Made by a program: the position numbers and the translations under genes
Source of the DNA: Pyrococcus horikoshii OT3
GTDB lineage: Archaea > Methanobacteriota_B > Thermococci > Thermococcales > Thermococcaceae
DNA length: 64,000 bases
Assembly (NCBI RefSeq): GCF_000011105.1
Contig: NC_000961.1
Location: 1,350,662 to 1,414,661, forward strand
Direction: 5' to 3'
Part shown: one piece after another, positions 1-64,000 of the stretch
How positions within the stretch are numbered: the first letter of the stretch is position 1
How the letters are laid out: each line of letters opens with the position of its first letter
Notes under the pieces: generated by a model
Databases searched by the model: none
Told to the model about the DNA's origin: nothing
What the model saw: the letters and a program-made list of their open reading frames with translations, nothing else

Positions 1-655
1 TTATTTTTATTTCATCTCTCGTCTCTGCAAGGTGTATCGTAACTAAGGAGTCCCACTCTCTTGACTTTTCGGCAACCCATTTAAGGCAGTCTAAAGAACA
101 GGTATAAGGGGCGTGGGGCGCTAGGATAAATTTAACTAACTTAGAATTAAGTTTAGTTATGAACTCATGTAATTTTTCTGTTTCTTTAATTTCCTTTCTT
201 CTCTTCTCTTCATCCTCTAGATCTACCATTCCATACCCTAAAAATCCCCTTAATCCAACTTCTAATGTTGCCCTCGCGACTTCCTCCATGTAAAAGTACA
301 TGTCGACAAATGTTGATATTCCGGAATGCACCATCTCAAGAAGTGCGAGTTTTGCTCCCCAATAAACCTCTTTCCTCTTTAGTTTCCTCTCAGCTGGCCA
401 GATATAGTTCTGAAGCCAATCCATTAAAGGAACATCCTCCGCTAAACCTCTGAAAATTACCATTGGGGAATGTGTATGGGCATTTATAAATGCCGGGATG
501 ATTAAAGAGTGGGAAGCATCTATAACCTCGTCAGCAGCTTTATTTATGTTCCTCTTGACCTCCACTATTTTATCTCCCTCTATCAGGATATCAGCCCTAG
601 TTGGATGATAGCTGGTATCATATAAGATAAGGCCTCCCTTTAATAGAATTGACAA
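1..655 (-). CDS. mtaD: 5'-methylthioadenosine/S-adenosylhomocysteine deaminase family amidohydrolase (partial, C-terminus outside window)
   Basis: This is the N-terminal ~218 residues of a metal-dependent amidohydrolase read leftward off the window edge. The metal-binding NAHTH motif is at residues 58-62 (His60, His62), and a second conserved segment, HLAETRDE, lies near residue 209. Proteins with this architecture deaminate MTA, SAH or adenosine in purine and methionine salvage. I chose the TTG at 655 because AGGTGAT lies just upstream and the protein then begins MSILLKGG, as usual for the family. It is divergent from pyrD with a 71-base gap. The family is sure; substrate specificity cannot be read from this fragment. 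Confidence 0.85.
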   Translation of the reverse strand, partial: MSILLKGGLILYDTSYHPTRADILIEGDKIVEVKRNINKAADEVIDASHSLIIPAFINAHTHSPMVIFRGLAEDVPLMDWLQNYIWPAERKLKRKEVYWGAKLALLEMVHSGISTFVDMYFYMEEVARATLEVGLRGFLGYGMVDLEDEEKRRKEIKETEKLHEFITKLNSKLVKFILAPHAPYTCSLDCLKWVAEKSREWDSLVTIHLAETRDEIKI

Positions 656-683
656 GTCAGATCACCTAATTTTAGAATTACAG

Positions 684-698
684 TTTAATATAAAAACC
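684..698 (+). promoter_or_regulatory. TATA-box promoter of pyrD
   Basis: An AT-rich element, TTTAATATAAAAACC, resembles an archaeal TATA box. A start site about 24 bases downstream would fall near 714. That gives a short leader containing GGTGA before the ATG at 727, and it would make the ATG at 715 essentially leaderless. Confidence 0.55.
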
Positions 699-726
699 TT
701 ATTTGAAACTTTGAATGGTGAAAAGG

Positions 727-1626
727 ATGCTAGAGGTAAAACTCTTTGGCATTAGATTTGAAAATCCCCTAATATTAGCCTCTGGAGTAGTTGACATGAC
801 ACCGGAACTACTCAGGAGAGCCCACAATGAAGGAGCAGGAGGAGTCGTTACAAAATCCATAGGTAAGGAACCTAGAAAGGGTTACGATAATCCAACTATC
901 GTTGAACTACCCTACGGGTTAATAAATGCTATGGGTCTCCCAAACCCTGGATGGGAGGCATTTTTAAATGAATTTATTGATGAAAGGTTTGACTTTCCAG
1001 TGATAGTTTCAATATTTGGAGGCACACCGGAAGAGTTTGCATTTCTTGCAGAGAAGTTAGAACCAGTTGCAGATGCCTTTGAATTAAATTTGAGCTGTCC
1101 CCATGCGAAAGGCTATGGTATGGAAATTGGGCAAGACCCTAAAAATGTGTATGAAGTTGTAAAAGCTGTCAAGGATGTAACAGATAAGCCAGTTATAGCC
1201 AAACTAACTCCAAATGTTAATGACATAACAAAGCTCGGATTAGCAGCGGAAAGAGGAGGAGCCGATGGGGTTTCAGCAATTAATACTGTGAAAGCAATAG
1301 CCATTGATATCTACGCTAAGAGACCGATACTTAGCAATAAAGTTGGAGGATATTCAGGGCCGGGGATAAAACCAATAGCGCTTAGGGCTGTTTACGATTT
1401 AGCGAAGGTTTTAGATATTCCAGTAATTGGAATTGGAGGAATAACTAGCTGGCGGGATGCTGTAGAATTTTTACTAGCAGGAGCATCTGCCCTTCAGATA
1501 GGAACTGCCGTATACCTTAGAGGATTTAAAGTGTTTAAGGAAATTTCGAATGGGATAATTGAGTACCTCAAGGAGGAGGGATTCTCAAGTATTAGGGATA
1601 TCATCGGGCTAGCCCTCAAGGTTTAA
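727..1626 (+). CDS. pyrD: Dihydroorotate dehydrogenase, class 1B catalytic subunit
   Basis: This FMN enzyme oxidises dihydroorotate to orotate in pyrimidine biosynthesis. The 299-residue protein is a TIM barrel with NAMGLPNPG (residues 67-75), the substrate/FMN segment NLSCPH with the likely catalytic base Cys124, and the C-terminal phosphate-binding GIGGI and GASALQIGTA segments. It is the size of class 1B PyrD subunits, which normally work with an iron-sulfur/FAD PyrK subunit; no pyrK is adjacent. I prefer the ATG at 727 because GGTGA precedes it. An in-frame ATG at 715 would add four residues but has no ribosome binding site. Confidence 0.93.
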   Translation: MLEVKLFGIRFENPLILASGVVDMTPELLRRAHNEGAGGVVTKSIGKEPRKGYDNPTIVELPYGLINAMGLPNPGWEAFLNEFIDERFDFPVIVSIFGGTPEEFAFLAEKLEPVADAFELNLSCPHAKGYGMEIGQDPKNVYEVVKAVKDVTDKPVIAKLTPNVNDITKLGLAAERGGADGVSAINTVKAIAIDIYAKRPILSNKVGGYSGPGIKPIALRAVYDLAKVLDIPVIGIGGITSWRDAVEFLLAGASALQIGTAVYLRGFKVFKEISNGIIEYLKEEGFSSIRDIIGLALKV

Positions 1627-1630
1627 CGAA

Positions 1631-1683
1631 TGTCGAAGTTATTATCGACATAATGAGACGGGAAAAGTTATAACATTTGTCGA
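1631..1683 (+). promoter_or_regulatory. acdA promoter region with an inverted repeat and a third half-site
   Basis: A perfect 6-bp inverted repeat, TGTCGA-N8-TCGACA, occupies 1631-1650. A third copy of TGTCGA is at 1678-1683. The candidate TATA element GTTATAAC (1667-1674) lies between them, so the sites flank the basal promoter of the acyl-CoA synthetase gene. This is the geometry expected of operators for a dimeric regulator. I do not recognise the motif as a known Thermococcales operator. The gap contains no gene. Confidence 0.5.
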
Positions 1684-1719
1684 AAAATCAAAAATGGAAA
1701 GATCCTGGGAGGGATAAAA

Positions 1720-3102
1720 ATGAGCTTAGAAGCTCTTTTTAATCCAAAAAGTATTGCTGTTATAGGAGCTTCTTCAAAGCCAGGAAAGATAGGATATGCA
1801 ATTATGAAGAATTTGATTGAGTATGGCTACGAAGGAAAGATATACCCTGTGAACATCAAGGGTGGAGAAATGGAGATAAGTGGTAGGAAATTCAAAGTCT
1901 ATAAGAGCATTTTAGAGGTTCCAGACGAAGTCGATATGGCAGTTATAGTTGTTCCAGCAAAATCTGTACCAGAGGTCGTTGAGGAGTGTGGAAAGAAAGG
2001 AGTAAAGGTTGCTCCAATAATCTCATCAGGATTCGGAGAACTTGGGGAAGAAGGAAAGAAGGTAGAGCAACAATTAGTGGAAACTGCAAGAAAATATGGA
2101 ATGAGAATACTAGGGCCCAACATATTTGGAGTGGTATACACACCAGCAAAATTAAATGCAACCTTTGGTCCAACTGATGTCCTCCCAGGGCCGTTAGCAT
2201 TGATAAGCCAAAGTGGAGCCCTTGGAATAGCCCTAATGGGATGGACAATACTGGAAAAGATAGGACTTTCAGCCGTGGTTAGCGTTGGAAATAAAGCGGA
2301 TATCGATGATGCGGATCTCCTTGAGTTCTTCAAGGATGATGAGAACACTAAGGCAATCCTAATTTACATGGAAGGTGTTAAGGATGGAAGGAGATTCATG
2401 GAAGTTGCAAAAGAGGTTAGTAAGAAGAAGCCAATAATAGTTATAAAGGCTGGAAGAAGCGAAAGGGGAGCTAAAGCTGCAGCATCTCATACAGGTTCAC
2501 TTGCGGGAAGTGATACAATTTATTCAGCCGCTTTCAAGCAAACTGGAGTTCTTAGGGCTTTAACAATTGGAGAGGCCTTTGATTGGGCGAGAGCCCTAAG
2601 CAATTTACCCGAACCTCAGGGAGAAAACGTTGTAATAATAACAAATGGTGGCGGAATTGGAGTCATGGCAACTGATGCTGCTGAGGAGGAAGGTTTGCAT
2701 CTTTACGATGACCTAGAGCAACTAAAGATCTTTGCAAACCACATGCCTCCGTTCGGAAGCTACAAGAATCCCGTAGATTTAACAGGAATGGCCGACGCAA
2801 AGAGTTATGAAGGGGCAATAAGAGATGCACTTGCTCATCCAGATATGCATTCAATCATTGTCTTATACTGCCAAACGGCTGTTCTTGACCCAAGAGAATT
2901 AGCAGATGTGATCATAAGGGAGTACAATGAGAGTGGAAGAAAGAAGCCACTTGTAGTTGCAATAGTGGGAGGAATTGAGGCCAAGCAAGCTATTGATGTC
3001 CTAAATGAGAATGGAATTCCAGCTTATCCTGAACCAGAGAGAGCAGTAAAAGCTCTATCAGCACTTTACAAGTGGAGTAAATGGAAGGCTAAGCATAAGT
3101 AA
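1720..3102 (+). CDS. acdA: Acetyl/acyl-CoA synthetase (ADP-forming), alpha subunit
   Basis: This is the alpha chain of the archaeal NDP-forming acyl-CoA synthetase, which turns acyl-CoA, ADP and phosphate into acid, CoA and ATP. It is the main substrate-level phosphorylation step in sugar and peptide fermentation. The 460 residues fit the separate alpha subunit. It has an N-terminal CoA-binding Rossmann domain (IAVIGASSKPGKIG), succinyl-CoA-ligase-like domains with ISQSGALG (162-169), and the phosphorylated histidine in ASHTGS (His257). The ribosome binding site GGGAGGG precedes the ATG. No beta-subunit gene is in the window; alpha and beta genes are often unlinked in Pyrococcus. Which acyl isoform it is cannot be told from sequence reading alone. 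Confidence 0.92.
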   Translation: MSLEALFNPKSIAVIGASSKPGKIGYAIMKNLIEYGYEGKIYPVNIKGGEMEISGRKFKVYKSILEVPDEVDMAVIVVPAKSVPEVVEECGKKGVKVAPIISSGFGELGEEGKKVEQQLVETARKYGMRILGPNIFGVVYTPAKLNATFGPTDVLPGPLALISQSGALGIALMGWTILEKIGLSAVVSVGNKADIDDADLLEFFKDDENTKAILIYMEGVKDGRRFMEVAKEVSKKKPIIVIKAGRSERGAKAAASHTGSLAGSDTIYSAAFKQTGVLRALTIGEAFDWARALSNLPEPQGENVVIITNGGGIGVMATDAAEEEGLHLYDDLEQLKIFANHMPPFGSYKNPVDLTGMADAKSYEGAIRDALAHPDMHSIIVLYCQTAVLDPRELADVIIREYNESGRKKPLVVAIVGGIEAKQAIDVLNENGIPAYPEPERAVKALSALYKWSKWKAKHK

Positions 3103-3116
3103 ATAAAGAAAGAGAG

Positions 3117-3305
3117 CTAATGTACATTCTTCTTTTTCTTCCACTTTTTGCTCCATCTATATTTCCTAAGTCTCCTGCTCCTTCCAAAGCCACATGCTGC
3201 ACAGTAGCCTTTCTTAACATTAAAGGCTTTTCTACCGCACCTTCTGCACCTTATGTGGGTTGGAGTTTTATTTCTTTTTCCAAGAGAGGGTGTTCCGCTA
3301 CTCAT
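3117..3305 (-). CDS. rpl37e: 50S ribosomal protein L37e
   Basis: A 62-residue, strongly basic protein carries a C4 zinc ribbon (CRRCG at residues 20-24 and CAACG at 35-39) and ends in a lysine/arginine-rich tail. Length and motif spacing match archaeal and eukaryotic L37e, a zinc protein of the large subunit. It lies 11 bases downstream of the Sm-like gene on the same strand, the conserved lsm-rpl37e operon. It converges on acdA with a 14-base gap, the only convergent protein pair here that does not overlap. Confidence 0.96.
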
Positions 3306-3316
3306 CGTAGCTCACC

Positions 3317-3544
3317 TCACTCTTCCGTTGGAGATATTGCAAGTACATTGTCTCCTCTGATAACTATCTTACCGTATTTCTTCACGACTTCCCCATCCTG
3401 AACCATTTCAGCGTCAGCGAGAACTACATTCAGGTGAATGTCATACCCAATGAGCCTACCCCTAAACTCGAATCCTTTCTTAAGAATCACGAGCACATCT
3501 TTATCTAATGACCTGTGGATAACGTCAAGCGGTCTCTCGGCCAT
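3317..3544 (-). CDS. Sm-like archaeal protein (LSm/SmAP)
   Basis: This 75-residue protein has a complete Sm fold: the Sm1 motif (LKKGFEFRGRLIGYDIHLNV, residues 21-40) and the Sm2 motif near IRGDNVLAI (61-69). Archaeal Sm proteins form heptameric rings that bind U-rich RNA. The gene leads a two-gene operon with rpl37e. Upstream on the minus strand are a GGGGGAGG ribosome binding site and a TATA-like AGTTATAAACT around 3591-3601. Family assignment is secure; its cellular RNA targets are unknown from sequence. Confidence 0.95.
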   Translation of the reverse strand: MAERPLDVIHRSLDKDVLVILKKGFEFRGRLIGYDIHLNVVLADAEMVQDGEVVKKYGKIVIRGDNVLAISPTEE

Positions 3545-3638
3545 TTTCCTCCCCCCAACCTTGTTTCACACACATAATTGGAAGTTAGTTTATAACTCTT
3601 TCCGTAGGAGTACCGAGTTTACATGAGATCCCATCAAA

Positions 3639-3667
3639 TTTATATTTTATTCTTTGAAAAATTTTCT
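3639..3667 (+). promoter_or_regulatory. TATA box and FL11-type operator upstream of the Lrp-family regulator
   Basis: The TATA element TTTATATTTTAT (3639-3650) is followed at once by TGAAAAATTTTCT (3655-3667). This matches the published FL11 target consensus TGAAAWWWTTTCA, as I recall it, at 12 of 13 positions. The site sits where transcription would begin and just before the ribosome binding site GAGGGGAGG, so binding would block its own promoter. That fits known autorepression by this regulator. Confidence 0.7.
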
Positions 3668-3680
3668 GAGGGGAGGAAAG

Positions 3681-4136
3681 GTGCGGGTTCCTCTTGACGA
3701 AATCGACAAAAAAATAATAAAAATTCTTCAAAACGATGGGAAAGCTCCCCTGAGAGAGATATCGAAGATTACTGGACTCGCAGAGTCTACAATCCACGAG
3801 AGGATTAGAAAGCTAAGAGAGAGTGGAGTAATTAAAAAGTTTACTGCGATAATAGATCCCGAGGCCTTAGGATACTCAATGCTCGCTTTTATCTTGGTAA
3901 AAGTCAAAGCTGGGAAGTACTCAGAGGTAGCATCAAATTTAGCAAAGTACCCTGAGATAGTTGAAGTTTATGAAACTACAGGAGATTATGACATGGTTGT
4001 CAAGATAAGGACAAAGAATAGTGAAGAACTAAATAATTTTCTTGATTTAATTGGCAGTATTCCTGGAGTCGAAGGAACCCATACAATGATAGTTCTCAAG
4101 ACCCATAAGGAAACTACAGAACTTCCAATAAAGTAG
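3681..4136 (+). CDS. Lrp/AsnC-type feast/famine transcription regulator FL11
   Basis: The 151-residue regulator has an N-terminal winged helix-turn-helix (residues 4-55, with AESTIHERIRKL as the recognition region) and a C-terminal RAM ligand-binding domain (about 64-140). I recognise it as the P. horikoshii FL11 protein, which assembles into octameric discs on DNA and responds to amino acids such as lysine. Start choice: the GTG at 3681 is preceded by GAGGGGAGG at ideal spacing and gives MRVPLDEIDKK. An in-frame TTG at 3654 overlaps the operator and is rejected. It is transcribed divergently from the Sm-like operon. Confidence 0.93.
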   Translation: MRVPLDEIDKKIIKILQNDGKAPLREISKITGLAESTIHERIRKLRESGVIKKFTAIIDPEALGYSMLAFILVKVKAGKYSEVASNLAKYPEIVEVYETTGDYDMVVKIRTKNSEELNNFLDLIGSIPGVEGTHTMIVLKTHKETTELPIK

Positions 4137-4192
4137 AATTTTCCTAAATCCTTATATTTTATTAAGTGAAAATTAGATTATGAGGTGCTCAC

Positions 4193-5590
4193 ATGGGATC
4201 AAGTTTCTCAATAATAAATTTAACCCAACTCCGTGAAGACTTAAAAAGATGGAAAGTTCGTGAAGTTAGTGAAGCCCTCCAACTTTCTCCAGAAAAGGTA
4301 GATATCTTACGGCCCCTTCTTCACGATAAGGATAATATAGTCGTGGAAAACACCCTTTTCATAATTGAAAAGTTAATAAAAAGGAAAGCACTTAAGGAGG
4401 ATGAAGTTGACGAGCTATTAGATGATATAATAACACTTACAAGGAGTTCCAATGAAAAAATAGCCCTCCGAGGAATGAAATGCCTCAGAACTATTTTAGA
4501 AGATGTTAACCTCTCAGATGACAGTTATAATAAGATAATAGCAACATTAACAAACGTTATAACTACTAAAAAAGGAATATTAAGAGAATATGCTGCTGAA
4601 GAACTTGGAATCATTGGAGCAAAAATTACAACGCTCATAAAGAAGGTTATAAACTTTCTTGTCTCCTTAGTAAGAGAGAGCAAAGATAGGGAGGTCAAAG
4701 AGGCCGCCTTAACGGCCCTTACCGAAATTGCCAGTAGGAGTAAAGATAAGAATGTTATTGAGGGGATCGCAAAAGAGATCAGGGATGTCCTAAAGAGGGA
4801 ACAGGATAGTGAAGTAAGGAAAAAAGCCCTTTCATCCTTAGAGATCATTCTCACAAAAAAGAAAGACGAGATAAGTTCTGAAACTCTTAGCGATATCCAA
4901 AGTGAAGTTCCAGAAGTTTTACCCACTAAGAACCATGAAATTTCGATTCAAGACATTGAAAAGCTGTTCGCACTAGAAAAGCATGAAATAGTAGCGGAGA
5001 TTGCAAAAGAAAATGAAGACGTTCAAAATGCTATAATCGACATGCTATCTTCAGAAGATTACTTAAAAAGAGCGGATGCTCTTTGGGTGATTTATAGGAT
5101 ACTCAGGTTTATACCCTCCGAAAAGTTGGGGAATATTTTCTCTAAGTTAAAGACGTTAGTGAAGGATAAAAACCCTTGGATACATAATAGTGCAATAAAA
5201 ACTTTAGCGGAGCTTTATCTACTTTTCCCTGAAGTTAGAAGAGATATCCTAACATTTCTAGATTCCTTATTAAAGAGTGAGGAAGAAGAGGAAGTAAAGA
5301 TTGGACTCGAAATAATAAGAGAGCTCCTCGCGTATACTAATGACGTTGAAATCTTCAAAGCAACCCTACTCATAACATTGAGAAGGCTTAAGGAGAACAA
5401 AATTAGGTTAGTTATTCTTCGATTCTATGCATCGACAGCAGAGTACTTTACTAAAATTGAGAGGGAACTGATAGAGGCCACAATTAAAGAATTAGATCAG
5501 ATTTATAAAATGTCAAGCAAAGAGGAAAGAAGGATAATATTGTCCTTAATGGATTTATTAGCAACAATCCTGGAGAGGGCAGGTAAATGA
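4193..5590 (+). CDS. HEAT-repeat protein, paralogue A (unknown function)
   Basis: This 465-residue, highly charged, all-alpha protein is built of tandem HEAT-like helical repeats, with several units ending in patterns such as VREVSEALQL, VKEAALTALTEIA and WIHNSAIKTLAELY. It has no signal peptide, membrane segment or catalytic motif. It is clearly homologous along its whole length to the next gene: both have an N-terminal W-x-VR motif, a [18 protein letters not shown] segment and an ADALWVI/LDALWVI segment. The ribosome binding site GAGGTG precedes the ATG, and a TATA-like CCTTATATTTTA lies near 4150. A scaffold or binding role is inferred from HEAT solenoids in general. Confidence 0.85.
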   Translation: MGSSFSIINLTQLREDLKRWKVREVSEALQLSPEKVDILRPLLHDKDNIVVENTLFIIEKLIKRKALKEDEVDELLDDIITLTRSSNEKIALRGMKCLRTILEDVNLSDDSYNKIIATLTNVITTKKGILREYAAEELGIIGAKITTLIKKVINFLVSLVRESKDREVKEAALTALTEIASRSKDKNVIEGIAKEIRDVLKREQDSEVRKKALSSLEIILTKKKDEISSETLSDIQSEVPEVLPTKNHEISIQDIEKLFALEKHEIVAEIAKENEDVQNAIIDMLSSEDYLKRADALWVIYRILRFIPSEKLGNIFSKLKTLVKDKNPWIHNSAIKTLAELYLLFPEVRRDILTFLDSLLKSEEEEEVKIGLEIIRELLAYTNDVEIFKATLLITLRRLKENKIRLVILRFYASTAEYFTKIERELIEATIKELDQIYKMSSKEERRIILSLMDLLATILERAGK

Positions 5591-6954
5591 GCGTTTATGA
5601 AGAATATATGGAGAATTTAAAAGGGTGGAGGGTGAGAAAAGCCCTCCAGATAGTTGAAGAAGACAGGGAGAATAGAATATCGATACTCAAAAAGGCATTG
5701 CAAGAGAAAGATCCTTTGATAAAAAAGGGGACCCTGTACATTATAAAGAAGCTTGCAATGAAAAAAGAGCTAGGGATCGATGAGGTAAAGGAGGTAATTC
5801 CAGATCTTATAAGGCTATTAGATGACAAGGATGAAACCGTAGTTTTGCAGGCCGTTGAGACTATAAATGCCATAGTGACCTTCATGGAGTTACCAGAGGA
5901 TATAAGTACTAGACTTTCCGAGATATTGATCGGTATCGTGGAGAACAAGCCAGAACCGATAAATGAGTACGCCGCAGAGGGAGTTGCAACTCTAGGTGCT
6001 AAAATAATAAGAGTAGCAAGGATGATATTCTCCTGGATCAAGAACATCCTAAAAGGAAAATCCGAGAAGAAAAAGGTCTCCGCCCTAAGAGTGCTAAAAG
6101 AGATCGTTGTAAGAACTAAAGATCCAGAGATCATGGAAGAGGCATTTAACTTGGCCCTTGACGTGTTAAACGATGAAAATCCCGTTGTTAGGAAAGCTGC
6201 ACTTGGAATAGTTGAAGTTGCAATAGACAGGAAAGAGTATCTCTCAAGGGAGAGCCTTGAAAAAGCTTCCAAGAAACTTGATGAAATGGGAGAAGCTAGT
6301 TCCACCAAGGATAAAATAGATGAAATATTAAAGGGGGAGTTCAAAAAAGCTGAACAACCAATCGATGTTGAGAAAAAAGATTACACAATAGAAATAATTA
6401 AAGAGATGTTTGAAAGAGAACAACACTTGGCCGTTTTGGAACTTGCGAAATCGGATTATAAGGTTCTACAGCTGGTAGTTAAGTTATTCATTTCTGGGGA
6501 TTTGCTGACAAAGCTAGATGCACTTTGGGTAATTTCAAACGCTGTGGATTATCTGAAAATAGATGATGCTACAAAGATAATCCCGCAACTAAAACAGCTC
6601 TTAACCCATTATAACCCCTGGATAAGATCAACTTCAGCAAAAGTCTTAGCAGGACTTGCAACTAACTATCCTTCCTTAATGGATGATCTAATTGAAACAG
6701 CATTAAACCTATTAGAGGAGAAGGATGAAAACTCAGTGAAGGCTGGATTGGAACTTGCAGATGCATTTCTATCCCGGCTGAAGAACTTAGGATTTCTAAG
6801 AGAAGTCCTGAAAAGGTTAATTAAGAAAGATAAACTACCCAAAGAAGCCTTGGAATTCATGAAGAAGTATAGCGAATACATAGAGGAACTTGAGCCCGAA
6901 ATTAAAAAGTCGGTTTCAATGAAACTACTCGACACCGCTATCGGTCAACCTTAA
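5587..6954 (+). CDS. HEAT-repeat protein, paralogue B (unknown function)
   Basis: A 455-residue HEAT-repeat solenoid, the second member of a tandem duplication. Its start codon overlaps the stop of paralogue A (ATGA), so the two are translationally coupled and probably made in fixed proportion, perhaps as a heterodimer. Shared blocks with paralogue A include [14 protein letters not shown] near the N-terminus, [15 protein letters not shown] near residue 120, and [11 protein letters not shown] with [15 protein letters not shown] near 310-350. A charged linker rich in Lys/Glu/Asp (residues ~235-265) separates two repeat arrays. Its 3' end overlaps the convergent NAC gene by 30 bases. No function is known to me. 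Confidence 0.85.
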
Positions 6955-7263
6955 AATGGCCTCTGCTAAATCCCCACCAGTTTCCTCTAATGCTTTTTTT
7001 GCAGTTTCATAATCAACTCCAGCCTGTTCCATAACAAGCTTTATATCCTCCTCCGAAATATTTATAATAGCTTTTTCCTCTTCGCTCCCTCCAGCTATTT
7101 GGTACATCTTTTCTCCCATTGCCTTAATAACAGTGACGATAGGTTCCTTTATTATTATCTCCCGATCTTCCATCTTTATGATTACTTCTTTAACACCTTC
7201 TAATTGCCTCATATCAAGCTGTTTCATAAGTTTTTTAAGTTGCTTAGGATTCATTGGCATCAT
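6925..7263 (-). CDS. nac: Nascent polypeptide-associated complex protein (archaeal NAC)
   Basis: This 112-residue protein has the N-terminal [13 protein letters not shown] amphipathic region, a central NAC beta-barrel (about 25-65), and a C-terminal UBA domain ([13 protein letters not shown]...[16 protein letters not shown]). Archaeal NAC forms homodimers that bind ribosomes and shield nascent chains. I chose the ATG at 7263 because AGGTGAG sits seven bases upstream; a GTG at 7272 lies inside that ribosome binding site. It is the first gene after tRNA-Leu on the minus strand and overlaps the convergent HEAT-repeat gene. Confidence 0.95.
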
Positions 7264-7284
7264 CTTTCTCACCTATGCAAGAAT

Positions 7285-7372
7285 TGGTGCGGGGGGCGGG
7301 ATTCGAACCCGCGCAGCCCTACGGCACCGGATCTTAAGTCCGGCCCCTTTGGCCAGGCTCGGGCACCCCCGC
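7285..7372 (-). tRNA. tRNA-Leu (UAA anticodon)
   Basis: The reverse strand folds into a class II tRNA with an acceptor GCGGGGG/CCCCCGC stem, D arm, anticodon stem-loop CCGGA-CTTAAGA-TCCGG (anticodon TAA), long variable arm and the T-loop GGTTCGAATCC. The discriminator is A, and CCA is encoded at 7287-7285. No intron is visible. It lies just upstream of the NAC gene on the same strand. Confidence 0.97.
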
Positions 7373-7406
7373 TCACAAAAAGTGATAGAGGTAGGATTTA
7401 AAAATA

Positions 7407-7754
7407 TTATTCCTCCCCCTCTTCAATCTCCTCAATCTCTTCCAACACATGCTCTAGCTTTTTGAAGTCCTCCGTCTTTGCTAAAAGCGTTAGGAATTCA
7501 TCTATTTCCTCCTTCTCAAGGAATGCCCCGGCAAAGACTTTTCCAGTATATTTATTATCCTTTATTTCCCAGAAGAAGTAAAATTCTGGGAAATTTTGCT
7601 TTATTTTCCTGTAAGCTTCTCCATATTTAGAAGGTTTAAGTGGGTTTTGTTCCAGGAAAAAGTGCCCCGGTTTAAGTTCTATCATATGAAGAATTGCGCC
7701 TCTTTTGGTCCTTACTAGCTTAATTTTTACATTCCATTCCTTAATAACCCTCAT
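7407..7754 (-). CDS. Conserved hypothetical protein, 115 aa
   Basis: A small soluble protein starting MRVIKEWNVKIKLV, with a mixed alpha/beta pattern and a very acidic C-terminal tail (EHVLEEIEEIEEGEE). I do not recognise the family. The ATG at 7754 has GGTGAA upstream at good spacing. The longer in-frame reading from 7829 runs back into the aminopeptidase gene and is not credible. It lies 46 bases downstream of the TET aminopeptidase on the same strand and upstream of tRNA-Leu, so it may be co-transcribed with the peptidase. Confidence 0.75.
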   Translation of the reverse strand: MRVIKEWNVKIKLVRTKRGAILHMIELKPGHFFLEQNPLKPSKYGEAYRKIKQNFPEFYFFWEIKDNKYTGKVFAGAFLEKEEIDEFLTLLAKTEDFKKLEHVLEEIEEIEEGEE

Positions 7755-7800
7755 TATGAATTCACCAGAAATATGGTAAAAATAAGAGGTAAATAAACGT

Positions 7801-8865
<1,065 letters not shown>

Positions 8866-8889
8866 GATTTCCATCTGAGTGTTACGTTT

Positions 8890-8901
8890 AGAATATATAA
8901 G
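8890..8901. promoter_or_regulatory. Shared divergent TATA element
   Basis: GAATATATAAGG reads as a TATA box in either direction (TTATATATTC on the minus strand). It is the only strong candidate between the divergent aminopeptidase gene and the 388-aa gene. Leftward initiation about 25 bases away would fall near 8870, favouring the 8847 start. Rightward initiation would fall near 8920. Confidence 0.5.
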
Positions 8902-8958
8902 GATTTTGCAAAGTTATTTTAAGGAGAAAGAGTTATTTCAAAGAATGGGAGACGAAAT

Positions 8959-11147
<2,189 letters not shown>

Positions 11148-11149
11148 TT

Positions 11150-11662
11150 ATGAAGGTCGGTATAATGAGCGATACCCATGACAATCTCTCGGCCATAAGA
11201 TTGGCCGTTGAGTTCTTTAATAGAGAAGGCGTAAACCTCGTTCTTCATGCCGGTGACTTCGTGGCCCCATTTGTGGCCAAGGAGCTGTCAAACCTTAAGG
11301 CACCCCTTAAAGGTGTTTTTGGAAACAATGATGGAGAAAGAGAAGGTCTAAGAGAGAAACTTGGAATAAAAGATGATATACTAACGTTAAACCTTGATGG
11401 CCTTAAGGTTGTAATGCTCCATGGAACTGATGAGAGGGTTGTTGAAGCCTTCGCTAAAAGCCAGCTTTATGACATCGTGATAAGGGGGCACACCCATAAA
11501 TATGGGATACAAGAAGTTGGAAGAACCATAGTAGTTAATCCTGGGGAGGTCTGTGGGTATTTAACGGGCATTAAGAGCGTTGCACTGCTAAATACAACAG
11601 AGAGAGAAGTTAGAATAATAAATTTGAAAACAGGAGAAATCCTTGGAATAATAAGCCTCTAA
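11150..11662 (+). CDS. YfcE/MJ0936-type metallophosphoesterase
   Basis: This calcineurin-like phosphoesterase of 170 residues carries the full two-metal signature: SDTHDN (7-12), HAGDF, GNND, and GHTH near residue 115. Small archaeal members hydrolyse phosphodiesters such as bis-p-nitrophenyl phosphate and 2',3'-cyclic nucleotides; the native substrate is not established. Given its position directly behind rtcA, an RNA-end related substrate is a reasonable guess. GGAGGGTG precedes the ATG at 11150; the in-frame GTG at 11144 lies within that site. Its stop codon overlaps the convergent permease gene by four bases. Confidence 0.92.
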   Translation: MKVGIMSDTHDNLSAIRLAVEFFNREGVNLVLHAGDFVAPFVAKELSNLKAPLKGVFGNNDGEREGLREKLGIKDDILTLNLDGLKVVMLHGTDERVVEAFAKSQLYDIVIRGHTHKYGIQEVGRTIVVNPGEVCGYLTGIKSVALLNTTEREVRIINLKTGEILGIISL

Positions 11663-12921
11663 CTCCTTCTTTTTAATTTTAGCCTTGCGGTTAGTAATTT
11701 TTCGCTTGAAAAGAGCCTTGCTGTTACGTAAAGGGTGAGCAGAGATATCAGGGTCAAGTATATTATGCTCCTGAGCATAACCTCATACTCCCCGAAAAGC
11801 ATGGCCCTAGAGGCTATAACTGGATGGCTAAATGGAATCGCATAGAGAGTGTACCTAACTAGAGGAGGTATCGACTGAAGGTCAACTACCATGAATGCAA
11901 AGGTCGGGAAGAGCAACGGCATCATTACCATGCTAACTAAGGTATTGGCACTTTTCGTATCCTCAGCAAAAACTCCAAGGAGCATGGCCAAAGCTATTGC
12001 AAACACTATTGTAAGGAACATTATTATCGCGAAGAGAGCATAGGACCTTGGCTCGATCTTTATTCCTATCTCGCTGAGATTTATGTTCATCTCGGTAAAG
12101 CTCGAAAAGTACTTTCTCATTCCTATCATATAAGATATTGCAGCTATCAACCCCATTATCCCAGCCCCTATCATCTTCCCGGCAACTATTGACGTCCTGG
12201 AAACAGGCAAAGTTAGGAGGGTCTCTAGGGTTTTGTTCTCCTTTTCGCTTGCCACACTACTTGCAGCCATCTGAGAAACGAAGGTGAACATTATGAATAC
12301 CACTATTGGAATTGAAAATGCCTGCGATGCTAAAATTCCTGAAACAATTGAGGGAGGTAAGTTCACAATTCTACCCTTAACTACCGAATATCCCTTAACT
12401 TCTATTGGATGAAGGACTGCCTCAGGATTCTCAAAGTTGTTTTTGATTTTTAACTTGGCCAACTCTTCGCCTATTATGTTGACAACGGCATTTATCCTTG
12501 ACTCACTTATGCTCTCTTTCATTCCTAAGCTTAGCCCGGTGAAGATTCCATAAACATCGATAACGGCCTTTTCGTTCTCCTCTATGCTTTTTGAGAAGTT
12601 CCTTGGTATAACTACGAGAACATTATACTTCTTTTCCTGAGCTATCTTAAGAGCTTCTTCAATGCTCTCTGCCTCTATCGTAATCACCGTAACGTTGGGA
12701 GTTAACTTAAGCCCCTTTATTATAAGCTTAGCATATGCTCCCTCATCGAAGTTCGCTATTACAACGCTTGTCTCTTTCTTGGCCTCCTCCATTCCAATCT
12801 GTATCATCTGACCCAGGGCGGGATAAAGGATTAGGGGTACTATTATTATTCCCACTATTACCCCTCTATCCCTGAGCATGTCTCTAAGTTCCTTCATGAG
12901 GATAACCATGAAGTCAGACAT
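11659..12921 (-). CDS. ABC-2 type transporter permease (NatB-like)
   Basis: A 420-residue membrane protein has one membrane helix near the N-terminus (GVIVGIIIVPLILYPALG), a ~150-residue extracytoplasmic region, and about five to six C-terminal helices, the layout of ABC-2 exporters such as NatB. The segment SSVASEKENKTLETLLTLPVSR before the second helix group is characteristic. It partners the ATPase encoded just upstream. I place the start at the ATG at 12921, which overlaps the ATPase stop by eight bases; an in-frame ATG at 12909 (MVILMKEL) is also possible. The exported substrate is unknown; sodium or lipid is speculation. Confidence 0.88.
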   Translation of the reverse strand: MSDFMVILMKELRDMLRDRGVIVGIIIVPLILYPALGQMIQIGMEEAKKETSVVIANFDEGAYAKLIIKGLKLTPNVTVITIEAESIEEALKIAQEKKYNVLVVIPRNFSKSIEENEKAVIDVYGIFTGLSLGMKESISESRINAVVNIIGEELAKLKIKNNFENPEAVLHPIEVKGYSVVKGRIVNLPPSIVSGILASQAFSIPIVVFIMFTFVSQMAASSVASEKENKTLETLLTLPVSRTSIVAGKMIGAGIMGLIAAISYMIGMRKYFSSFTEMNINLSEIGIKIEPRSYALFAIIMFLTIVFAIALAMLLGVFAEDTKSANTLVSMVMMPLLFPTFAFMVVDLQSIPPLVRYTLYAIPFSHPVIASRAMLFGEYEVMLRSIIYLTLISLLTLYVTARLFSSEKLLTARLKLKRRS

Positions 12922-13639
12922 TCTTAACAGCCTCCATAAAGACTTCTTCAAGATTTTCCGCCTTATGTTTCTCCTTAAGTTCGTGAGGAGAGCCAACTTC
13001 AACTATCTTACCCTTGTGAATTAGAGCAACCCTATCGCAGAGGTACTCGACTTCAAGCATATTGTGACTTGAGATGAGGAAGGTAACCCCCTCCTTCGAG
13101 AACTCTCTAATTATCCTCCTTATTTCAAAGGCGTTCATTATGTCAAGACCGCTCGTAGGTTCATCAAGAATTGCAAGTTTGGGCTTAACCATTAGAGCTC
13201 TGGCAAGGAGCAACCTCCTTACCATTCCCTTTGAGTAGGTAGAGATCTTATCCCTTAACCTATCTCCTAATCCACTGAGCTCGATCCCAAGCTTCAACAT
13301 CTTTTCAGCTTTTCTTGAATCTTTAGCGTAGAGTTTAGCCATAAACTTTAGGTATTCCAAGCCTGTAAGCCTTTTATAAGCTCCTGCCTCTTCTGGGAGG
13401 TAACTTATAAGCTTCCTAACTTCATCTGCTTCCTTAACTACATCAAATCCAAAAACCTCTGCTTTTCCACCCGTTGGCCTCAAGAGGGTGGCCAGTATCT
13501 TAAGGGTAGTGCTCTTACCCGCACCGTTTGGGCCAATCAATCCAAATATCTCACCTTCCTCTATGGAAAAGGTAATTCCCCTGAGTGCTTTCACCTTTCC
13601 ATAATCTTTCTCAAGGTTAACAACGTTAACCGCAACCAA
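12914..13639 (-). CDS. ABC transporter ATP-binding protein (NatA-like)
   Basis: The 241-residue nucleotide-binding subunit has Walker A GPNGAGKS (36-43), Walker B LAILDEP near 155-161, and the switch histidine in ISSHN. The signature region reads YSKGM rather than LSGGQ, a common variant in ABC-2 exporters. The start codon is TTG at 13639, supported by GGAGGTGAAA directly upstream. It sits between a small membrane protein and the permease and overlaps the permease gene. The three probably form one operon transcribed leftward. Confidence 0.92.
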   Translation of the reverse strand: MVAVNVVNLEKDYGKVKALRGITFSIEEGEIFGLIGPNGAGKSTTLKILATLLRPTGGKAEVFGFDVVKEADEVRKLISYLPEEAGAYKRLTGLEYLKFMAKLYAKDSRKAEKMLKLGIELSGLGDRLRDKISTYSKGMVRRLLLARALMVKPKLAILDEPTSGLDIMNAFEIRRIIREFSKEGVTFLISSHNMLEVEYLCDRVALIHKGKIVEVGSPHELKEKHKAENLEEVFMEAVKNV

Positions 13640-13643
13640 GGTT

Positions 13644-13970
13644 TCACCTCCTTAATTTATAAACTACAAGACCCATGCTTCCCAATACGGCCCCCAGGAG
13701 AACTAAAGATGATAAACCCGAGTATCCCCCTATAATAGCTATTCCCACTCCAGTAGAGACCGCCATCCACCCGAGTTTCTCCTTACTACACTGGGCAAGC
13801 AACATCGATCCAAGTAATATAAGGCCGAGCTCTATCGACAAAATTATTGGATTTACCCCAGTACAAACCTCTCCACTTGGAACTACCATGCATGCTAGCC
13901 TTTCTATGGGGGGCTTTACGATACTCATAACCAACCCACTAAGGTATAGAATGATACCTAGCACTTTCAT
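13644..13970 (-). CDS. Small integral membrane protein, 108 aa, ABC-operon leader
   Basis: A hydrophobic protein has about four predicted membrane helices: residues ~3-18, ~45-62, ~67-82 and ~85-103. A loop contains two cysteines (ACMVVPSGEVC). I do not recognise the family. GAGGAGG lies just upstream of the ATG at 13970, so the longer in-frame reading back to 14045 is rejected. It ends four bases before the ABC ATPase start, suggesting an accessory role in or with that exporter. Confidence 0.75.
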   Translation of the reverse strand: MKVLGIILYLSGLVMSIVKPPIERLACMVVPSGEVCTGVNPIILSIELGLILLGSMLLAQCSKEKLGWMAVSTGVGIAIIGGYSGLSSLVLLGAVLGSMGLVVYKLRR

Positions 13971-14068
13971 CTTAATCCTCCTCGTAAATGAACATGTCTC
14001 CAAACTCCCGCATGTAAAGTTTCCTTTATGTAGAGTAAACTTCATATTTAAAAGCTTTCCTAATTTAA

Positions 14069-15325
14069 TTATTTTAAGAAATTAAGGATTGATGTTTGCT
14101 TAGGCTTTATGCTTTCCTCCCTAAGGTTTATGCTTAAAGACTCAAGATTTTCAATTTTAGCATTTTTCAGCTCATCGGGCAACTTTATTTCCCCGTACTT
14201 TCCCCCACCCCCAGGAATAATAATGAGCTTTCCATTCCTATATGCCCAAATTGCCTTGGCAACCTCTTCATGAACTTTAGCTAATTCCTCTATTGGAACG
14301 TCAACTAGAACCGCTATTTCACTACCAAACTCTCTAACGAATCTCTTCCAAATTCTCCTTACGGATTTACTCTCTATTCCCTTATTGATGGACATTCCTA
14401 TTATCTCTGCTAATGGGGCAAGCCTAAGGTAAGGAGGTCTATCCTTAGGTCTTTCATTAGTATCGGCTAGCTCCAGGATCCTATCCCTAACACCTTTCTT
14501 TATTGTCCCTCCACATTTCGGGCACTTCCACCTTAACGCTATTGCATCCCTTAGGGAATATTTAGTGTAACATCTAGAGCATGCAGTTAAGTGATACTTA
14601 CCCAATCTAGGATCTAAACCAGCGTTCAGAACGATCTTCCTTCCTCCCCTTCCAGATATAGCTTTCCTAATCTCATCAAAAGTTATATCCTCGACTTTAA
14701 ATCTATTGAACTCCCTTCCAAGTCTGTGAGGGTGTGGAGAGTGAGCATCGGAATTGCTAAGGTAAGGAAGCTTGTGATGAGCCCTTATCATGTCGGCCAT
14801 TTCTGAATCAGCAGATAACCCAAGCTCAAGAAAGTCGACTTTTGCATCTCCGTAAGCTTCCTTAAGCGAGTCATATTCCTTGTAGAGAGAAGTCCAAGGT
14901 GTGAAAGCGTGAGCGGGTCCTATTAAAATCCCCAAATCATTTGCAATCTCCGCTATCTCCTGGGCCGAGAGAGAAATGTGAGGCCTACCTTCAACTTCAA
15001 GATCCTGAGAATATTTAGTTAAGATCTCTCTAAGCTCATGAACTTGTTCAATGCTTGGGAATATTAGGAGATGATGAACCCTTCTATCATCCTCAACCTC
15101 GGCCGTAAGCAAAAATCTTACGCCCTTTATTTCGAAGGTTCCCTCATCAACTTTTTCACCATATTTTAGCAGCTCTTCTTCCCATTTTGGATTCAATATA
15201 TCACCACTTCCGACGAGTCCAAGCCCCTTAAGCTTAGCGTTCTCGGCTATTATTGGAAATACCATAAGCTTGGAAACCGCTTTAGAGTAGTGAGAATGTA
15301 TGTGCAGATCCCCATCCACAAACAT
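14069..15325 (-). CDS. endoQ: Endonuclease Q (PHP-domain DNA repair endonuclease)
   Basis: EndoQ cuts DNA 5' to deaminated bases (hypoxanthine, uracil, xanthine) and abasic sites, an activity described in Thermococcales. The 418 residues contain a PHP metal-binding domain (DLHIHSHYS at 6-13; further His/Glu/Asp at HH84-85, H139, and NSDAH at 191-195), a C4 zinc module (Cys249, Cys252, Cys268, Cys271) and a C-terminal helical region. The last residues KQTSILNFLK match a PCNA-interacting PIP box (Gln410, Ile413, Phe416, Leu417), which would tie it to the sliding clamp. It is divergent from archease. Confidence 0.9.
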   Translation of the reverse strand: MFVDGDLHIHSHYSKAVSKLMVFPIIAENAKLKGLGLVGSGDILNPKWEEELLKYGEKVDEGTFEIKGVRFLLTAEVEDDRRVHHLLIFPSIEQVHELREILTKYSQDLEVEGRPHISLSAQEIAEIANDLGILIGPAHAFTPWTSLYKEYDSLKEAYGDAKVDFLELGLSADSEMADMIRAHHKLPYLSNSDAHSPHPHRLGREFNRFKVEDITFDEIRKAISGRGGRKIVLNAGLDPRLGKYHLTACSRCYTKYSLRDAIALRWKCPKCGGTIKKGVRDRILELADTNERPKDRPPYLRLAPLAEIIGMSINKGIESKSVRRIWKRFVREFGSEIAVLVDVPIEELAKVHEEVAKAIWAYRNGKLIIIPGGGGKYGEIKLPDELKNAKIENLESLSINLREESIKPKQTSILNFLK

Positions 15326-15384
15326 GCTCTCTTTTAGGATAGTTGTTTTTAAAAGATCTCGCTTAAAGTTAGAGGGGTGAGATT

Positions 15385-15813
15385 ATGAAAAAGTGGGAGC
15401 ATTACGAGCACACGGCGGATATAGGAATAAGGGGTTACGGTGATTCCCTGGAAGAAGCCTTTGAGGCCGTGGCAATAGCTTTGTTCGACGTCATGGTCAA
15501 CGTCAATAAAGTTGAAAAGAAGGAAGTTAGGGAGATTGAAGTTGAAGCTGAAGATTTGGAAGCACTATTATATAGCTTCCTTGAAGAGCTACTAGTAATT
15601 CACGACATCGAAGGGTTAGTTTTCAGGGATTTTGAGGTAAAGATAGAGAGGGTCAATGGAAAGTACAGGCTTAGAGCAAAAGCCTATGGGGAAAAGTTAG
15701 ATCTTAAGAAACATGAACCAAAGGAAGAAGTTAAGGCCATAACATACCATGATATGAAAATAGAGAGGTTACCCAATGGAAAGTGGATGGCCCAGCTTGT
15801 TCCAGACATATGA
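15385..15813 (+). CDS. Archease
   Basis: The 142-residue archease has the N-terminal [11 protein letters not shown] motif (9-19), the acidic metal-binding residues of the family and the C-terminal [19 protein letters not shown] strand, including the terminal metal-ligand region. Archease activates the RNA ligase RtcB. In P. abyssi it was also reported to prevent aggregation and improve specificity of the tRNA m5C methyltransferase encoded next door. That same neighbour follows here nine bases downstream, so co-expression is likely. RtcB itself is not in the window, although rtcA is 4 kb away. Confidence 0.95.
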
Positions 15814-15822
15814 GGTGGTTCG

Positions 15823-16761
15823 ATGGATTATAAGGAGGAGCTAGCTAAGATAAATAGGAAGTTAGTAGAGAGGTACTCGAAGCTAGATGATAGTGAAGAT
15901 TTCTGGGCCTATCTATATAAACCGCTGAGGCCAAGCATAAGGATAAACACCCTCAAAGGAAAATTAAATGAAATAAAAAAACTCCTAGAGGAAAAGTTTG
16001 AACTCGAGAGGATTCCATGGACGAAGGGAGAGGGATTCTACATAAACTCTTATAGCGTTAATTACGGGGAACTAATCGAATATTCCCTCGGCTTAATAAT
16101 CCCCCAGGAAGCTAGCTCTATGATACCTCCAGTTGTTCTCGACCCAAAGCCAGGAGAGCTGATCCTTGACATGGCCGCGGCCCCAGGAAGTAAAACTACT
16201 CAAATCGCTCAATATATGGAAAATGATGGGTGCATAATTGCAAACGATGCAAAGAGAGATAGGGCAAACATCCTAATAGCGAACTTAACTAGGGCAGGAG
16301 TTTTGATAGCAAAGGTTACGGTAAGGGATGGTGCGCATTACGCTAAATATGAGGACACTTTTGACAGGATTCTCCTCGATGCCCCATGCTCTTCAGTGGG
16401 GATGATCAGAAAAAACTTTAAATTTGCAAAGACTTGGAGCCTCGGCAAAGTTTACTATCACTCAAGGCTACAGAAAAAGCTCATACTTGCAGCTTACAGG
16501 GCTTTAAAACCAGGGGGAGTACTAGTATATTCAACGTGCACCGTGGATCCTCTAGAAAATGAGGAAGTCGTCGATTATCTCCTTCAAAAAACAGATGCAA
16601 AGCTTAAAAAGATAAACCTACCGATAAAAAGTACAGAACCAGTTCTAGAATGGGAAGGGAGAAGATATTCGGAGGAACTTAAGAAAACGATCAGAATTCA
16701 TCCCCAAGATAACGACACCGAGGCCTTTTATATAGCTAAGATCATTAAGCCGAAAAGGTGA
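15823..16761 (+). CDS. trm4: tRNA (cytosine-5-)-methyltransferase, Trm4/NSUN family
   Basis: This SAM-dependent RNA m5C methyltransferase of 312 residues has an N-terminal helical/PUA-less cap, the SAM-binding motif LDMAAAPGSKTTQIA (115-129), motif IV DAPCSS (Cys189, product release) and motif VI STCTV (Cys239, nucleophile). The archaeal orthologue next to archease methylates several tRNA cytosines. It is translationally linked to the following small gene through an overlapping stop/ribosome binding site. The assignment to tRNA rather than rRNA rests on the archease linkage. Confidence 0.93.
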   Translation: MDYKEELAKINRKLVERYSKLDDSEDFWAYLYKPLRPSIRINTLKGKLNEIKKLLEEKFELERIPWTKGEGFYINSYSVNYGELIEYSLGLIIPQEASSMIPPVVLDPKPGELILDMAAAPGSKTTQIAQYMENDGCIIANDAKRDRANILIANLTRAGVLIAKVTVRDGAHYAKYEDTFDRILLDAPCSSVGMIRKNFKFAKTWSLGKVYYHSRLQKKLILAAYRALKPGGVLVYSTCTVDPLENEEVVDYLLQKTDAKLKKINLPIKSTEPVLEWEGRRYSEELKKTIRIHPQDNDTEAFYIAKIIKPKR

Positions 16762-16766
16762 ATGCC

Positions 16767-17018
16767 ATGCTAGTGAAAAAGAAGGGAGTATTTACGGAGG
16801 AAGATGCCCTTAAGGTCATCGAAATGGTAAGTAAGAAGATGGAAAAAGAGATAATAGTCATGGCCTATAAGGTTACAGATGCTGCGAAGAGGAGACTATG
16901 GGACTATCAAAGGGCTATTTCCTTAATGTCAGATTTAACAGGAGAGAAAAGGGAGATAAGGGTTGAGATCCTGGAGGGATACGTGAGCGATAAGGTGAAG
17001 GGAATAGAGCTCAAGTAG
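16767..17018 (+). CDS. Conserved small protein, 83 aa
   Basis: A small basic alpha/beta protein beginning [21 protein letters not shown], with no recognisable catalytic motif. AGGTG overlapping the stop of the methyltransferase gene serves the ATG at 16767; a GTG at 16758 lies within that site. As the third gene of the archease-trm4 operon it may take part in tRNA modification, but that is only context. It overlaps the convergent truD gene by eight bases. Family not recognised. Confidence 0.75.
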
Positions 17019-18240
17019 GTTTTATTATCTCCCTCAAAACGCTTGTAGCGTAAACCCCCTTCGGGAGGAAAAACTTAAACAAAACATCCCTTCCCTCAGT
17101 TTTGTATCTGAATCCCCTAGGTTTTATCAACAATTCCCTCCTCCCTCCAGGCTCCCTCATTGGCTTTGGCAACCTCTTAAAGTTCTCTAAGCTTACTCCA
17201 GCTTCCTCCAATATTTCATCCTCTAATCTTCCTGGGATCCCATGAGATCTCCTATAGGAATATCCAAATATTGGACCAGAAACCATTGCTTCTCCCTGCA
17301 TTATTTTTTCATTGACAAAGTCTAAATTTGATTCTGTAACTCTATACGTCCTATCCCTTAGCGGAATCCCCTTCTTAACTTGAACAACTATATCCCCAGG
17401 AAGTGCCTCGTTTAGCGGAAATCCTTCTTCGATTCTCCTTGAGATGTAGAGGTTAAAGAGGTAAGACTGAAATGCGTGGATAAATATCCTGAGTATTGGC
17501 CTCGGGAGGGCTAAGAAGGATCTCTTCCAGCTCCCAGTTTCCCTGTATTTATAGAGCATTGCCCTCTCATATCTCAAAAACTTTGGAAACTCTTCTAAGG
17601 CTAGATCAACGTTCTTAGTTTCCAGGAATTTTTTCCTGGCTTCATCACCTTCCATCCCATTTCCAGGGTAACCCAGGAAGACCTCAGCTGCTTCTTCATA
17701 TTTTCCCAGGAGGAGTAACTTGCCAACTATGTGATTAACGCTCCTCTTTTCTCCAAACCTTTGAATACCAAAATAATTGGGAAACCCTCCTTTTTCCTTG
17801 GCCTCCTTTAAAATGTTTGGCAAGAGCTCCGGAGTAGTATCTCTAACCCTTATCTTAAAAAAATTGCCTAAAAGGAGACCAAGCTTCAACGGCCTTCCAT
17901 ACCCTACGAACCTTAAGGTTACATCTTTAATTGCAACGTTTTCTAGGTCAACTTCCCTGCATATGCTTATGTATTGATAGGTGACAGCATGCCTATCCTT
18001 GGTTCCGGCGAAACCTATTTCAGAGTAGTGAATTCCAATCCTCTTCGCAATCTCCTTTATTGCGGCCATCGTTTCCCAGTTCTTCTTCTTAAGGAGATAT
18101 ATCCTGCACCTTCCTCCCCTAAAGATTGACTTTGGAATTACCTCCTTTACGATAAAATCTTCAGGATACACTTTTATTTTCCCACCTATCCCAGGAGATG
18201 ATGTTAAATACCGAAGGTTCCTTAAAGGATCCTCTAGCAT
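17011..18240 (-). CDS. truD: tRNA pseudouridine synthase D (TruD/Pus7 family)
   Basis: The 409-residue protein has the TruD catalytic motif [14 protein letters not shown] (77-90, catalytic Asp82) and the following IQRFGEKR element. It has the large insertion typical of archaeal and eukaryotic Pus7-type enzymes compared with ~350 residues in bacteria. Members modify U13 in tRNA, and archaeal forms can also modify U35 of pre-tRNA-Tyr. It is ten bases downstream of pth2 on the minus strand, so the two may be co-transcribed. Confidence 0.95.
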
Positions 18241-18250
18241 TTTAAATCTC

Positions 18251-18607
18251 CTAGAGCAACTTTAAGTTCCCTGTAACTTTATCAACGATCTCTTCAGGGG
18301 CGGGGCCAACTGCTAATACCGTCACGGTTCCTGGGGGTATCTCAGTCAATCCCGCATCCCTTATAAGAGCATTGGGAAGCCCAAGCTTCTCAGCCTCGGC
18401 CTTTAGTTTAAATAACTCTTCCTCGCTTTCAACTTTAACGACTACCTTTTTCTGGCCCTCCCTAAACCAGGCTTCAAACCATTCCCTTTTCTTTTTATAG
18501 GCTTCAAAAGCCGCGGTAACTGCTCCATGAGCCACCTGAGCGGCCAGCTTCCCCTTGCTCAGCTTTAGGTCAGCTCTAGCTACGATAACTTGCTTGTACT
18601 TAAACAT
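18251..18607 (-). CDS. pth2: Peptidyl-tRNA hydrolase 2
   Basis: Pth2 recycles peptidyl-tRNA released from stalled ribosomes. The 118-residue protein carries the family core [15 protein letters not shown] (residues 15-29), the Asp in [12 protein letters not shown] and the closing TVLAVGPAP segment. AGGTGAT just upstream supports the ATG at 18607; an in-frame GTG at 18616 would give 121 residues but lies within that site. It follows the universal stress gene without a gap and precedes truD. Confidence 0.94.
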
Positions 18608-18616
18608 TTTAATCAC

Positions 18617-19243
18617 CTAATCGCATGGAATTAAGAGAGTTGGAAGCCTACAATCCCTGATCACCCTTTCAGCTGTGCTACCCAAGAGTAATTCCTTTAG
18701 AATGCTCTTACCCTTCTTCCCTATAACTACAAGGGTAGCGACATTATTAATTGCGGCCCCTATTATTCCCCTGGAGGCTATCCCGGCCTGTATCTCAACT
18801 TTAATTTTCCAGGGGAGAAGCTTACCGTACTCAGATAACGCCTTTTTAGCATTGTTTATATTAGCTTCCAGCTCCTCAACTTTTCCGTAATCAACAACGT
18901 GAAATAGGATAGCCTCTTTAACCTCTGGTAAGTTCCTAATATTTTTTATGATCTTTTCAGAACACTCTGAAAGATCCAGTGCAACAAGAGGTCTCTCAAA
19001 TATGTTTGAGCATTCCTGAAGGGATTTAATCTTCCCATCTTCAACTTCGTACCTCAAGATCAACACGGGTTTACGAGTTATCCTGGCCAGATTTGAAGCT
19101 GTACTACCCAAGAGCATTTGCCTTAAGATGTTCTGCCCTTTGGATGGGATAACTATTAAGTTGACATTTTCCTCTTTTGCTACTTCGGATATCTCTAGCG
19201 ATGGGATACCAATCCTAACTACTGTCTCTACATTAATCCCCAT
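18617..19243 (-). CDS. Universal stress protein, larger 3' part of a frameshifted two-domain gene
   Basis: This 208-residue reading starts MGINVETVVRIG, in the middle of a first UspA domain, and continues through a second complete UspA domain. Domain 2 has the ATP-binding G-x2-G-x9-GST motif (GKKGKSILKELLLGST). Domain 1 has SKGQNILRQMLLGST with Pro where the first Gly is expected. The missing first ~75 residues are encoded just upstream in a different frame with a 16-base overlap. The segment is either the second half of a broken gene or the result of a sequence error. As a free-standing protein it would lack the first strands and helix of domain 1. Confidence 0.8.
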   Translation of the reverse strand: MGINVETVVRIGIPSLEISEVAKEENVNLIVIPSKGQNILRQMLLGSTASNLARITRKPVLILRYEVEDGKIKSLQECSNIFERPLVALDLSECSEKIIKNIRNLPEVKEAILFHVVDYGKVEELEANINNAKKALSEYGKLLPWKIKVEIQAGIASRGIIGAAINNVATLVVIGKKGKSILKELLLGSTAERVIRDCRLPTLLIPCD

Positions 19244-19458
19244 CTCTCGGATAAAATTAGTAACCTATCGAGATCCCTCTTATCAACTTCCATTAAGGCT
19301 GGGGCCTCTATGTTAACCATAGTTATATCAACGACATGAAGGAGGATTAACTTACTATCCTCTCCAAAAGTGGATACAATTTTTGGGATACATTCCAAGA
19401 GGGCTTTTTTAGATACTTCAGAAAAATCCGTAGGATAGAGTATCGTTACCATTTGCAT
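19228..19458 (-). pseudogene. Universal stress protein, 5' part of the frameshifted gene
   Basis: The 76-residue reading MQMVTILYPTDFSEVSKKAL... is the N-terminal half of a UspA fold: the ILYPTDFS strand with its Asp, the first helix and the LILLHVVD second strand. It terminates at 19228 after LSERWGLM. One-base frame correction around 19240 joins it to the downstream reading (MGINVETVV) and restores a ~280-residue tandem Usp protein. Because the promoter and start are on this fragment, the original gene ran from 19458 to 18617. Whether the break is biological or a sequencing error cannot be decided here. Confidence 0.75.
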
Positions 19459-19483
19459 CCCCGTATAGAATTGAAAAAGAGGG

Positions 19484-19492
19484 GTATATAAG
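19484..19492 (-). promoter_or_regulatory. TATA box of the universal stress gene
   Basis: CTTATATACC on the minus strand lies about 30 bases upstream of the start at 19458, standard archaeal promoter spacing. It sits directly after the S7 gene of the rpo operon, marking an independent transcription unit. Confidence 0.6.
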
Positions 19493-19511
19493 AAGGTTAT
19501 GAAAATCTAAT

Positions 19512-20168
19512 TCAACGTGAGGATTCTGCAATCCTTTCAATTTCAAGTTTCTTGCTATAAGCGTAGCTCTTTGGATCCTTGTTTGCTGCTAGGATTATTT
19601 CCTCAGCTAAAGCCTCAGCGAAGCTCATCTTCGTCCTATAGCACTTAGCTGAAGCTCCAAGGGCAATGTTTCTCAATGCAACGTCAAGCCTCCTCAGTGG
19701 TGAGATATCAACTGCAACGTGATACCTTATACCACCGAACATTACGCTTGTTGTATCCTCTCTTGGAGCTGCATTCTCAATTGCCCACACTAAAACTTGA
19801 ATCGGGTTCTTTCCAGTCCTCTTCTCGATTATCTTAAAAGCCTCCTTAACTACTTCATATGCCCTAACTTTCTTACTATTTAATGACCTGTGCTCCCTTC
19901 TCATGAAGTGTCCAGCAACCTTGTAGTGACTCCCACCACTCCTCATAACCTTATTTATTAGTCTCTCAACTATGTGAACGTTAGCTTTTCCAAAGTGCTT
20001 CTTCGCATGCCTTCCATGGGTGTGAGGCAAAAGCCTTGGCTCAAGGTTTATGTATGGTTTTAGGGAGGGATCCTTAACCTCAACATCTTCAGTGCTCCAT
20101 CTTCCCATTACCTTGATCTCGTGAGGAATAAAGAACCTCTCCTGGAGTGGCTTGGCCACCTCCTTCAC
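19512..20168 (-). CDS. rps7: 30S ribosomal protein S7
   Basis: The 218-residue archaeal S7 has the long archaeal N-terminal extension, the core [13 protein letters not shown]...[24 protein letters not shown], and the C-terminal ending [17 protein letters not shown]. It organises the 3' major domain of 16S rRNA. The GTG at 20168 overlaps the S12 stop (GTGA). It is the last gene of the rpo operon; the EF-1alpha gene that follows S7 in many archaea is absent, and the universal stress gene follows instead. Confidence 0.97.
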
Positions 20169-20608
20169 CTCCTTGGCTTCTCTTTTCTACCCTTGACAAG
20201 TTCTTTAAGGCTGACACGGTTGACCTTGACGACTTTGTACCTTATTCCTGGTATGTCACCCATCGAACCGCCCTTTGGACCACCTATTCCCTCGATGATA
20301 ACTTCATCGTGCTCGTCTATGAAGTTTATTGCACCATCTCCAGGACAGAATGCCGTGACTACCTTACCATTCTTAATCAGTTGAACCCTAACGGCTTTTC
20401 TCATCCCTGAGTTGGGTTGCTTTGCTTCAACTGCTATCTTCTCGAGCACTATTCCCCTTGCCTGAGGAGCACCCTCTAAAGGATCGCTCTTCTCCTTAAG
20501 CCTGAGAACTCTCCTCTTGTAACGAATATCACTCCACCTGAACTTTTTCCTCTTAAGCTTTAACTTCCTTCCTGCAAATTCTCCATTTGGAGCTTTCTTA
20601 CCTGGCAT
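20165..20608 (-). CDS. rps12: 30S ribosomal protein S12
   Basis: The 147-residue S12 has the conserved decoding-centre loop [15 protein letters not shown] and the [22 protein letters not shown] segment. The ATG at 20608 gives [16 protein letters not shown] and has GGTGATG upstream; readings beginning at the overlapping upstream GTG or ATG are less likely. It is coupled to S7 by a four-base overlap and follows nusA in the conserved archaeal rpo operon. Confidence 0.97.
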
Positions 20609-20618
20609 GAGCATCACC

Positions 20619-21056
20619 TTATACTATTATCACATCTTCAATCCCATGGTGCCTCTCCATTAGTTGCCTAACAATATTAATGTTATGCCCGCCCCTACCA
20701 ATCGCCCTTGGCTTATCTCTTGGGTTGACATCCAAGAGTGCAACTTTTTTACCGTCTTTCTTTTCAGTTATGTGGACTCTTTTAACCTTTACGCCCATCG
20801 TTCTGTAGATATTCTTGATGAACTCTTCTGGATTTTCTGAATGTTCTATGAGATCTATTTCCTTCCCAAGTAAGCTCTCCACTCTTCTAACGTTTATCCC
20901 TCTCTTTCCTAATGCGAGACCCATTTCTCCCTTTTTAATTACATAGATAAGCCTGTTTCTCTCTTGGTCTATTAGGCAGTCAAGAACAGTCGCTCCCGTG
21001 AAGCTCTCGAAAAGTGCTATATACTTTATCTGATCCGTGTTCAGTTTTAACGGCAT
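20619..21056 (-). CDS. nusA: NusA-family transcription elongation/termination protein
   Basis: The 145-residue archaeal NusA-like protein consists of two KH domains only, without the N-terminal RNA polymerase-binding and S1 domains of bacterial NusA. The RNA-binding GxxG loops are GKRG (about residue 50) and GRGG (about 120). Archaeal NusA binds RNA; its role in elongation or rRNA processing is less defined than in bacteria. Its position between L30e and S12 is conserved across archaea. Confidence 0.96.
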
Positions 21057-21064
21057 ATTTTACC

Positions 21065-21364
21065 TCACCTCTTAACTAATGCTAGTATTCTGCTCTCACC
21101 TGGGTCGACTATTGCAAGGGAAGCAACGACAAACGGCTTACCAAGTAAGGTTCCGAGTTCTACGCTGGTTCCTTCGAACTCATAAACTGGAATATCACTG
21201 AGCTTTGCATAATAGTAAATGTCATCCTTTATCTCCTTCGGTGCATTCCTAGCTACGATAATCAGCTTAGCACCACCTGTCTTGGCAAGCCTTATAGTTT
21301 CATTAGATCCCAGGATAACTTTACCTGTTTCAAGAGCCTTCTTAAGCTCAAACGCTAGATCCAT
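21065..21364 (-). CDS. rpl30e: 50S ribosomal protein L30e
   Basis: The 99-residue L7Ae/L30e-fold protein ([27 protein letters not shown]...) is encoded between rpoA2 and nusA, as in most archaea. It binds kink-turn-like RNA in the large subunit. It begins at an ATG after GGTGTAGTGA, three bases downstream of the rpoA2 stop. Confidence 0.96.
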
Positions 21365-21367
21365 TCA

Positions 21368-22561
21368 CTACACCTCCTCTTTCTCTTTCTGTGGTTTTAA
21401 TGGTAACTTCATAGTCAGTTTAACCATGCCCGTTCCTACTGGAACGGGCTGACCGATGAGCACGTTTTCAATGACACCACTAAGGTTGTCAACTTCTCCC
21501 CTCTCGGCGGCCTCAAATAGGTGTTGAACCGTGATCTCGAAGGCCGCCCTTGCAAGTACGCTAGCCTTTTCACCCACCACACCATGCCTTCCTATGGGCC
21601 TTACCACTCCATCAAGGGTCATTATATCAGCAACCAACATTATGTGTCTTATATCAACCTCGAGACCCTGTTCGTGCATCGTGTTTATAATCTCTTCAAT
21701 TATTGCATTTCTTGCAGCTTCAATTCCGAGGACTTCCGCAATCTCATGAATATTATTGGTTCTCGTTCTAGTAGGATCGACCCCAGGAACCTTTAATACT
21801 TGCTTAAAGTTTGATCCCTCAGTATAAATGACGTACTCATCCCCTTCTTTCCTTATGATTGTCTTCCCAACGCCCGAGAGACCCTTAAGGCGGTGCTTTT
21901 TAACCTTTTCGGAGAGCCTTCTAAGATCCGAAATCTTCTCAATTTTCTTAGGTCTGACTATCAAGGTGTACCCATCGGCTTCGAACTCAGCGCTCTTAAA
22001 TGAGCTTTGAAGCTTTTTAAGAATCTTTTCCATCGTCAATCCGCTTTTTTCAAGCCTTTCAGGATCTACTTCAACTATAAATTCCATGTTAATTAAGTCT
22101 AAAGTAGTCGTCCTTGCCAGATTCTCCAAAGTTGTACCCTCTATTCTCCTCGCCACTTCCTCGGCCTTTTCCCTATCGTAGCGGTGCTCTTCATCAAGGT
22201 AAACCGTCATCATAGGTGTTGAAGGGTTCTTCCTCGCATCGACTATCTCAATGATCCTAGGGAGACCCAGGGTAACGTTTATCTCAGCAACACCTGCATA
22301 GTGGAAGGTATTAAGTGTCATTTGGGTTGAAGGCTCACCTATAGACTGAGCCGCTACGGTACCAACGGCTTCTCCAGGCTCGATAAGGGCCTTTTCATAT
22401 TCCTTAATAACCTCATCTATTATAGTTTCCACCTCAACCTTGGTGAGCTTGTACTTTTCATTGTACTTGATAAGCTTTTCATATAGCTCCTGCTTAACGC
22501 TCTCAGGAAGATCTTTACCCTTCTTTTCAATCAAAGATTTAATGGTAGAGGAAGAAACCAT
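21368..22561 (-). CDS. rpoA2: DNA-directed RNA polymerase subunit A''
   Basis: This is the C-terminal third of the universal largest RNA polymerase subunit (beta-prime/RPB1), 397 residues. It contains the bridge-helix-downstream trigger-loop region ([30 protein letters not shown], residues ~57-86) and the jaw and clamp C-terminal parts ([24 protein letters not shown]). In Thermococcales the subunit is split between A' and A''; the gap is 11 bases. It is coordinately expressed with rpoB and rpoA1. Confidence 0.98.
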
Positions 22562-22572
22562 AAACCATCACC

Positions 22573-25296
22573 TCACTTCTTTCCGTTGGATCTCATCTTG
22601 ATTAAGGTTCTCACAATAACCCTATCAACATCAACGGTCTTTCCACCCCAACTCTTCATTGGATCAACTCCATCCTCTCCATAGCGGAACTGAACTATTA
22701 CTCCTGTTGGATCCCTTACCGTCCCATCATAGTCAACCTTAAGATCCTGGAGAGCATTGATGAGTCTCCTCTGCATATAACCACTCTGAGCAGTTCTAAC
22801 AGCAGTATCTACGAGACCCTCTCTACCACCCATTGCATGGAAGAAGTATTCCTGGGGACTTAGGCCGCTCTTATAGGAATTTACGACGAAACCTTTTGCT
22901 CTAGCCCCTAAATCTCCCGGCTTAAAGTGACTGAGAACCCTCCCCTTGAAACCTCTGTAAAGTCTTCTCCCTCTAATCGACTGTTGACCAAGCAAAGCTG
23001 CCATCTGAGTTATGTTAAGTATCTTACCTCTAGCTCCAGTCTTCGCCATTATTACTGCATGATTATTCATACCGAGATACTTCTCAGCTACGGAACCTGC
23101 GTTATCTCTAGCTTCAGCTAAGACGGCCATGATCTTACTCTCTAATGTTTCTTCTAGGGACTTTCCTGGGAGGGGCTCAAGTTCTCCTCTCTTGTAAGCT
23201 TCTATTAATCTTTGAACTCTTTCTTCAGCTTCCCTTATAATTTCTCTAATTCTATCTCTAGCCTCCTCAGGAAGATCTTCGTCATCTATTCCAGTTGTGA
23301 AGCCCTTGTGAGTAATAACCCATATTGTAAGCTTAGTAACCTGATCCAGGAACTGTCTAGCCCTCTCAACTCCATACTCTCTAACGATCAAATCGAGTAT
23401 TATACCATCTTCCCTTCCATAAGCTTTCTTATCAATCGCACCACTTAGTAGCTTACCGTTTTGGATGTAGACGAAGCCATCATAGGCTAGCTTTCTAACT
23501 TCTTCCGGATCTGGTATGAGCTTTTCTTCAATTAGCTTTTCTAATGCCTCACATTTCTCCTCTTCATCACAGAGCTTATTCCTATACCAAACGGTAAGGT
23601 CATCAGGAAGAAGTAGCGAGAATATCGTCTTACCGCTCCATAAGGGCTTTCCATTCTCATACTTGTCAGGCTCAGGCAATTCTTTTATGTCAACCCCTGC
23701 GAACATTAGCATTTGCTCAACTTCTTCCCTGGTAAAGTAAGCTCCCTCCCTAGTTAGCAGGTAACCTCCCGAGATGTGATCCTGAATACCACCGATGATC
23801 GGCCCACCGTACCTTGGGGAGATTATATGGTTCTGAACCTCCATTAGGATCTTAGCTTCGGCCTGAGCTTCCTCGGTCTGCGGAACGTGAAGGTTCATCT
23901 CATCTCCATCGAAATCAGCATTATAAGGTGGACACACCGCTAGGTTAAGTCTGAATGTTTTGTAGGGCATTACCCTAACTCTGTGGGCCATGATGGACAT
24001 TCTGTGGAGTGAGGGTTGTCTGTTGAATAACACTATATCTCCATCAACCAAATGTCTCTCAACAGTCCAGCCAATGTCTATCATCTTGGCTAGATTTTCT
24101 TTGTTGCTCTCCATTATCCTTATCCTTCTTCCCTCTGGATCGATTACATAGTTGGCCCCAGGATACTTATCGGGACCATTCAGAACCATCTTTCTCAGCT
24201 TTTCAATGTTGAATTCCGTAACCTTCTCAGGAACCGTGAGTTCCATTGCTATTTGTATTGGAACACCAACTTCATTGATACTTATCATTGGATCAGGGCT
24301 TATCACAGTTCTAGCTGAAAAGTTAACTCTCTTACCACTAAGGTTACCTCTAAATCTTCCTTCCTTTCCTTTAAGCCTCTGAGCTAGGGTCTTGAGAGGC
24401 CTACCACTCTTATGCTTAGCTGGAGGAACTCCAGAGGTTTCATTGTTTATGTACGTTGTAACGTGATACTGGAGAAGATCCCAGAGGTCCTCAATGATAA
24501 GTTGGGGAGCCCCGGCTTCTATATTTTGCCTTAATCTATTGTTTATCCTTATTATGTCAACAAGCTTGTGCGTAAGGTCATCCTCGGCCCTGATTCCAGT
24601 TTCTAGCGTTATGGAAGGTCTTACTGTAACAGGAGGAACTGGAAGAACTGTAAGAACCATCCATTCAGGTCTTGACTTCTCTGGATGAAGGCCAAGGAGA
24701 GGAAGATCCTTATCCGGAATCTTTTCAAGCCTATCCCTAATCTCAGTGGGCATCATTCTATGCTTGTATTCATTCCCCTGCTCATCCTTCCTGAGCTCCC
24801 AATATATGGTTGGCTTCTCAAACTTTATTGGATACTGTGGAGCACCACAATGGGGGCATACCATTCTCTCCCTAGCCTTCTTATGAATCTCCTTAAGTAT
24901 CTTGTTGACCTCACTTCTCCTATTCTTAGCTAGCTCAAGTTTCTTCATGTACTCTTCTATTTCCTCGTCTGTGAGCTTTATCCTCCCGCACTCACGACAG
25001 GTACTCTCGAGGATCCTATGAATCGTCTTAGCAAACCCTACATGAATTACGGGCCTTGCAAGCTCGATATGACCAAAATGACCAGGACATTCCCCAGCTT
25101 TAGCTCCACAGGTTTCACACCTTAATCCTGGGTCAATGACACCCATTCTCTTATCCATTACTCCGCCTTCAATTGGATAACCGTCATCATCGTAGGTGTC
25201 TGGAACGGTAACCTCAACGGCACTCATTTTCCTAATTTCTTGAGGGGAAAGTATTCCAAATTCAATACTACCTATAACCTTCTTAACTGAGTGCAT
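22573..25296 (-). CDS. rpoA1: DNA-directed RNA polymerase subunit A'
   Basis: This is the N-terminal two thirds of the largest RNA polymerase subunit, 907 residues. Landmarks are the clamp zinc-binding region (CETCGAKAGECPGHFGH near residues 59-75 and CPHCG near 147), the RGNLSGKRVNFSARTVISPDP region, and the catalytic Mg2+ site NADFDGDEMNLH (about 458-469). No intein is inserted, though Thermococcales often carry inteins in such genes. It starts four bases after rpoB and is followed by rpoA2. Confidence 0.98.
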   Translation of the reverse strand: MHSVKKVIGSIEFGILSPQEIRKMSAVEVTVPDTYDDDGYPIEGGVMDKRMGVIDPGLRCETCGAKAGECPGHFGHIELARPVIHVGFAKTIHRILESTCRECGRIKLTDEEIEEYMKKLELAKNRRSEVNKILKEIHKKARERMVCPHCGAPQYPIKFEKPTIYWELRKDEQGNEYKHRMMPTEIRDRLEKIPDKDLPLLGLHPEKSRPEWMVLTVLPVPPVTVRPSITLETGIRAEDDLTHKLVDIIRINNRLRQNIEAGAPQLIIEDLWDLLQYHVTTYINNETSGVPPAKHKSGRPLKTLAQRLKGKEGRFRGNLSGKRVNFSARTVISPDPMISINEVGVPIQIAMELTVPEKVTEFNIEKLRKMVLNGPDKYPGANYVIDPEGRRIRIMESNKENLAKMIDIGWTVERHLVDGDIVLFNRQPSLHRMSIMAHRVRVMPYKTFRLNLAVCPPYNADFDGDEMNLHVPQTEEAQAEAKILMEVQNHIISPRYGGPIIGGIQDHISGGYLLTREGAYFTREEVEQMLMFAGVDIKELPEPDKYENGKPLWSGKTIFSLLLPDDLTVWYRNKLCDEEEKCEALEKLIEEKLIPDPEEVRKLAYDGFVYIQNGKLLSGAIDKKAYGREDGIILDLIVREYGVERARQFLDQVTKLTIWVITHKGFTTGIDDEDLPEEARDRIREIIREAEERVQRLIEAYKRGELEPLPGKSLEETLESKIMAVLAEARDNAGSVAEKYLGMNNHAVIMAKTGARGKILNITQMAALLGQQSIRGRRLYRGFKGRVLSHFKPGDLGARAKGFVVNSYKSGLSPQEYFFHAMGGREGLVDTAVRTAQSGYMQRRLINALQDLKVDYDGTVRDPTGVIVQFRYGEDGVDPMKSWGGKTVDVDRVIVRTLIKMRSNGKK

Positions 25297-25299
25297 GGC

Positions 25300-28200
25300 T
25301 CACACCCTCTCCGTGAGGTTTAACTTAGGTCTAATCACCATAGCCTTAAGCTCATCCAGGAGAAGCTTAAATGCATAACTCATTTCAACTTTGCTAATCC
25401 TTTCCTCCTCTCCACAAACTGGGCAATAGACCTTATGTCTCCTCTTATCCTCTATAGCTATGTGACCACAGTTTTCACAGACCCATACCTCAGTTTTATC
25501 GCTTTCTTCAAGCAATCTCTCAATGAGTAGCATCGCAGCTCCATGACCAACGAGGACATCTCTCTCCATTTCACCAAACCTCAGACCTCCTTCTCTAGCC
25601 CTACCCTCTGTTGGTTGCTTAGTGAGAACCTGAACTGGACCTCTTGAACGGGCGTGTATCTTATCGGCAACCATGTGGTGCAATCTCTGGTAGTAGATTA
25701 TTCCAATGAATATGTCGGCCTCAAACCTCTTACCTGTTATACCATCGTACATTATCTCCCTTCCAGTGTGCTTAAAGCCAAGCTCCTCGAGCTCCTTCCT
25801 TAGCTTTTCTTCGGGCTCTCCAATGAATGCAGTACCATCAACTCTCCTTCCCTTCAGGGCTGCAACCTTGCCCCCTATGGCTTCAAGCAACTGACCAACT
25901 GTCATTCTCGATGGAATACCGTGAGGATTGACTATTAGGTCAGGAACTATTCCACTCTCAGTCCAGGGCATATCTTCCTGGGGAACGATTAATCCTATGA
26001 CACCTTTCTGACCGTGTCTTGAAGCGAATTTATCACCGATCTCCGGTATTCTAAGGTCTCTAACGGTGACCTTGACGAGCTTAGTTCCATCCCCCGTCTC
26101 GGTAATTATTACCTTGTCAACGATTCCCTTTTCACTAGGTCTTACAGCAACGCTCGTTTCTCTCCTTTCTTGTAGGCTCACGGCCCCTAACCCTCTCTCT
26201 TCAAGGAACCTCGGCGGGGATGTCCTTCCTATCAGGACATCCTTACCCTCAACCTTTGACTCGGGGAATATTAGGCCATCCTCATCCAGGTGTCTATAGT
26301 ACTTCTCTCCCCTATATCCCCTTACGGTAGGAGCGGGAATTTCAAATCTATCTGTCTGACCACCAAGATACTTCTTTTCCTCGGCCTCGTATGTTCTGAA
26401 GAATGTAGACCTTGCCAGTCCTCTCTCTATGGAGGCTTTATTTATTATAATTGCATCTTCCATGTTATAACCGTGGTAAGCTAAAACTGCGACTACGAAG
26501 TTCTGACCAGCAGGCCTGTCTTCATAACCGACAGCTTTCATTATCCTCGAGTTAACAAGTGGAATTTGCGGATAGTGAAGTAGGTGACCTCTGGTATCTA
26601 CCCTTATTCTAAAGTTAGCCCACCCTAAACCAAGGCTCTGCTTGGCCATACCTGCACCATAGGTATTCCTCGGAGCAGCATTGTGCTCTGGGTATGGAAT
26701 CAAAGACGCAGGTAATCCTAGAATAGCGGCCGGCATTAGCTCCAAGTGGGTGTGCTCCTTGGTAACTTCCCATGGCCACATGGCAACGTAGGCATTTTCC
26801 TCTTCTTCAGCATCTAGGTACTCGATGACGCCCATTCTGACTAGATCACTCCACTTAAGCCTTCCTTCCTTAATGGCTTGCACGTGCTCCTTAGTTAGCT
26901 TAGGAACACCATTTTCAACAATAATCAGAGGCCTCCTAACTCTACCATCATCGCTGTTAACGTAAACCTCTTTAACATCCTCATAGTAGGCTACGTTTAT
27001 TATGTCACTTATCTTTCCACTTCTTCTGTCTTTCTTTATCCTTTCAACAAGGGCTTTACCATCCTCAACGGTACCAATTAGAACTCCATTCAAATAGACT
27101 CTCCAAAGCTCAGGACTCGGTCTTCTCACTTCTATTGGAACTATTCCCAGGGACATCAGGTACTCCCTAACTTCCTCTTCTGGGACTGCTGTTGTTATCT
27201 GGGCCATCAAGGCTAAATTCTTAACCAATCCACAATTTGGACCTTCAGGTGTCTCAGTAGGACATATTCTACCCCAATGAGTCCCGTGTAGATCTCTAGC
27301 CTCGAAGTGGGGTTGTTCTCTGTCAAGGGGAGATGTAACCCTCCTAAGGTGAGACAATGTTGAAACGTAGTTTGTTCTGTCTAAAAGCTGGCTTACACCC
27401 GTCCTTCCTCCTGGCCAAGCTCCAGTTGCTAAGGCGTGCTCAATCCTCTCGGTGAGAACATCAGGTCTAATCGAGTTCCTTATGAATCTGTGGATGTTAC
27501 TAAACACATATTTCTCTCCCCTTCTTTGATATGTCTTAGTCATCTGATACTGTATATCCTTAATTAACTGACTGAATGCAACTCTAAAGAGATCTTTTAG
27601 AAGATCTCCTGCCAGCCTTAACCTCTTGTTCGCATAGTGATCCTTATCATCCTCATCTCTCTTTCCGAGGGATAGCTCTATTACTTTCAGTGCCATCATT
27701 CCAAGATAGTAAGCCTTTCTTATCCTGTCCTCGGGAGTAACTCCCATGTGAGGAAGGAGGTTATTATCTATAACGTACTCAGCCCTCTTTAGCCTGTATT
27801 CTCTAGCTTGACCAGGAGCAACAAGCTTTCCAATATATTCTAGCGCTTCCTGTTGTGTTGTTATATCACTAGCATCCTCTAGGTTATCGAATAATATCTG
27901 TTGAACCTCGGGATCGTTTCCAACTGCATCGACTATATCCTTATCCCTTTCAAGTCCTAGAGCTCTCATAACATAGACAAACTTCACAGGTCTAGGAACG
28001 TTTGGAATCCCTACATAAAGGATTCCATCTTTCTTTCTTTCAACGGTTACGAGGGCCCTGTAACCATGCCTATACGAGAAAACTTTTGCTATATACTTTT
28101 CTTGCCTCTCATCTTTCTCAACTAGCGTTCTATTGGGGGCTATATCCTCTATAGAAACTATCACTCTTTCGGAACCATTTATTATGAAGTAACCACCAGG

Positions 28201-28653
28201 ATCCTTAGGATCTTCCCCAAGCTTTATTAGTTCCTCATCACTAAGGCCATAGAGCCTACAAGCCTTAGACTTAAGCATTATTGGAAGTTCACCTATTCTA
28301 ACCTCAACGGGATCCTGTTCAATCCCCCTTATCACGGGGATCATTTCCAGGTATAGTGGGGCCGAGTAAGTTAAGTTCCTAATCCTTGCATCCATTGGAT
28401 AAAGTGGTTTTCTCTGACCATGAGGCTCTTGAAACTCGGGCTCTCCTACTCTAATTTTTCCAAACTTAACTTCAAAATCGGGAATATCTGGTTTTATTCC
28501 TCCAAATTCGTCGACAACTTCCTGGAGACCCCTCTCGATGAAAGCATTGTAAGAATCAAGATGCTGCCTTACAAGTCCCTTTTCTTCCCAGTAGCTCTCC
28601 ATAACAATCCAAAGGTCGTCGGGAGTAACCTCTACAACAGTTGGACCTCTCAT
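25300..28653 (-). CDS. rpoB: DNA-directed RNA polymerase subunit B
   Basis: The unsplit second-largest subunit, 1117 residues. It shows the fork-loop and active-site regions ([38 protein letters not shown] near residue 880) and a C-terminal C4 zinc ribbon (CENCG...CPVCG, ~1058-1080). In many methanogens this gene is split into B' and B''; here it is fused, as usual in Thermococcales. GGGTGAGAAT precedes the ATG, and the gene follows rpoH by 17 bases. No intein is present. Confidence 0.98.
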
Positions 28654-28670
28654 ATTCTCACCCCAAAATT

Positions 28671-28919
28671 TTAATCCTCAACAACTACTCTATAATAGTA
28701 ATAAACCCCTGCAGTTGGACTTCTTCTTTTAATCTCAATAATATCCCCAGGCTTCGCTCCTAAAGCCTTAACAGCTGGATCGCTAGCTCTAATTTGCGGA
28801 AGTTGAGCGGGGGTAATTTTATACTTTTCCAATAGGGCTTTTTTCTCTTCCTCACTTAGTATCCTGTGTTCTGGTACCAATACATGTTTAAATATATTAA
28901 ACTCATTTTTCCCCGACAC
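28671..28919 (-). CDS. rpoH: DNA-directed RNA polymerase subunit H (RPB5 C-terminal homologue)
   Basis: This 82-residue protein equals the C-terminal assembly domain of eukaryotic RPB5: [46 protein letters not shown] and the YYYYRVVV ending. It heads the rpo operon. The start is GTG at 28919; no strong ribosome binding site is visible, but the length agrees with other Pyrococcus homologues as I remember them. Confidence 0.95.
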
Positions 28920-28947
28920 GGAGAATTGCCCCCCAAAAGTTTTTTAA

Positions 28948-28991
28948 GATGAACATCATCTACACTCCGCCTTTTGATTCTGATATATAAG
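28948..28991 (-). promoter_or_regulatory. Promoter and leader of the rpoH-B-A1-A2-L30e-nusA-S12-S7 operon
   Basis: CTTATATATCA at 28981-28991 on the minus strand is the likely TATA box, placing initiation near 28960. The short leader begins with the inverted repeat GATGA-TGT-TCATC (28960-28948), which could be an operator or a small hairpin right at the transcription start. The rest of the gap between rpoH and tRNA-Thr shows nothing else. Confidence 0.55.
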
Positions 28992-29033
28992 CTTTACTCT
29001 GTGCTTATATTACTTGCGAAAGATTTATTAGAA

Positions 29034-29110
29034 TGGAGCCCCGGCCGGGCTTTGAACCCGGGACCTGCCGCTTACCAAGCGGCCGCTCTACCAGGCTGAG
29101 CCACCGGGGC
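29034..29110 (-). tRNA. tRNA-Thr (GGU anticodon)
   Basis: The minus strand folds into a tRNA with acceptor GCCCCGG/CCGGGGC, anticodon stem-loop GCCGC-TTGGTAA-GCGGC (anticodon GGT) and T-arm CGGGTTCAAAGCCCG. The discriminator is U, as in archaeal tRNA-Thr, and CCA is encoded at 29036-29034. It has its own promoter immediately upstream. Confidence 0.96.
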
Positions 29111-29136
29111 ACCGCCGAAGATTCTTCGAATACAGA

Positions 29137-29148
29137 TGATATATAAGG
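29137..29148 (-). promoter_or_regulatory. TATA box for tRNA-Thr(GGU)
   Basis: CCTTATATATCA on the minus strand lies 27-38 bases before the tRNA 5' end at 29110, the usual position for an archaeal tRNA promoter. Confidence 0.65.
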
Positions 29149-29163
29149 TTTTCGGTACTCACA

Positions 29164-29784
29164 TCATGCTACCCCTCCTCCGCTTCCCCACAAGAACATC
29201 GTAAACTCAAAGTCATATGCCCTACTGAGTAAAGTTCCTGGATTGTATGGATAATAAACGTAGAACTTTCTTAGCCCGATTATTTTATGACTCTCTTTGG
29301 GATCTACCTCATAGCTCCAAACTTCAGTTATTGGAAGGGGAAAGAGACTTCTAATGATAACAACGGCATTAACGACATCATATCTCCATTTCAACTTGTT
29401 GAATTTCTTATCGACTAATCTATAGGCTTGCATAATCCCAAGGTTTGGAATCCCATACTTCTGCAATCCTGTAACATTAAATTTGTAGTATTCATTTTCC
29501 TTCATTCTGCTTATTAGACAGGAAGATGTTATGCAAACTCCAGTCTTTGTTAAAGAATATACATAGAGGTAATCTCCGGTAAGTTTGAATTGAAGTATAG
29601 AAGTTACTGGAAGTGCTATTAGAATTGCTATTATAAATCCCCTAGCAACTGATCTCCAATAATGCCTCATAATGTAATCCCATTTAGCTCTCAAAGCTAT
29701 CAGAAGGGTTAGGGGGATTAACGAGTAATACGTAGCCATGCTAAAGATGTATCCGCCAAATGTTGGAAAATGATCCATGTACAT
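29164..29784 (-). CDS. Hypothetical membrane-anchored protein between tRNA genes
   Basis: A 206-residue protein with two N-terminal hydrophobic helices (about residues 15-32 and 47-66) is followed by a mostly hydrophilic, aromatic-rich domain with a CITSSC cysteine pair near residue 85 and the ending FLWGSGGGVA. I recognise no family. The start MYMDHFPTF at 29784 lacks a good ribosome binding site; MDHF two codons in is equally possible. It is flanked by tRNA-Thr(GGU) and tRNA-Pro, and by nothing functionally related. Orientation follows the tRNAs. Confidence 0.6.
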   Translation of the reverse strand: MYMDHFPTFGGYIFSMATYYSLIPLTLLIALRAKWDYIMRHYWRSVARGFIIAILIALPVTSILQFKLTGDYLYVYSLTKTGVCITSSCLISRMKENEYYKFNVTGLQKYGIPNLGIMQAYRLVDKKFNKLKWRYDVVNAVVIIRSLFPLPITEVWSYEVDPKESHKIIGLRKFYVYYPYNPGTLLSRAYDFEFTMFLWGSGGGVA

Positions 29785-29842
29785 TTTCTAGCCCCACATA
29801 GCTAAAATTAGTACATAGTTTAAGAGGTTTACTACACAAAAT

Positions 29843-29920
29843 TGGTGGGGCCGCCGGGATTTGAACCCGGGTCACGGGCTCCCAAAGCCCGCAGGATGGG
29901 CCAAGCTACCCTACGGCCCC
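29843..29920 (-). tRNA. tRNA-Pro (UGG anticodon)
   Basis: The minus strand folds into a tRNA with acceptor GGGGCCG/CGGCCCC, anticodon stem-loop CGGGC-TTTGGGA-GCCCG (anticodon TGG) and T-arm CCGGGTTCAAATCCCGG. The discriminator is A and CCA is encoded at 29845-29843. It lies two bases after tRNA-Thr(UGU), so the two are almost certainly one transcript. Confidence 0.96.
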
Positions 29921-29922
29921 GC

Positions 29923-29999
29923 TGGAGCCCCGGGCGGGATTTGAACCCGCGACCTGGGGATTACAAGTCCCCCGCCCCACCAGGCTAGGCTACCGGGGC
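29923..29999 (-). tRNA. tRNA-Thr (UGU anticodon)
   Basis: The minus strand shows acceptor GCCCCGG/CCGGGGC, anticodon stem-loop GGGGA-CTTGTAA-TCCCC (anticodon TGT) and T-arm CGCGGGTTCAAATCCCGC. The discriminator is U and CCA is encoded at 29925-29923. With the GGU isoacceptor 800 bases away, two threonine tRNAs sit in one small cluster. Confidence 0.96.
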
Positions 30000-30020
30000 A
30001 CCGAGAGATGGAAAAGGAAG

Positions 30021-30034
30021 TTAGTATATAAATC
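30021..30034 (-). promoter_or_regulatory. TATA box for the tRNA-Thr(UGU)/tRNA-Pro transcript
   Basis: GATTTATATACTAA on the minus strand lies 22-35 bases upstream of the tRNA-Thr(UGU) 5' end at 29999. It separates the tRNA pair from the exosome operon. Confidence 0.6.
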
Positions 30035-30070
30035 TTTCGGAGAAAAATACATAGGAAAATTAGGTAAATA

Positions 30071-30895
30071 TTACTCCCCAGACTTTTTTATCGCTTCTAA
30101 CACAATTTTCCTTATTTCTTCAGCTTTTTTAAAGGCTGTTTCTACCGCGTACATAACTTCCTCTAGCTTAAAAGCCCCACCTTCACCCTTCTGTACTGCT
30201 GATATATGGCCTGTTTCATCGGTAGTTACCGTAAGCCTACCATCCATCACCAATTCTTCCTCCAAGCTAGGATCAACTACCAAAATGTTACCTATCTTAG
30301 CGAAGGTCACGGGAATTGGTATCCTTTCAACTGGTAATGGTTCCTTTTCTTCTAAAATTTCGACCTCACCAGTCTCTTCATTGTACTCCACTTTGGGAAC
30401 TTTCGCGTTTAATAGGGCAGCTATGGAGGCTATACCTATTGCATCCATTAAATTCCCATCATGATCAAGCACATGGACATCTATAAACACTACCCTAACG
30501 ATTTTCCCTGGAACTATTACCATCTTTTCTAAGTTCAAGGCCCTACTCTCTCGGATTCCTCTATCAGTAACTCTTGCCAACTCTATAGCTCTCTCATCCG
30601 GTGGACCAGGCTCAAAGGTTGGAGAAGCCAATGGTACGAGTTCAACATTTGTCGTCATTACACCCATATTAGGGGTATCTGGGAATGGTTCTCCAAGTGT
30701 AGTCTTTATTCCAACTAAAACCTGAGTACTACCAAGCTTAACGAGAGCTGAACCCTCTGCTTTTTCTATTATTCCTACCTCGATTTCAATTGGTCTATAA
30801 TCTTCAAACCCTCTATCATCTATTCTTTTCCCCTCTTTCAATAAGTTGATTATATGATCCCTCATTATCCCAGCAACGATCTCATTATCACTCAC
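30071..30895 (-). CDS. rrp42: Exosome complex component Rrp42
   Basis: The 274-residue RNase PH-fold subunit is the non-catalytic partner that alternates with Rrp41 in the hexameric exosome ring. It has the family N-terminus ([18 protein letters not shown]) and the [14 protein letters not shown] region, and lacks the catalytic acidic pair of Rrp41. The GTG at 30895 (MSDNEIVAG) overlaps the rrp41 stop by eight bases and has GAGG upstream; a longer TTG start at 30904 is unlikely. It is the last gene of the psmA-SBDS-rrp4-rrp41-rrp42 operon. Confidence 0.96.
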
Positions 30896-31637
30896 TTTCC
30901 TCAACCTCCTGGGCTATCTTAAGGTACTTTTCCTTGAGGGCTTCCCTCTGCTTTTGATAAACGGCCTTTGCACCCTTTATTGCCAACCTTACAGCTTCAA
31001 TAAACTCTTCCTTGGTTAAGTAGCCATCCATCTGAAGAAGGGTTATGTCATTTTTAAGGGGCATTATAGCGACTGGTACATCTGCTTCTCCATAGTTATC
31101 CTCCTCCTTATTAAGATCTAGAACGATCTCCCCTTCTATTTTACCGGCCGCACACGCTGCAACTAAATCTCTCATAGGAATACCCGCATCAGCCAAAGCT
31201 AGAGAAGCGGCCGTTATTCCTGCAACCCTAGTTCCTGCATCTGCTTGGAGGACTTCAATAAAAACATCTATACTCGTCCTGGGAAACATCTCCAAGATCA
31301 AGGCTGGCTCTAAAGCCCCCTTAATCACCTTACTTATCTCAATGCTTCTCCTATCAGGGCCAGGTTTCTTCCTCTCCTCCACGCTAAAAGGGGCCATATT
31401 ATATCTGACTCTAAGAATAGCCCTATCAGGTCTTTGTAAGTGTTTTGAGTGCAATTCCCTCGGACCATATACAGCGGCGATAATCTTGTTCCTCCCCCAC
31501 TCTATATATGCGGAACCATTTGCATTCTTCAAAACTCCAACCTTCATCTTGATTGGCCTAAGCTCATACTTCTTTCTCCCATCTATCCTTCTACCATTTT
31601 CATCAATCAATTTAAGTCCTTCTGGTTTCTCCATCAT
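30888..31637 (-). CDS. rrp41: Exosome complex exonuclease Rrp41
   Basis: This catalytic phosphorolytic 3'-5' exoribonuclease subunit of the archaeal exosome has 249 residues. RNase PH-fold features include [34 protein letters not shown] and the active-site acidic region [14 protein letters not shown] near 180-193. The start at 31637 lies 26 bases inside the end of rrp4, indicating tight translational coupling. It degrades RNA with phosphate and can add heteropolymeric tails. Confidence 0.96.
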
Positions 31638-32409
31638 TATTATTCACCTCAGTTTCCTCTTGTGGTTCCTCCTCTAATTCAGGAATCTCTTCAATAACCC
31701 CCTTCTCCTTTAACTCTTGAAGTCTAGATAAGAGGAGGGATTTGATTCTGTCCGTTAATCCCTTAGTATGGCTTTCCCTATCTATCTTAAGTATTGCTTC
31801 TATTGCAAGTTTTTCAAGGGCTTCATTTTTTCCATTGACCCATATCCATCCATTTTGACCAACGATTATCCTGGTCATGGTAAGCTTCTTAATCATGTTT
31901 ATCATAGAACCCCCTCTTCCAATTACCCTTGGAACCCTCGAGGGGGTTATCTTAACTATCTGACCGCCTTTTAATGGCCCACCATTGAATGGCATTCCCT
32001 TAGTTGTAAGGTCTATATTGTTTACCTCGGTTATAGCCTTAACCTTCCCATAGATGATATCCCCTATGTCAAAGAACTTCCTGAGATCAGTTCTAAGGAG
32101 ATCTATCTTTTCATCCGTGAAGTCCTGGATCTTTAGGTTTGCCAAATAAGGGGCCCCGATATCAACAACCCAACTGGAGAACTTAACATCAACAATTTTT
32201 CCTATCACGTTATCTCCGACTTCAGGTATGTACGGCCCTTCAAGGGGTATAACTCTAATTGTGTTTCCCTTTATATCAACAAGACCTATAACCGTCGAAT
32301 ATATCCTGGAACCCTCCCTGAATGTTCCCCTTCCGTTCTTGTAGGGACCCTGGGCTAAAAGCGTTCCTGGGACTACTAACTCCCTATTTTGAACAAAAAT
32401 CCTCTTCAT
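31612..32409 (-). CDS. rrp4: Exosome complex RNA-binding protein Rrp4
   Basis: The 265-residue cap subunit of the archaeal exosome has an N-terminal domain (residues 1-60), S1 domain ([20 protein letters not shown] region) and KH domain with the GRGG loop ([15 protein letters not shown]). It binds substrate RNA at the ring entry pore. The C-terminus is acidic and extended ([18 protein letters not shown]). Start and end overlap the neighbouring genes by 4 and 26 bases. Confidence 0.96.
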
Positions 32410-33116
32410 AAGCCCTTCCTCTCTATTAGTTTAGTTTGGGCATTACCCTTAGTTAGGGCATTTAATTTTTCATAAAACTCTTCCTCAACTCCTCCCGGAA
32501 TCTCTATCAGGAACATCCACGAGCCATCGCTTCCCCACTCTTCTTTCTTAATTCTCCCAAATTTCCTCACTTCTCCATAGGATCTCCCAACGTACTCCCC
32601 AGGAATCTTAACTGCTATCACTTTCATTTCAATTCTTAGAGGGAGCACCCTCCTTAGTGCCTTTATAACGTCTTGAACCTGAGCTTCAGCATCCTTGAAG
32701 ATGTCAACTCTAACTCCAACCTCTTCCATAGCCCTTAGTATCCTATCCACAGGGTGAGGATATCCCGTTCTTGGATCGACAGCATGCTTATGAATTATCG
32801 TCGCTATCTGCCTCTTCTTCTCTTCAAGCATTTCCCTTCTCTGTTGAGCCGTAAGTTGAACTTCTCCCTTCTTTAATATTATCTTAGCAACTTCATAGGG
32901 ATCACTCGTACCAAATATCTTCTCCATTTCCTTCTCGCTGGCCTTATCCCCCTTATGAGCATCCTTAAACACATATGGTGTTGCAAGTATCTCCTCTATT
33001 GGAACGTTTTTACCCTCCTTGAAGTCTCTTGCAAGATATGGATCAACTAATATTTCAAAAGTCTCTCCTTGAATTTTTAATCTAGCAATTACGGCCTTGT
33101 CAACACTAATGGGCAT
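32406..33116 (-). CDS. sdo1: SBDS/Sdo1 ribosome maturation protein
   Basis: The 236-residue archaeal orthologue of the Shwachman-Bodian-Diamond protein has an N-terminal FYSH domain ([25 protein letters not shown]), a central helical domain ([14 protein letters not shown]) and a C-terminal ferredoxin-like domain. Eukaryotic SBDS helps release eIF6 from 60S subunits; the archaeal role is presumed similar. It lies between the proteasome gene and the exosome genes, an arrangement conserved in archaea. Confidence 0.96.
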
Positions 33117-33143
33117 GGTTTCACCCCCACAAAAAGGAAAAAT

Positions 33144-33926
33144 TCAGTAGTGGCTATCGAGCTCTGAATAATCCTCCTCCTTTTCCTTAACCTCTTCCTC
33201 CTCAACTTCTTTCATTACCTCATTTAGATATTTCTCTATCTCCTCCCTTGATAGCTTCCTAAACTTCTTGTCCTTCACGGTTATTATCGCAACTTCGATA
33301 TTCTCCGCACTCGGTTTCTCCATCGTCTTAGCTAGAGCAAAAATGGCCAACTTTATCGCTTCCTCTAGACTCATATCATCCTTGTACTTTTCCTCAAATA
33401 TGGCCATTGCTGTATTTCTTCCACTTCCTATTGCCACGGCCTTCCACGCAAAATAAGCGCCACTAGGATCTGTTTCATAAAGTTCAGGCTTTTCATTAAC
33501 TCCAGCCATAAGTAGAGCAGCACCAAAAGGCCTAACCCCACCATATTGGGTATGCATTTGTTTCAAGTCACATATCTTCTTCACTATCACAGCTAACGGA
33601 GCAGGCTCACCATACGTGAGTCTGTGAATCTGGGCCTCAAGTCTCGCCCTATTTACAAGAACCCTAGCATCCGCAATTATACCACTCGAAGCAGCCGCTA
33701 TATGATCGTCAATTTGAAAGATTTTCTCATAGCTTTCGGGTTCTATCAATCTACTTGTGATCCTCTTTTCAACGGCTAAAACAACACCTTCATTGCACTT
33801 AACACCAACAGCGGTAGCTCCTCTTTTTACCGCTTCCCTTGCATAGTTAACCTGGAACAATCTCCCATCTGGACTAAACACGGTAATAGCCCTATCGTAC
33901 CCTGCTTGTGGTGGAACGAATGCCAT
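33144..33926 (-). CDS. psmA: 20S proteasome alpha subunit
   Basis: The 260-residue proteasome alpha subunit has the alpha-type N-terminus [27 protein letters not shown] (residues 9-35) that forms the gated outer ring, and the [10 protein letters not shown] motif. The long acidic Glu/Lys C-terminal tail ends in YSELDSHY. Beta subunits are encoded elsewhere. It heads the operon with SBDS and the exosome, linking protein and RNA turnover. GGAGGTGAG precedes the ATG. Confidence 0.97.
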
Positions 33927-33957
33927 CTTCTCACCTCCACCTTAAGTAAGTCAAGAC

Positions 33958-33967
33958 TCTTATATAC
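33958..33967 (-). promoter_or_regulatory. TATA box of the psmA-exosome operon
   Basis: GGTATATAAGAG on the minus strand lies about 32 bases before the psmA ATG. The remaining bases to 34082 hold only the probable promoter of the divergent ACT-domain gene (an AT-rich TTTTAATATCA near 34028). Confidence 0.6.
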
Positions 33968-34082
33968 CTTCCGCGAGAGCACAAATAATTTTAGCCTATT
34001 AGGTATGGTTGAGATCATGGAAACATTTTAATATCAATGAACCTAATAGTGGAACGTTGAACTTTAATGGCGGTGATGGGCC

Positions 34083-34583
34083 ATGTGGGGAAGGATCGAG
34101 CACTATTTTGACGAGTACCCAGTAAGGAAGCTTATCGCAAAAACATTGCTTAGGTATGGGCTCAGGGTATCTGAAGATATGAAGATTAAGGCGGGAGAAA
34201 TCGAAGTTCCCTACACAAAAATAGCTAAAGCCCTCAACGTTGATAGGAGGGTTGTTAAGGAGACCGTTGCAATGATCCTTAAAACGCCAGAGTTAAGAGA
34301 TATTTACATGAACTTAGAACCCACCGTACACATGAAGTACGTTGGGAGACATGTTGGTTATGGGGTAATAGAGATAGAGCCCGAACCTAGAGCGATAGGG
34401 ATACTTGCTAGGGTAGCTCAGAAGATAGCTGATAGGGGAATAAACATAGTGCAAGCGATAGCTGAAGATCCTGAACTTTATCCAGAGGCTACACTTACGA
34501 TAATTACCGAGAAGCCAATCCCAGGAGACTTAATAAATGAACTTTCAAAGTTGGAGGGGGTAAAGAGGATATCGATTTATTGA
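34083..34583 (+). CDS. Predicted regulator with N-terminal helical domain and C-terminal ACT domain
   Basis: A 166-residue protein has an N-terminal HTH-like half (EVPYTKIAKALNVDRRVVKETVAMIL, ~40-66) and a C-terminal ACT domain (about 92-166, IGILARVAQKIADRGINIVQAIAEDPE). ACT domains bind amino acids. This combination is known in archaeal proteins annotated as possible allosteric regulators of homoserine dehydrogenase; I see no such enzyme nearby. GGTGAT precedes the ATG. The 3' end overlaps the convergent DUF835 gene by seven bases. Confidence 0.82.
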   Translation: MWGRIEHYFDEYPVRKLIAKTLLRYGLRVSEDMKIKAGEIEVPYTKIAKALNVDRRVVKETVAMILKTPELRDIYMNLEPTVHMKYVGRHVGYGVIEIEPEPRAIGILARVAQKIADRGINIVQAIAEDPELYPEATLTIITEKPIPGDLINELSKLEGVKRISIY

Positions 34584-35671
34584 GCTAGTATGTTTTTTAA
34601 GTTCTCAAACTCTCTTGCAATTATTTTCCACTGATTTTGAGAGTAGGCCTGGGAACTCGTTACAAGTATTAAACGGGCTCTATACTTGATAGCAGTATCT
34701 TTTAAAGAGAGCAAGAACTTCATTGCAGTTTCAAATCCATTCTCAATTACTATATACTCAAAGCCGTCTATCACAACTACGGTATGCCCCCTTTCTAGAT
34801 GTCTTCTAACGAGGTCGAGCAATATCCCCAAGTCAGTAGGAGAAATTGCAATAATATTATCCTTAATAGGGCCGGAAACAACCTTGGTCAACCAGAATAT
34901 AGGGAAGGAAAAGGAATCTTTAGGTAGATGCCTAGTAATGAGAACTCCATTTCCTAGGGATTCCATCCTTTTGAGGATATCGTGAAATACCTCCCTATCT
35001 TCTAAATAGTAGCCTCCAGGAAGGATATTAATTCCCTCCCCTATAACTCTTGGGGAACTAACTTCAAACAGGGCATATTTGAATATTCCTACCAGTATCA
35101 TGCCTCTAAATACCCCACCAGCAAAGTATAAGTAAGGTGCTATTGACATGTTCACGGTTACTGGATATGTAATGTCTATTAAGCCAAGGAGAATCATCCC
35201 AAGTGGAAAAAGTGCCGAAACATTTTTTATGGATATTTCATGCCTTAGTAAAACATACCCAGCTAAAATAAGGGAGAATCCCAAAAAAAGAACCGGGTAA
35301 GTTATTAAAATTCTAGTTGGGGCATTTATTAAAGTGCATATTAAGATGTAGGTCAAACCAAAATGTGAGGCAATTATGAAAAGTATTATAATCTTTAGAT
35401 CTCTAGCCCTTCCAGTTACATCCATAGATGCCACAAGTAGGAGAATACCTTCAGTTAATGCAAAAGTACTCATCAAGGGAGTTAATGCAGTAGGATTTGG
35501 CTCTACTCCAAAATGAATAAGAAGTTGCTTTTGCGATAAGCCACCTAAAAGATCAAACCAGAAGGTAATACTTAATAGTAACATGAAATCTTCCTTTCTC
35601 CTAAGCCACTTATAAAAGGAGAATCCCCAAATTATGCCTCTCATTCCAAGATTTATTACCTCAAATATCAT
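34577..35671 (-). CDS. Multispanning membrane protein with C-terminal DUF835 domain
   Basis: A 364-residue protein has about seven membrane helices in the first ~205 residues and a cytosolic C-terminal DUF835 domain (about 225-360: GGYYLEDREVFHDIL..., GNGVLITRHLPKD, HTVVVIDGFEYIVIENGF). DUF835 is a RecA-like-looking family largely restricted to Thermococcales and some other archaea and has no established function; a membrane sensor role is often supposed. The start is uncertain: the ATG at 35671 or TTG/GTG codons up to nine bases upstream. Confidence 0.78.
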   Translation of the reverse strand: MIFEVINLGMRGIIWGFSFYKWLRRKEDFMLLLSITFWFDLLGGLSQKQLLIHFGVEPNPTALTPLMSTFALTEGILLLVASMDVTGRARDLKIIILFIIASHFGLTYILICTLINAPTRILITYPVLFLGFSLILAGYVLLRHEISIKNVSALFPLGMILLGLIDITYPVTVNMSIAPYLYFAGGVFRGMILVGIFKYALFEVSSPRVIGEGINILPGGYYLEDREVFHDILKRMESLGNGVLITRHLPKDSFSFPIFWLTKVVSGPIKDNIIAISPTDLGILLDLVRRHLERGHTVVVIDGFEYIVIENGFETAMKFLLSLKDTAIKYRARLILVTSSQAYSQNQWKIIAREFENLKNILAQ

Positions 35672-35773
35672 ACCCACCAACTCTTTAGCAAAGTTTACCT
35701 TAGAAGCCTTTTAAAGGTAGCTAAGCAAAAATCTTTTTCATCAATTCGATGCTTATCTAAATGCTCAAAAGAC

Positions 35774-35782
35774 TTTTATATA
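35774..35782 (+). promoter_or_regulatory. TATA box of the tldD-tldE operon
   Basis: CTTTTATATACA lies about 40 bases upstream of the tldD ATG, giving a leader of roughly 15-20 bases that contains GGTGG. The rest of the 35672-35816 gap shows no gene or clear structure. Confidence 0.6.
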
Positions 35783-35816
35783 CAAGATTGAACAAATATA
35801 AGCGACGGTGGTTCCT

Positions 35817-37184
35817 ATGGAAGCTCTCGAAAAAGCACTCCGTTGGGCCGAAGAGAATATTAAGGCAGAATACATAGAGCTAAGGTACGAAGACATAAAG
35901 AGAACTGCACTTAACCTAAAGGATGGGGTATTCGTTAACTTTACTGAAAAACTAAACAGGGGAGTTGCCATTAGAGTTCTGGTCAATGGAGCCTGGGGCT
36001 TTTCATCCACGAGTGAATTAGATAAAGTAGAAGAGGCCATAAAAGAGGCGTATAAGCTAGCAAAAGTTGCATCAGAAACTAAGAAGGAAAAAATTAAGCT
36101 AGCTGAAATAAAACCTGTAGAAGATTTTGTTAAGAGCAAGATGAAGATCAAACCCAGAGAAGTTGATATAGAGGAGAAGATTAACCATCTAAAAGAACTT
36201 GAAAACCTTCTAAAAGAGGACAAAGCTGTGAAGAGCGTTAACATAAGATATGAGGATGGCGGAGGTCAAAAGATTCTCTTGACCAACGAAGGAACAAAAA
36301 TAGAATGGGATTACAATTACCTCTGGCAGGGAGTTTACGTTACGGGAAAGGAGGATGGAAAGTTAGCTATGGCCAGGGATACCATAGGAGCTGTAGATTA
36401 CGGCTGGGAGCTTATGACGGAGAAGGAGCCAAATGAGAAAGTAAGGGATAGAATACTAAGAAAGCTTCACTCACAGCTAAAGGGCATAACACCTAAGAGG
36501 GGTGAGTTCCCGGTTGTCGCTGGGCCAATAATAGTTGGAATAATAGCGCATGAAGCCCTCGGCCACCTAGCCGAGGCCGACCTAACTATGAACTCCCCGT
36601 TCAAAGATCTCTTAGGGAAGCAGATCGCTCCAGAGTACGTTACAATGAGCGAGCGTCACGTGGAGGGAGGCTTTGGAAACGATAAGTATGATGATGAGGG
36701 CGTTCCGGTGAGGGATATTCACATCATCGAGAACGGAATCTTAAAGGAGATAATGCTCAACAGGGAATATGCAACTAAGTTTAACATGGAACCTAATGGG
36801 CATGCGAGGGCCCAAGACTATCGTTATCCTCCGATAATAAGGATGAGGAATACTGTCTTCGAGCCTGGAGACTGGAGCTTCGAAGAGATGATAGAGGATA
36901 TAAAGTTCGGTTACTACCTTGTTGACTTCAGAGGAGGACAAGCCCAGCTTAACTCTGCGTTCCAAGTTGGAATCCAGGAAGGATACGTGATTAGAAATGG
37001 CGAGATAGCTGAGCCAATAAGGGATACCTCAATTACGGGAGTCGCGATTGAAGCTCTAAAGAAAATAACTGCTGTTGGAAAAGACTTTGGGATTGAGGTA
37101 GGCTTCTGTGGAAAGGGACAAACAGCATTCGTTAGTTCAGGTGGCCCTCATATGAGATTTGAGGGTGGAATTATTATAGGATGA
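35817..37184 (+). CDS. tldD: TldD-type zinc metalloprotease
   Basis: The 455-residue TldD family protein has the metal-binding HEALGH motif (HExxxH, near residue 245) and the downstream Cys-containing GFCGKGQ segment. TldD and TldE form a heterodimer that degrades unfolded peptides inside an internal chamber; bacterial forms mature microcin B17 and antagonise gyrase poison CcdB. TldD carries the active site. The ATG at 35817 follows GGTGG; a GTG at 35808 is inside that site. It is followed directly by tldE. Confidence 0.93.
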   Translation: MEALEKALRWAEENIKAEYIELRYEDIKRTALNLKDGVFVNFTEKLNRGVAIRVLVNGAWGFSSTSELDKVEEAIKEAYKLAKVASETKKEKIKLAEIKPVEDFVKSKMKIKPREVDIEEKINHLKELENLLKEDKAVKSVNIRYEDGGGQKILLTNEGTKIEWDYNYLWQGVYVTGKEDGKLAMARDTIGAVDYGWELMTEKEPNEKVRDRILRKLHSQLKGITPKRGEFPVVAGPIIVGIIAHEALGHLAEADLTMNSPFKDLLGKQIAPEYVTMSERHVEGGFGNDKYDDEGVPVRDIHIIENGILKEIMLNREYATKFNMEPNGHARAQDYRYPPIIRMRNTVFEPGDWSFEEMIEDIKFGYYLVDFRGGQAQLNSAFQVGIQEGYVIRNGEIAEPIRDTSITGVAIEALKKITAVGKDFGIEVGFCGKGQTAFVSSGGPHMRFEGGIIIG

Positions 37185-37194
37185 GGTGAGAAAA

Positions 37195-38523
37195 ATGGAA
37201 GAACTAATAAAATATGGGGAGAGATTCTTCGATGAGCTTGAGATAGTAACTTATAGGGCTAGAGAAATCGGCCTTGAGGTTGAGCTAAACGAAATATCTA
37301 TGGGAACAACGAGAATGAGCACGATTACCATAGTTAGAGGGATCAAGGATAACAGAATAGGAATCTCGATAGTTGATAACGACTCTAAAGAGGACGTGAA
37401 GAAAGCCATAGAGGAAGCTGCTAAGATGGCAAGGCTTAATAATCCAGATGATAAGTGGAAATCCCTTCCAGAACCAGGAAAATACCGTGAAAAACCAAAA
37501 GTAAATGAAGAACTTAAGGAAGCCTCAACTGAAACCCTAGCAAGTATGGTAATTAAGGGGATTCAGCTTGCTAGAGAGTCCGATCCAAACGTTACCGTTG
37601 CAGGAGGAAGTGCTGGTGCCTCCTGGAGTGAGTTTAGCATAGCTAATTCTCACGGAGTTAATGTAACACAAGAATATGGACATGCACATGTATTCTTTGA
37701 ATTCGTTGGTAAAAAGGAAGGGGTCGTAACCCCAGGGATCTTCGAATTCGACATCAAAGATAATCTCAATTTAGATGTCGAAAGTATTGTAAATAGAGGA
37801 ATTGAAAGGGTCAAATGGGCATATAAGGTAAAGGAAGCCAAAAATGAAGAAGCCCCAGTAATATTTAGTCCCTGGGCAATCTCGGGGCTATTTCACTATG
37901 CCCTCTTCCCAGCATTCAGCGGTGAAAGGCTAATTAAGAAGACGACACCTTTAGCCGATAAGGTAGGAGAAAAAATTGCAAGCGATGTTATAACGATTTA
38001 CGATGATACATTCCACGAGTTAAGCGTTGTTAAAGCTATAGCAGATGGAGAAGGGGTTCCAACTAGGAAGACTATGCTAATTGAAAATGGAGTATTCAAG
38101 GGATTTATATGGGATAATTACTGGGCCAAAGTCTATGGGACTGAAAGCACTGGACATGGGCAGAGAGATTGGAGAGGTGGAGGAGTTACGATAGGGCTTA
38201 ACTCGGCGGTCATAGAAAATGGGAAAAGATCATTGGAGGAAATGATACAGGATATTAAACACGGCTACCTAGTTGAAGGAGTTCAAGGGGCCCATTCGAG
38301 TAATCCTGACAATGGAAACTTTGCAATATCTGCAAATCCAGCTTATCTTATCGAGGATGGAGAAATTGCTGGTTCAACGGTATTCCTAGTAGCAAGTAAT
38401 ATCTATGAGCTCCTTAAGCAGGCTAGTGAAGTTAGCAAAGAGCAGAGAGCCATGCCCGCGATGTTCACAGTTGTCGCACCATACATAAAGTTTGAGAACG
38501 TTAGGATTGCTGGTAAGAGGTGA
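37195..38523 (+). CDS. tldE: TldE/PmbA subunit of the TldD/E protease
   Basis: The 442-residue homologue of TldD lacks the HExxxH motif and is the non-catalytic partner. It has the family blocks FSGERLIKKTTPLADKVG, DDTFHELSVVKAIADGEG and the C-terminal SSNPDNGNFAISANPAYLIEDG. The ATG at 37195 follows GAGGTGAG; the upstream GTG at 37186 lies within that ribosome binding site. Ten bases separate it from tldD, and its 3' end overlaps the convergent membrane protein gene by 23 bases. Confidence 0.92.
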   Translation: MEELIKYGERFFDELEIVTYRAREIGLEVELNEISMGTTRMSTITIVRGIKDNRIGISIVDNDSKEDVKKAIEEAAKMARLNNPDDKWKSLPEPGKYREKPKVNEELKEASTETLASMVIKGIQLARESDPNVTVAGGSAGASWSEFSIANSHGVNVTQEYGHAHVFFEFVGKKEGVVTPGIFEFDIKDNLNLDVESIVNRGIERVKWAYKVKEAKNEEAPVIFSPWAISGLFHYALFPAFSGERLIKKTTPLADKVGEKIASDVITIYDDTFHELSVVKAIADGEGVPTRKTMLIENGVFKGFIWDNYWAKVYGTESTGHGQRDWRGGGVTIGLNSAVIENGKRSLEEMIQDIKHGYLVEGVQGAHSSNPDNGNFAISANPAYLIEDGEIAGSTVFLVASNIYELLKQASEVSKEQRAMPAMFTVVAPYIKFENVRIAGKR

Positions 38524-39088
38524 TCCTTTCTTTTTCTATAATTATTCCAAGGAGCATCCCCAACGAATCCGAGATTACATCCCTAATTTTGTTCTGCAAA
38601 GTTTCAGCTATAAAAGAGATCTGACTTTCGCTTAATTTTTCTAGGATCTCCCACCCTATCGCTAAGGTATAGAACAATAATATAGAATAGAAAATAAGTT
38701 TTCTCCAATTGAGCTTAAACTCTCGAAGAACGCTAGCAATTATCATCCAAATAGTCATACCTCCCAAAAAATGGCTTATTACATCTGCATCTCTCCATTC
38801 TTTATGGAACAGATCCACCGTTGTAAATGGAACGTTAACGAGAGAAACATGAACTGCTATGAATATAGAGAAGACAATCATAACCCTATCGTCATATATA
38901 GGACTAAGAACTTTTCTCACGATACCTTCTGAAGGATTATAAACTTTAGGAACCCAAAGAGGAAGGGAAAGGCCGAGAAGGGCCGCAGATGTCCTATAAA
39001 TATGATCTACCCTTCGATAATAAAGGGCCGTTAACAACCCGAGAAAGACTATGAAGATTGAAAATTTTATTATATTGTTACTATTCAA
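38501..39088 (-). CDS. Integral membrane protein, YjdF/DUF2238-like
   Basis: A 195-residue protein has about five to six membrane helices. The pattern D-x2-SHFLGG near residue 107, GWEILEKL near 145 and ETLQNKIRDVISDSLGMLLG near 165 resembles the conserved Asp/His/Glu motifs of the YjdF/DUF2238 membrane family; that assignment is tentative. It is the last gene of a long minus-strand unit and starts eight bases inside the HTH gene, so its synthesis is linked to that DNA-binding protein. Its activity is unknown. Confidence 0.65.
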   Translation of the reverse strand: MNSNNIIKFSIFIVFLGLLTALYYRRVDHIYRTSAALLGLSLPLWVPKVYNPSEGIVRKVLSPIYDDRVMIVFSIFIAVHVSLVNVPFTTVDLFHKEWRDADVISHFLGGMTIWMIIASVLREFKLNWRKLIFYSILLFYTLAIGWEILEKLSESQISFIAETLQNKIRDVISDSLGMLLGIIIEKERITSYQQS

Positions 39089-39494
39089 CTTTTTCTACCT
39101 CCCTCTTCATATTTGCTATTAGATAATAGAGGGTTCTTATGGGTATCCCGAGCGTTTTACTTATCTCCCTTGGGGTCTTTCCACTTCTAAGCATCTCATT
39201 TATTACCTCTAAAGTTCTGGTAGAATACTTTTTGGGCCTACCCCTACCTTTTTCTACCGGGATGATCTTAATCCCCATCTGCTCAAGGGCCCTCATAACC
39301 TTTTTAGATACCTTGGGGTATAAGCTCGGAGGACAACCAATAACCTTAACGTTTGGAGAGTTCTCAAGGATCCTGACGATTATCTCCTTCGTTGGCCTCA
39401 AGTTAATGTACACCTCAGTCACATCCTCATTTAGTACTTCATCTATCCTCTTCAAAAGCTCCCTCACATTCCTCCCCTTTATTTCAACCCTCAT
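39081..39494 (-). CDS. DNA-binding protein with AT-hook-like motif and resolvase-type HTH
   Basis: This 137-residue protein has three parts. An N-terminal alpha/beta domain (residues 1-85) contains a NLRPTKE segment and recalls archaeal DUF1699-type proteins. Next is the basic sequence KGRGRPKKYS near 84-93, with the GRP core of an AT-hook. The C-terminal helix-turn-helix (SGKTPREISKTLGIPIRTLYYLI) is of resolvase/Hin type. A DNA-binding regulator is the natural reading. The ATG at 39494 is preferred, with GGTGAGGGTG upstream; the in-frame GTG at 39503 overlaps the end of the preceding gene. It lies behind topoisomerase VI and the 417-aa protein. Confidence 0.7.
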   Translation of the reverse strand: MRVEIKGRNVRELLKRIDEVLNEDVTEVYINLRPTKEIIVRILENSPNVKVIGCPPSLYPKVSKKVMRALEQMGIKIIPVEKGRGRPKKYSTRTLEVINEMLRSGKTPREISKTLGIPIRTLYYLIANMKREVEKVE

Positions 39495-39499
39495 CACCC

Positions 39500-40753
39500 T
39501 CACCCTTGAAGAAGCTCAAGGAACTTCTTAGCTTTCTCACTCCTTGGCATGAATTTCTCAAACTTCTTTAAGGCAGATTCTGAGAATACGACCTTATAAA
39601 GTCCAGACACAATGAACTTTCTAATTCCCTCTTTTAATTCCTCTAGATCTATTCCCAAGATCTTAGAGACCTCATCTTCACTGAAAGGTGAGATTCCATA
39701 AAGTATTACTCCACCTAAAATGTAGTTAGGTAACCTTGCAATTTCTGTCCTCTTTTTAGATAATAGCCTTTCGATTTCACATTTCCTTATTAGTAGCATA
39801 CTACCAAAGCCGATCTTGAAATCTTTCCTATTCTTAAAGGGGATGTCAAAAAGGGAGTAATGACAGTCTATACATGACCTCAAACCAGGATAAAGTAAAG
39901 TTGTTTCTCTCTCCTTCTCAGATGTAAGGAAGTAATATCTAAACAAGTCCAAAGCTAGTAACTCACTCCCCCTTTTTGGATCATATGTTGCATAGGCGAG
40001 GGCTAGATTATCAACGGTATAATGATTATTTATCAAAACTCCTAATGTCTTTATGTAACTCAGAACTCTCCACCTAAATCTTTTTCCAAATCTTTTTCTG
40101 AGCTCTTCCTCTATATCAGCATCTATTGGGAGATCTAACTTTTCTTTCTTAAGCTTTCCCTCTTCCCAGTACTCAACCTCGATCCTAAATCTCTCCTTTC
40201 TAACTACACCCTCTTCTCTAAGCCTGCTCTTTATATCCTTAAAGCTTTCCCTAACTTCTATTCCCCTCTGACCCAGGAGTTTAAGAACATCACCAGAATA
40301 TGCAAGATAAGGTAAGATCTCAACCCTACCAAGTTGAAGTTCTTTTTCTATGACCTTAACCTTTCCAAGGTCACTTTTCTTTAAAGATTCCGGAGATATC
40401 TCCGATTTACCTTTTTTTAAAGTATAGTTAGCATTTAATATTGCCAGGGCTATCCTGTGAGCTGTTATTGCAGATCGGAGTCTCTCAAGAGTTAAGATCC
40501 TGTAGTGTCTCTTCCTATATATCCAAGATAGGTGAGGATCCTTACTTCTCTTCTCTTTAATTATAGGAGTCGGCCCTAACTCGCCAACTCTTCTTTCTAA
40601 CTCTTCTTCTAGCTCTTTTAAAGATTCTAATTGATCCTTTAGCGTTAAAAATATTTTTGGAATGTCAAGATCCTCAAATAACCCAGGGATGTCTATTGAT
40701 ATATCATCAAGGATTTTGTTTATCCTAGCTATGAGCTCCTCAGTAGTAGGCAT
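39500..40753 (-). CDS. Uncharacterised 417-aa protein of the topoisomerase VI operon
   Basis: A soluble, highly charged protein has an N-terminal coiled-coil-like helix (residues ~35-60, KDQLESLKELEEELERRVGEL), a central region with a CIDCHYSLFDIPF motif (~290-302) and a C-terminal winged-helix-like segment (SEDEVSKILGIDLEELKEGIRKFIVSGLYKVVF). It may belong to the archaeal DUF530 group, but I am not sure. It starts seven bases after top6A and precedes a DNA-binding HTH gene. Conserved linkage would suggest a role in DNA topology, replication or transcription; no catalytic motif is visible. Confidence 0.7.
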   Translation of the reverse strand: MPTTEELIARINKILDDISIDIPGLFEDLDIPKIFLTLKDQLESLKELEEELERRVGELGPTPIIKEKRSKDPHLSWIYRKRHYRILTLERLRSAITAHRIALAILNANYTLKKGKSEISPESLKKSDLGKVKVIEKELQLGRVEILPYLAYSGDVLKLLGQRGIEVRESFKDIKSRLREEGVVRKERFRIEVEYWEEGKLKKEKLDLPIDADIEEELRKRFGKRFRWRVLSYIKTLGVLINNHYTVDNLALAYATYDPKRGSELLALDLFRYYFLTSEKERETTLLYPGLRSCIDCHYSLFDIPFKNRKDFKIGFGSMLLIRKCEIERLLSKKRTEIARLPNYILGGVILYGISPFSEDEVSKILGIDLEELKEGIRKFIVSGLYKVVFSESALKKFEKFMPRSEKAKKFLELLQG

Positions 40754-40759
40754 GGTTCA

Positions 40760-41908
40760 TCACGGGAGTAGCTTACCCTCCCTAATCTTCTCGGGTAAAT
40801 ACTCCTTAGCAACAAATTCGAGGGATTTATTAGCGAGGGCTTGTTGTTCTATTCTGACTCCCCATTTTAGGGCTAACTTGAGTTGCCTCTGCCACTCCTT
40901 ATCCTGGAACCATGGATAGTTAAGTTCCTCTATTAACCTCTTATAGTCCCCGGTGGGGCCTCCCTTCTTATCCGGGGGAATTCCCTTAAGCTTCTCAGTT
41001 ACATTCTCAAGATTATACTCCTTAATATCATCCATGGTCATTCCAACGAACTTAGCATCTGGGGTCGCCAGCTTTTCGCTTAGGTATGCCAAATTAATTG
41101 AACCCCTCTTTATCGTTGAATATATGTACCATCCATAAGGATCTCCATCCGTGAATACTATTATGGGTAAACCTTCCTCATAGTGAAGTCTATGGATAAG
41201 TCTCCTCACACCTCTCGAAGCCTGTCCCTGAGTTGCAACGATCAGACAGTTTTCCCTCTTAGGGTACTTCTCTTCTATTAAACGATCGGCCATTGCAGCG
41301 GTCTCAACTACAAGAACGTAATCAACATTTATCTCCGGGAATTGAATATGTTCCACTGTCCCAGGAACGGCCCATCCTCCTGTTCCAAGCTTTGATGCAT
41401 TGAACTCATCTTCTCCATCCTTAATCACTATATCACCATAAATGTATCCCCTTCTATCAGCGGTAATATGCATTTCTTCCCTTAGAACTCCAAGCATCCT
41501 TTCTAGATCTTCTATTATTGGATCGCTCTCGCTCTGATCTTCAAACGTATTTTCCCTCGTTCCTGGAACGGTGTGCTTGTTGGCATAGTAAGCTTCTCTT
41601 AAGCTTGCATGTTTTCCTTCGCTCACTAGCCTCTTTATATATGCCATGAGTATCAGGGTCTGCATGAATTTTCTAGCATGCGCAACGTTGAGGAAGTATC
41701 TCCTTGAGAGTCTATCTCCAAGTCTAATTAACCTTGATTCTTCATCAAAATAGACGTTATTTAATCCTCTAGTTGGAACATCAAAGTAAGGATTCTTTCC
41801 TGATTTAGCCTCTTCGAGTATTTTCCAGGCGAGATCTTCAAGCTTTTTAAGGACCTTTTGAGGATCATAAGAAAACTTTTCTTTAGGCTTCTGCCTCTTC
41901 AACTTCAA
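40760..41908 (-). CDS. top6A: Type II DNA topoisomerase VI subunit A
   Basis: The 382-residue Spo11-related catalytic subunit has a 5Y-CAP domain with the DNA-linking tyrosine in REAYYANKH (most likely Tyr108) and a Toprim domain with the acidic residues in VVETAAM and FTDGDPYGW. With Top6B it relaxes positive and negative supercoils by ATP-dependent double-strand passage. The start is placed at TTG 41908 ([11 protein letters not shown]), behind GGAGGTGG, overlapping the top6B end by 26 bases. Upstream TTG codons in the same frame are possible but lie in or before the ribosome binding site. Confidence 0.95.
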
Positions 41909-43577
41909 CGCTTTCCACCTCCTCAACCTCAATTTTGCTCTCTATCAGCTTTAGGAAGTATTCTCTAATCTTTTCTTCTGGCTCTCCCGTGAGAATGTGA
42001 AGGGATCTAGCTATCTCGGGTAAGTACTTCTCAAGCGTTTTTCTTCTTTTAATCTGGTACATTCTCCTATACTTCCCTCCAAGATATAGGGCCAGTTTCC
42101 TGGCTGCATCCATTAAGGCCAATCTTATTTCATTATATATTTCCTCTATATCTGCTATACTCTGCTTTCCAGTACTCGTATAGGGAACGTGAACGCTAAT
42201 GACGTTCACCAAAACAACTAGAGGGGCAGAATCAAAGGAATCTATCTTATACCTTTTCCAATCAATGCTCCTAACTGCTGAGGTTATGACACACGAACCG
42301 GCGTCAAAAAGTAAGGGAACCCTGTTTGCATACCTCAAGATCTCGGATCCTGAAATTTGCCCACCATAGGCTAACCCGACTTCAACTTGGAATGGGATGC
42401 CACCAGCGTAAACCTTCGGTGACCTCGTCACAGCGGTTACAAACTCAGGTTTTAAAATTCCCGTTAGTCCCCTCTTTATATTCTCTTCCCCTATTGGCCT
42501 AAGGCCATGTGTAGGAGGAGCCAGGAATTTCATCAATTTAAATGCCTCGACTATTTCTTCAGCCTCCTGCCAGGTAAGTTTTTCTGGAGGTTTCTCCATT
42601 ATTTTAGCAACTTTTTCAACTTCCTTCTTCCACTTTCTTCCAAAAGACCTAAGCACTGAATCAACATCCCCATTAATTAGCTTCTCCCGAAGCTTTTCTT
42701 TAATCTCCTCATTTTGCTCCGACTTCAGTAATCTTATGGCAGCTACGTACTTTATGAGCTCCTCGATTTTCTTTTCACTGATCCTGGAAAACTCGGAAAC
42801 TAAGAATCGTTTAACGCTTGATCTCTTACTTCTATGGGCCATTGTATACACGTCATCAACCATCACACCCTTAGGGTGAGGCTTCATTTCAACGGGAGGT
42901 TTCGGAATTTCCTCGCTAGAACGTGGGAATACTACGAGCTTTCCATCAGGTTCCACAAGTTCTATGTAGGCGTGAGGATTCGCTATGGCCGTTAGCTTAA
43001 GGTACCAATAAACACCCTGCCTAGAGCGAACGTACTTTACGTCTTTAACCTCCATTTCAATCCTAGTTCCTCTCCACCCCTTAGGATTTGGATGCTTCAC
43101 CTTTTTCACGATCTTTCCTTCGTTTTTTTGCACATCTATCTTTACCCAAGCCTCGACAATTTCTCCTCCAGTCGATGTTATTACCCTAGTAGGTTTCCCT
43201 GTCGTTATCTGAGCGAACATTACGGCCCCACTGATACCTATTCCCTGCTGGCCCCTACTCTGGATGTTTCTGTGGGCCTTCGTTCCGGCAAGCATCTTTC
43301 CAAATACATGGGGTATGTACTCTTCAGGTATTCCTGGGCCGTTATCTTCGACTATCACCTTATAGTGCTCTTTTCCAAGTTCCTCTATTTCAACCCTAAT
43401 CGTTGGAAGGATTCCCGCTTCTTCACATGCATCTAAGGAATTCGTCACCGCTTCATGAATTATAGTCGTTAGTGACCTTATCTTGCCCGTATATCCTAAC
43501 ATTGCAGCGTTTCTTCTAAAGAACTCACTGACACTCTGAACTTTGAATTCCTTAAATAAATCCTTAGCCTCGGCCAT
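41883..43577 (-). CDS. top6B: Type II DNA topoisomerase VI subunit B
   Basis: The 564-residue GHKL ATPase subunit has Bergerat-fold motifs [17 protein letters not shown] (N box), VEDNGPGIP (G1), [12 protein letters not shown] (G2 loop) and a later conserved Lys in the transducer domain. It dimerises on ATP binding and drives strand passage by Top6A. The C-terminus is acidic ([14 protein letters not shown]), and its coding sequence holds the ribosome binding site for top6A. It follows the Dim2 gene by nine bases in the aIF1A-Rio1-Dim2 operon. Confidence 0.97.
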
Positions 43578-43586
43578 GTTAACACC

Positions 43587-44246
43587 TCACAAGTTTTCAT
43601 AATACATAGCTCCTTCCAATTCCAAGTCCTTTTTCCTCCTCTCTAGGTACCTATAAACGGAGCCATGAGGAGATCCTCTAGCAAGCTTTTCTATTGCCGT
43701 CTTTGCTATTTCAATCTGAATTGGGTTCCCTATTATCGCAACTGTCTTCCCATAAACGCTAACACTAGCACCACTCATCTCCTCTATTATCTGCCTAGTC
43801 CTTCCCTTTCTACCGATTATCCTTCCCCTAACCCTGGGGAGAGCGTTCTTCTCGTTCCCTATTATTATATCCGTTAGGTTAATTATCTCGAGGTACTCTC
43901 CCTCATTGAGCAACCTAAAAGCTCTCTCGGGAGAAAATCCCCTACCTATTGCAAGGACGATATCCCTAGCCTTCCAAACTGCTAGAGGATCTTCAGTTTC
44001 TTTTGTTGAGGTAATCCAAACTTCTCCAGTCTCACTATCGATAGTTATCTTAGTTTTAGTCCTTTTCTCAATTTCCTTTTTAGTTTGCCCTTTCTTTCCA
44101 ATTAACACGGCTATTCTATCTTTAGGTATCTTAACATATTCCTCCTGCTTAAAGAACTCTTCCCACTCATCCTCATCCTCAACGATCTCACCATCTTTAT
44201 TCACGTTTTCGAACTTTTTCATAAGTTTCTCAAATTCCTCTCCCAT
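43587..44246 (-). CDS. KH-domain ribosome biogenesis factor Dim2/Pno1 homologue
   Basis: The 219-residue protein has an acidic N-terminus, then two KH domains with loops GKKG (about 48-51) and GRKG (about 145-148), and a Tyr/Arg-rich C-terminus. I recognise it as the P. horikoshii Dim2p homologue, whose structure with aIF2alpha and small-subunit rRNA is known. It acts near the 3' end of 16S rRNA, consistent with its neighbours Rio1 and aIF1A. Its start lies 28 bases inside the rio1 gene. Confidence 0.95.
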   Translation of the reverse strand: MGEEFEKLMKKFENVNKDGEIVEDEDEWEEFFKQEEYVKIPKDRIAVLIGKKGQTKKEIEKRTKTKITIDSETGEVWITSTKETEDPLAVWKARDIVLAIGRGFSPERAFRLLNEGEYLEIINLTDIIIGNEKNALPRVRGRIIGRKGRTRQIIEEMSGASVSVYGKTVAIIGNPIQIEIAKTAIEKLARGSPHGSVYRYLERRKKDLELEGAMYYENL

Positions 44247-45019
44247 AACTCATCACCCGCGAGTTCCCTAAATTTTACCTCAGGATCCTCAACGTCAACT
44301 CCTTTTCTAGCAAAGTAGTTAGTTATATTCCTTATATCTCTATAAAGCAACGTTAAACTCATTCTATTTCTCTTAACAGTTGCTTGAGACCAATCTATTA
44401 TAACAGGTTCATGCCAGATTAGAATATTATACTCGCTTAAGTCTCCATGAACCATATCCCCACGTTTCCAAAGTTTCTCTATTGATCTCATTGCAAAGTC
44501 ATATAGCTCCTCAAAATCTCCCTTCTCAAGCTCCTTTTCAACATCCTTGAGTCTAGGTGCAGGAAGATCGTCTCCTATGAACTCCATAATCAAAATATTA
44601 TTTCGGAAAGCTATTGGTTCAGGAGCCCTAACTGCATATTTGAGAGCTCTTTGCAAATTCTTATATTCCCTTCTCGTCCATACAAAAACTAATTTTCTTA
44701 TATCCCGAGGTAAGCTCCCTATTCGCGGGTCTGCGGCTAAATATTCCCATATCCTCCTAAACTCTGTTGTGTATGTTCTATAGATCTTTACCGCTATTTT
44801 ATTTCCGTTTGAATCATAACCAGCAAAGACATTGGCTTCTTTCCCTGTGCTTAAGACACCATAAAGTCTTTCTATCTTTCCTCGCCTGTAAAAGTAAGTT
44901 ATTGTCTCAACCGTTGTCTTATCAAATACTTCGCTAAAGACTTTAAAGAGCTCACTATCTTTTTCTCTTCTTTCTGTTAATCCGAGAACTTCTGCTATCT
45001 CTCTATCAAGTCTTTCCAT
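44219..45019 (-). CDS. rio1: RIO1-type serine protein kinase
   Basis: The 266-residue RIO kinase has the RIO1-specific STGKEA nucleotide loop (about 57-62), the catalytic loop HGDLSEYN (near 194-201) and the metal-binding IDWSQ (about 212-216). In eukaryotes Rio1 works in late 40S maturation. Co-location with the Dim2 homologue and aIF1A supports the same role here. Gene overlaps indicate coupled translation. Confidence 0.96.
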   Translation of the reverse strand: MERLDREIAEVLGLTERREKDSELFKVFSEVFDKTTVETITYFYRRGKIERLYGVLSTGKEANVFAGYDSNGNKIAVKIYRTYTTEFRRIWEYLAADPRIGSLPRDIRKLVFVWTRREYKNLQRALKYAVRAPEPIAFRNNILIMEFIGDDLPAPRLKDVEKELEKGDFEELYDFAMRSIEKLWKRGDMVHGDLSEYNILIWHEPVIIDWSQATVKRNRMSLTLLYRDIRNITNYFARKGVDVEDPEVKFRELAGDELWERNLRNL

Positions 45020-45025
45020 AATTCA

Positions 45026-45367
45026 TCACTCTACCAGCAAGGAGCCCCCTGTCAGGAACTCTTGGGTGATCTTCCCTTTTCTTAGCAACCAGTCAACCTG
45101 AGTTTGAGTGTACCTATAGACTATATCTCCTCTCTTATCGCTCTGGACTGGCCAAGGTTGAACTATTACTAAGTCACCAACCCTAATCCATACTCTCCTT
45201 CTAAGCTTTCCTGGGATCCTACATCTCCTGATCTTTCCATCCTCGCATCTAACATCCATCCATCCAGCCCCTAATGCCTGCTCAACTACTCCGAACAGCT
45301 GATTTCCTTCTGGAAGGGGAACCCTTATAACCTCTTCACCCTCAACCTTTCTCTCCTTCTTAGGCAT
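45026..45367 (-). CDS. Translation initiation factor aIF1A
   Basis: The 113-residue aIF1A has an OB-fold core ([43 protein letters not shown]) homologous to bacterial IF1 and eukaryotic eIF1A, with a basic N-terminal tail. It binds the A site of the small subunit during initiation. The ATG at 45367 gives [12 protein letters not shown] after GGGGGTGATG; upstream GTG/ATG codons in that stretch are less likely starts. It leads the minus-strand ribosome biogenesis/topoisomerase operon. Confidence 0.95.
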
Positions 45368-45380
45368 GATCATCACCCCC

Positions 45381-45462
45381 TAATTTTTGCAAAAATTTTT
45401 CCACATGCAGTTTAAGTGGAAACTTTAAAAATTTTTGCATAAAGATTTGGAAGGTATATAAA
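45381..45462. promoter_or_regulatory. Divergent promoter region with direct and inverted repeats (aIF1A / SppA)
   Basis: The 128-base gap holds a 10-base direct repeat AATTTTTGCA at 45382-45391 and 45430-45439. The palindrome TTTTTGCAAAAA overlaps the first copy (45384-45395). An inverted repeat TTTCCAC-N11-GTGGAAA (45398-45422) lies between the copies. A TATA box GGTATATAAAC (45453-45463) serves the rightward sppA gene, and an AT-rich TTTTTAAAG near 45425-45433 could serve aIF1A leftward. The symmetry suggests regulator binding, but no known motif is recognised. Confidence 0.45.
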
Positions 45463-45495
45463 CACCCATAAAAGAGGGATAATGGAGGTGTAACA

Positions 45496-46500
45496 ATGCA
45501 AGAAGGTGTTTGGAAATACATCTCGCTAATCTTAGCCTTAGTTTTAAGCCTTTCAATAGTAAGTAATGCCCTCCTTTATATCCAGATAGGTGAGGTAGAA
45601 AAGTATAAGGAGGGTAAGCCAAGCTTCAATGAGACCACTGTGTTAACTTCTCCTGAAGATAATGTAACAATTCTTAAACTCCAAAATGAGAAGCTCAAAA
45701 GAGAGGTCGAATTCTTAAAGGGATTTATAGCATCTAGAAACGTAACTTATACAAATGTGACTGTTGCAATATTACCAATCTTCGGACCAATTGACGACGA
45801 ATCCGCTTTAAATGTTATAGAGGTCATTAGAAGGATAAGGGAAAATGATACAATAAAAGGAGTTCTAGTATGGATAGAGAGCCCAGGAGGGTTTGTTGGT
45901 CCGGTAAGAGAGATATACATCGAACTAAAAAAGTTAGATTATATAAAGCCGGTAATAGCGTACGTTAGTGGATACGCCTACTCAGGAGGATATTACATAG
46001 CATGTGCGGCCAAAGAGATTGTTGCTAACCCTCTAGCAGACGTGGGGAGCATAGGAGTTATATACGTTCATTTTAATGCGGAAAAGTATTATGAAATGAA
46101 CGGAATTGAAGTGGAAGTATTCAAGACTGGACCATATAAAGACATGGGGGCCGATTGGAGAAAGCTCACACCAGAAGAGAGAAAGATAGTTCAAACTCAA
46201 ATTCAGACATACTTTAACGATTTCCTTCAGGTCGTAAGTGAAGGGAGAAACATGACAGTAGAAGATGTTAAGAAATTTGCAACTGGAAGAACATGGTTCG
46301 CTAAGGATGTCAATGGAACTCTGGTAGATAAGCTGGGAGATCTTGACTTGGCATTGAAGGAACTTCTAAAATTGATTGGAGCTAAAAAAGCAAACGTTAT
46401 AGTATACGATGTAAATAGAGGGAAATTTGAAATAGGAACAACGGCCTTGCTGTACATGCCCCCCAATCTAGTATATGGATACATAAGGAGAGGGGAGTAG
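45496..46500 (+). CDS. sppA: Signal peptide peptidase SppA
   Basis: The 334-residue membrane-anchored serine protease has a single N-terminal membrane helix (residues ~9-28), an extracytoplasmic N-x-T/S-rich linker, and a ClpP-like protease domain. The nucleophile is Ser163 in AYSGGYY and the general base Lys215 in TGPYKDMG, matching the Ser162/Lys214 dyad described for Thermococcus SppA. It clears signal peptides left in the membrane. It is followed two bases on by an uncharacterised gene and then an AI-2E family membrane protein. Confidence 0.95.
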   Translation: MQEGVWKYISLILALVLSLSIVSNALLYIQIGEVEKYKEGKPSFNETTVLTSPEDNVTILKLQNEKLKREVEFLKGFIASRNVTYTNVTVAILPIFGPIDDESALNVIEVIRRIRENDTIKGVLVWIESPGGFVGPVREIYIELKKLDYIKPVIAYVSGYAYSGGYYIACAAKEIVANPLADVGSIGVIYVHFNAEKYYEMNGIEVEVFKTGPYKDMGADWRKLTPEERKIVQTQIQTYFNDFLQVVSEGRNMTVEDVKKFATGRTWFAKDVNGTLVDKLGDLDLALKELLKLIGAKKANVIVYDVNRGKFEIGTTALLYMPPNLVYGYIRRGE

Positions 46501-46502
46501 AA

Positions 46503-46961
46503 ATGCAATGTGAGGAGAAGTTAGAGGTCTTTGAAAACGGTTTTAAAGATGAAAAGTTCAATGTTGAAGTCAAATTTTACGGAAATGATGCAAGAAAAGT
46601 TCTTTTAGCTATGATTTACGAACTTTATCTTCCAGAATACGGGAGAGAGTACGTATATCCTTTTGAGTGCGCCAAAGAATTCTGGAATATCTATTTAGAA
46701 GGTGAAGAGATCCAAGATGAAGAATTTCAACTGAAACCAATAAAATTCACGAGTGAGCAGGTCATTAAAAAGCTTCAAGAAGAAATTAAGAAAATTAAAC
46801 CCCCACTTGAGATAAAAATTGAGGAGGCAAAAATATACAAAACTAAGGAAGGATACCTAGCCGTGGGTAATTATTTCATCCTAGACCCGAGGGGGAGATT
46901 ATTCATATTTAATAAACCCAGCATTGCTAACAAAATTCTAAAATACATCTGGAAGTGGTAG
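46503..46961 (+). CDS. Hypothetical protein, 152 aa, between sppA and an AI-2E family gene
   Basis: A soluble, acidic, aromatic-rich protein ([14 protein letters not shown]...) with alternating strand and helix character and a C-terminal KYIWKW. I recognise no domain. It starts two bases after sppA and its stop overlaps the start of the following membrane protein gene, so the three genes form one translational unit. Its position suggests a membrane-protease or envelope-related role, but nothing in the sequence proves it. Confidence 0.75.
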
Positions 46962-47980
46962 AATTGGAAAAAGAGAAAATTGTATGGATAGCAATAATTC
47001 TTCTGATAATCTTCCTTGTATGGGAAACCCTCAAAGATCTGATTGCCCCGATAGTATTTGGAATGGCGGCAAGTTACATAGCTTATCCCTTTCACATTAA
47101 ACTAAGCAAAAAAGTTGGAAAAAGAAACTCCGTTCTGATTCTATCAGGTATTTTATCGATATTTTCCCTGATATTTTTTGTTGGCGTAACTCTGTGGATA
47201 ACAGATACCCTTAAGAACCTATATAACTACCTTGATGCCTTTTTCTCTTGGCTTTCTACACTCAACGTCCCTGGTTTTCTTTCTTCGCTTTTCGATGCCT
47301 TGGCCACAAGTTTCCCGGAAAAGTTAAGGAGTATCCTACTCCAATACACCCTTTCCCTGCCAAAACTTGCACTTCAACTGATTGTGTTTCTAGCGGTATT
47401 CTATGCTACCCTCCTAAATGCAGATTTCTTAGCTAAGGAGATCTATGAGTTGCTGCCATTAACAAATAGGGAATTAGGAGAGAAAATGATAGAAAAAGTA
47501 AAAGATACTGTAGATGCTATCCTTAAAACCTGGCTATTTTTCAGCGTAGTAAAGGGAATCTTTTTAGCCCTGGGATTTTACCTATTTAAGATAAGCAATG
47601 TTGCAGGTTCCATAGCGGCGGGAGTTCTATGTATTGTTTTAGAGCTACTTCCCGTTGTTGGAGGATGGATAATGTGGCTTGCTGGAGCAATAATCCTCTT
47701 GAGACGATCAATGCTCCTTGCCATAATTTTTGCGATATATGGAATAATTACCATATCCCCGATCCCCGACTATTTCCTCAAGCCGAAATTTGCAAAAGAG
47801 AGGGCGAAAGTGAGCTCTGTAGTAGCTTTAGTTGGAATATTCGGCGGTTGGATAGCCTTTGGGGCAGTTGGTATAATCCTAGGCCCAATAGCTATAGGAC
47901 TATTATTAGCCCTTATAGATGCATGGAGAGAGATAGGGACTAAACAACCTTCCAAAGCTCATCGCTCTCAGGACGCTTAA
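46955..47980 (+). CDS. AI-2E family (PF01594-type) membrane transporter
   Basis: A 341-residue polytopic protein has about seven to eight membrane helices. The order is typical of the AI-2E/UPF0118 family: paired N-terminal helices, a middle cytosolic/amphipathic segment ([35 protein letters not shown]), and C-terminal helices with [12 protein letters not shown] and [22 protein letters not shown]. Members include autoinducer-2 exporters and Na+/H+ antiporters; the substrate here is unknown. The GTG start at 46955 overlaps the preceding stop; TTG at 46964 is an alternative. The 3' end overlaps the convergent gene by 41 bases. Confidence 0.85.
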
Positions 47981-48920
47981 GAGGTCTTTCGGCCCCATTC
48001 TCTATTATTACTCTCTTTTTCTCGGCCAAAAATTCCCCAATTATACTCGCCTGAATTCCATGTGAGAGTAACCTCTCAATTAGGAATTTTGCATGATCTC
48101 TAGGGGTAGAGATCAGTAAAGCACCCGAACTTATCAATGCTAGCGGATCAAGGTCATAGAAGTGGCATATCTTTCTGGTTTCTTCCCTTATAATTACTTT
48201 ATTCGCAAAGATTCTAAAGCCAAGCCCATTTATATCCGCCATTTCATGAAGGCCATTTGCTATCCCTCCCTCAGTTGGATCATGCATTGCTGTTGCAAAT
48301 TCCCTAGAGAGAAGGGCCTCCCTGACTATACTTATTTCATTAATGAAAGCTTTGGCCCTTTCAACGAAATTTGAACCGAAAACTCCCTTGAGCTCTTCCT
48401 CTCTTTCATGGGCTATTATAGAGGTACCCTCAATTCCTGCCCCCTTCGTAAGGATTATTGCATCACCTGGTCTTGGATTTGGAACAACGAGATTTTCCTT
48501 CTCAACCTCACCAAGCATAGTCCCCACAACTATAGGCTTCTTTAACCCAGGAGTGACTTCTGTATGGCCACCAACTATCGATATTCCCATCCCCTCAGCA
48601 ACTTCACGTACCTCATCCATTATGGTAATGACATCATTGAACTCGGAACCCTCAGGAAGTAGTATCGTAACTAAAAACCACTTCGGCCTAGCACCAAAGG
48701 TTGCCACGTCATTCGCGTTTATATTAACAGCGTAAAAGCCTATCTTTTCCTCTGTCCCAGTTATTGGATCAGTTGATGCTACTAAAACGTAATCACCAAA
48801 GTCAATTGCAGTTGCATCTATCCCAACCTTAGGGCCAACTATAACCTTATCTCCTGGTTTTAATTTCTCTAAAATTTTTGCCAATAACTCCGAAGGGATT
48901 TTACCCACCAGCATTTTCAT
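47940..48920 (-). CDS. AIR synthase/HypE-like (PurM superfamily) protein
   Basis: The 326-residue protein has the PurM/HypE two-domain fold: an N-terminal domain with [21 protein letters not shown] (54-74) and [12 protein letters not shown] (88-99), and a C-terminal domain with [18 protein letters not shown]. It lacks the C-terminal PRIC-type cysteine ending of true HypE, so it is unlikely to make the cyanide ligand of hydrogenases. It probably belongs to the HypE-related archaeal group of unknown ATP-dependent function. The ATG at 48920 follows GGTGGGG; an ATG two codons in is also possible. Confidence 0.82.
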
Positions 48921-48975
48921 TCCCCACCTAACTTTGAAAAAGGCATTATTAATCTATTCCATTAGGGGATTCAAA

Positions 48976-49839
48976 ATGAAAGTTCAATATGAATGCTTAA
49001 CATGCATGGCTAATCAATGCCAGAGAATAGTAGAAATGGCAACCCAGGATATGGATATTAGAAGGAGGGCTATGATACTAGCAGCTAAATTGTTAGCTAA
49101 GGAATATAATGAGAATGCAATACCCGCGATAGCGGGAAGCTTAATATTCCTGGAGTTGTATAAATTCCTGGGCAATGATGACCCGTTTATAGAGTATAAG
49201 CTAAAATCTGAGGAGATGGCAAGAAAAGTCGCTGATATAATAAAGAGAAAGCTAAAGCTTGATTTTGAACTTGCAGTTAAACTTGCAATAATTGGAAACG
49301 TAATAGACTTCTCAGTAGGATTCTCGCCAGAAGATCTCGAGGAAGAAGTCGAAAAAATGCTCAAAGATAAACTTTACATTGACGACAGTAAAGAACTGTT
49401 TGAGGAAGTAAAGAGGGCGGAGAATATTTTGTACATCACGGACAACGTTGGAGAGCACTATTTTGATGCAATTCTAATAGAAAAGATAAGGGAAATTTCA
49501 AATGCTGAAGTATACATAGCTGGAAAAGAGGGGCCAATAATAAACGATGCAACTGTTGAAGACTTAAAAAGGGCTGGATTGGAGAAACTAGGAAAAGTTA
49601 TATCTACAGGAACGAGAATAGTTGGAGTTCCCCTTAAGTTAGTAAGTAGAGAGTTTATGGAGGCATTTAATAAGGCGGATGTCATCATAGCAAAAGGACA
49701 GGGGAACTTCGAGACGTTAAGCGAAATAAATGATAGTAGGATATTCTTTCTTTTGAAAGCTAAGTGCCCCGCAGTAGCTAGGGAGCTTAAGGTTCCTAAG
49801 GGTGCACTGGTGTGCATGAGGAATAAATTTAAACTATAA
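48976..49839 (+). CDS. DUF89 (ARMT1-like) metal-dependent phosphatase family protein
   Basis: A 287-residue protein has an N-terminal helical domain with Cys pairs (YECLTCMANQCQRIV) and a C-terminal Rossmann-like domain containing the family metal/phosphate motifs ITDNVGEHYFD (~153-163) and KGQGNFETLSE (~244-254). DUF89 enzymes are damage-control phosphatases acting on sugar phosphates and related metabolites. I recognise it as a P. horikoshii protein of solved structure. The ATG at 48976 follows GGGGAT; the longer in-frame reading from 48934 has no support. Confidence 0.88.
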   Translation: MKVQYECLTCMANQCQRIVEMATQDMDIRRRAMILAAKLLAKEYNENAIPAIAGSLIFLELYKFLGNDDPFIEYKLKSEEMARKVADIIKRKLKLDFELAVKLAIIGNVIDFSVGFSPEDLEEEVEKMLKDKLYIDDSKELFEEVKRAENILYITDNVGEHYFDAILIEKIREISNAEVYIAGKEGPIINDATVEDLKRAGLEKLGKVISTGTRIVGVPLKLVSREFMEAFNKADVIIAKGQGNFETLSEINDSRIFFLLKAKCPAVARELKVPKGALVCMRNKFKL

Positions 49840-50460
49840 CTCTCCCTTTCCCTCAAAGAATTCTATAAGCCCATCATCTTCATCTTCTTCTAGATATCCA
49901 AGTTCTTTTTTCTGAAGTTCAATGAGCCCAGGAGTGAGTAGCAACTTGCCATTTAGTTTAGGAACAGCATAGTGAAAGGTAATTTCACTAAATTCATCTA
50001 ATTTAATCGTTGGATTCTCCTCATACTCAATCTCCTCAAGCCTCTTTCCCTCGCTGATAAGCTTAGCTATAATTGAGGCCCCATCTATTGAAAATTGAGG
50101 CCTTCCAATATGCCTGACCTTAACACCTTCCATTTTAGACGTTATTAACTTCCTTGTTCTTCCTCTTGGAATTGCATCTCCAAGAATACCCCCAACCACT
50201 ATAATGGTATCCTCACTAATATCCTCAGGTTTAAGCTCCTCCTTAGCCTGAAGGTCAAGGACTATAACCTTAGATCTATCTACGGGAAGCTTCGTAATAC
50301 TTTCAGTAACTACACTTCCAATTTCAGCTAAAATCTTTCTCTCCTTTGGCTTTACGTTAGTGAATATCAGCTTATCCCCCCACCATTGTGCAACGTGCTT
50401 GTATTCAAGTAATAACCACTCGCTTATATCCTCTAGGTGTTCAATGACAAGGTACGGCAT
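49834..50460 (-). CDS. SPOUT-class SAM-dependent methyltransferase (DUF431/Sfm1-like)
   Basis: A 208-residue protein has an alpha/beta-knot-like C-terminal half: IIVVGGILGDAIPRGRTRKL near residues 86-105 forms the knotted SAM loop, followed by VRHIGRPQFSIDGASIIAKLI. The archaeal family is annotated as a predicted RNA methyltransferase, while the yeast homologue Sfm1 methylates an arginine of ribosomal protein S3. The substrate here could be RNA or protein. The C-terminus is acidic. It overlaps the convergent DUF89 gene by six bases. Confidence 0.82.
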   Translation of the reverse strand: MPYLVIEHLEDISEWLLLEYKHVAQWWGDKLIFTNVKPKERKILAEIGSVVTESITKLPVDRSKVIVLDLQAKEELKPEDISEDTIIVVGGILGDAIPRGRTRKLITSKMEGVKVRHIGRPQFSIDGASIIAKLISEGKRLEEIEYEENPTIKLDEFSEITFHYAVPKLNGKLLLTPGLIELQKKELGYLEEDEDDGLIEFFEGKGEL

Positions 50461-50510
50461 GTGTTGAGATTCGAAATTACCCTTTTAAACTTGCCTTCCA
50501 ACTGATAGGT

Positions 50511-51257
50511 ATGAAGTTTGCAGTCGTTGGAAACCTTACTATTGATATAATTAAGGGAACGAAGAGACCAGGAGGGGGGGTATATTACTCTGCTCTAGCC
50601 CTCTCCAAGTTTGCTGATGTTACAATATACACAAAAATTGGGCCAGACTACCCGAAGGAGTGGCTTGGAGAAATTGAAGAATTTGCTGAAGTCGTTGCTT
50701 TTAGGGGAAATTTAACTACAACCTTTAGCCTATCTTATTCAGGAGATGAGAGAGTCATCAAAGTTATATCTAAAGGGGAAGTATTTACGCAGGATGAGCT
50801 CGAGACAATCGGAGAAAAAAACGTAATAATAAACCCAGTAGCGAATGAAATAAAGTCTGAACATGTAGAGCTCTTTAGAAGACCTTCACTTGATATTCAA
50901 GGGTTTGTAAGAAATCTAAGCTGGAAAGTCGAACTCAAGGATATTGAAGGAGGATTCTTGGAGAAGGCTTTTGTAGTTCACGCATCAAAGGAGGAATACT
51001 CAAGGATTAGGAATCCTGGGATGCCCGATGTTCTAGCGATAACAAATGGAGTTAAGGAAGGGAAAATTATAACGAAGGATGAAGAAATAACATTTATGCC
51101 CGAAGTCGTTAATACTCAAGATCCAACTGGCGCTGGAGACTGTTTTTTAGCATTGCTAACTTACGGTATCAATAAGTATAAGCTGCAAGAGGCTCTAAAC
51201 TTCGCAATTAAAGAAACCGCTGAATTTTTAAGAGCTAGGAAAAGAAAATCTATATGA
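50511..51257 (+). CDS. PfkB/ribokinase-family sugar kinase
   Basis: A compact 248-residue member of the ribokinase superfamily, shorter than typical (~300 aa) because the substrate lid is reduced. Visible are the N-terminal VVGNLTIDII strand, PGGGVYYSALALSKF (22-36), and the anion-hole/catalytic DPTGAGDCFLALLTYG (~204-219, catalytic Asp in GAGD). The phosphate acceptor is unknown; nucleoside or sugar kinases are both possible. It is immediately followed by a box C/D RNA and a Nudix gene. Confidence 0.85.
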   Translation: MKFAVVGNLTIDIIKGTKRPGGGVYYSALALSKFADVTIYTKIGPDYPKEWLGEIEEFAEVVAFRGNLTTTFSLSYSGDERVIKVISKGEVFTQDELETIGEKNVIINPVANEIKSEHVELFRRPSLDIQGFVRNLSWKVELKDIEGGFLEKAFVVHASKEEYSRIRNPGMPDVLAITNGVKEGKIITKDEEITFMPEVVNTQDPTGAGDCFLALLTYGINKYKLQEALNFAIKETAEFLRARKRKSI

Positions 51258-51259
51258 AT

Positions 51260-51317
51260 GGCGATGATGAGGCCTCGATTGGCTGAATCGATGATTGAGA
51301 GGGACTTGGCTGAGCGG
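51260..51317 (+). ncRNA. Box C/D guide sRNA 1
   Basis: The intergenic stretch has all four boxes at canonical archaeal spacing: C ATGATGA (51264-51270), a 12-base guide, D' CTGA (51283-51286), a 4-base spacer, C' ATGATTG (51291-51297), a second 12-base guide, and D CTGA (51310-51313). Terminal GC pairs flank C and D. By the N-plus-five rule the D' guide targets CCAAU-CGAGGCC (U methylated) and the D guide targets CCAAG-UCCCUCU (G methylated). Targets in rRNA or tRNA were not checked. It lies between the PfkB and Nudix genes and abuts the latter's ribosome binding site. Confidence 0.85.
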
Positions 51318-51325
51318 TGATTAAA

Positions 51326-51838
51326 ATGAAAAGGTATGCTCTGCTTATAAAAGCTCCCGATGATTACGATATATCAGGTTTCGAGAAGAAGATTAAAGAA
51401 ACGGGCAAAAAAGAGGGAATTAAAGTCGAAATGTATAGATGCATAGGACTCACGGTCGACATAGTTATAATCTATAACAATGGAATCGTCCTTATAAGGA
51501 GGAAGAACGAACCATATAAGGGATTTTTAGCCCTTCCTGGGGGATTCGTTGAGTATGGGGAAAAGGTCGAAGATGCAGCAATTAGGGAAGCCAAAGAGGA
51601 GACTGGCTTAGACGTAAAGCTCCTCAGAATAGTTGGAGTTTACTCCGATCCCCGCAGAGATCCAAGGGGACACACAGTAACTGTAGCATTCCTAGCGGTT
51701 GGAAGCGGTGAACTTAAAGCAGGAGATGATGCTAAAGATGTTACAGTTGTTCCCATTAATGAAATTGAAAGGATAAAGGAAAAGCTTGCATTTGACCATG
51801 CAAAGATAATAGAGGATGCCCTCACACTAAAACCTTAA
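51326..51838 (+). CDS. Nudix hydrolase (ADP-ribose pyrophosphatase type)
   Basis: The 170-residue Nudix protein has a complete Nudix box, GGFVEYGEKVEDAAIREAKEETGLD (residues ~71-95, GX5EX7REUXEEXGU), after the MYRCIGLTVDIVIIY strand. The adjacent segment YSDPRRDPRGHTVTVAFL is seen in archaeal ADP-ribose pyrophosphatases, so ADP-ribose is the likely substrate, though a broader housecleaning role is possible. The ATG at 51326 follows GCGGTGAT; a GTG at 51317 lies in that site. A C/D RNA occupies its upstream region, and the 3' end overlaps the convergent MinD-like gene by 17 bases. Confidence 0.9.
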   Translation: MKRYALLIKAPDDYDISGFEKKIKETGKKEGIKVEMYRCIGLTVDIVIIYNNGIVLIRRKNEPYKGFLALPGGFVEYGEKVEDAAIREAKEETGLDVKLLRIVGVYSDPRRDPRGHTVTVAFLAVGSGELKAGDDAKDVTVVPINEIERIKEKLAFDHAKIIEDALTLKP

Positions 51839-52550
51839 TGACCTCCCTCAGCTTATCAGCAAATGGAGTTTTCAATAATTCCTCGACCTTCCCTATCTTC
51901 TCTTCAAGATCCCTGTAAAAAGGTACCCCGAGTAAATAGTTTATGCCATGCCTTTTAGCTAGATTTTTAACGTCTTCCTCTTCGTCTAGTTTCATATTCT
52001 CAATTATCCCGAGGATTTCCCTGTTCTCTTCCTTGAGTAATTGGATTAGTTTTTCTACAACGTTTAGGGCTAATTTAGAGGGAGTTGCAACGACTATGAA
52101 CTTACCCCTTTTGAGAAACCTAAGAACATCCAAGAAGGGATCACCGAGCCCCGGAGGCATGTCAATTACGAGGTAATCCAACTCATCCCACCTAGTTATC
52201 GTTAGTAACTCTATCAAGGCATCACTAACTTCTTTCCCCCTTAACGGCGTCGGCTTATTCTCGGTATAATAAACTATGGTCATGAACTTTACACCGTTAA
52301 CTTCTGGGGGAACAACACCCTTATCTTCCTCTGGGAACTCTTTAGGCTCAAACCCCAGGATAACATGATCACTAGCTCCATGGAAGTCCAGATCCAAAAG
52401 CCCTACCTTATACCCCTTCTCCCTTAGGAGCAAGGCCAACGTTGTTGAGATAAGGGATTTACCAACACCACCTTTCCCACTAACAACTGGGATGACGTTC
52501 CTGACTTTCTCCAATCTTGAAGAGATAGCTATTTCCCTGGGGTCAATCAT
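51822..52550 (-). CDS. Mrp/MinD-type ATPase, probable HypB-type nickel chaperone
   Basis: The 242-residue deviant Walker A ATPase has GKGGVGKS (25-32), the LLDLDFHG strand (Walker A', ~52-59) and DMPPGLGDP. In Thermococcus an ATPase of exactly this type, encoded beside HypA, replaces the GTPase HypB and delivers Ni2+ for NiFe-hydrogenase maturation. The same adjacency here (start overlapping the hypA stop, ATGA) supports that role. Alternative: a generic Mrp/Nbp35 iron-sulfur carrier, but the CxxC of that group is absent. Confidence 0.85.
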   Translation of the reverse strand: MIDPREIAISSRLEKVRNVIPVVSGKGGVGKSLISTTLALLLREKGYKVGLLDLDFHGASDHVILGFEPKEFPEEDKGVVPPEVNGVKFMTIVYYTENKPTPLRGKEVSDALIELLTITRWDELDYLVIDMPPGLGDPFLDVLRFLKRGKFIVVATPSKLALNVVEKLIQLLKEENREILGIIENMKLDEEEDVKNLAKRHGINYLLGVPFYRDLEEKIGKVEELLKTPFADKLREVIKVLV

Positions 52551-52966
52551 TGTTCTCCCTCCTTTTCGATCTTTATTCCAGCTATGTAAACTCCCCTCCC
52601 TTTAACAACCTCAAAATCATGACTCCCACATCTTGGACAAGAGAGAAAAGCATGAACTACCTCGGGAATAAAGTGGATATCCTCTCTCATCCTTTCATCC
52701 AACTTCTCCCTCACCTCGCTAAGACGCCACTCGTATCCACAATTTCTACATTTAAATACGGCTTCTTCTTCCTCGAAGATTATCTCAGCTCCCTCGGCTA
52801 TTGTCCCTTTAAAGAGCTCATTCATGGCAAATTCAACTATTTTAGCATCAACATCTTGAAGTTCGCCTAAAACTACCTTTACTGCCAGAACTTTAGAGGC
52901 ATTTTCCTTTTGAGCATGCTCGAGAACAGTTCTAACTATAGCATCTGCCAGGGCCCACTCGTGCAT
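52547..52966 (-). CDS. hypA: Hydrogenase nickel maturation protein HypA
   Basis: The 139-residue HypA starts with the nickel-binding MHEWALAD (His2). Its zinc-binding domain has cysteines in CRNCG and CPRCG separated by an insertion of about 30 residues, a feature of Thermococcales HypA. It hands Ni2+ to NiFe-hydrogenase large subunits together with the adjacent ATPase. The ATG at 52966 follows GGTGATG; the upstream in-frame codon at 52984 would disrupt the N-terminal Met-His and is rejected. Confidence 0.95.
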   Translation of the reverse strand: MHEWALADAIVRTVLEHAQKENASKVLAVKVVLGELQDVDAKIVEFAMNELFKGTIAEGAEIIFEEEEAVFKCRNCGYEWRLSEVREKLDERMREDIHFIPEVVHAFLSCPRCGSHDFEVVKGRGVYIAGIKIEKEGEQ

Positions 52967-53041
52967 GTTACCATCACCTGACAAGATTTATATATTATAG
53001 TTTAAAAATGAAAGGGATTACATTTATAATGGTGGTATATA

Positions 53042-53878
53042 ATGAAGGCCTTCATTTCTATTGACCTAGAAGGTCTTCCTTATATAGTTAGCAGGGAGCA
53101 TCTCTTCGTTAAAGGGAGTTTATATAAAGAGGCAAGGGAGATAGCTACGAGACTTGTAAAAACTGCTGCTGAAGAATTGAATAGGCTAGGATTTGAGGAG
53201 GTTATAGTAGCAGATTCTCACGGCCCCATGGTGAACGTTATTCCCGAGGAGATGCCAGAATTCGTATCCCTCGTTAGAGGCTTTCCAAGGCCACTCAGCA
53301 TGGTAGCTTTTGCCAAGAATTCTGACATCGCCATATTCCTTGGCTACCATGCGAAGGCCGGAACCAGTAGGGCTACGTTCGATCACACCTATAGCGGATC
53401 AACTATTGACAAGGTCATCATTAATGACATCGAGGTGAGCGAATTCTTAATGAACGCTATGCTACTCGGCGAGTGGAATATCCCAGTAGGTGTCCTAGGA
53501 GGAGATGAAGCCCTAAGAGAGGATACCAAGTTAACTCCCTGGATAGAATTTGTCCCCTTTAAGAGGGCTTCAGGGAGGTACTCGTCGATAAGCCCATCAT
53601 TAAAGAAAATTGAAGAGGAATTAAGGGGAGCAATCCAAAGGGCCGTTAATAAGCTTAAAAGAGGGGAACTTAGACCATTGAAAACGGAATATCCAATTAA
53701 GGTCAGGGTTAGGTTCCTAAACAGCGCATACGCCGAAGTTGCAGAATTGCTACCCTTCGTTGAAAGGACTAGTGGAAAAGAAATCCAATACGTTGCAAAA
53801 TCAATGGAAGAGGCTTATAAGATATTTGAAGCCCTCGTGTTCGCGGCCGCAGGAGTTTCATATATAACTTCTAGATAG
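53042..53878 (+). CDS. M55 family D-aminopeptidase (DppA-like)
   Basis: The 278-residue zinc peptidase is of the DppA family. Metal ligands are expected in SIDLEGLP (Asp8, Glu10), the ADSHGPM segment (~58-64) and the FLGYHAKAG segment (~99-107), all visible. Bacillus DppA hydrolyses D-Ala-containing dipeptides and forms decamers; archaeal substrates are unknown. A TATA-like TTTATATATTATAG near 52987-53000 and a GGTGG site precede the ATG. It is monocistronic and divergent from hypA. Confidence 0.9.
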   Translation: MKAFISIDLEGLPYIVSREHLFVKGSLYKEAREIATRLVKTAAEELNRLGFEEVIVADSHGPMVNVIPEEMPEFVSLVRGFPRPLSMVAFAKNSDIAIFLGYHAKAGTSRATFDHTYSGSTIDKVIINDIEVSEFLMNAMLLGEWNIPVGVLGGDEALREDTKLTPWIEFVPFKRASGRYSSISPSLKKIEEELRGAIQRAVNKLKRGELRPLKTEYPIKVRVRFLNSAYAEVAELLPFVERTSGKEIQYVAKSMEEAYKIFEALVFAAAGVSYITSR

Positions 53879-53946
53879 GTTAGCCTGTCCAAAATTTTAT
53901 CAATCCCCCCTATTTCTTTTTACTTGATGCCCCATGAACGGTAGGA

Positions 53947-55326
53947 GTGATCGTTTTTGGATCCAAAGCAGAAATCCACGCTAAGTCAATACTGAAGGAT
54001 GGAGAAATTCCAAAGAGATGGTATAATATCCTACCGGATCTTCCAGAACCTCTAAGCCCCCCTCTCGATCCAGAGACGAATGAAACAATTAACCCAGAAA
54101 AACTAACTAGGATATTTGCAAAAGAGCTAATAAAGCAAGAATTTAGTGAGAAGAGGTACATCAAGATACCCAAAGAGGTAAGAGAACTGTATGCAAAAAT
54201 AGGAAGGCCTACACCGCTTTTTAGAGCTACAAATCTGGAGAAAATCTTGAAAACTCCTGCAAGGATTTACTTTAAATATGAAGGAGCTACAGTAACTGGG
54301 AGTCACAAGATAAATACCGCACTAGCCCAAGCTTATTATGCCAAGAAGGAAGGGATCAAAAGACTCGTCACTGAAACGGGAGCAGGACAGTGGGGGACTG
54401 CTCTAAGTTTAGCCGGGGCATTAATTGGTCTTAAAGTTAGAGTTTACATGACCAGGGCTAGTTACTACCAGAAACCGTACAGAAAGATTCTAATGGAAAT
54501 CTACGGAGCTGAAGTCTTCCCAAGTCCGAGCGAGAACACCGAGGTAGGGAAAAGGTTCCTCAGGGAAGATCCAAATCATCCAGGAAGCTTGGGAATAGCC
54601 ATTAGCGAAGCTATAGAAGATGTTCTAAGTGATGAGAAGGCCAGATATTCCCTGGGGAGCGTTTTAAATCATGTCCTGATGCATCAAACCGTGATTGGAC
54701 TAGAGGCCAAAAAGCAGGTTAAAGAGTTCGAAGAGCCGGATGTAATAATTGGATGCGTAGGTGGGGGAAGCAACTTCGCTGGATTAAGCTACCCATTTAT
54801 AAAGGATGTCCTAGATGGAAAAGCGGAGTACGAATTTATAGCCGTGGAGCCCAGGGCCGTTCCAACTATGACCAAAGGAGTTTACACTTACGATTATGGC
54901 GATTCTGCTGGCTTAACACCAAAGATAAAGATGTATACCCTAGGGCACACCTACTATGTTCCACCCATACATGCAGGTGGATTAAGATACCATGGACTAG
55001 CACCAACCCTTAGCGTACTCATGAATCACGGAATAGTAAAGCCAATGGCATATCATCAGACGGAGGTATTTGAAGCGGCCGTTCTCTTTGCAAAAGCGGA
55101 AGGGATAGTTCCAGCACCGGAAAGTGCACATGCAGTTAGGGCAGTAATTGATAAGGCGTTAGAGGCCAAAAGAAAGGGAGAAGAAACTGTGATACTCTTC
55201 AATCTAAGCGGACATGGACTTTTAGATTTAAAGGGGTATGAAGACTATCTAGAGGGGAAGCTCGAGGATTACGAACCTCAAATCTTAAACCTAAGTATGG
55301 CCCCGAGGCCACCAAATGCCCTATAG
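53947..55326 (+). CDS. trpB2: Tryptophan synthase beta chain-like protein TrpB2
   Basis: This 459-residue PLP enzyme is of the TrpB2 subgroup: longer than TrpB1, with its own N-terminal extension (residues 1-90), PLP lysine in GSHKINTA (Lys at ~121), phosphate-binding [11 protein letters not shown] (~261-271) and TETGAGQWG. TrpB2 proteins make tryptophan from indole and serine but lack the residues for tight TrpA binding. No other trp gene is in the window. The GTG start at 53947 follows GGTAGGA closely. Its last 49 bases overlap the convergent aRF1 gene. Confidence 0.93.
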
Positions 55327-56522
55327 AACTGCTGACCTTCTTCAGTGTCTAGGGATATTATTTCGACATCCGATCCCGCTTCCTCTGCCATTTTTATTAA
55401 CTCCTCTGCAACATCCCACTTTTCGATTGTTAAGTTCTGACTTCCACACTTGGGGCATTTAGTAATTTTCTTCCTATAGACTTCGTATTCTTCCTCGCTC
55501 ATGGTCTTCAGCTCTTCCCAACCGCAGTGGTTGCACTTAACCCTAACCCTAACCTTGTTGTACCCCTCACTTATTAATAGAACGTCAACGGCACCTATTT
55601 CTAATGCCCTCCTAACTTCCCTCTCACCGTAAGTTGCAAGCCCCGTATCCTTTACTACATGCTTAAGAAACTCATTAACTAGTTTTTTCTCTCTAATAAC
55701 CTCGTGATCTCTCAATATGTCGCTAGCCTTCTCAACTAATTCCCTAAGCCCGTACTCTCCATGGTAGCTTATATCCACGACTCCAAGTATCTTCTTCTTG
55801 AGCTCGTGGTGTAGGTACTCCCCTTCAACAAACTCCTCTTTCGTCGGCCCAGGGCCACCAATGATAATTCCCTTTAGTTCTCCTTTTTCAAGTAAAGGAA
55901 GAAACGCCCTGTTTGCATGTTCACCAATCCTCTTCATGAATTCATGCGTTTCTTGCTCTCTAATTCTCTCATAACGTCTAGCTGACTGTCCACCAGCCCT
56001 CGTCTTTCCAGGGACATTAGAAGTTAGCTCATCAAGTAGTTCTATTCTTTTCCCCCTAAGTAGCCCTATGGTGGCTTCATTCTTCTCAACCGTTATCAAG
56101 CCATAAGCATCCTTAACCCTAAGCATCTCTTCAAGAGGTTCAGTGACGAAAGTTTGATCACATCGATAAAGTCTTACGTTTAGGGGTTCGGGGGGAATTA
56201 TTGCCCATAGCCTGATGTCAGTATTTCCTTCTATTTCACTAACGTTACCCACAAAAAGGGCTAAGCCATTTTCTGGAGTTTGCTTATATAGCTTTAAATG
56301 TTGCATTGCCCTTTCCAGAGCCCCAAGAACGTTTTTCCTTGTCGTTTTTGACTTTATATTTTGGGCCGTACTGTACTCCTCCCTGAGCTGTTGCATGACC
56401 TTACTGAGGTCATAACCAGCAGGGATATAGAGGGATATCAACTCAGTCCCTCGACCCCTTATCTTTTTTAGCTCCTCTATTTTCTTCTTTAATTCGTAAA
56501 GTTGAGCATCATGACGTGTCAT
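55278..56522 (-). CDS. prf1: Peptide chain release factor aRF1
   Basis: The 414-residue class 1 release factor has the stop-codon-recognition motif NIKS (55-58), the peptidyl-tRNA hydrolysis GGQ motif (177-179) and a C-terminal domain with a zinc mini-domain (CNHCG...CPKCG near 325-365). It reads all three stop codons and works with aRF1/Pelota partner aEF1A. The ATG at 56522 follows GAGGTGAG; a GTG at 56531 lies within that site. It shares a short divergent promoter region with the glycosyltransferase gene. Confidence 0.96.
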
Positions 56523-56593
56523 TTTACTCACCTCTCTCGTCCAAAGGTTTAAAAATTGGACAATTTATAAAGGTTTGGCATGAGGGAAGCACC

Positions 56594-57457
56594 GTGAAGC
56601 TCGAGAGTGCTAGAGTATCCTCAAGGGAGGATAGCGAGCTTTTAAGTTTCGTGAAATCTTTAGGTATTGAAGTCAATGAAAAAGCCTTACCCATAATTGG
56701 AAGATATTATATAAGGATTTTAGATGTAGAATACACTTCAGAATCCTGGGACGGATTAAGAGAGATAATTAATAAATTGCGAAAGACCTACATAGTAATG
56801 CCAGCCTACAATGAAGAAAAGACAATAGGATCTGTTCTCGATTCTCTTTTAAAGGTATTCAAACCCAATAATATTATCGTTGTTGATGATGGAAGCAAGG
56901 ATAAAACAAGAGAGATTGCCAAGTCAAAGGGAGTCCATGTTATAAGCCATATAATAAACAGAGGACTTGGAGGAGCCCTTGGAACCGGAATTTACTATGC
57001 CTTAATGAGGGGAGCCGAAATAATAGTCACATTTGATGCCGACGGGCAACATTTGCTTGAAGACGCTTTAAAGGTAATTAAGCCAGTGGTAGAAGGGAGG
57101 GCCGATCTAGCCATAGGAAGTAGATTTAAAGGAGATATAGGGCAGATGCCCCTGGTAAAGAGAATCGGGAACATAGTATTAAACACTATTACGGCAGTTT
57201 TTGCAATGAGGTACGTTACAGACTCCCAGAGTGGACTAAGGGCATTCTCAAGGGCGTGTGCTTCTAAGATAAAAATTACATGTGATGGTTATGCAGTCTC
57301 CAGCGAGATAATAGTGGAAGCATCGAGAGGAAAATGTAAAATAGTAGAAGTTCCAATAAAGGCTGTATATACTGAATATTCAATGAAAAAGGGAACTAAC
57401 GTTATGGAGGGAATAAAAATAGCTATTAACCTGCTACTTGATATTTTCAGGAGGTGA
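56594..57457 (+). CDS. Family 2 glycosyltransferase
   Basis: A GT-A fold glycosyltransferase. Visible are the MPAYNEEKTIGSVLDSLL nucleotide-binding start, VVDDGSKDKT, and the metal-binding DADGQH. The nearest functional group is dolichol-phosphate mannose/glucose synthase or UDP-sugar undecaprenyl/dolichyl transferases without membrane tail, here followed by a DUF2304 membrane protein. A ~70-residue N-terminal extension precedes the GT domain. I place the start at GTG 56594, behind GAGGGA (287 aa); the open frame extends left to 56516 into the promoter and start of aRF1, which is unlikely to be translated. Confidence 0.85.
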   Translation: MKLESARVSSREDSELLSFVKSLGIEVNEKALPIIGRYYIRILDVEYTSESWDGLREIINKLRKTYIVMPAYNEEKTIGSVLDSLLKVFKPNNIIVVDDGSKDKTREIAKSKGVHVISHIINRGLGGALGTGIYYALMRGAEIIVTFDADGQHLLEDALKVIKPVVEGRADLAIGSRFKGDIGQMPLVKRIGNIVLNTITAVFAMRYVTDSQSGLRAFSRACASKIKITCDGYAVSSEIIVEASRGKCKIVEVPIKAVYTEYSMKKGTNVMEGIKIAINLLLDIFRR

Positions 57458-57461
57458 AAAT

Positions 57462-57818
57462 ATGTATACGATTCAGTACATTGCCATTATAGTAATCCTT
57501 ACCCTTATGATATACGCATTCTTTAGACATAAAAAGGGTAAATTAGAGCTCTCTGACTTAATAACTTGGGAGGCATTTTTTATAGTTCTCCTTATAATAG
57601 CCTTGGCCCCTCTACGAATTTCAATTGAAATAAAGAGAATTTTTGGACTTGGAAGAGGGCTTGATGCCTTGTTCGTTTTAACAATAGGACTTACCTATAT
57701 TCTCCTCTTTAAGCTCTACCTTGACATTGATAAGATCGAAAGAGAAATAACTGAGCTAAACAGGAAAATATCGATCAGACTTAAAGAACTTGAAGATGAA
57801 ATTGAGCGAAAACCTTAA
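57462..57818 (+). CDS. DUF2304 membrane protein
   Basis: A 118-residue protein has three membrane helices (about residues 3-20, 38-54 and 66-86), followed by a charged, coiled-coil-like C-terminus (KIEREITELNRKISIRLKELEDEIE). DUF2304 proteins commonly accompany GT2 glycosyltransferases and may anchor or assist them at the membrane. GGAGGTGAAAAT supports the ATG at 57462. Only four bases separate it from the glycosyltransferase gene. Confidence 0.82.
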   Translation: MYTIQYIAIIVILTLMIYAFFRHKKGKLELSDLITWEAFFIVLLIIALAPLRISIEIKRIFGLGRGLDALFVLTIGLTYILLFKLYLDIDKIEREITELNRKISIRLKELEDEIERKP

Positions 57819-57856
57819 TTTTTAGATGCACTAAAACATCTATAGAGGGGAACCAG

Positions 57857-58225
57857 ATGGAACCTAGTGAATTTAAGCTTAATCAAAAGGGAATAAAATC
57901 TGTATTACCCGCACTCGAAGCGGAAATAATGGAATATATGTGGAAGATAAAAGAAGGAACAGCTGGAGAAGTTTATGAATACCTAAAGCAGAAACATCCT
58001 GAGATTAGAAGGTCAACGGTTAGTATATTAATGAATAGACTTTGCGAGAAAGGTCTTCTAACGAGAAGAATGGACAGAGGAAGAGGAGGAATTAAATACA
58101 TATACACCGTAACCACTACAAGGGAAGAGTTCGAGAGAAAGATAGTTGAGAAAATTATAGATTCCTTAATAGCTAACTTTAGGGAGGCTACCTATGCATA
58201 CCTCGCAAAGAAAATTAAAAAGTGA
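57857..58225 (+). CDS. BlaI/MecI-type winged-helix repressor
   Basis: A 122-residue protein of the BlaI/MecI/CopY fold has an N-terminal winged helix (ALEAEIMEYMWKIKEGTAGEVYEYL...RRSTVSILMNRLCEKGLLTRRMDRGRGGIKYIYTV) and a C-terminal dimerisation helix pair. In bacteria such repressors are cleaved or inactivated by a membrane metalloprotease encoded next door. Here an M48 membrane metalloprotease gene follows six bases downstream, suggesting an analogous pair. GAGGGGAACC precedes the ATG. Confidence 0.88.
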   Translation: MEPSEFKLNQKGIKSVLPALEAEIMEYMWKIKEGTAGEVYEYLKQKHPEIRRSTVSILMNRLCEKGLLTRRMDRGRGGIKYIYTVTTTREEFERKIVEKIIDSLIANFREATYAYLAKKIKK

Positions 58226-58231
58226 AGGAAA

Positions 58232-59026
58232 ATGTTAATAATCCTTTTTCTAATTCAGATGATATTAATTGTAAAAGCTCTGGGCTTAAAGGGGTTATTT
58301 ATATTCCTTGCCCTTATCTTTGGGCTGTTCGTTCTATGTAAAGTTTCATTAAAAGTGAAACTACCCCGCAATAAATACTCAAAGGTTACATGGGAGGATA
58401 TGCCTTGGCTTTACGATGGGGTAGCTAGGATGGCAAACAAGGCCAGGATATCTACGCCGAACATATACATAGAGGATAATCCAATCCCAACAGCATACTC
58501 TTTTCAGAATTCAATAGTACTCTCGGCGGGACTCCTTGAGATACTTAACGAAGAAGAAGTACTTGCGGTAGCAGCCCATGAGATTGGACATATAAAGAAT
58601 GGAGACACGGTATTATTTCCCCTATTAAGGTATGGAAAATATATAATGGGGATAATAACGGCAATAATTGTAATCTTCGCAACTGGTTTTATAACTAAGG
58701 TAGTATCTTTCCTGGTATTCGTGATATATGCCTTTTCGCTCTTAAAATTCCTAAGAAAAAGGGAGTTTTTGGCCGATAGGGTAGCGCTTCAAATTGCAGA
58801 AGTTCCGTATGCCCTTAAAAGTGCTTTGGAAGAACTTAAATTCTATGAAGAAGCCCTTAAAACTAAAGAGATGCCACTTCCAACTATCCAACCATCTATA
58901 AGGAGAGAGGAAAAAAGGGAACCCCAAATTTTTCCATTACCAAGCACCCATCCAAGTTACGATGAAAGGATAGCAAGGATAATCGCAATAGTTGAGATGT
59001 ATAGAAGATTAGAGTTCTTAAACTAG
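58232..59026 (+). CDS. M48-family membrane metalloprotease
   Basis: The 264-residue zinc protease has two N-terminal membrane helices (about 1-18 and 20-38), the HEIGH motif (116-120), a central hydrophobic pair (about 136-172) and the third zinc ligand in REFLAD (Glu178). The topology resembles HtpX and the protease domain of BlaR1/MecR1, without a sensor domain. It directly follows a BlaI-like repressor gene, so it may act on that repressor or be controlled by it. AAGGAAA precedes the ATG. Confidence 0.9.
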   Translation: MLIILFLIQMILIVKALGLKGLFIFLALIFGLFVLCKVSLKVKLPRNKYSKVTWEDMPWLYDGVARMANKARISTPNIYIEDNPIPTAYSFQNSIVLSAGLLEILNEEEVLAVAAHEIGHIKNGDTVLFPLLRYGKYIMGIITAIIVIFATGFITKVVSFLVFVIYAFSLLKFLRKREFLADRVALQIAEVPYALKSALEELKFYEEALKTKEMPLPTIQPSIRREEKREPQIFPLPSTHPSYDERIARIIAIVEMYRRLEFLN

Positions 59027-59065
59027 CTTCGAAAGAAAAATAAACTCTCCAGCAGAGGTTAATCC

Positions 59066-59614
59066 ATGAAGGTTGAAATAGTATTAGATAAGGAAAAAGC
59101 TGAAAAAATAAAGAAGATCAGACCAACAAAAGATGAATATTTTATGTTAATAGCTAAGTTAGTCTCCTTAAGGGCCACGTGCCCCAGACTAAGAGTGGGG
59201 GCCGTTGCGGTTAAAGATGGATATATCTTAGCAACGGGCTACAATGGAGCACCTCGAAACATGGATCATTGCATAGACGTTGGATGTATAATGGTGGATG
59301 GACACTGTCATAGGGCCGTCCATGCAGAACAAAACGTTATAGCCATGGCCGCAAGAAAAGGGATAAGCCTTGAAGGAGCAACCCTTTACGTTACTCATTT
59401 TCCATGTGACACCTGCTTAAAACTCCTAATAAACGCTGGAATTAAGGAGATAGTCTACGAGGAAATGTATCCCAATGAGGTCACAGAAATGTTACTAAAA
59501 GAGGCCCAGGAAAAAGGATTAATAAAAATTAGACAATTCAAGCTCTCCAGGGAAAGAGTAAAAGAATTTCTTGAGGAGCTTTTCCCTGAGTTCTGTATGG
59601 AAAAAAATGATTAA
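59066..59614 (+). CDS. Deoxycytidylate (dCMP) deaminase family protein
   Basis: The 182-residue zinc deaminase has ligands in CHRAVHAEQN (His and catalytic Glu of HAE) and FPCDTC (PCxxC). The extra zinc-type cysteines (CIDVGCIMVDGHC) are as in ComEB/dCMP deaminases. It would supply dUMP for thymidylate synthesis. The N-terminal ~25 residues are an extension before RPTKDEYFM. It overlaps the convergent uppS gene by four bases. Confidence 0.9.
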   Translation: MKVEIVLDKEKAEKIKKIRPTKDEYFMLIAKLVSLRATCPRLRVGAVAVKDGYILATGYNGAPRNMDHCIDVGCIMVDGHCHRAVHAEQNVIAMAARKGISLEGATLYVTHFPCDTCLKLLINAGIKEIVYEEMYPNEVTEMLLKEAQEKGLIKIRQFKLSRERVKEFLEELFPEFCMEKND

Positions 59615-60405
59615 CGTCCAAATCTTCTCTCTCTTTTTTGGAACTCCCTTATTATTCTCAAAAAGTCAATCTTCCTAAACTCTGGGAAGTATACATCAAC
59701 GAAGAACAGCTCGCTATATGCTATCTGATAAAGGAGAAAGTTGCTTATCCTAACCTCCCCTCCAGTTCTAATCACAATATCGGGATCTGGCATATTTGGA
59801 ACGTATAAGTATCTTCTCAAAAGTTCTTCATCTATTTCTTCTATTCTGAGTTTCCCGCTTATTACATCCCTAGCGATATCCTTAACAGCATCAACAATTT
59901 CACTCCTTCCACCATAAGCTAAAGCGACGTTTAGGATATAATTATTGTATTTTCTTGTAGCCCTTTCAGCTTCTTCCACGGCATCTCTGACACTTTTTGG
60001 AAGGAGTTCCTTTCTACCTATAACGTTCACCCTAACCCCATACTCGTGAACCCTTTTGTCCGTAACTAACTCCCTAAATTTTTCTTCAAACAACTTCATC
60101 AGTCTGTCAACCTCTTCTTTGGATCTCTTGAAATTCTCAGTAGAAAAGGCATATACCGTCAATATCCTAATTCCCAATTCGTGGCACCATTCTAAAATTT
60201 CCTCAAGTTTCTTGGAACCAAAGAGATGACCATACCAAGGAGGCTTCTCATGCTTTCTTGCCCATCTTCTATTTCCATCCATTATTATTGCAACATGCTT
60301 GGGAAGAACCCCAGACTTCACTTTTTCTATTAAATACCTCTCGTATAAATCGTAGGCAGGTTTAAAAAATATTTTTGGAATATGGGAGATAATACGATAT
60401 ATCAT
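59611..60405 (-). CDS. uppS: Undecaprenyl/long-chain polyprenyl diphosphate synthase (cis-prenyltransferase)
   Basis: The 264-residue UppS family enzyme has the MDGNRRWAR motif (catalytic Asp, residues ~43-51), the YAFSTENFKRS segment and the C-terminal PDIVIRTGGEVRISNFLLYQIAYSELFF. In archaea it makes the long cis-polyprenyl chain of dolichol, the lipid carrier for N-glycosylation, which may serve the glycosyltransferase 3 kb away. Its start overlaps the end of the gamma-carbonic-anhydrase-like gene (ATGA). Confidence 0.95.
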   Translation of the reverse strand: MIYRIISHIPKIFFKPAYDLYERYLIEKVKSGVLPKHVAIIMDGNRRWARKHEKPPWYGHLFGSKKLEEILEWCHELGIRILTVYAFSTENFKRSKEEVDRLMKLFEEKFRELVTDKRVHEYGVRVNVIGRKELLPKSVRDAVEEAERATRKYNNYILNVALAYGGRSEIVDAVKDIARDVISGKLRIEEIDEELLRRYLYVPNMPDPDIVIRTGGEVRISNFLLYQIAYSELFFVDVYFPEFRKIDFLRIIREFQKRERRFGR

Positions 60406-60923
60406 ATCCTCTTTCTCCCCTTAATGTGCTTTTCAGCTAGCTCCACATATATTTCAGCGTTCTTCTTGGTCCATTCAATTTCTTCTTCAGTTAGTTGTCT
60501 AACAACCTTCCCTGGAACGCCAAGAACCAAACTGTAATCTGGGATCTCCTTGTTCGGGGGAACAACGGCCCCAGCTCCAATGATCACATGATCTCCAATT
60601 TTTGCCCCATCCAAGATCACGGAACTAATTCCAATTATAACGTAATTCCCGACCTTTGCCCCATGAACCATTGCATTATGGCCTATGGTAACGTACTCTC
60701 CTATCTCCGTTGGGTAACCGTGAGATGTGTGGATACTAACATTATCCTGAACATTGGAATACTTCCCCACGTAAATTTGCTCAATATCACCTCTAAGGAC
60801 TGCTGAAGGCCAGACACTGGTTTTTTCCTCCAAGACTACATCTCCTATTACAACAGCATTCTCATCTACAAACGCCGAAGGGTGAATTCTCGGTTTTTTT
60901 CCATTAATCTCGTAAATCGCCAT
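60402..60923 (-). CDS. Gamma-carbonic anhydrase-like hexapeptide protein (ferripyochelin-binding protein homologue)
   Basis: The 173-residue left-handed beta-helix protein is built of hexapeptide repeats ([LIV]-G-x4, e.g. VVIGDVVLE, YVTIGHNAMVHGAKVGNYVIIGIS). Three metal-binding histidines are visible, in SIHTSHG, IGHNA and VHGA. I recognise it as the P. horikoshii protein whose Zn/Ca trimeric structure is known; carbonic anhydrase activity in vivo is uncertain. It heads an operon with uppS. Confidence 0.94.
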   Translation of the reverse strand: MAIYEINGKKPRIHPSAFVDENAVVIGDVVLEEKTSVWPSAVLRGDIEQIYVGKYSNVQDNVSIHTSHGYPTEIGEYVTIGHNAMVHGAKVGNYVIIGISSVILDGAKIGDHVIIGAGAVVPPNKEIPDYSLVLGVPGKVVRQLTEEEIEWTKKNAEIYVELAEKHIKGRKRI

Positions 60924-60975
60924 TTAACCTCCCTCCAGAAGTTAAGTATACTACGACTTTTTAAAGATTTTAGGG

Positions 60976-60988
60976 GTTTAAATATAAT
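60976..60988 (+). promoter_or_regulatory. Candidate TATA box for box C/D sRNA 2
   Basis: GTTTAAATATAAT lies about 25 bases upstream of the C box at 61004, correctly placed to start the guide RNA near 61001. No protein gene follows in this orientation. Confidence 0.55.
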
Positions 60989-61000
60989 TAACGATGAAAG

Positions 61001-61063
61001 GGGGTGATGAGGAAAATTTCGCTAGCTGAAGTGAAAGATGATGAATACCCTCGCAACCGAGCC
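61001..61063 (+). ncRNA. Box C/D guide sRNA 2
   Basis: Boxes are C GTGATGA (61004-61010), D' CTGA (61026-61029), C' ATGATGA (61038-61044) and D CCGA (61057-61060, one base off consensus). The first guide is 15 bases, the second the canonical 12; the D'-C' spacer is 8 bases, longer than usual. G/C bases flank C and D and can pair. The N-plus-five rule points to the C in CUAGC-GAAAUU (D' guide) and the G in UUGCG-AGGGUAU (D guide). The 3' end meets the stop codon of the convergent DM1 gene. No protein is likely from this strand. Confidence 0.75.
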
Positions 61064-61488
61064 TATTTTAATTTTTCAAGGATTATTGCTGGACAGACTT
61101 TAGTTACACCATCTATTTTACCTATTTTATTTGATATAATGTCTGCAAGGTCCTCTCCATCTCTGGCCCAGATTACGGCCATTATCATATGATCTCCACT
61201 AGAGAGATAAAGCTCCCTCACGAATTCAAACTCTTTGAGTTTCTCAGCTACCTCAAATAGTTTTTCTGGCCTAGTATCAACGCCTGTTATTGTAACCAAG
61301 GAGTAACCCAACTTTTTAGGATTTATCCTTATTGTGTATCCCTCGATAATTCCCTTCTCCTCTAAGGCCTTAACCCTCTTCCTCACAGCTGTCTCGCTTA
61401 TACCAAGTTTCTTTGCAATTTCAGTAAATGGGGTTCTCGCATCCTTTGATAATATTTCAAGTATTATCTTATCCCTCTCATCAATCAT
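61063..61488 (-). CDS. Lrp/AsnC-type feast/famine regulator DM1
   Basis: The 141-residue regulator has an N-terminal HTH ([24 protein letters not shown], ~22-45) and a C-terminal RAM domain (~60-135) with the VDTRPE and [19 protein letters not shown] effector regions. I recognise it as the P. horikoshii DM1 feast/famine regulator, which can pair with itself or other FFRPs. A TATA box ATTTATATAG (61524-61533, minus) and a GGTGG site lie upstream. It sits directly downstream of gdhA on the same strand, which makes gdhA a plausible target, unproven. Confidence 0.93.
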
Positions 61489-61593
61489 TCTTCAAACCAC
61501 CTAAGTATAAGATTGACACCATACTATATAAATCATTCCGTTAGAATAGGTACATAATTTAAACCTAAAACAACAAGAAGAAAAGGAAAAAGC

Positions 61594-62856
61594 TCAGTGC
61601 TTAACCCATCCGCGATCGAGCATTGCCTGGTAGACCCTCTGGACTGCAACTACATAAGCTGCATCTCTCATGTGTATGTTCTTCTCCTTTGCGGTGTTGT
61701 AGACGTCATAGAATGCTTTCGTCATCTTCTTGTCAAGTCTCTCTCTAACCTCTTCAAGTGTCCAGTAGTAACCGGTTATGTTCTGCACCCACTCGAAGTA
61801 GCTGACCGTAACTCCACCAGCGTTACATAGGAAGTCCGGAATCTGAAGGATTCCTTTCTCGAATAGTATCTCATCGGCCTCTGGGGTAACCGGACCGTTG
61901 GCTACCTCTGCAACAATCTTAGCCTTAATGTTGTCTGCGTTCTTCTTGGTTATGACTTCTTCTATAGCCGCCGGAGCTAGGACATCAACGTCAAGCTCAA
62001 GTAGTTCTTCATTGCTTATGTTCGTAGCTCCTGGGAAGTCCTTAACGCTTCCATGCTCCCTCTTCCACTTGAGAACCTCATCAGCGTTAAGGCCATCTGG
62101 GTTGTAAATTCCACCCTTGCTGTCGCTTACGGCTACGACTTTCATTCCGTAATCTTCGCTCATTATCTTTGCTAGGTAGTAACCTGCGTTACCATAACCC
62201 TGAATTGCGATTGTCTTACCCTTGAGTCCGTCCCATCCAAGAACCTTAGCTGCTTCCCTAATTGTGTAGCTTGCTCCTCTTGCGGTAGCCTCATTCCTTC
62301 CAAGGGATCCACCGATGCTGAGGGGCTTCCCGGTTATTATACCAAAGGCTGGTGTCTTCCTCCTGGCAATCGTCTCGTATTCATCCATCATCCAAGCCAT
62401 TATCTGTGGGTTGGTGTAAACATCGGGAGCAGGTATGTCCTCGTATGGGCTTATTATATCGTAAACGGCCCTAATGTAGCCCCTTGCAAGTCTCTCCTTC
62501 TCTCTATCGGAGAGCTTCTTTGGATCAACTATAATTCCACCCTTACCTCCACCGTATGGGAGATCCATTACAGCAGTCTTCCAGGTCATCCAAGCTGCAA
62601 GGGCCTTAACAGTACTTAGAGTCTCTTCGGGATGCCACCTAATTCCACCTTTAGTTGGACCCCTAGCCCAGTTGTATTGGACTCTAAATCCTGTGAAAAC
62701 TTTTACAGAGCCATCATCCATTTCAACGGGGATTGTGACCTCAACAATCCTCTGAGGCCTCTTCAAGAACTCGAGAGCTTCTTCACTTATCTTCATGTGT
62801 TGGGCAGCTCTCTCAAGCTGCTTAACTGCAATTTCAAAGGGATCCTGCTCAACCAT
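61594..62856 (-). CDS. gdhA: Glutamate dehydrogenase
   Basis: The 420-residue hexameric NAD(P)-dependent glutamate dehydrogenase interconverts glutamate and 2-oxoglutarate plus ammonia, a major protein of Pyrococcus. It has the substrate site GGGKGGI, catalytic Asp in [10 protein letters not shown], and the nucleotide-binding [17 protein letters not shown] supports the ATG at 62856 ([11 protein letters not shown]); an ATG two codons earlier lies within the spacer. It is monocistronic from a strong TATA promoter and upstream of the DM1 regulator gene. Confidence 0.97.
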
Positions 62857-62905
62857 ATCCACACCTCCAATTTAGTTGATTGGCGATACAAATTTGAGCA
62901 ATAGC

Positions 62906-62915
62906 CTATATAAAG
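62906..62915 (-). promoter_or_regulatory. TATA box of gdhA
   Basis: GCTTTATATAGG on the minus strand, about 50 bases before the ATG, matches the gdh promoter element familiar from Pyrococcus. Initiation is expected near 62885, giving a ~30-base leader. Confidence 0.75.
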
Positions 62916-63086
62916 CTTTCGGTAAATGAGGGTGGAAATCCTTTCGTTAAGGAAATTCAAGGAGATGATCTTTCTTTCGATTTGAAAGTGGGACACAGGA
63001 GTATATCTTTATGAAAACTCCCTTTAAATCTCAAATTTTTATATACATCGATGAACATATTAAAACTCTGATGACTAAGGGATAAA
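62916..63086. other. Intergenic stretch between gdhA and box C/D sRNA 3
   Basis: No credible gene is present. A TATA-like TTTTTATATACATC at 63036-63049 reads reasonably in both directions but has no convincing gene to serve. Toward sRNA 3, the minus strand runs out in TTTTT, which would end that RNA. Nothing else is recognised here. Confidence 0.5.
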
Positions 63087-63148
63087 AAGCCCTCAGAGGG
63101 AAGTCGGTCATCATGCATCAGCTCACTCCACTTCCAATCATCGGGCTT
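63087..63148 (-). ncRNA. Box C/D guide sRNA 3, overlapping the antiporter stop codon
   Basis: On the minus strand a perfect 6-bp terminal stem, AAGCCC (63148-63143) with GGGCTT (63092-63087), encloses four boxes. These are C ATGATTG (63141-63135), a 13-base guide, D' CTGA (63121-63118), a 3-base spacer, C' ATGATGA (63114-63108), an 11-base guide, and D CTGA (63096-63093). T-rich sequence follows, a possible terminator. N-plus-five targets: the C in CUCAC-UCCACUUC (D' guide) and the A in AGGGA-AGUCGG (D guide). The TGA stop of the antiporter gene lies in the C box, so the RNA is either processed from that mRNA or made from a promoter inside the gene. Confidence 0.85.
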
Positions 63149-64000
63149 TCTTTTTTCTTTCAATTCTTTCTTTCCTACTCTCAAGCTTGGCCATCTTCTG
63201 GGCCTCAACTTCTTCCTTAAATGCCCACTTGAGGAGAGGTGGTGTTATCAATACTGAGACCGTGATAAAGATGAGGGTAGCCGCTATAAACTTCGGAACG
63301 TTACCCGATGATATAGCCCCTCCATGAATTGCCACCATGAGATCTACTAAAGCTACCTCAGTCCTTGGGATTGAACCTATACCCATTTGAAGAGACATTC
63401 TGAAGTTCTGTTTAGTGAATAAAAATCCTCTCCCTCTTCCCCAAGCCGTCAACCATGCTCCAAAGCCCCTTCCAATGACCTTTCCAACCACAGCTATCGT
63501 GGTTAAAACAAAGGCTAGCTTAAATGCCTCGATGTTCTTGAATACCGTTAGGTTTAACATCGCCCCTGTATGAACGAAGAAGAGTGGAATCAGAAAGCCA
63601 TATCCAATACTCCTTACCTCTTCCATTATCCTTTTTCCTTCGGGGAGCTTTGATAGTATAAGACCAGCCATAAATGAACCTTCTATTGCAGCAGCAAACC
63701 AATCCTCAGCTAAAGCTGCAAATATGAACATTAAACCTATAACTAAGCCAAGAACTCCCTTTTCCACATGTAGCTTTTCAGCGAACTTAATATAATGATC
63801 CACCAAATACCAGCCAAGAACGCCCGTAATTATAAAGAACACGATTATCTTGGCACTAAGCTCCAGAAGAGATCCAGAACCTACTGCGAAAATTATTAGG
63901 GCTATTCCAAGGAAGTCATCTATAACGCTAGCACTTAAAGAAGCAGCCCCAACCTCACTCCTAAGAGCACCAAGATCCATCATTATTCTAACGGTCAATC
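63138..64000 (-). CDS. CPA2-family Na+/H+ antiporter (NapA/KefB-like), partial at window edge
   Basis: This is the C-terminal ~287 residues of a monovalent cation:proton antiporter, open at the right edge. About eight membrane helices are visible. The ASVIDDFLGIALIIF segment carries the paired acidic residues of the ion-binding helix, and IGYGFLIPLFFVHTGA is typical of CPA2 members. The tail is a basic cytosolic helix (MAKLESRKERIERKKKAR). No TrkA-N regulatory domain follows, so it resembles NapA more than KefB. The stop codon at 63140-63138 forms part of the C box of sRNA 3. Confidence 0.88.
   Translation of the reverse strand, partial: LTVRIMMDLGALRSEVGAASLSASVIDDFLGIALIIFAVGSGSLLELSAKIIVFFIITGVLGWYLVDHYIKFAEKLHVEKGVLGLVIGLMFIFAALAEDWFAAAIEGSFMAGLILSKLPEGKRIMEEVRSIGYGFLIPLFFVHTGAMLNLTVFKNIEAFKLAFVLTTIAVVGKVIGRGFGAWLTAWGRGRGFLFTKQNFRMSLQMGIGSIPRTEVALVDLMVAIHGGAISSGNVPKFIAATLIFITVSVLITPPLLKWAFKEEVEAQKMAKLESRKERIERKKKAR

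Follow-up and report, generated by a model that had tools for sequence, protein, structure and literature searches.

A box C/D guide RNA with predicted 23S rRNA targets in a Nudix gene leader of Pyrococcus horikoshii

In Thermococcus kodakarensis the small RNA sR61, also called Tko-sR67, was mapped to positions 2070055 to 2070116 (62 nt), with 100,212 small-RNA reads aligned to it, 92 circular reads that had no counterpart in an RNA-ligase mutant, and a start site at 2070114 (PMC9014305). In another study "Tko-sR67 + 7,8-dihydro-8-oxoguanine-triphosphatase" (TK2284) was found among the most abundant transcripts; the TK2284 transcript carries Tko-sR67 in its 5' region, and it was pointed out that a cis-regulatory role is possible for some of the 5' elements classed as snoRNAs (PMC4247193). 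L7Ae was shown to repress its own mRNA via a kink-turn beside the Shine-Dalgarno (SD) sequence (PMC5539422; PMC6298567). According to the account of Tripp 2017 given in PMC7994747, the majority of archaeal C/D genes lie close against or overlap a neighbouring gene and need no promoter of their own, stop codons often fall within the boxes, and, in a reporter assay, expression downstream was reduced by 5' overlaps of C/D genes. As to targets, archaeal 2'-O-methylation has been predicted to be concentrated in helices 35/35a of 23S domain II, described as a hotspot (PMC4644070). The T. kodakarensis sRNA that we found upstream of the Nudix gene (genome G023) coincides with the position of sR61. Since this orthologue was published with both its expression and its place in the Nudix leader, the core finding at the locus described below is already known, and the RNA belongs to a familiar class that Rfam and the published RNA-seq of the orthologue cover.

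The element at 51260-51317, on the plus strand of the 64,000-nucleotide stretch of P. horikoshii DNA that was analysed (the window), is very probably a double-guide archaeal box C/D sRNA directed at 23S U926 and G841 and made from a Nudix mRNA leader. Its identity as a box C/D guide RNA, which had been put forward in a preliminary description, is upheld by conservation at the syntenic place and by the predicted rRNA targets. The core measures about 56-58 nt and reads GGCG-ATGATGA-GGCCTCGATTGG-CTGA-ATCG-ATGATTG-AGAGGGACTTGG-CTGA-GC-GGTGAT-TAAA-ATG on into the Nudix gene. Box C (ATGATGA, 51264-51270) is followed by the 12-nt D' guide GGCCTCGATTGG (51271-51282), box D' (CTGA, 51283-51286), the 4-nt spacer ATCG between 51286 and 51291, a non-consensus variant of box C' (ATGATTG, 51291-51297), the 12-nt D guide AGAGGGACTTGG (51298-51309) and box D (CTGA, 51310-51313), while the terminal stem is a 2-bp pairing of GC at 51261-51262 with GC at 51314-51315. 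The boxes thus stand in the order of an archaeal C/D guide sRNA (RUGAUGA, CUGA, C', CUGA within ~50-70 nt). Both 12-nt guides and the 4-nt D'-C' spacer lie where the preliminary description had placed them; the suggestion that 4 nt is an optimum was not borne out, as the spacing is 2, 3, 4 or 6 nt in orthologues. The Rfam model sR20 (RF01140) matches 51260-51315 with 60.4 bits (E 1.7e-10), above its curated gathering score of 44 bits. No signal was obtained when the secondary structure of the sRNA was predicted (z -0.30). Two more Rfam box C/D sRNAs were seen in the window, sR39 at 61003-61062 (+, 74.2 bits) and sR58 at 63091-63145 (-, 82.1 bits).

Targets were assigned by the N+5 rule and numbered after E. 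coli through an alignment with the E. coli 23S rRNA. Both guides, of the 10-12 nt expected beside D' and D, pair with rRNA at the fifth nucleotide upstream of their box, the D guide more weakly. The alignment of the guides to rRNA and tRNA proposed in the preliminary description returned two 23S sites. The D' guide forms 12 of 12 Watson-Crick pairs with positions 922-933, placing the predicted methylation at U926 (E. coli U790), and none of 150 shuffled guides did as well. In the genome of 1,738,505 bases the 12-mer target occurs nowhere but in the 23S gene and in the opposite strand of the sRNA gene itself, and an exact tRNA or mRNA target was dismissed on this ground. That the D' guide directs methylation at U926 is, by this pairing, a strongly supported prediction. 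The D guide forms 9 contiguous base pairs with 839-847, the site being G841 (E. coli G707); 11 of 150 shuffles also reached 9 bp, so that the D match taken alone is not significant. Pairing of 8-10 bp to G841 was found in all eight Pyrococcus genomes with rRNA compared. Alternatives of 8-9 bp exist in 16S rRNA (G551 and G1084), and these were set behind G841 because 85 nt separate the latter from the D' target U926 and the core of the guide, GGGACUU, is kept in other genera. Methylation at G841 is thus the probable, predicted outcome of the D guide. For tRNA or mRNA as its target, 12-mers with one mismatch occurred 13 times elsewhere, which was not above the backwards control.

For the comparison, the genus group comprised 9 genomes and the family group 94. 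All nine Pyrococcus genomes had a single sR20 match above the cut-off, and it lay at the Nudix locus. The Nudix gene was present in 60 of 61 family genomes (Thermococcaceae); among 58 intact Nudix leaders, 46 contained a complete C/D sRNA, two a degenerate one (G025 and G039) and ten none. The D' guide CCUCGAUUGG was found in nine complete sRNAs, all from Pyrococcus. The other 37 carry a CGUCAGC D' guide with about 10 bp around 23S C877, 49 nt from U926, and most of them still keep the D guide for G841. Judged by the aligned guides, the D' guide is swapped between lineages while the other guide is kept in most, and since C877 and U926 are only 49 nt apart, it differs by lineage and yet stays in one rRNA region. 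With the patterns used, no second U926-guiding sRNA having CCTCGATTGG before a D-type box was found in Thermococcus, and only scattered non-orthologous matches were seen for a second C877-guiding sRNA in Pyrococcus.

The rRNA targets change along with the guides. At 23S position 874 the rRNA base agrees with the guide base (A with U, G with C) in 21 of 21 genomes on the Nudix tree; as this reflects only one or two independent changes, the agreement is supportive, and covariation as a statistical proof was rejected. At position 881 (P. horikoshii 23S numbering) the rRNAs having U, those of eight Pyrococcus and of G075, G078, G079 and G084, all come from genomes without the CGUCAGC guide. Among 38 rRNAs with C881 this guide was present in a complete sRNA in 35, degenerate in two and absent in one (G034). 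In each of two separate groups, namely Pyrococcus and a portion of the group g4, 881 changes from C to U where the C877 guide has been lost or replaced, an association that shared ancestry may explain as well.

Several observations were made beside the main comparison. In L031, L032, L034, L087, L096 and similar Thermococcus leaders the D' guide is kept and the 23S complementarity of the D guide is lost; the D guide is often shortened (9-10 nt) in the Thermococcus leaders that lack this complementarity. A C/D-like element with the guide CACTCGGTTGG or a close variant was seen in three genomes of three genera (G004:C1:127099-127120, G021:C1:373294-373315 and G089:C3:246149-246170), the best 23S match of the guide lying around C2006. 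In G011 an sR18 match (L008 254-309, minus strand) was seen close to the sRNA locus, with a tRNA gene of the same strand some 270 nt away.

As had been claimed at the outset, the sRNA fills the gap between a kinase gene and a Nudix gene, both on the plus strand. The PfkB-like sugar kinase gene (50511-51257; Pfam PfkB, E 2.9e-6) has its stop at 51255-51257, 2 nt short of the sRNA core, which starts at 51260, and the Nudix hydrolase gene (Pfam NUDIX, E 7.5e-26) extends from the ATG at 51326, picked through orthologue comparison, to 51838 with the stop codon included. In seven of nine Pyrococcus and 11 of 12 g4/g5 genomes the kinase frame continues across box C and the D' guide as far as its stop, the TGA of box D'. 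The peptide DDEASIG, coded by box C and the D' guide up to that TGA, is in frame in seven of nine Pyrococcus and out of frame in P. horikoshii, whose kinase C-terminus (51230-51286) has a frame unlike most other Pyrococcus; the change may be a real indel or a sequencing error. A TATA-like site 30-33 nt before box C was found in 24 of 25 Thermococcus-type (g3) genomes and in none of nine Pyrococcus and 12 g4/g5 genomes, and P. horikoshii has a weaker AT-rich site at -37. The proposal that the sRNA is excised from a polycistronic transcript therefore held only in part. It fits Pyrococcus, which has no TATA at the usual distance, whereas in Thermococcus the own promoter and the mapped start indicate that the sRNA heads the Nudix transcript and is not cut from mid-operon. 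With the TATA element confined to the Thermococcus type and kinase overlap seen elsewhere, the excision model suits Pyrococcus better.

Contact between the 3' end of the sRNA and the Nudix ribosome binding site, also noticed earlier, was confirmed, with the SD GGTGAT (51316-51321) starting 2 nt after box D, directly behind the 2-bp stem. In P. horikoshii the SD is outside the terminal stem and only abuts it. The terminal stem has 3-6 bp in most orthologues, and in 36 of 46 genomes SD bases lie inside it (e.g. CACC/GGUG), so that the kink-turn sequence overlaps the SD, as looked for in leaders regulated by L7Ae. The SD begins 0-6 nt past box D in most genomes, 41 of 46 have 9-13 nt between box D and the ATG, and a second SD farther downstream, clear of the sRNA, is present in five of six g5 genomes. 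The T. kodakarensis RNA, as given by its junction (+/-5 nt), reads ...CUGA-GGUG-GUUU, its end lying 2 nt upstream of the ATG (2070052); it thus contains the Nudix SD, which excision of the sRNA would remove.

From these data a route of action may be proposed. In Thermococcus the leader would be transcribed from a TATA promoter of its own that directly precedes the sRNA, and in Pyrococcus transcripts would most likely enter from the kinase gene; trimming around a protein-protected core would then yield the sRNA. Assembled, as we infer, with L7Ae, Nop5 and fibrillarin, the sRNA would guide 2'-O-methylation in 23S domain II, at U926 by the D' guide and at G841 by the D guide. Because the RNA 3' end runs into the Nudix SD, a single transcript molecule would probably yield the sRNA or act as a Nudix mRNA that is translated efficiently, but not both. 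In view of L7Ae autoregulation and the reporter effect of 5' overlaps, such a mutual exclusion is plausible at the Nudix leader.

C/D boxes are short and relaxed scans do give false positives; the probability that the boxes arose by chance, with no functional RNA, is nevertheless negligible. The strict C-D'-C'-D pattern occurs once in the 64 kb, searched on both strands, and in none of 100 simulated windows (Markov-1), the boxes are kept across genera, and the 12/12 rRNA match is unique in the genome. Synteny and the expression of the orthologue have already refuted this explanation. The leader might instead be mainly a cis-regulatory kink-turn, in which L7Ae or the sRNP masks the Nudix SD and the guide role is secondary. 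The closeness of the SD to box D (0-6 nt behind it in most genomes), the stem overlap in 36 of 46, the precedent of L7Ae autorepression through an SD-adjacent kink-turn (PMC5539422; PMC6298567) and the remark that so-called snoRNAs in 5' regions are possibly cis-regulatory (PMC4247193) all speak for such a role. We consider it unlikely as the main one, for the D' guide-rRNA match is far above chance and agrees with the target changes, the RNA accumulates in T. kodakarensis as an abundant small RNA that is partly circular, a second SD lies away from the sRNA in five of the six g5 genomes, and ten leaders have the Nudix gene without the sRNA.

There is about an even chance that the arrangement reflects genome packing, that is, that the sRNA originated in a transcribed gap, whose transcription it uses, the SD contact having no regulatory meaning. 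Promoterless C/D genes that hug their neighbours, with stops in the boxes, are usual in archaea as far as Tripp 2017 is reported in PMC7994747; in many genomes the kinase stop is the TGA of D', and ten leaders without the sRNA retain an intact Nudix gene. Against this, the SD overlap is kept over several genera and, by the same second-hand account, 5' overlaps lower downstream expression, which suggests that the overlap is probably not cost-free. A further reading, tentative and rather unlikely as a whole, is that of a bifunctional leader in which stem and kink-turn would form a translational switch of the Nudix gene, with sRNP assembly and excision excluding translation, and in which genera have exchanged the D' guide for one with another target 49 nt away in the same rRNA domain. 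If it is true, the capacity for rRNA methylation would be linked to a nucleotide-pool enzyme.

The predicted guide RNA, whichever meaning its SD contact has, makes the locus a small natural experiment, in which one syntenic guide RNA can be followed over some 60 genomes with one guide kept and one swapped, under differing promoter arrangements and with a stem that shares bases with the ribosome-binding site. Two questions become testable here, the turnover of guide sequences and the possible competition of sRNP assembly with downstream translation. In the literature searched, which took in Gaspin 2000 and Tripp 2017 only in part, we found no description of the Pyrococcus D' guide swap, the SD within the stem or the promoter differences.

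Like the members of Rfam RF01140 (sR20), the P. horikoshii element matches the model over its full length and is the one above-cut-off site of its genome, as in each Pyrococcus genome; however, the D guide consensus of the model is unlike the P. horikoshii D guide (alignment gaps), and the Thermococcus orthologues score below the gathering score. With sR61/Tko-sR67, a discrete and partly circular RNA of about 62 nt, it shares the place before the orthologous Nudix gene (TK2284 in T. kodakarensis) and the D guide core GGGACUU, but the T. kodakarensis RNA differs in its D' guide AACGUCAGCACG, which points to 23S C877 as against U926 in P. horikoshii, and in having a TATA box of its own 31 nt ahead of box C and the SD within the terminal stem. 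Like the L7Ae-binding leader in the l7ae 5' UTR, the element sets kink-turn-forming boxes directly beside an SD in an mRNA leader; unlike that leader, its kink-turn is part of a full C/D guide RNA with predicted rRNA targets.
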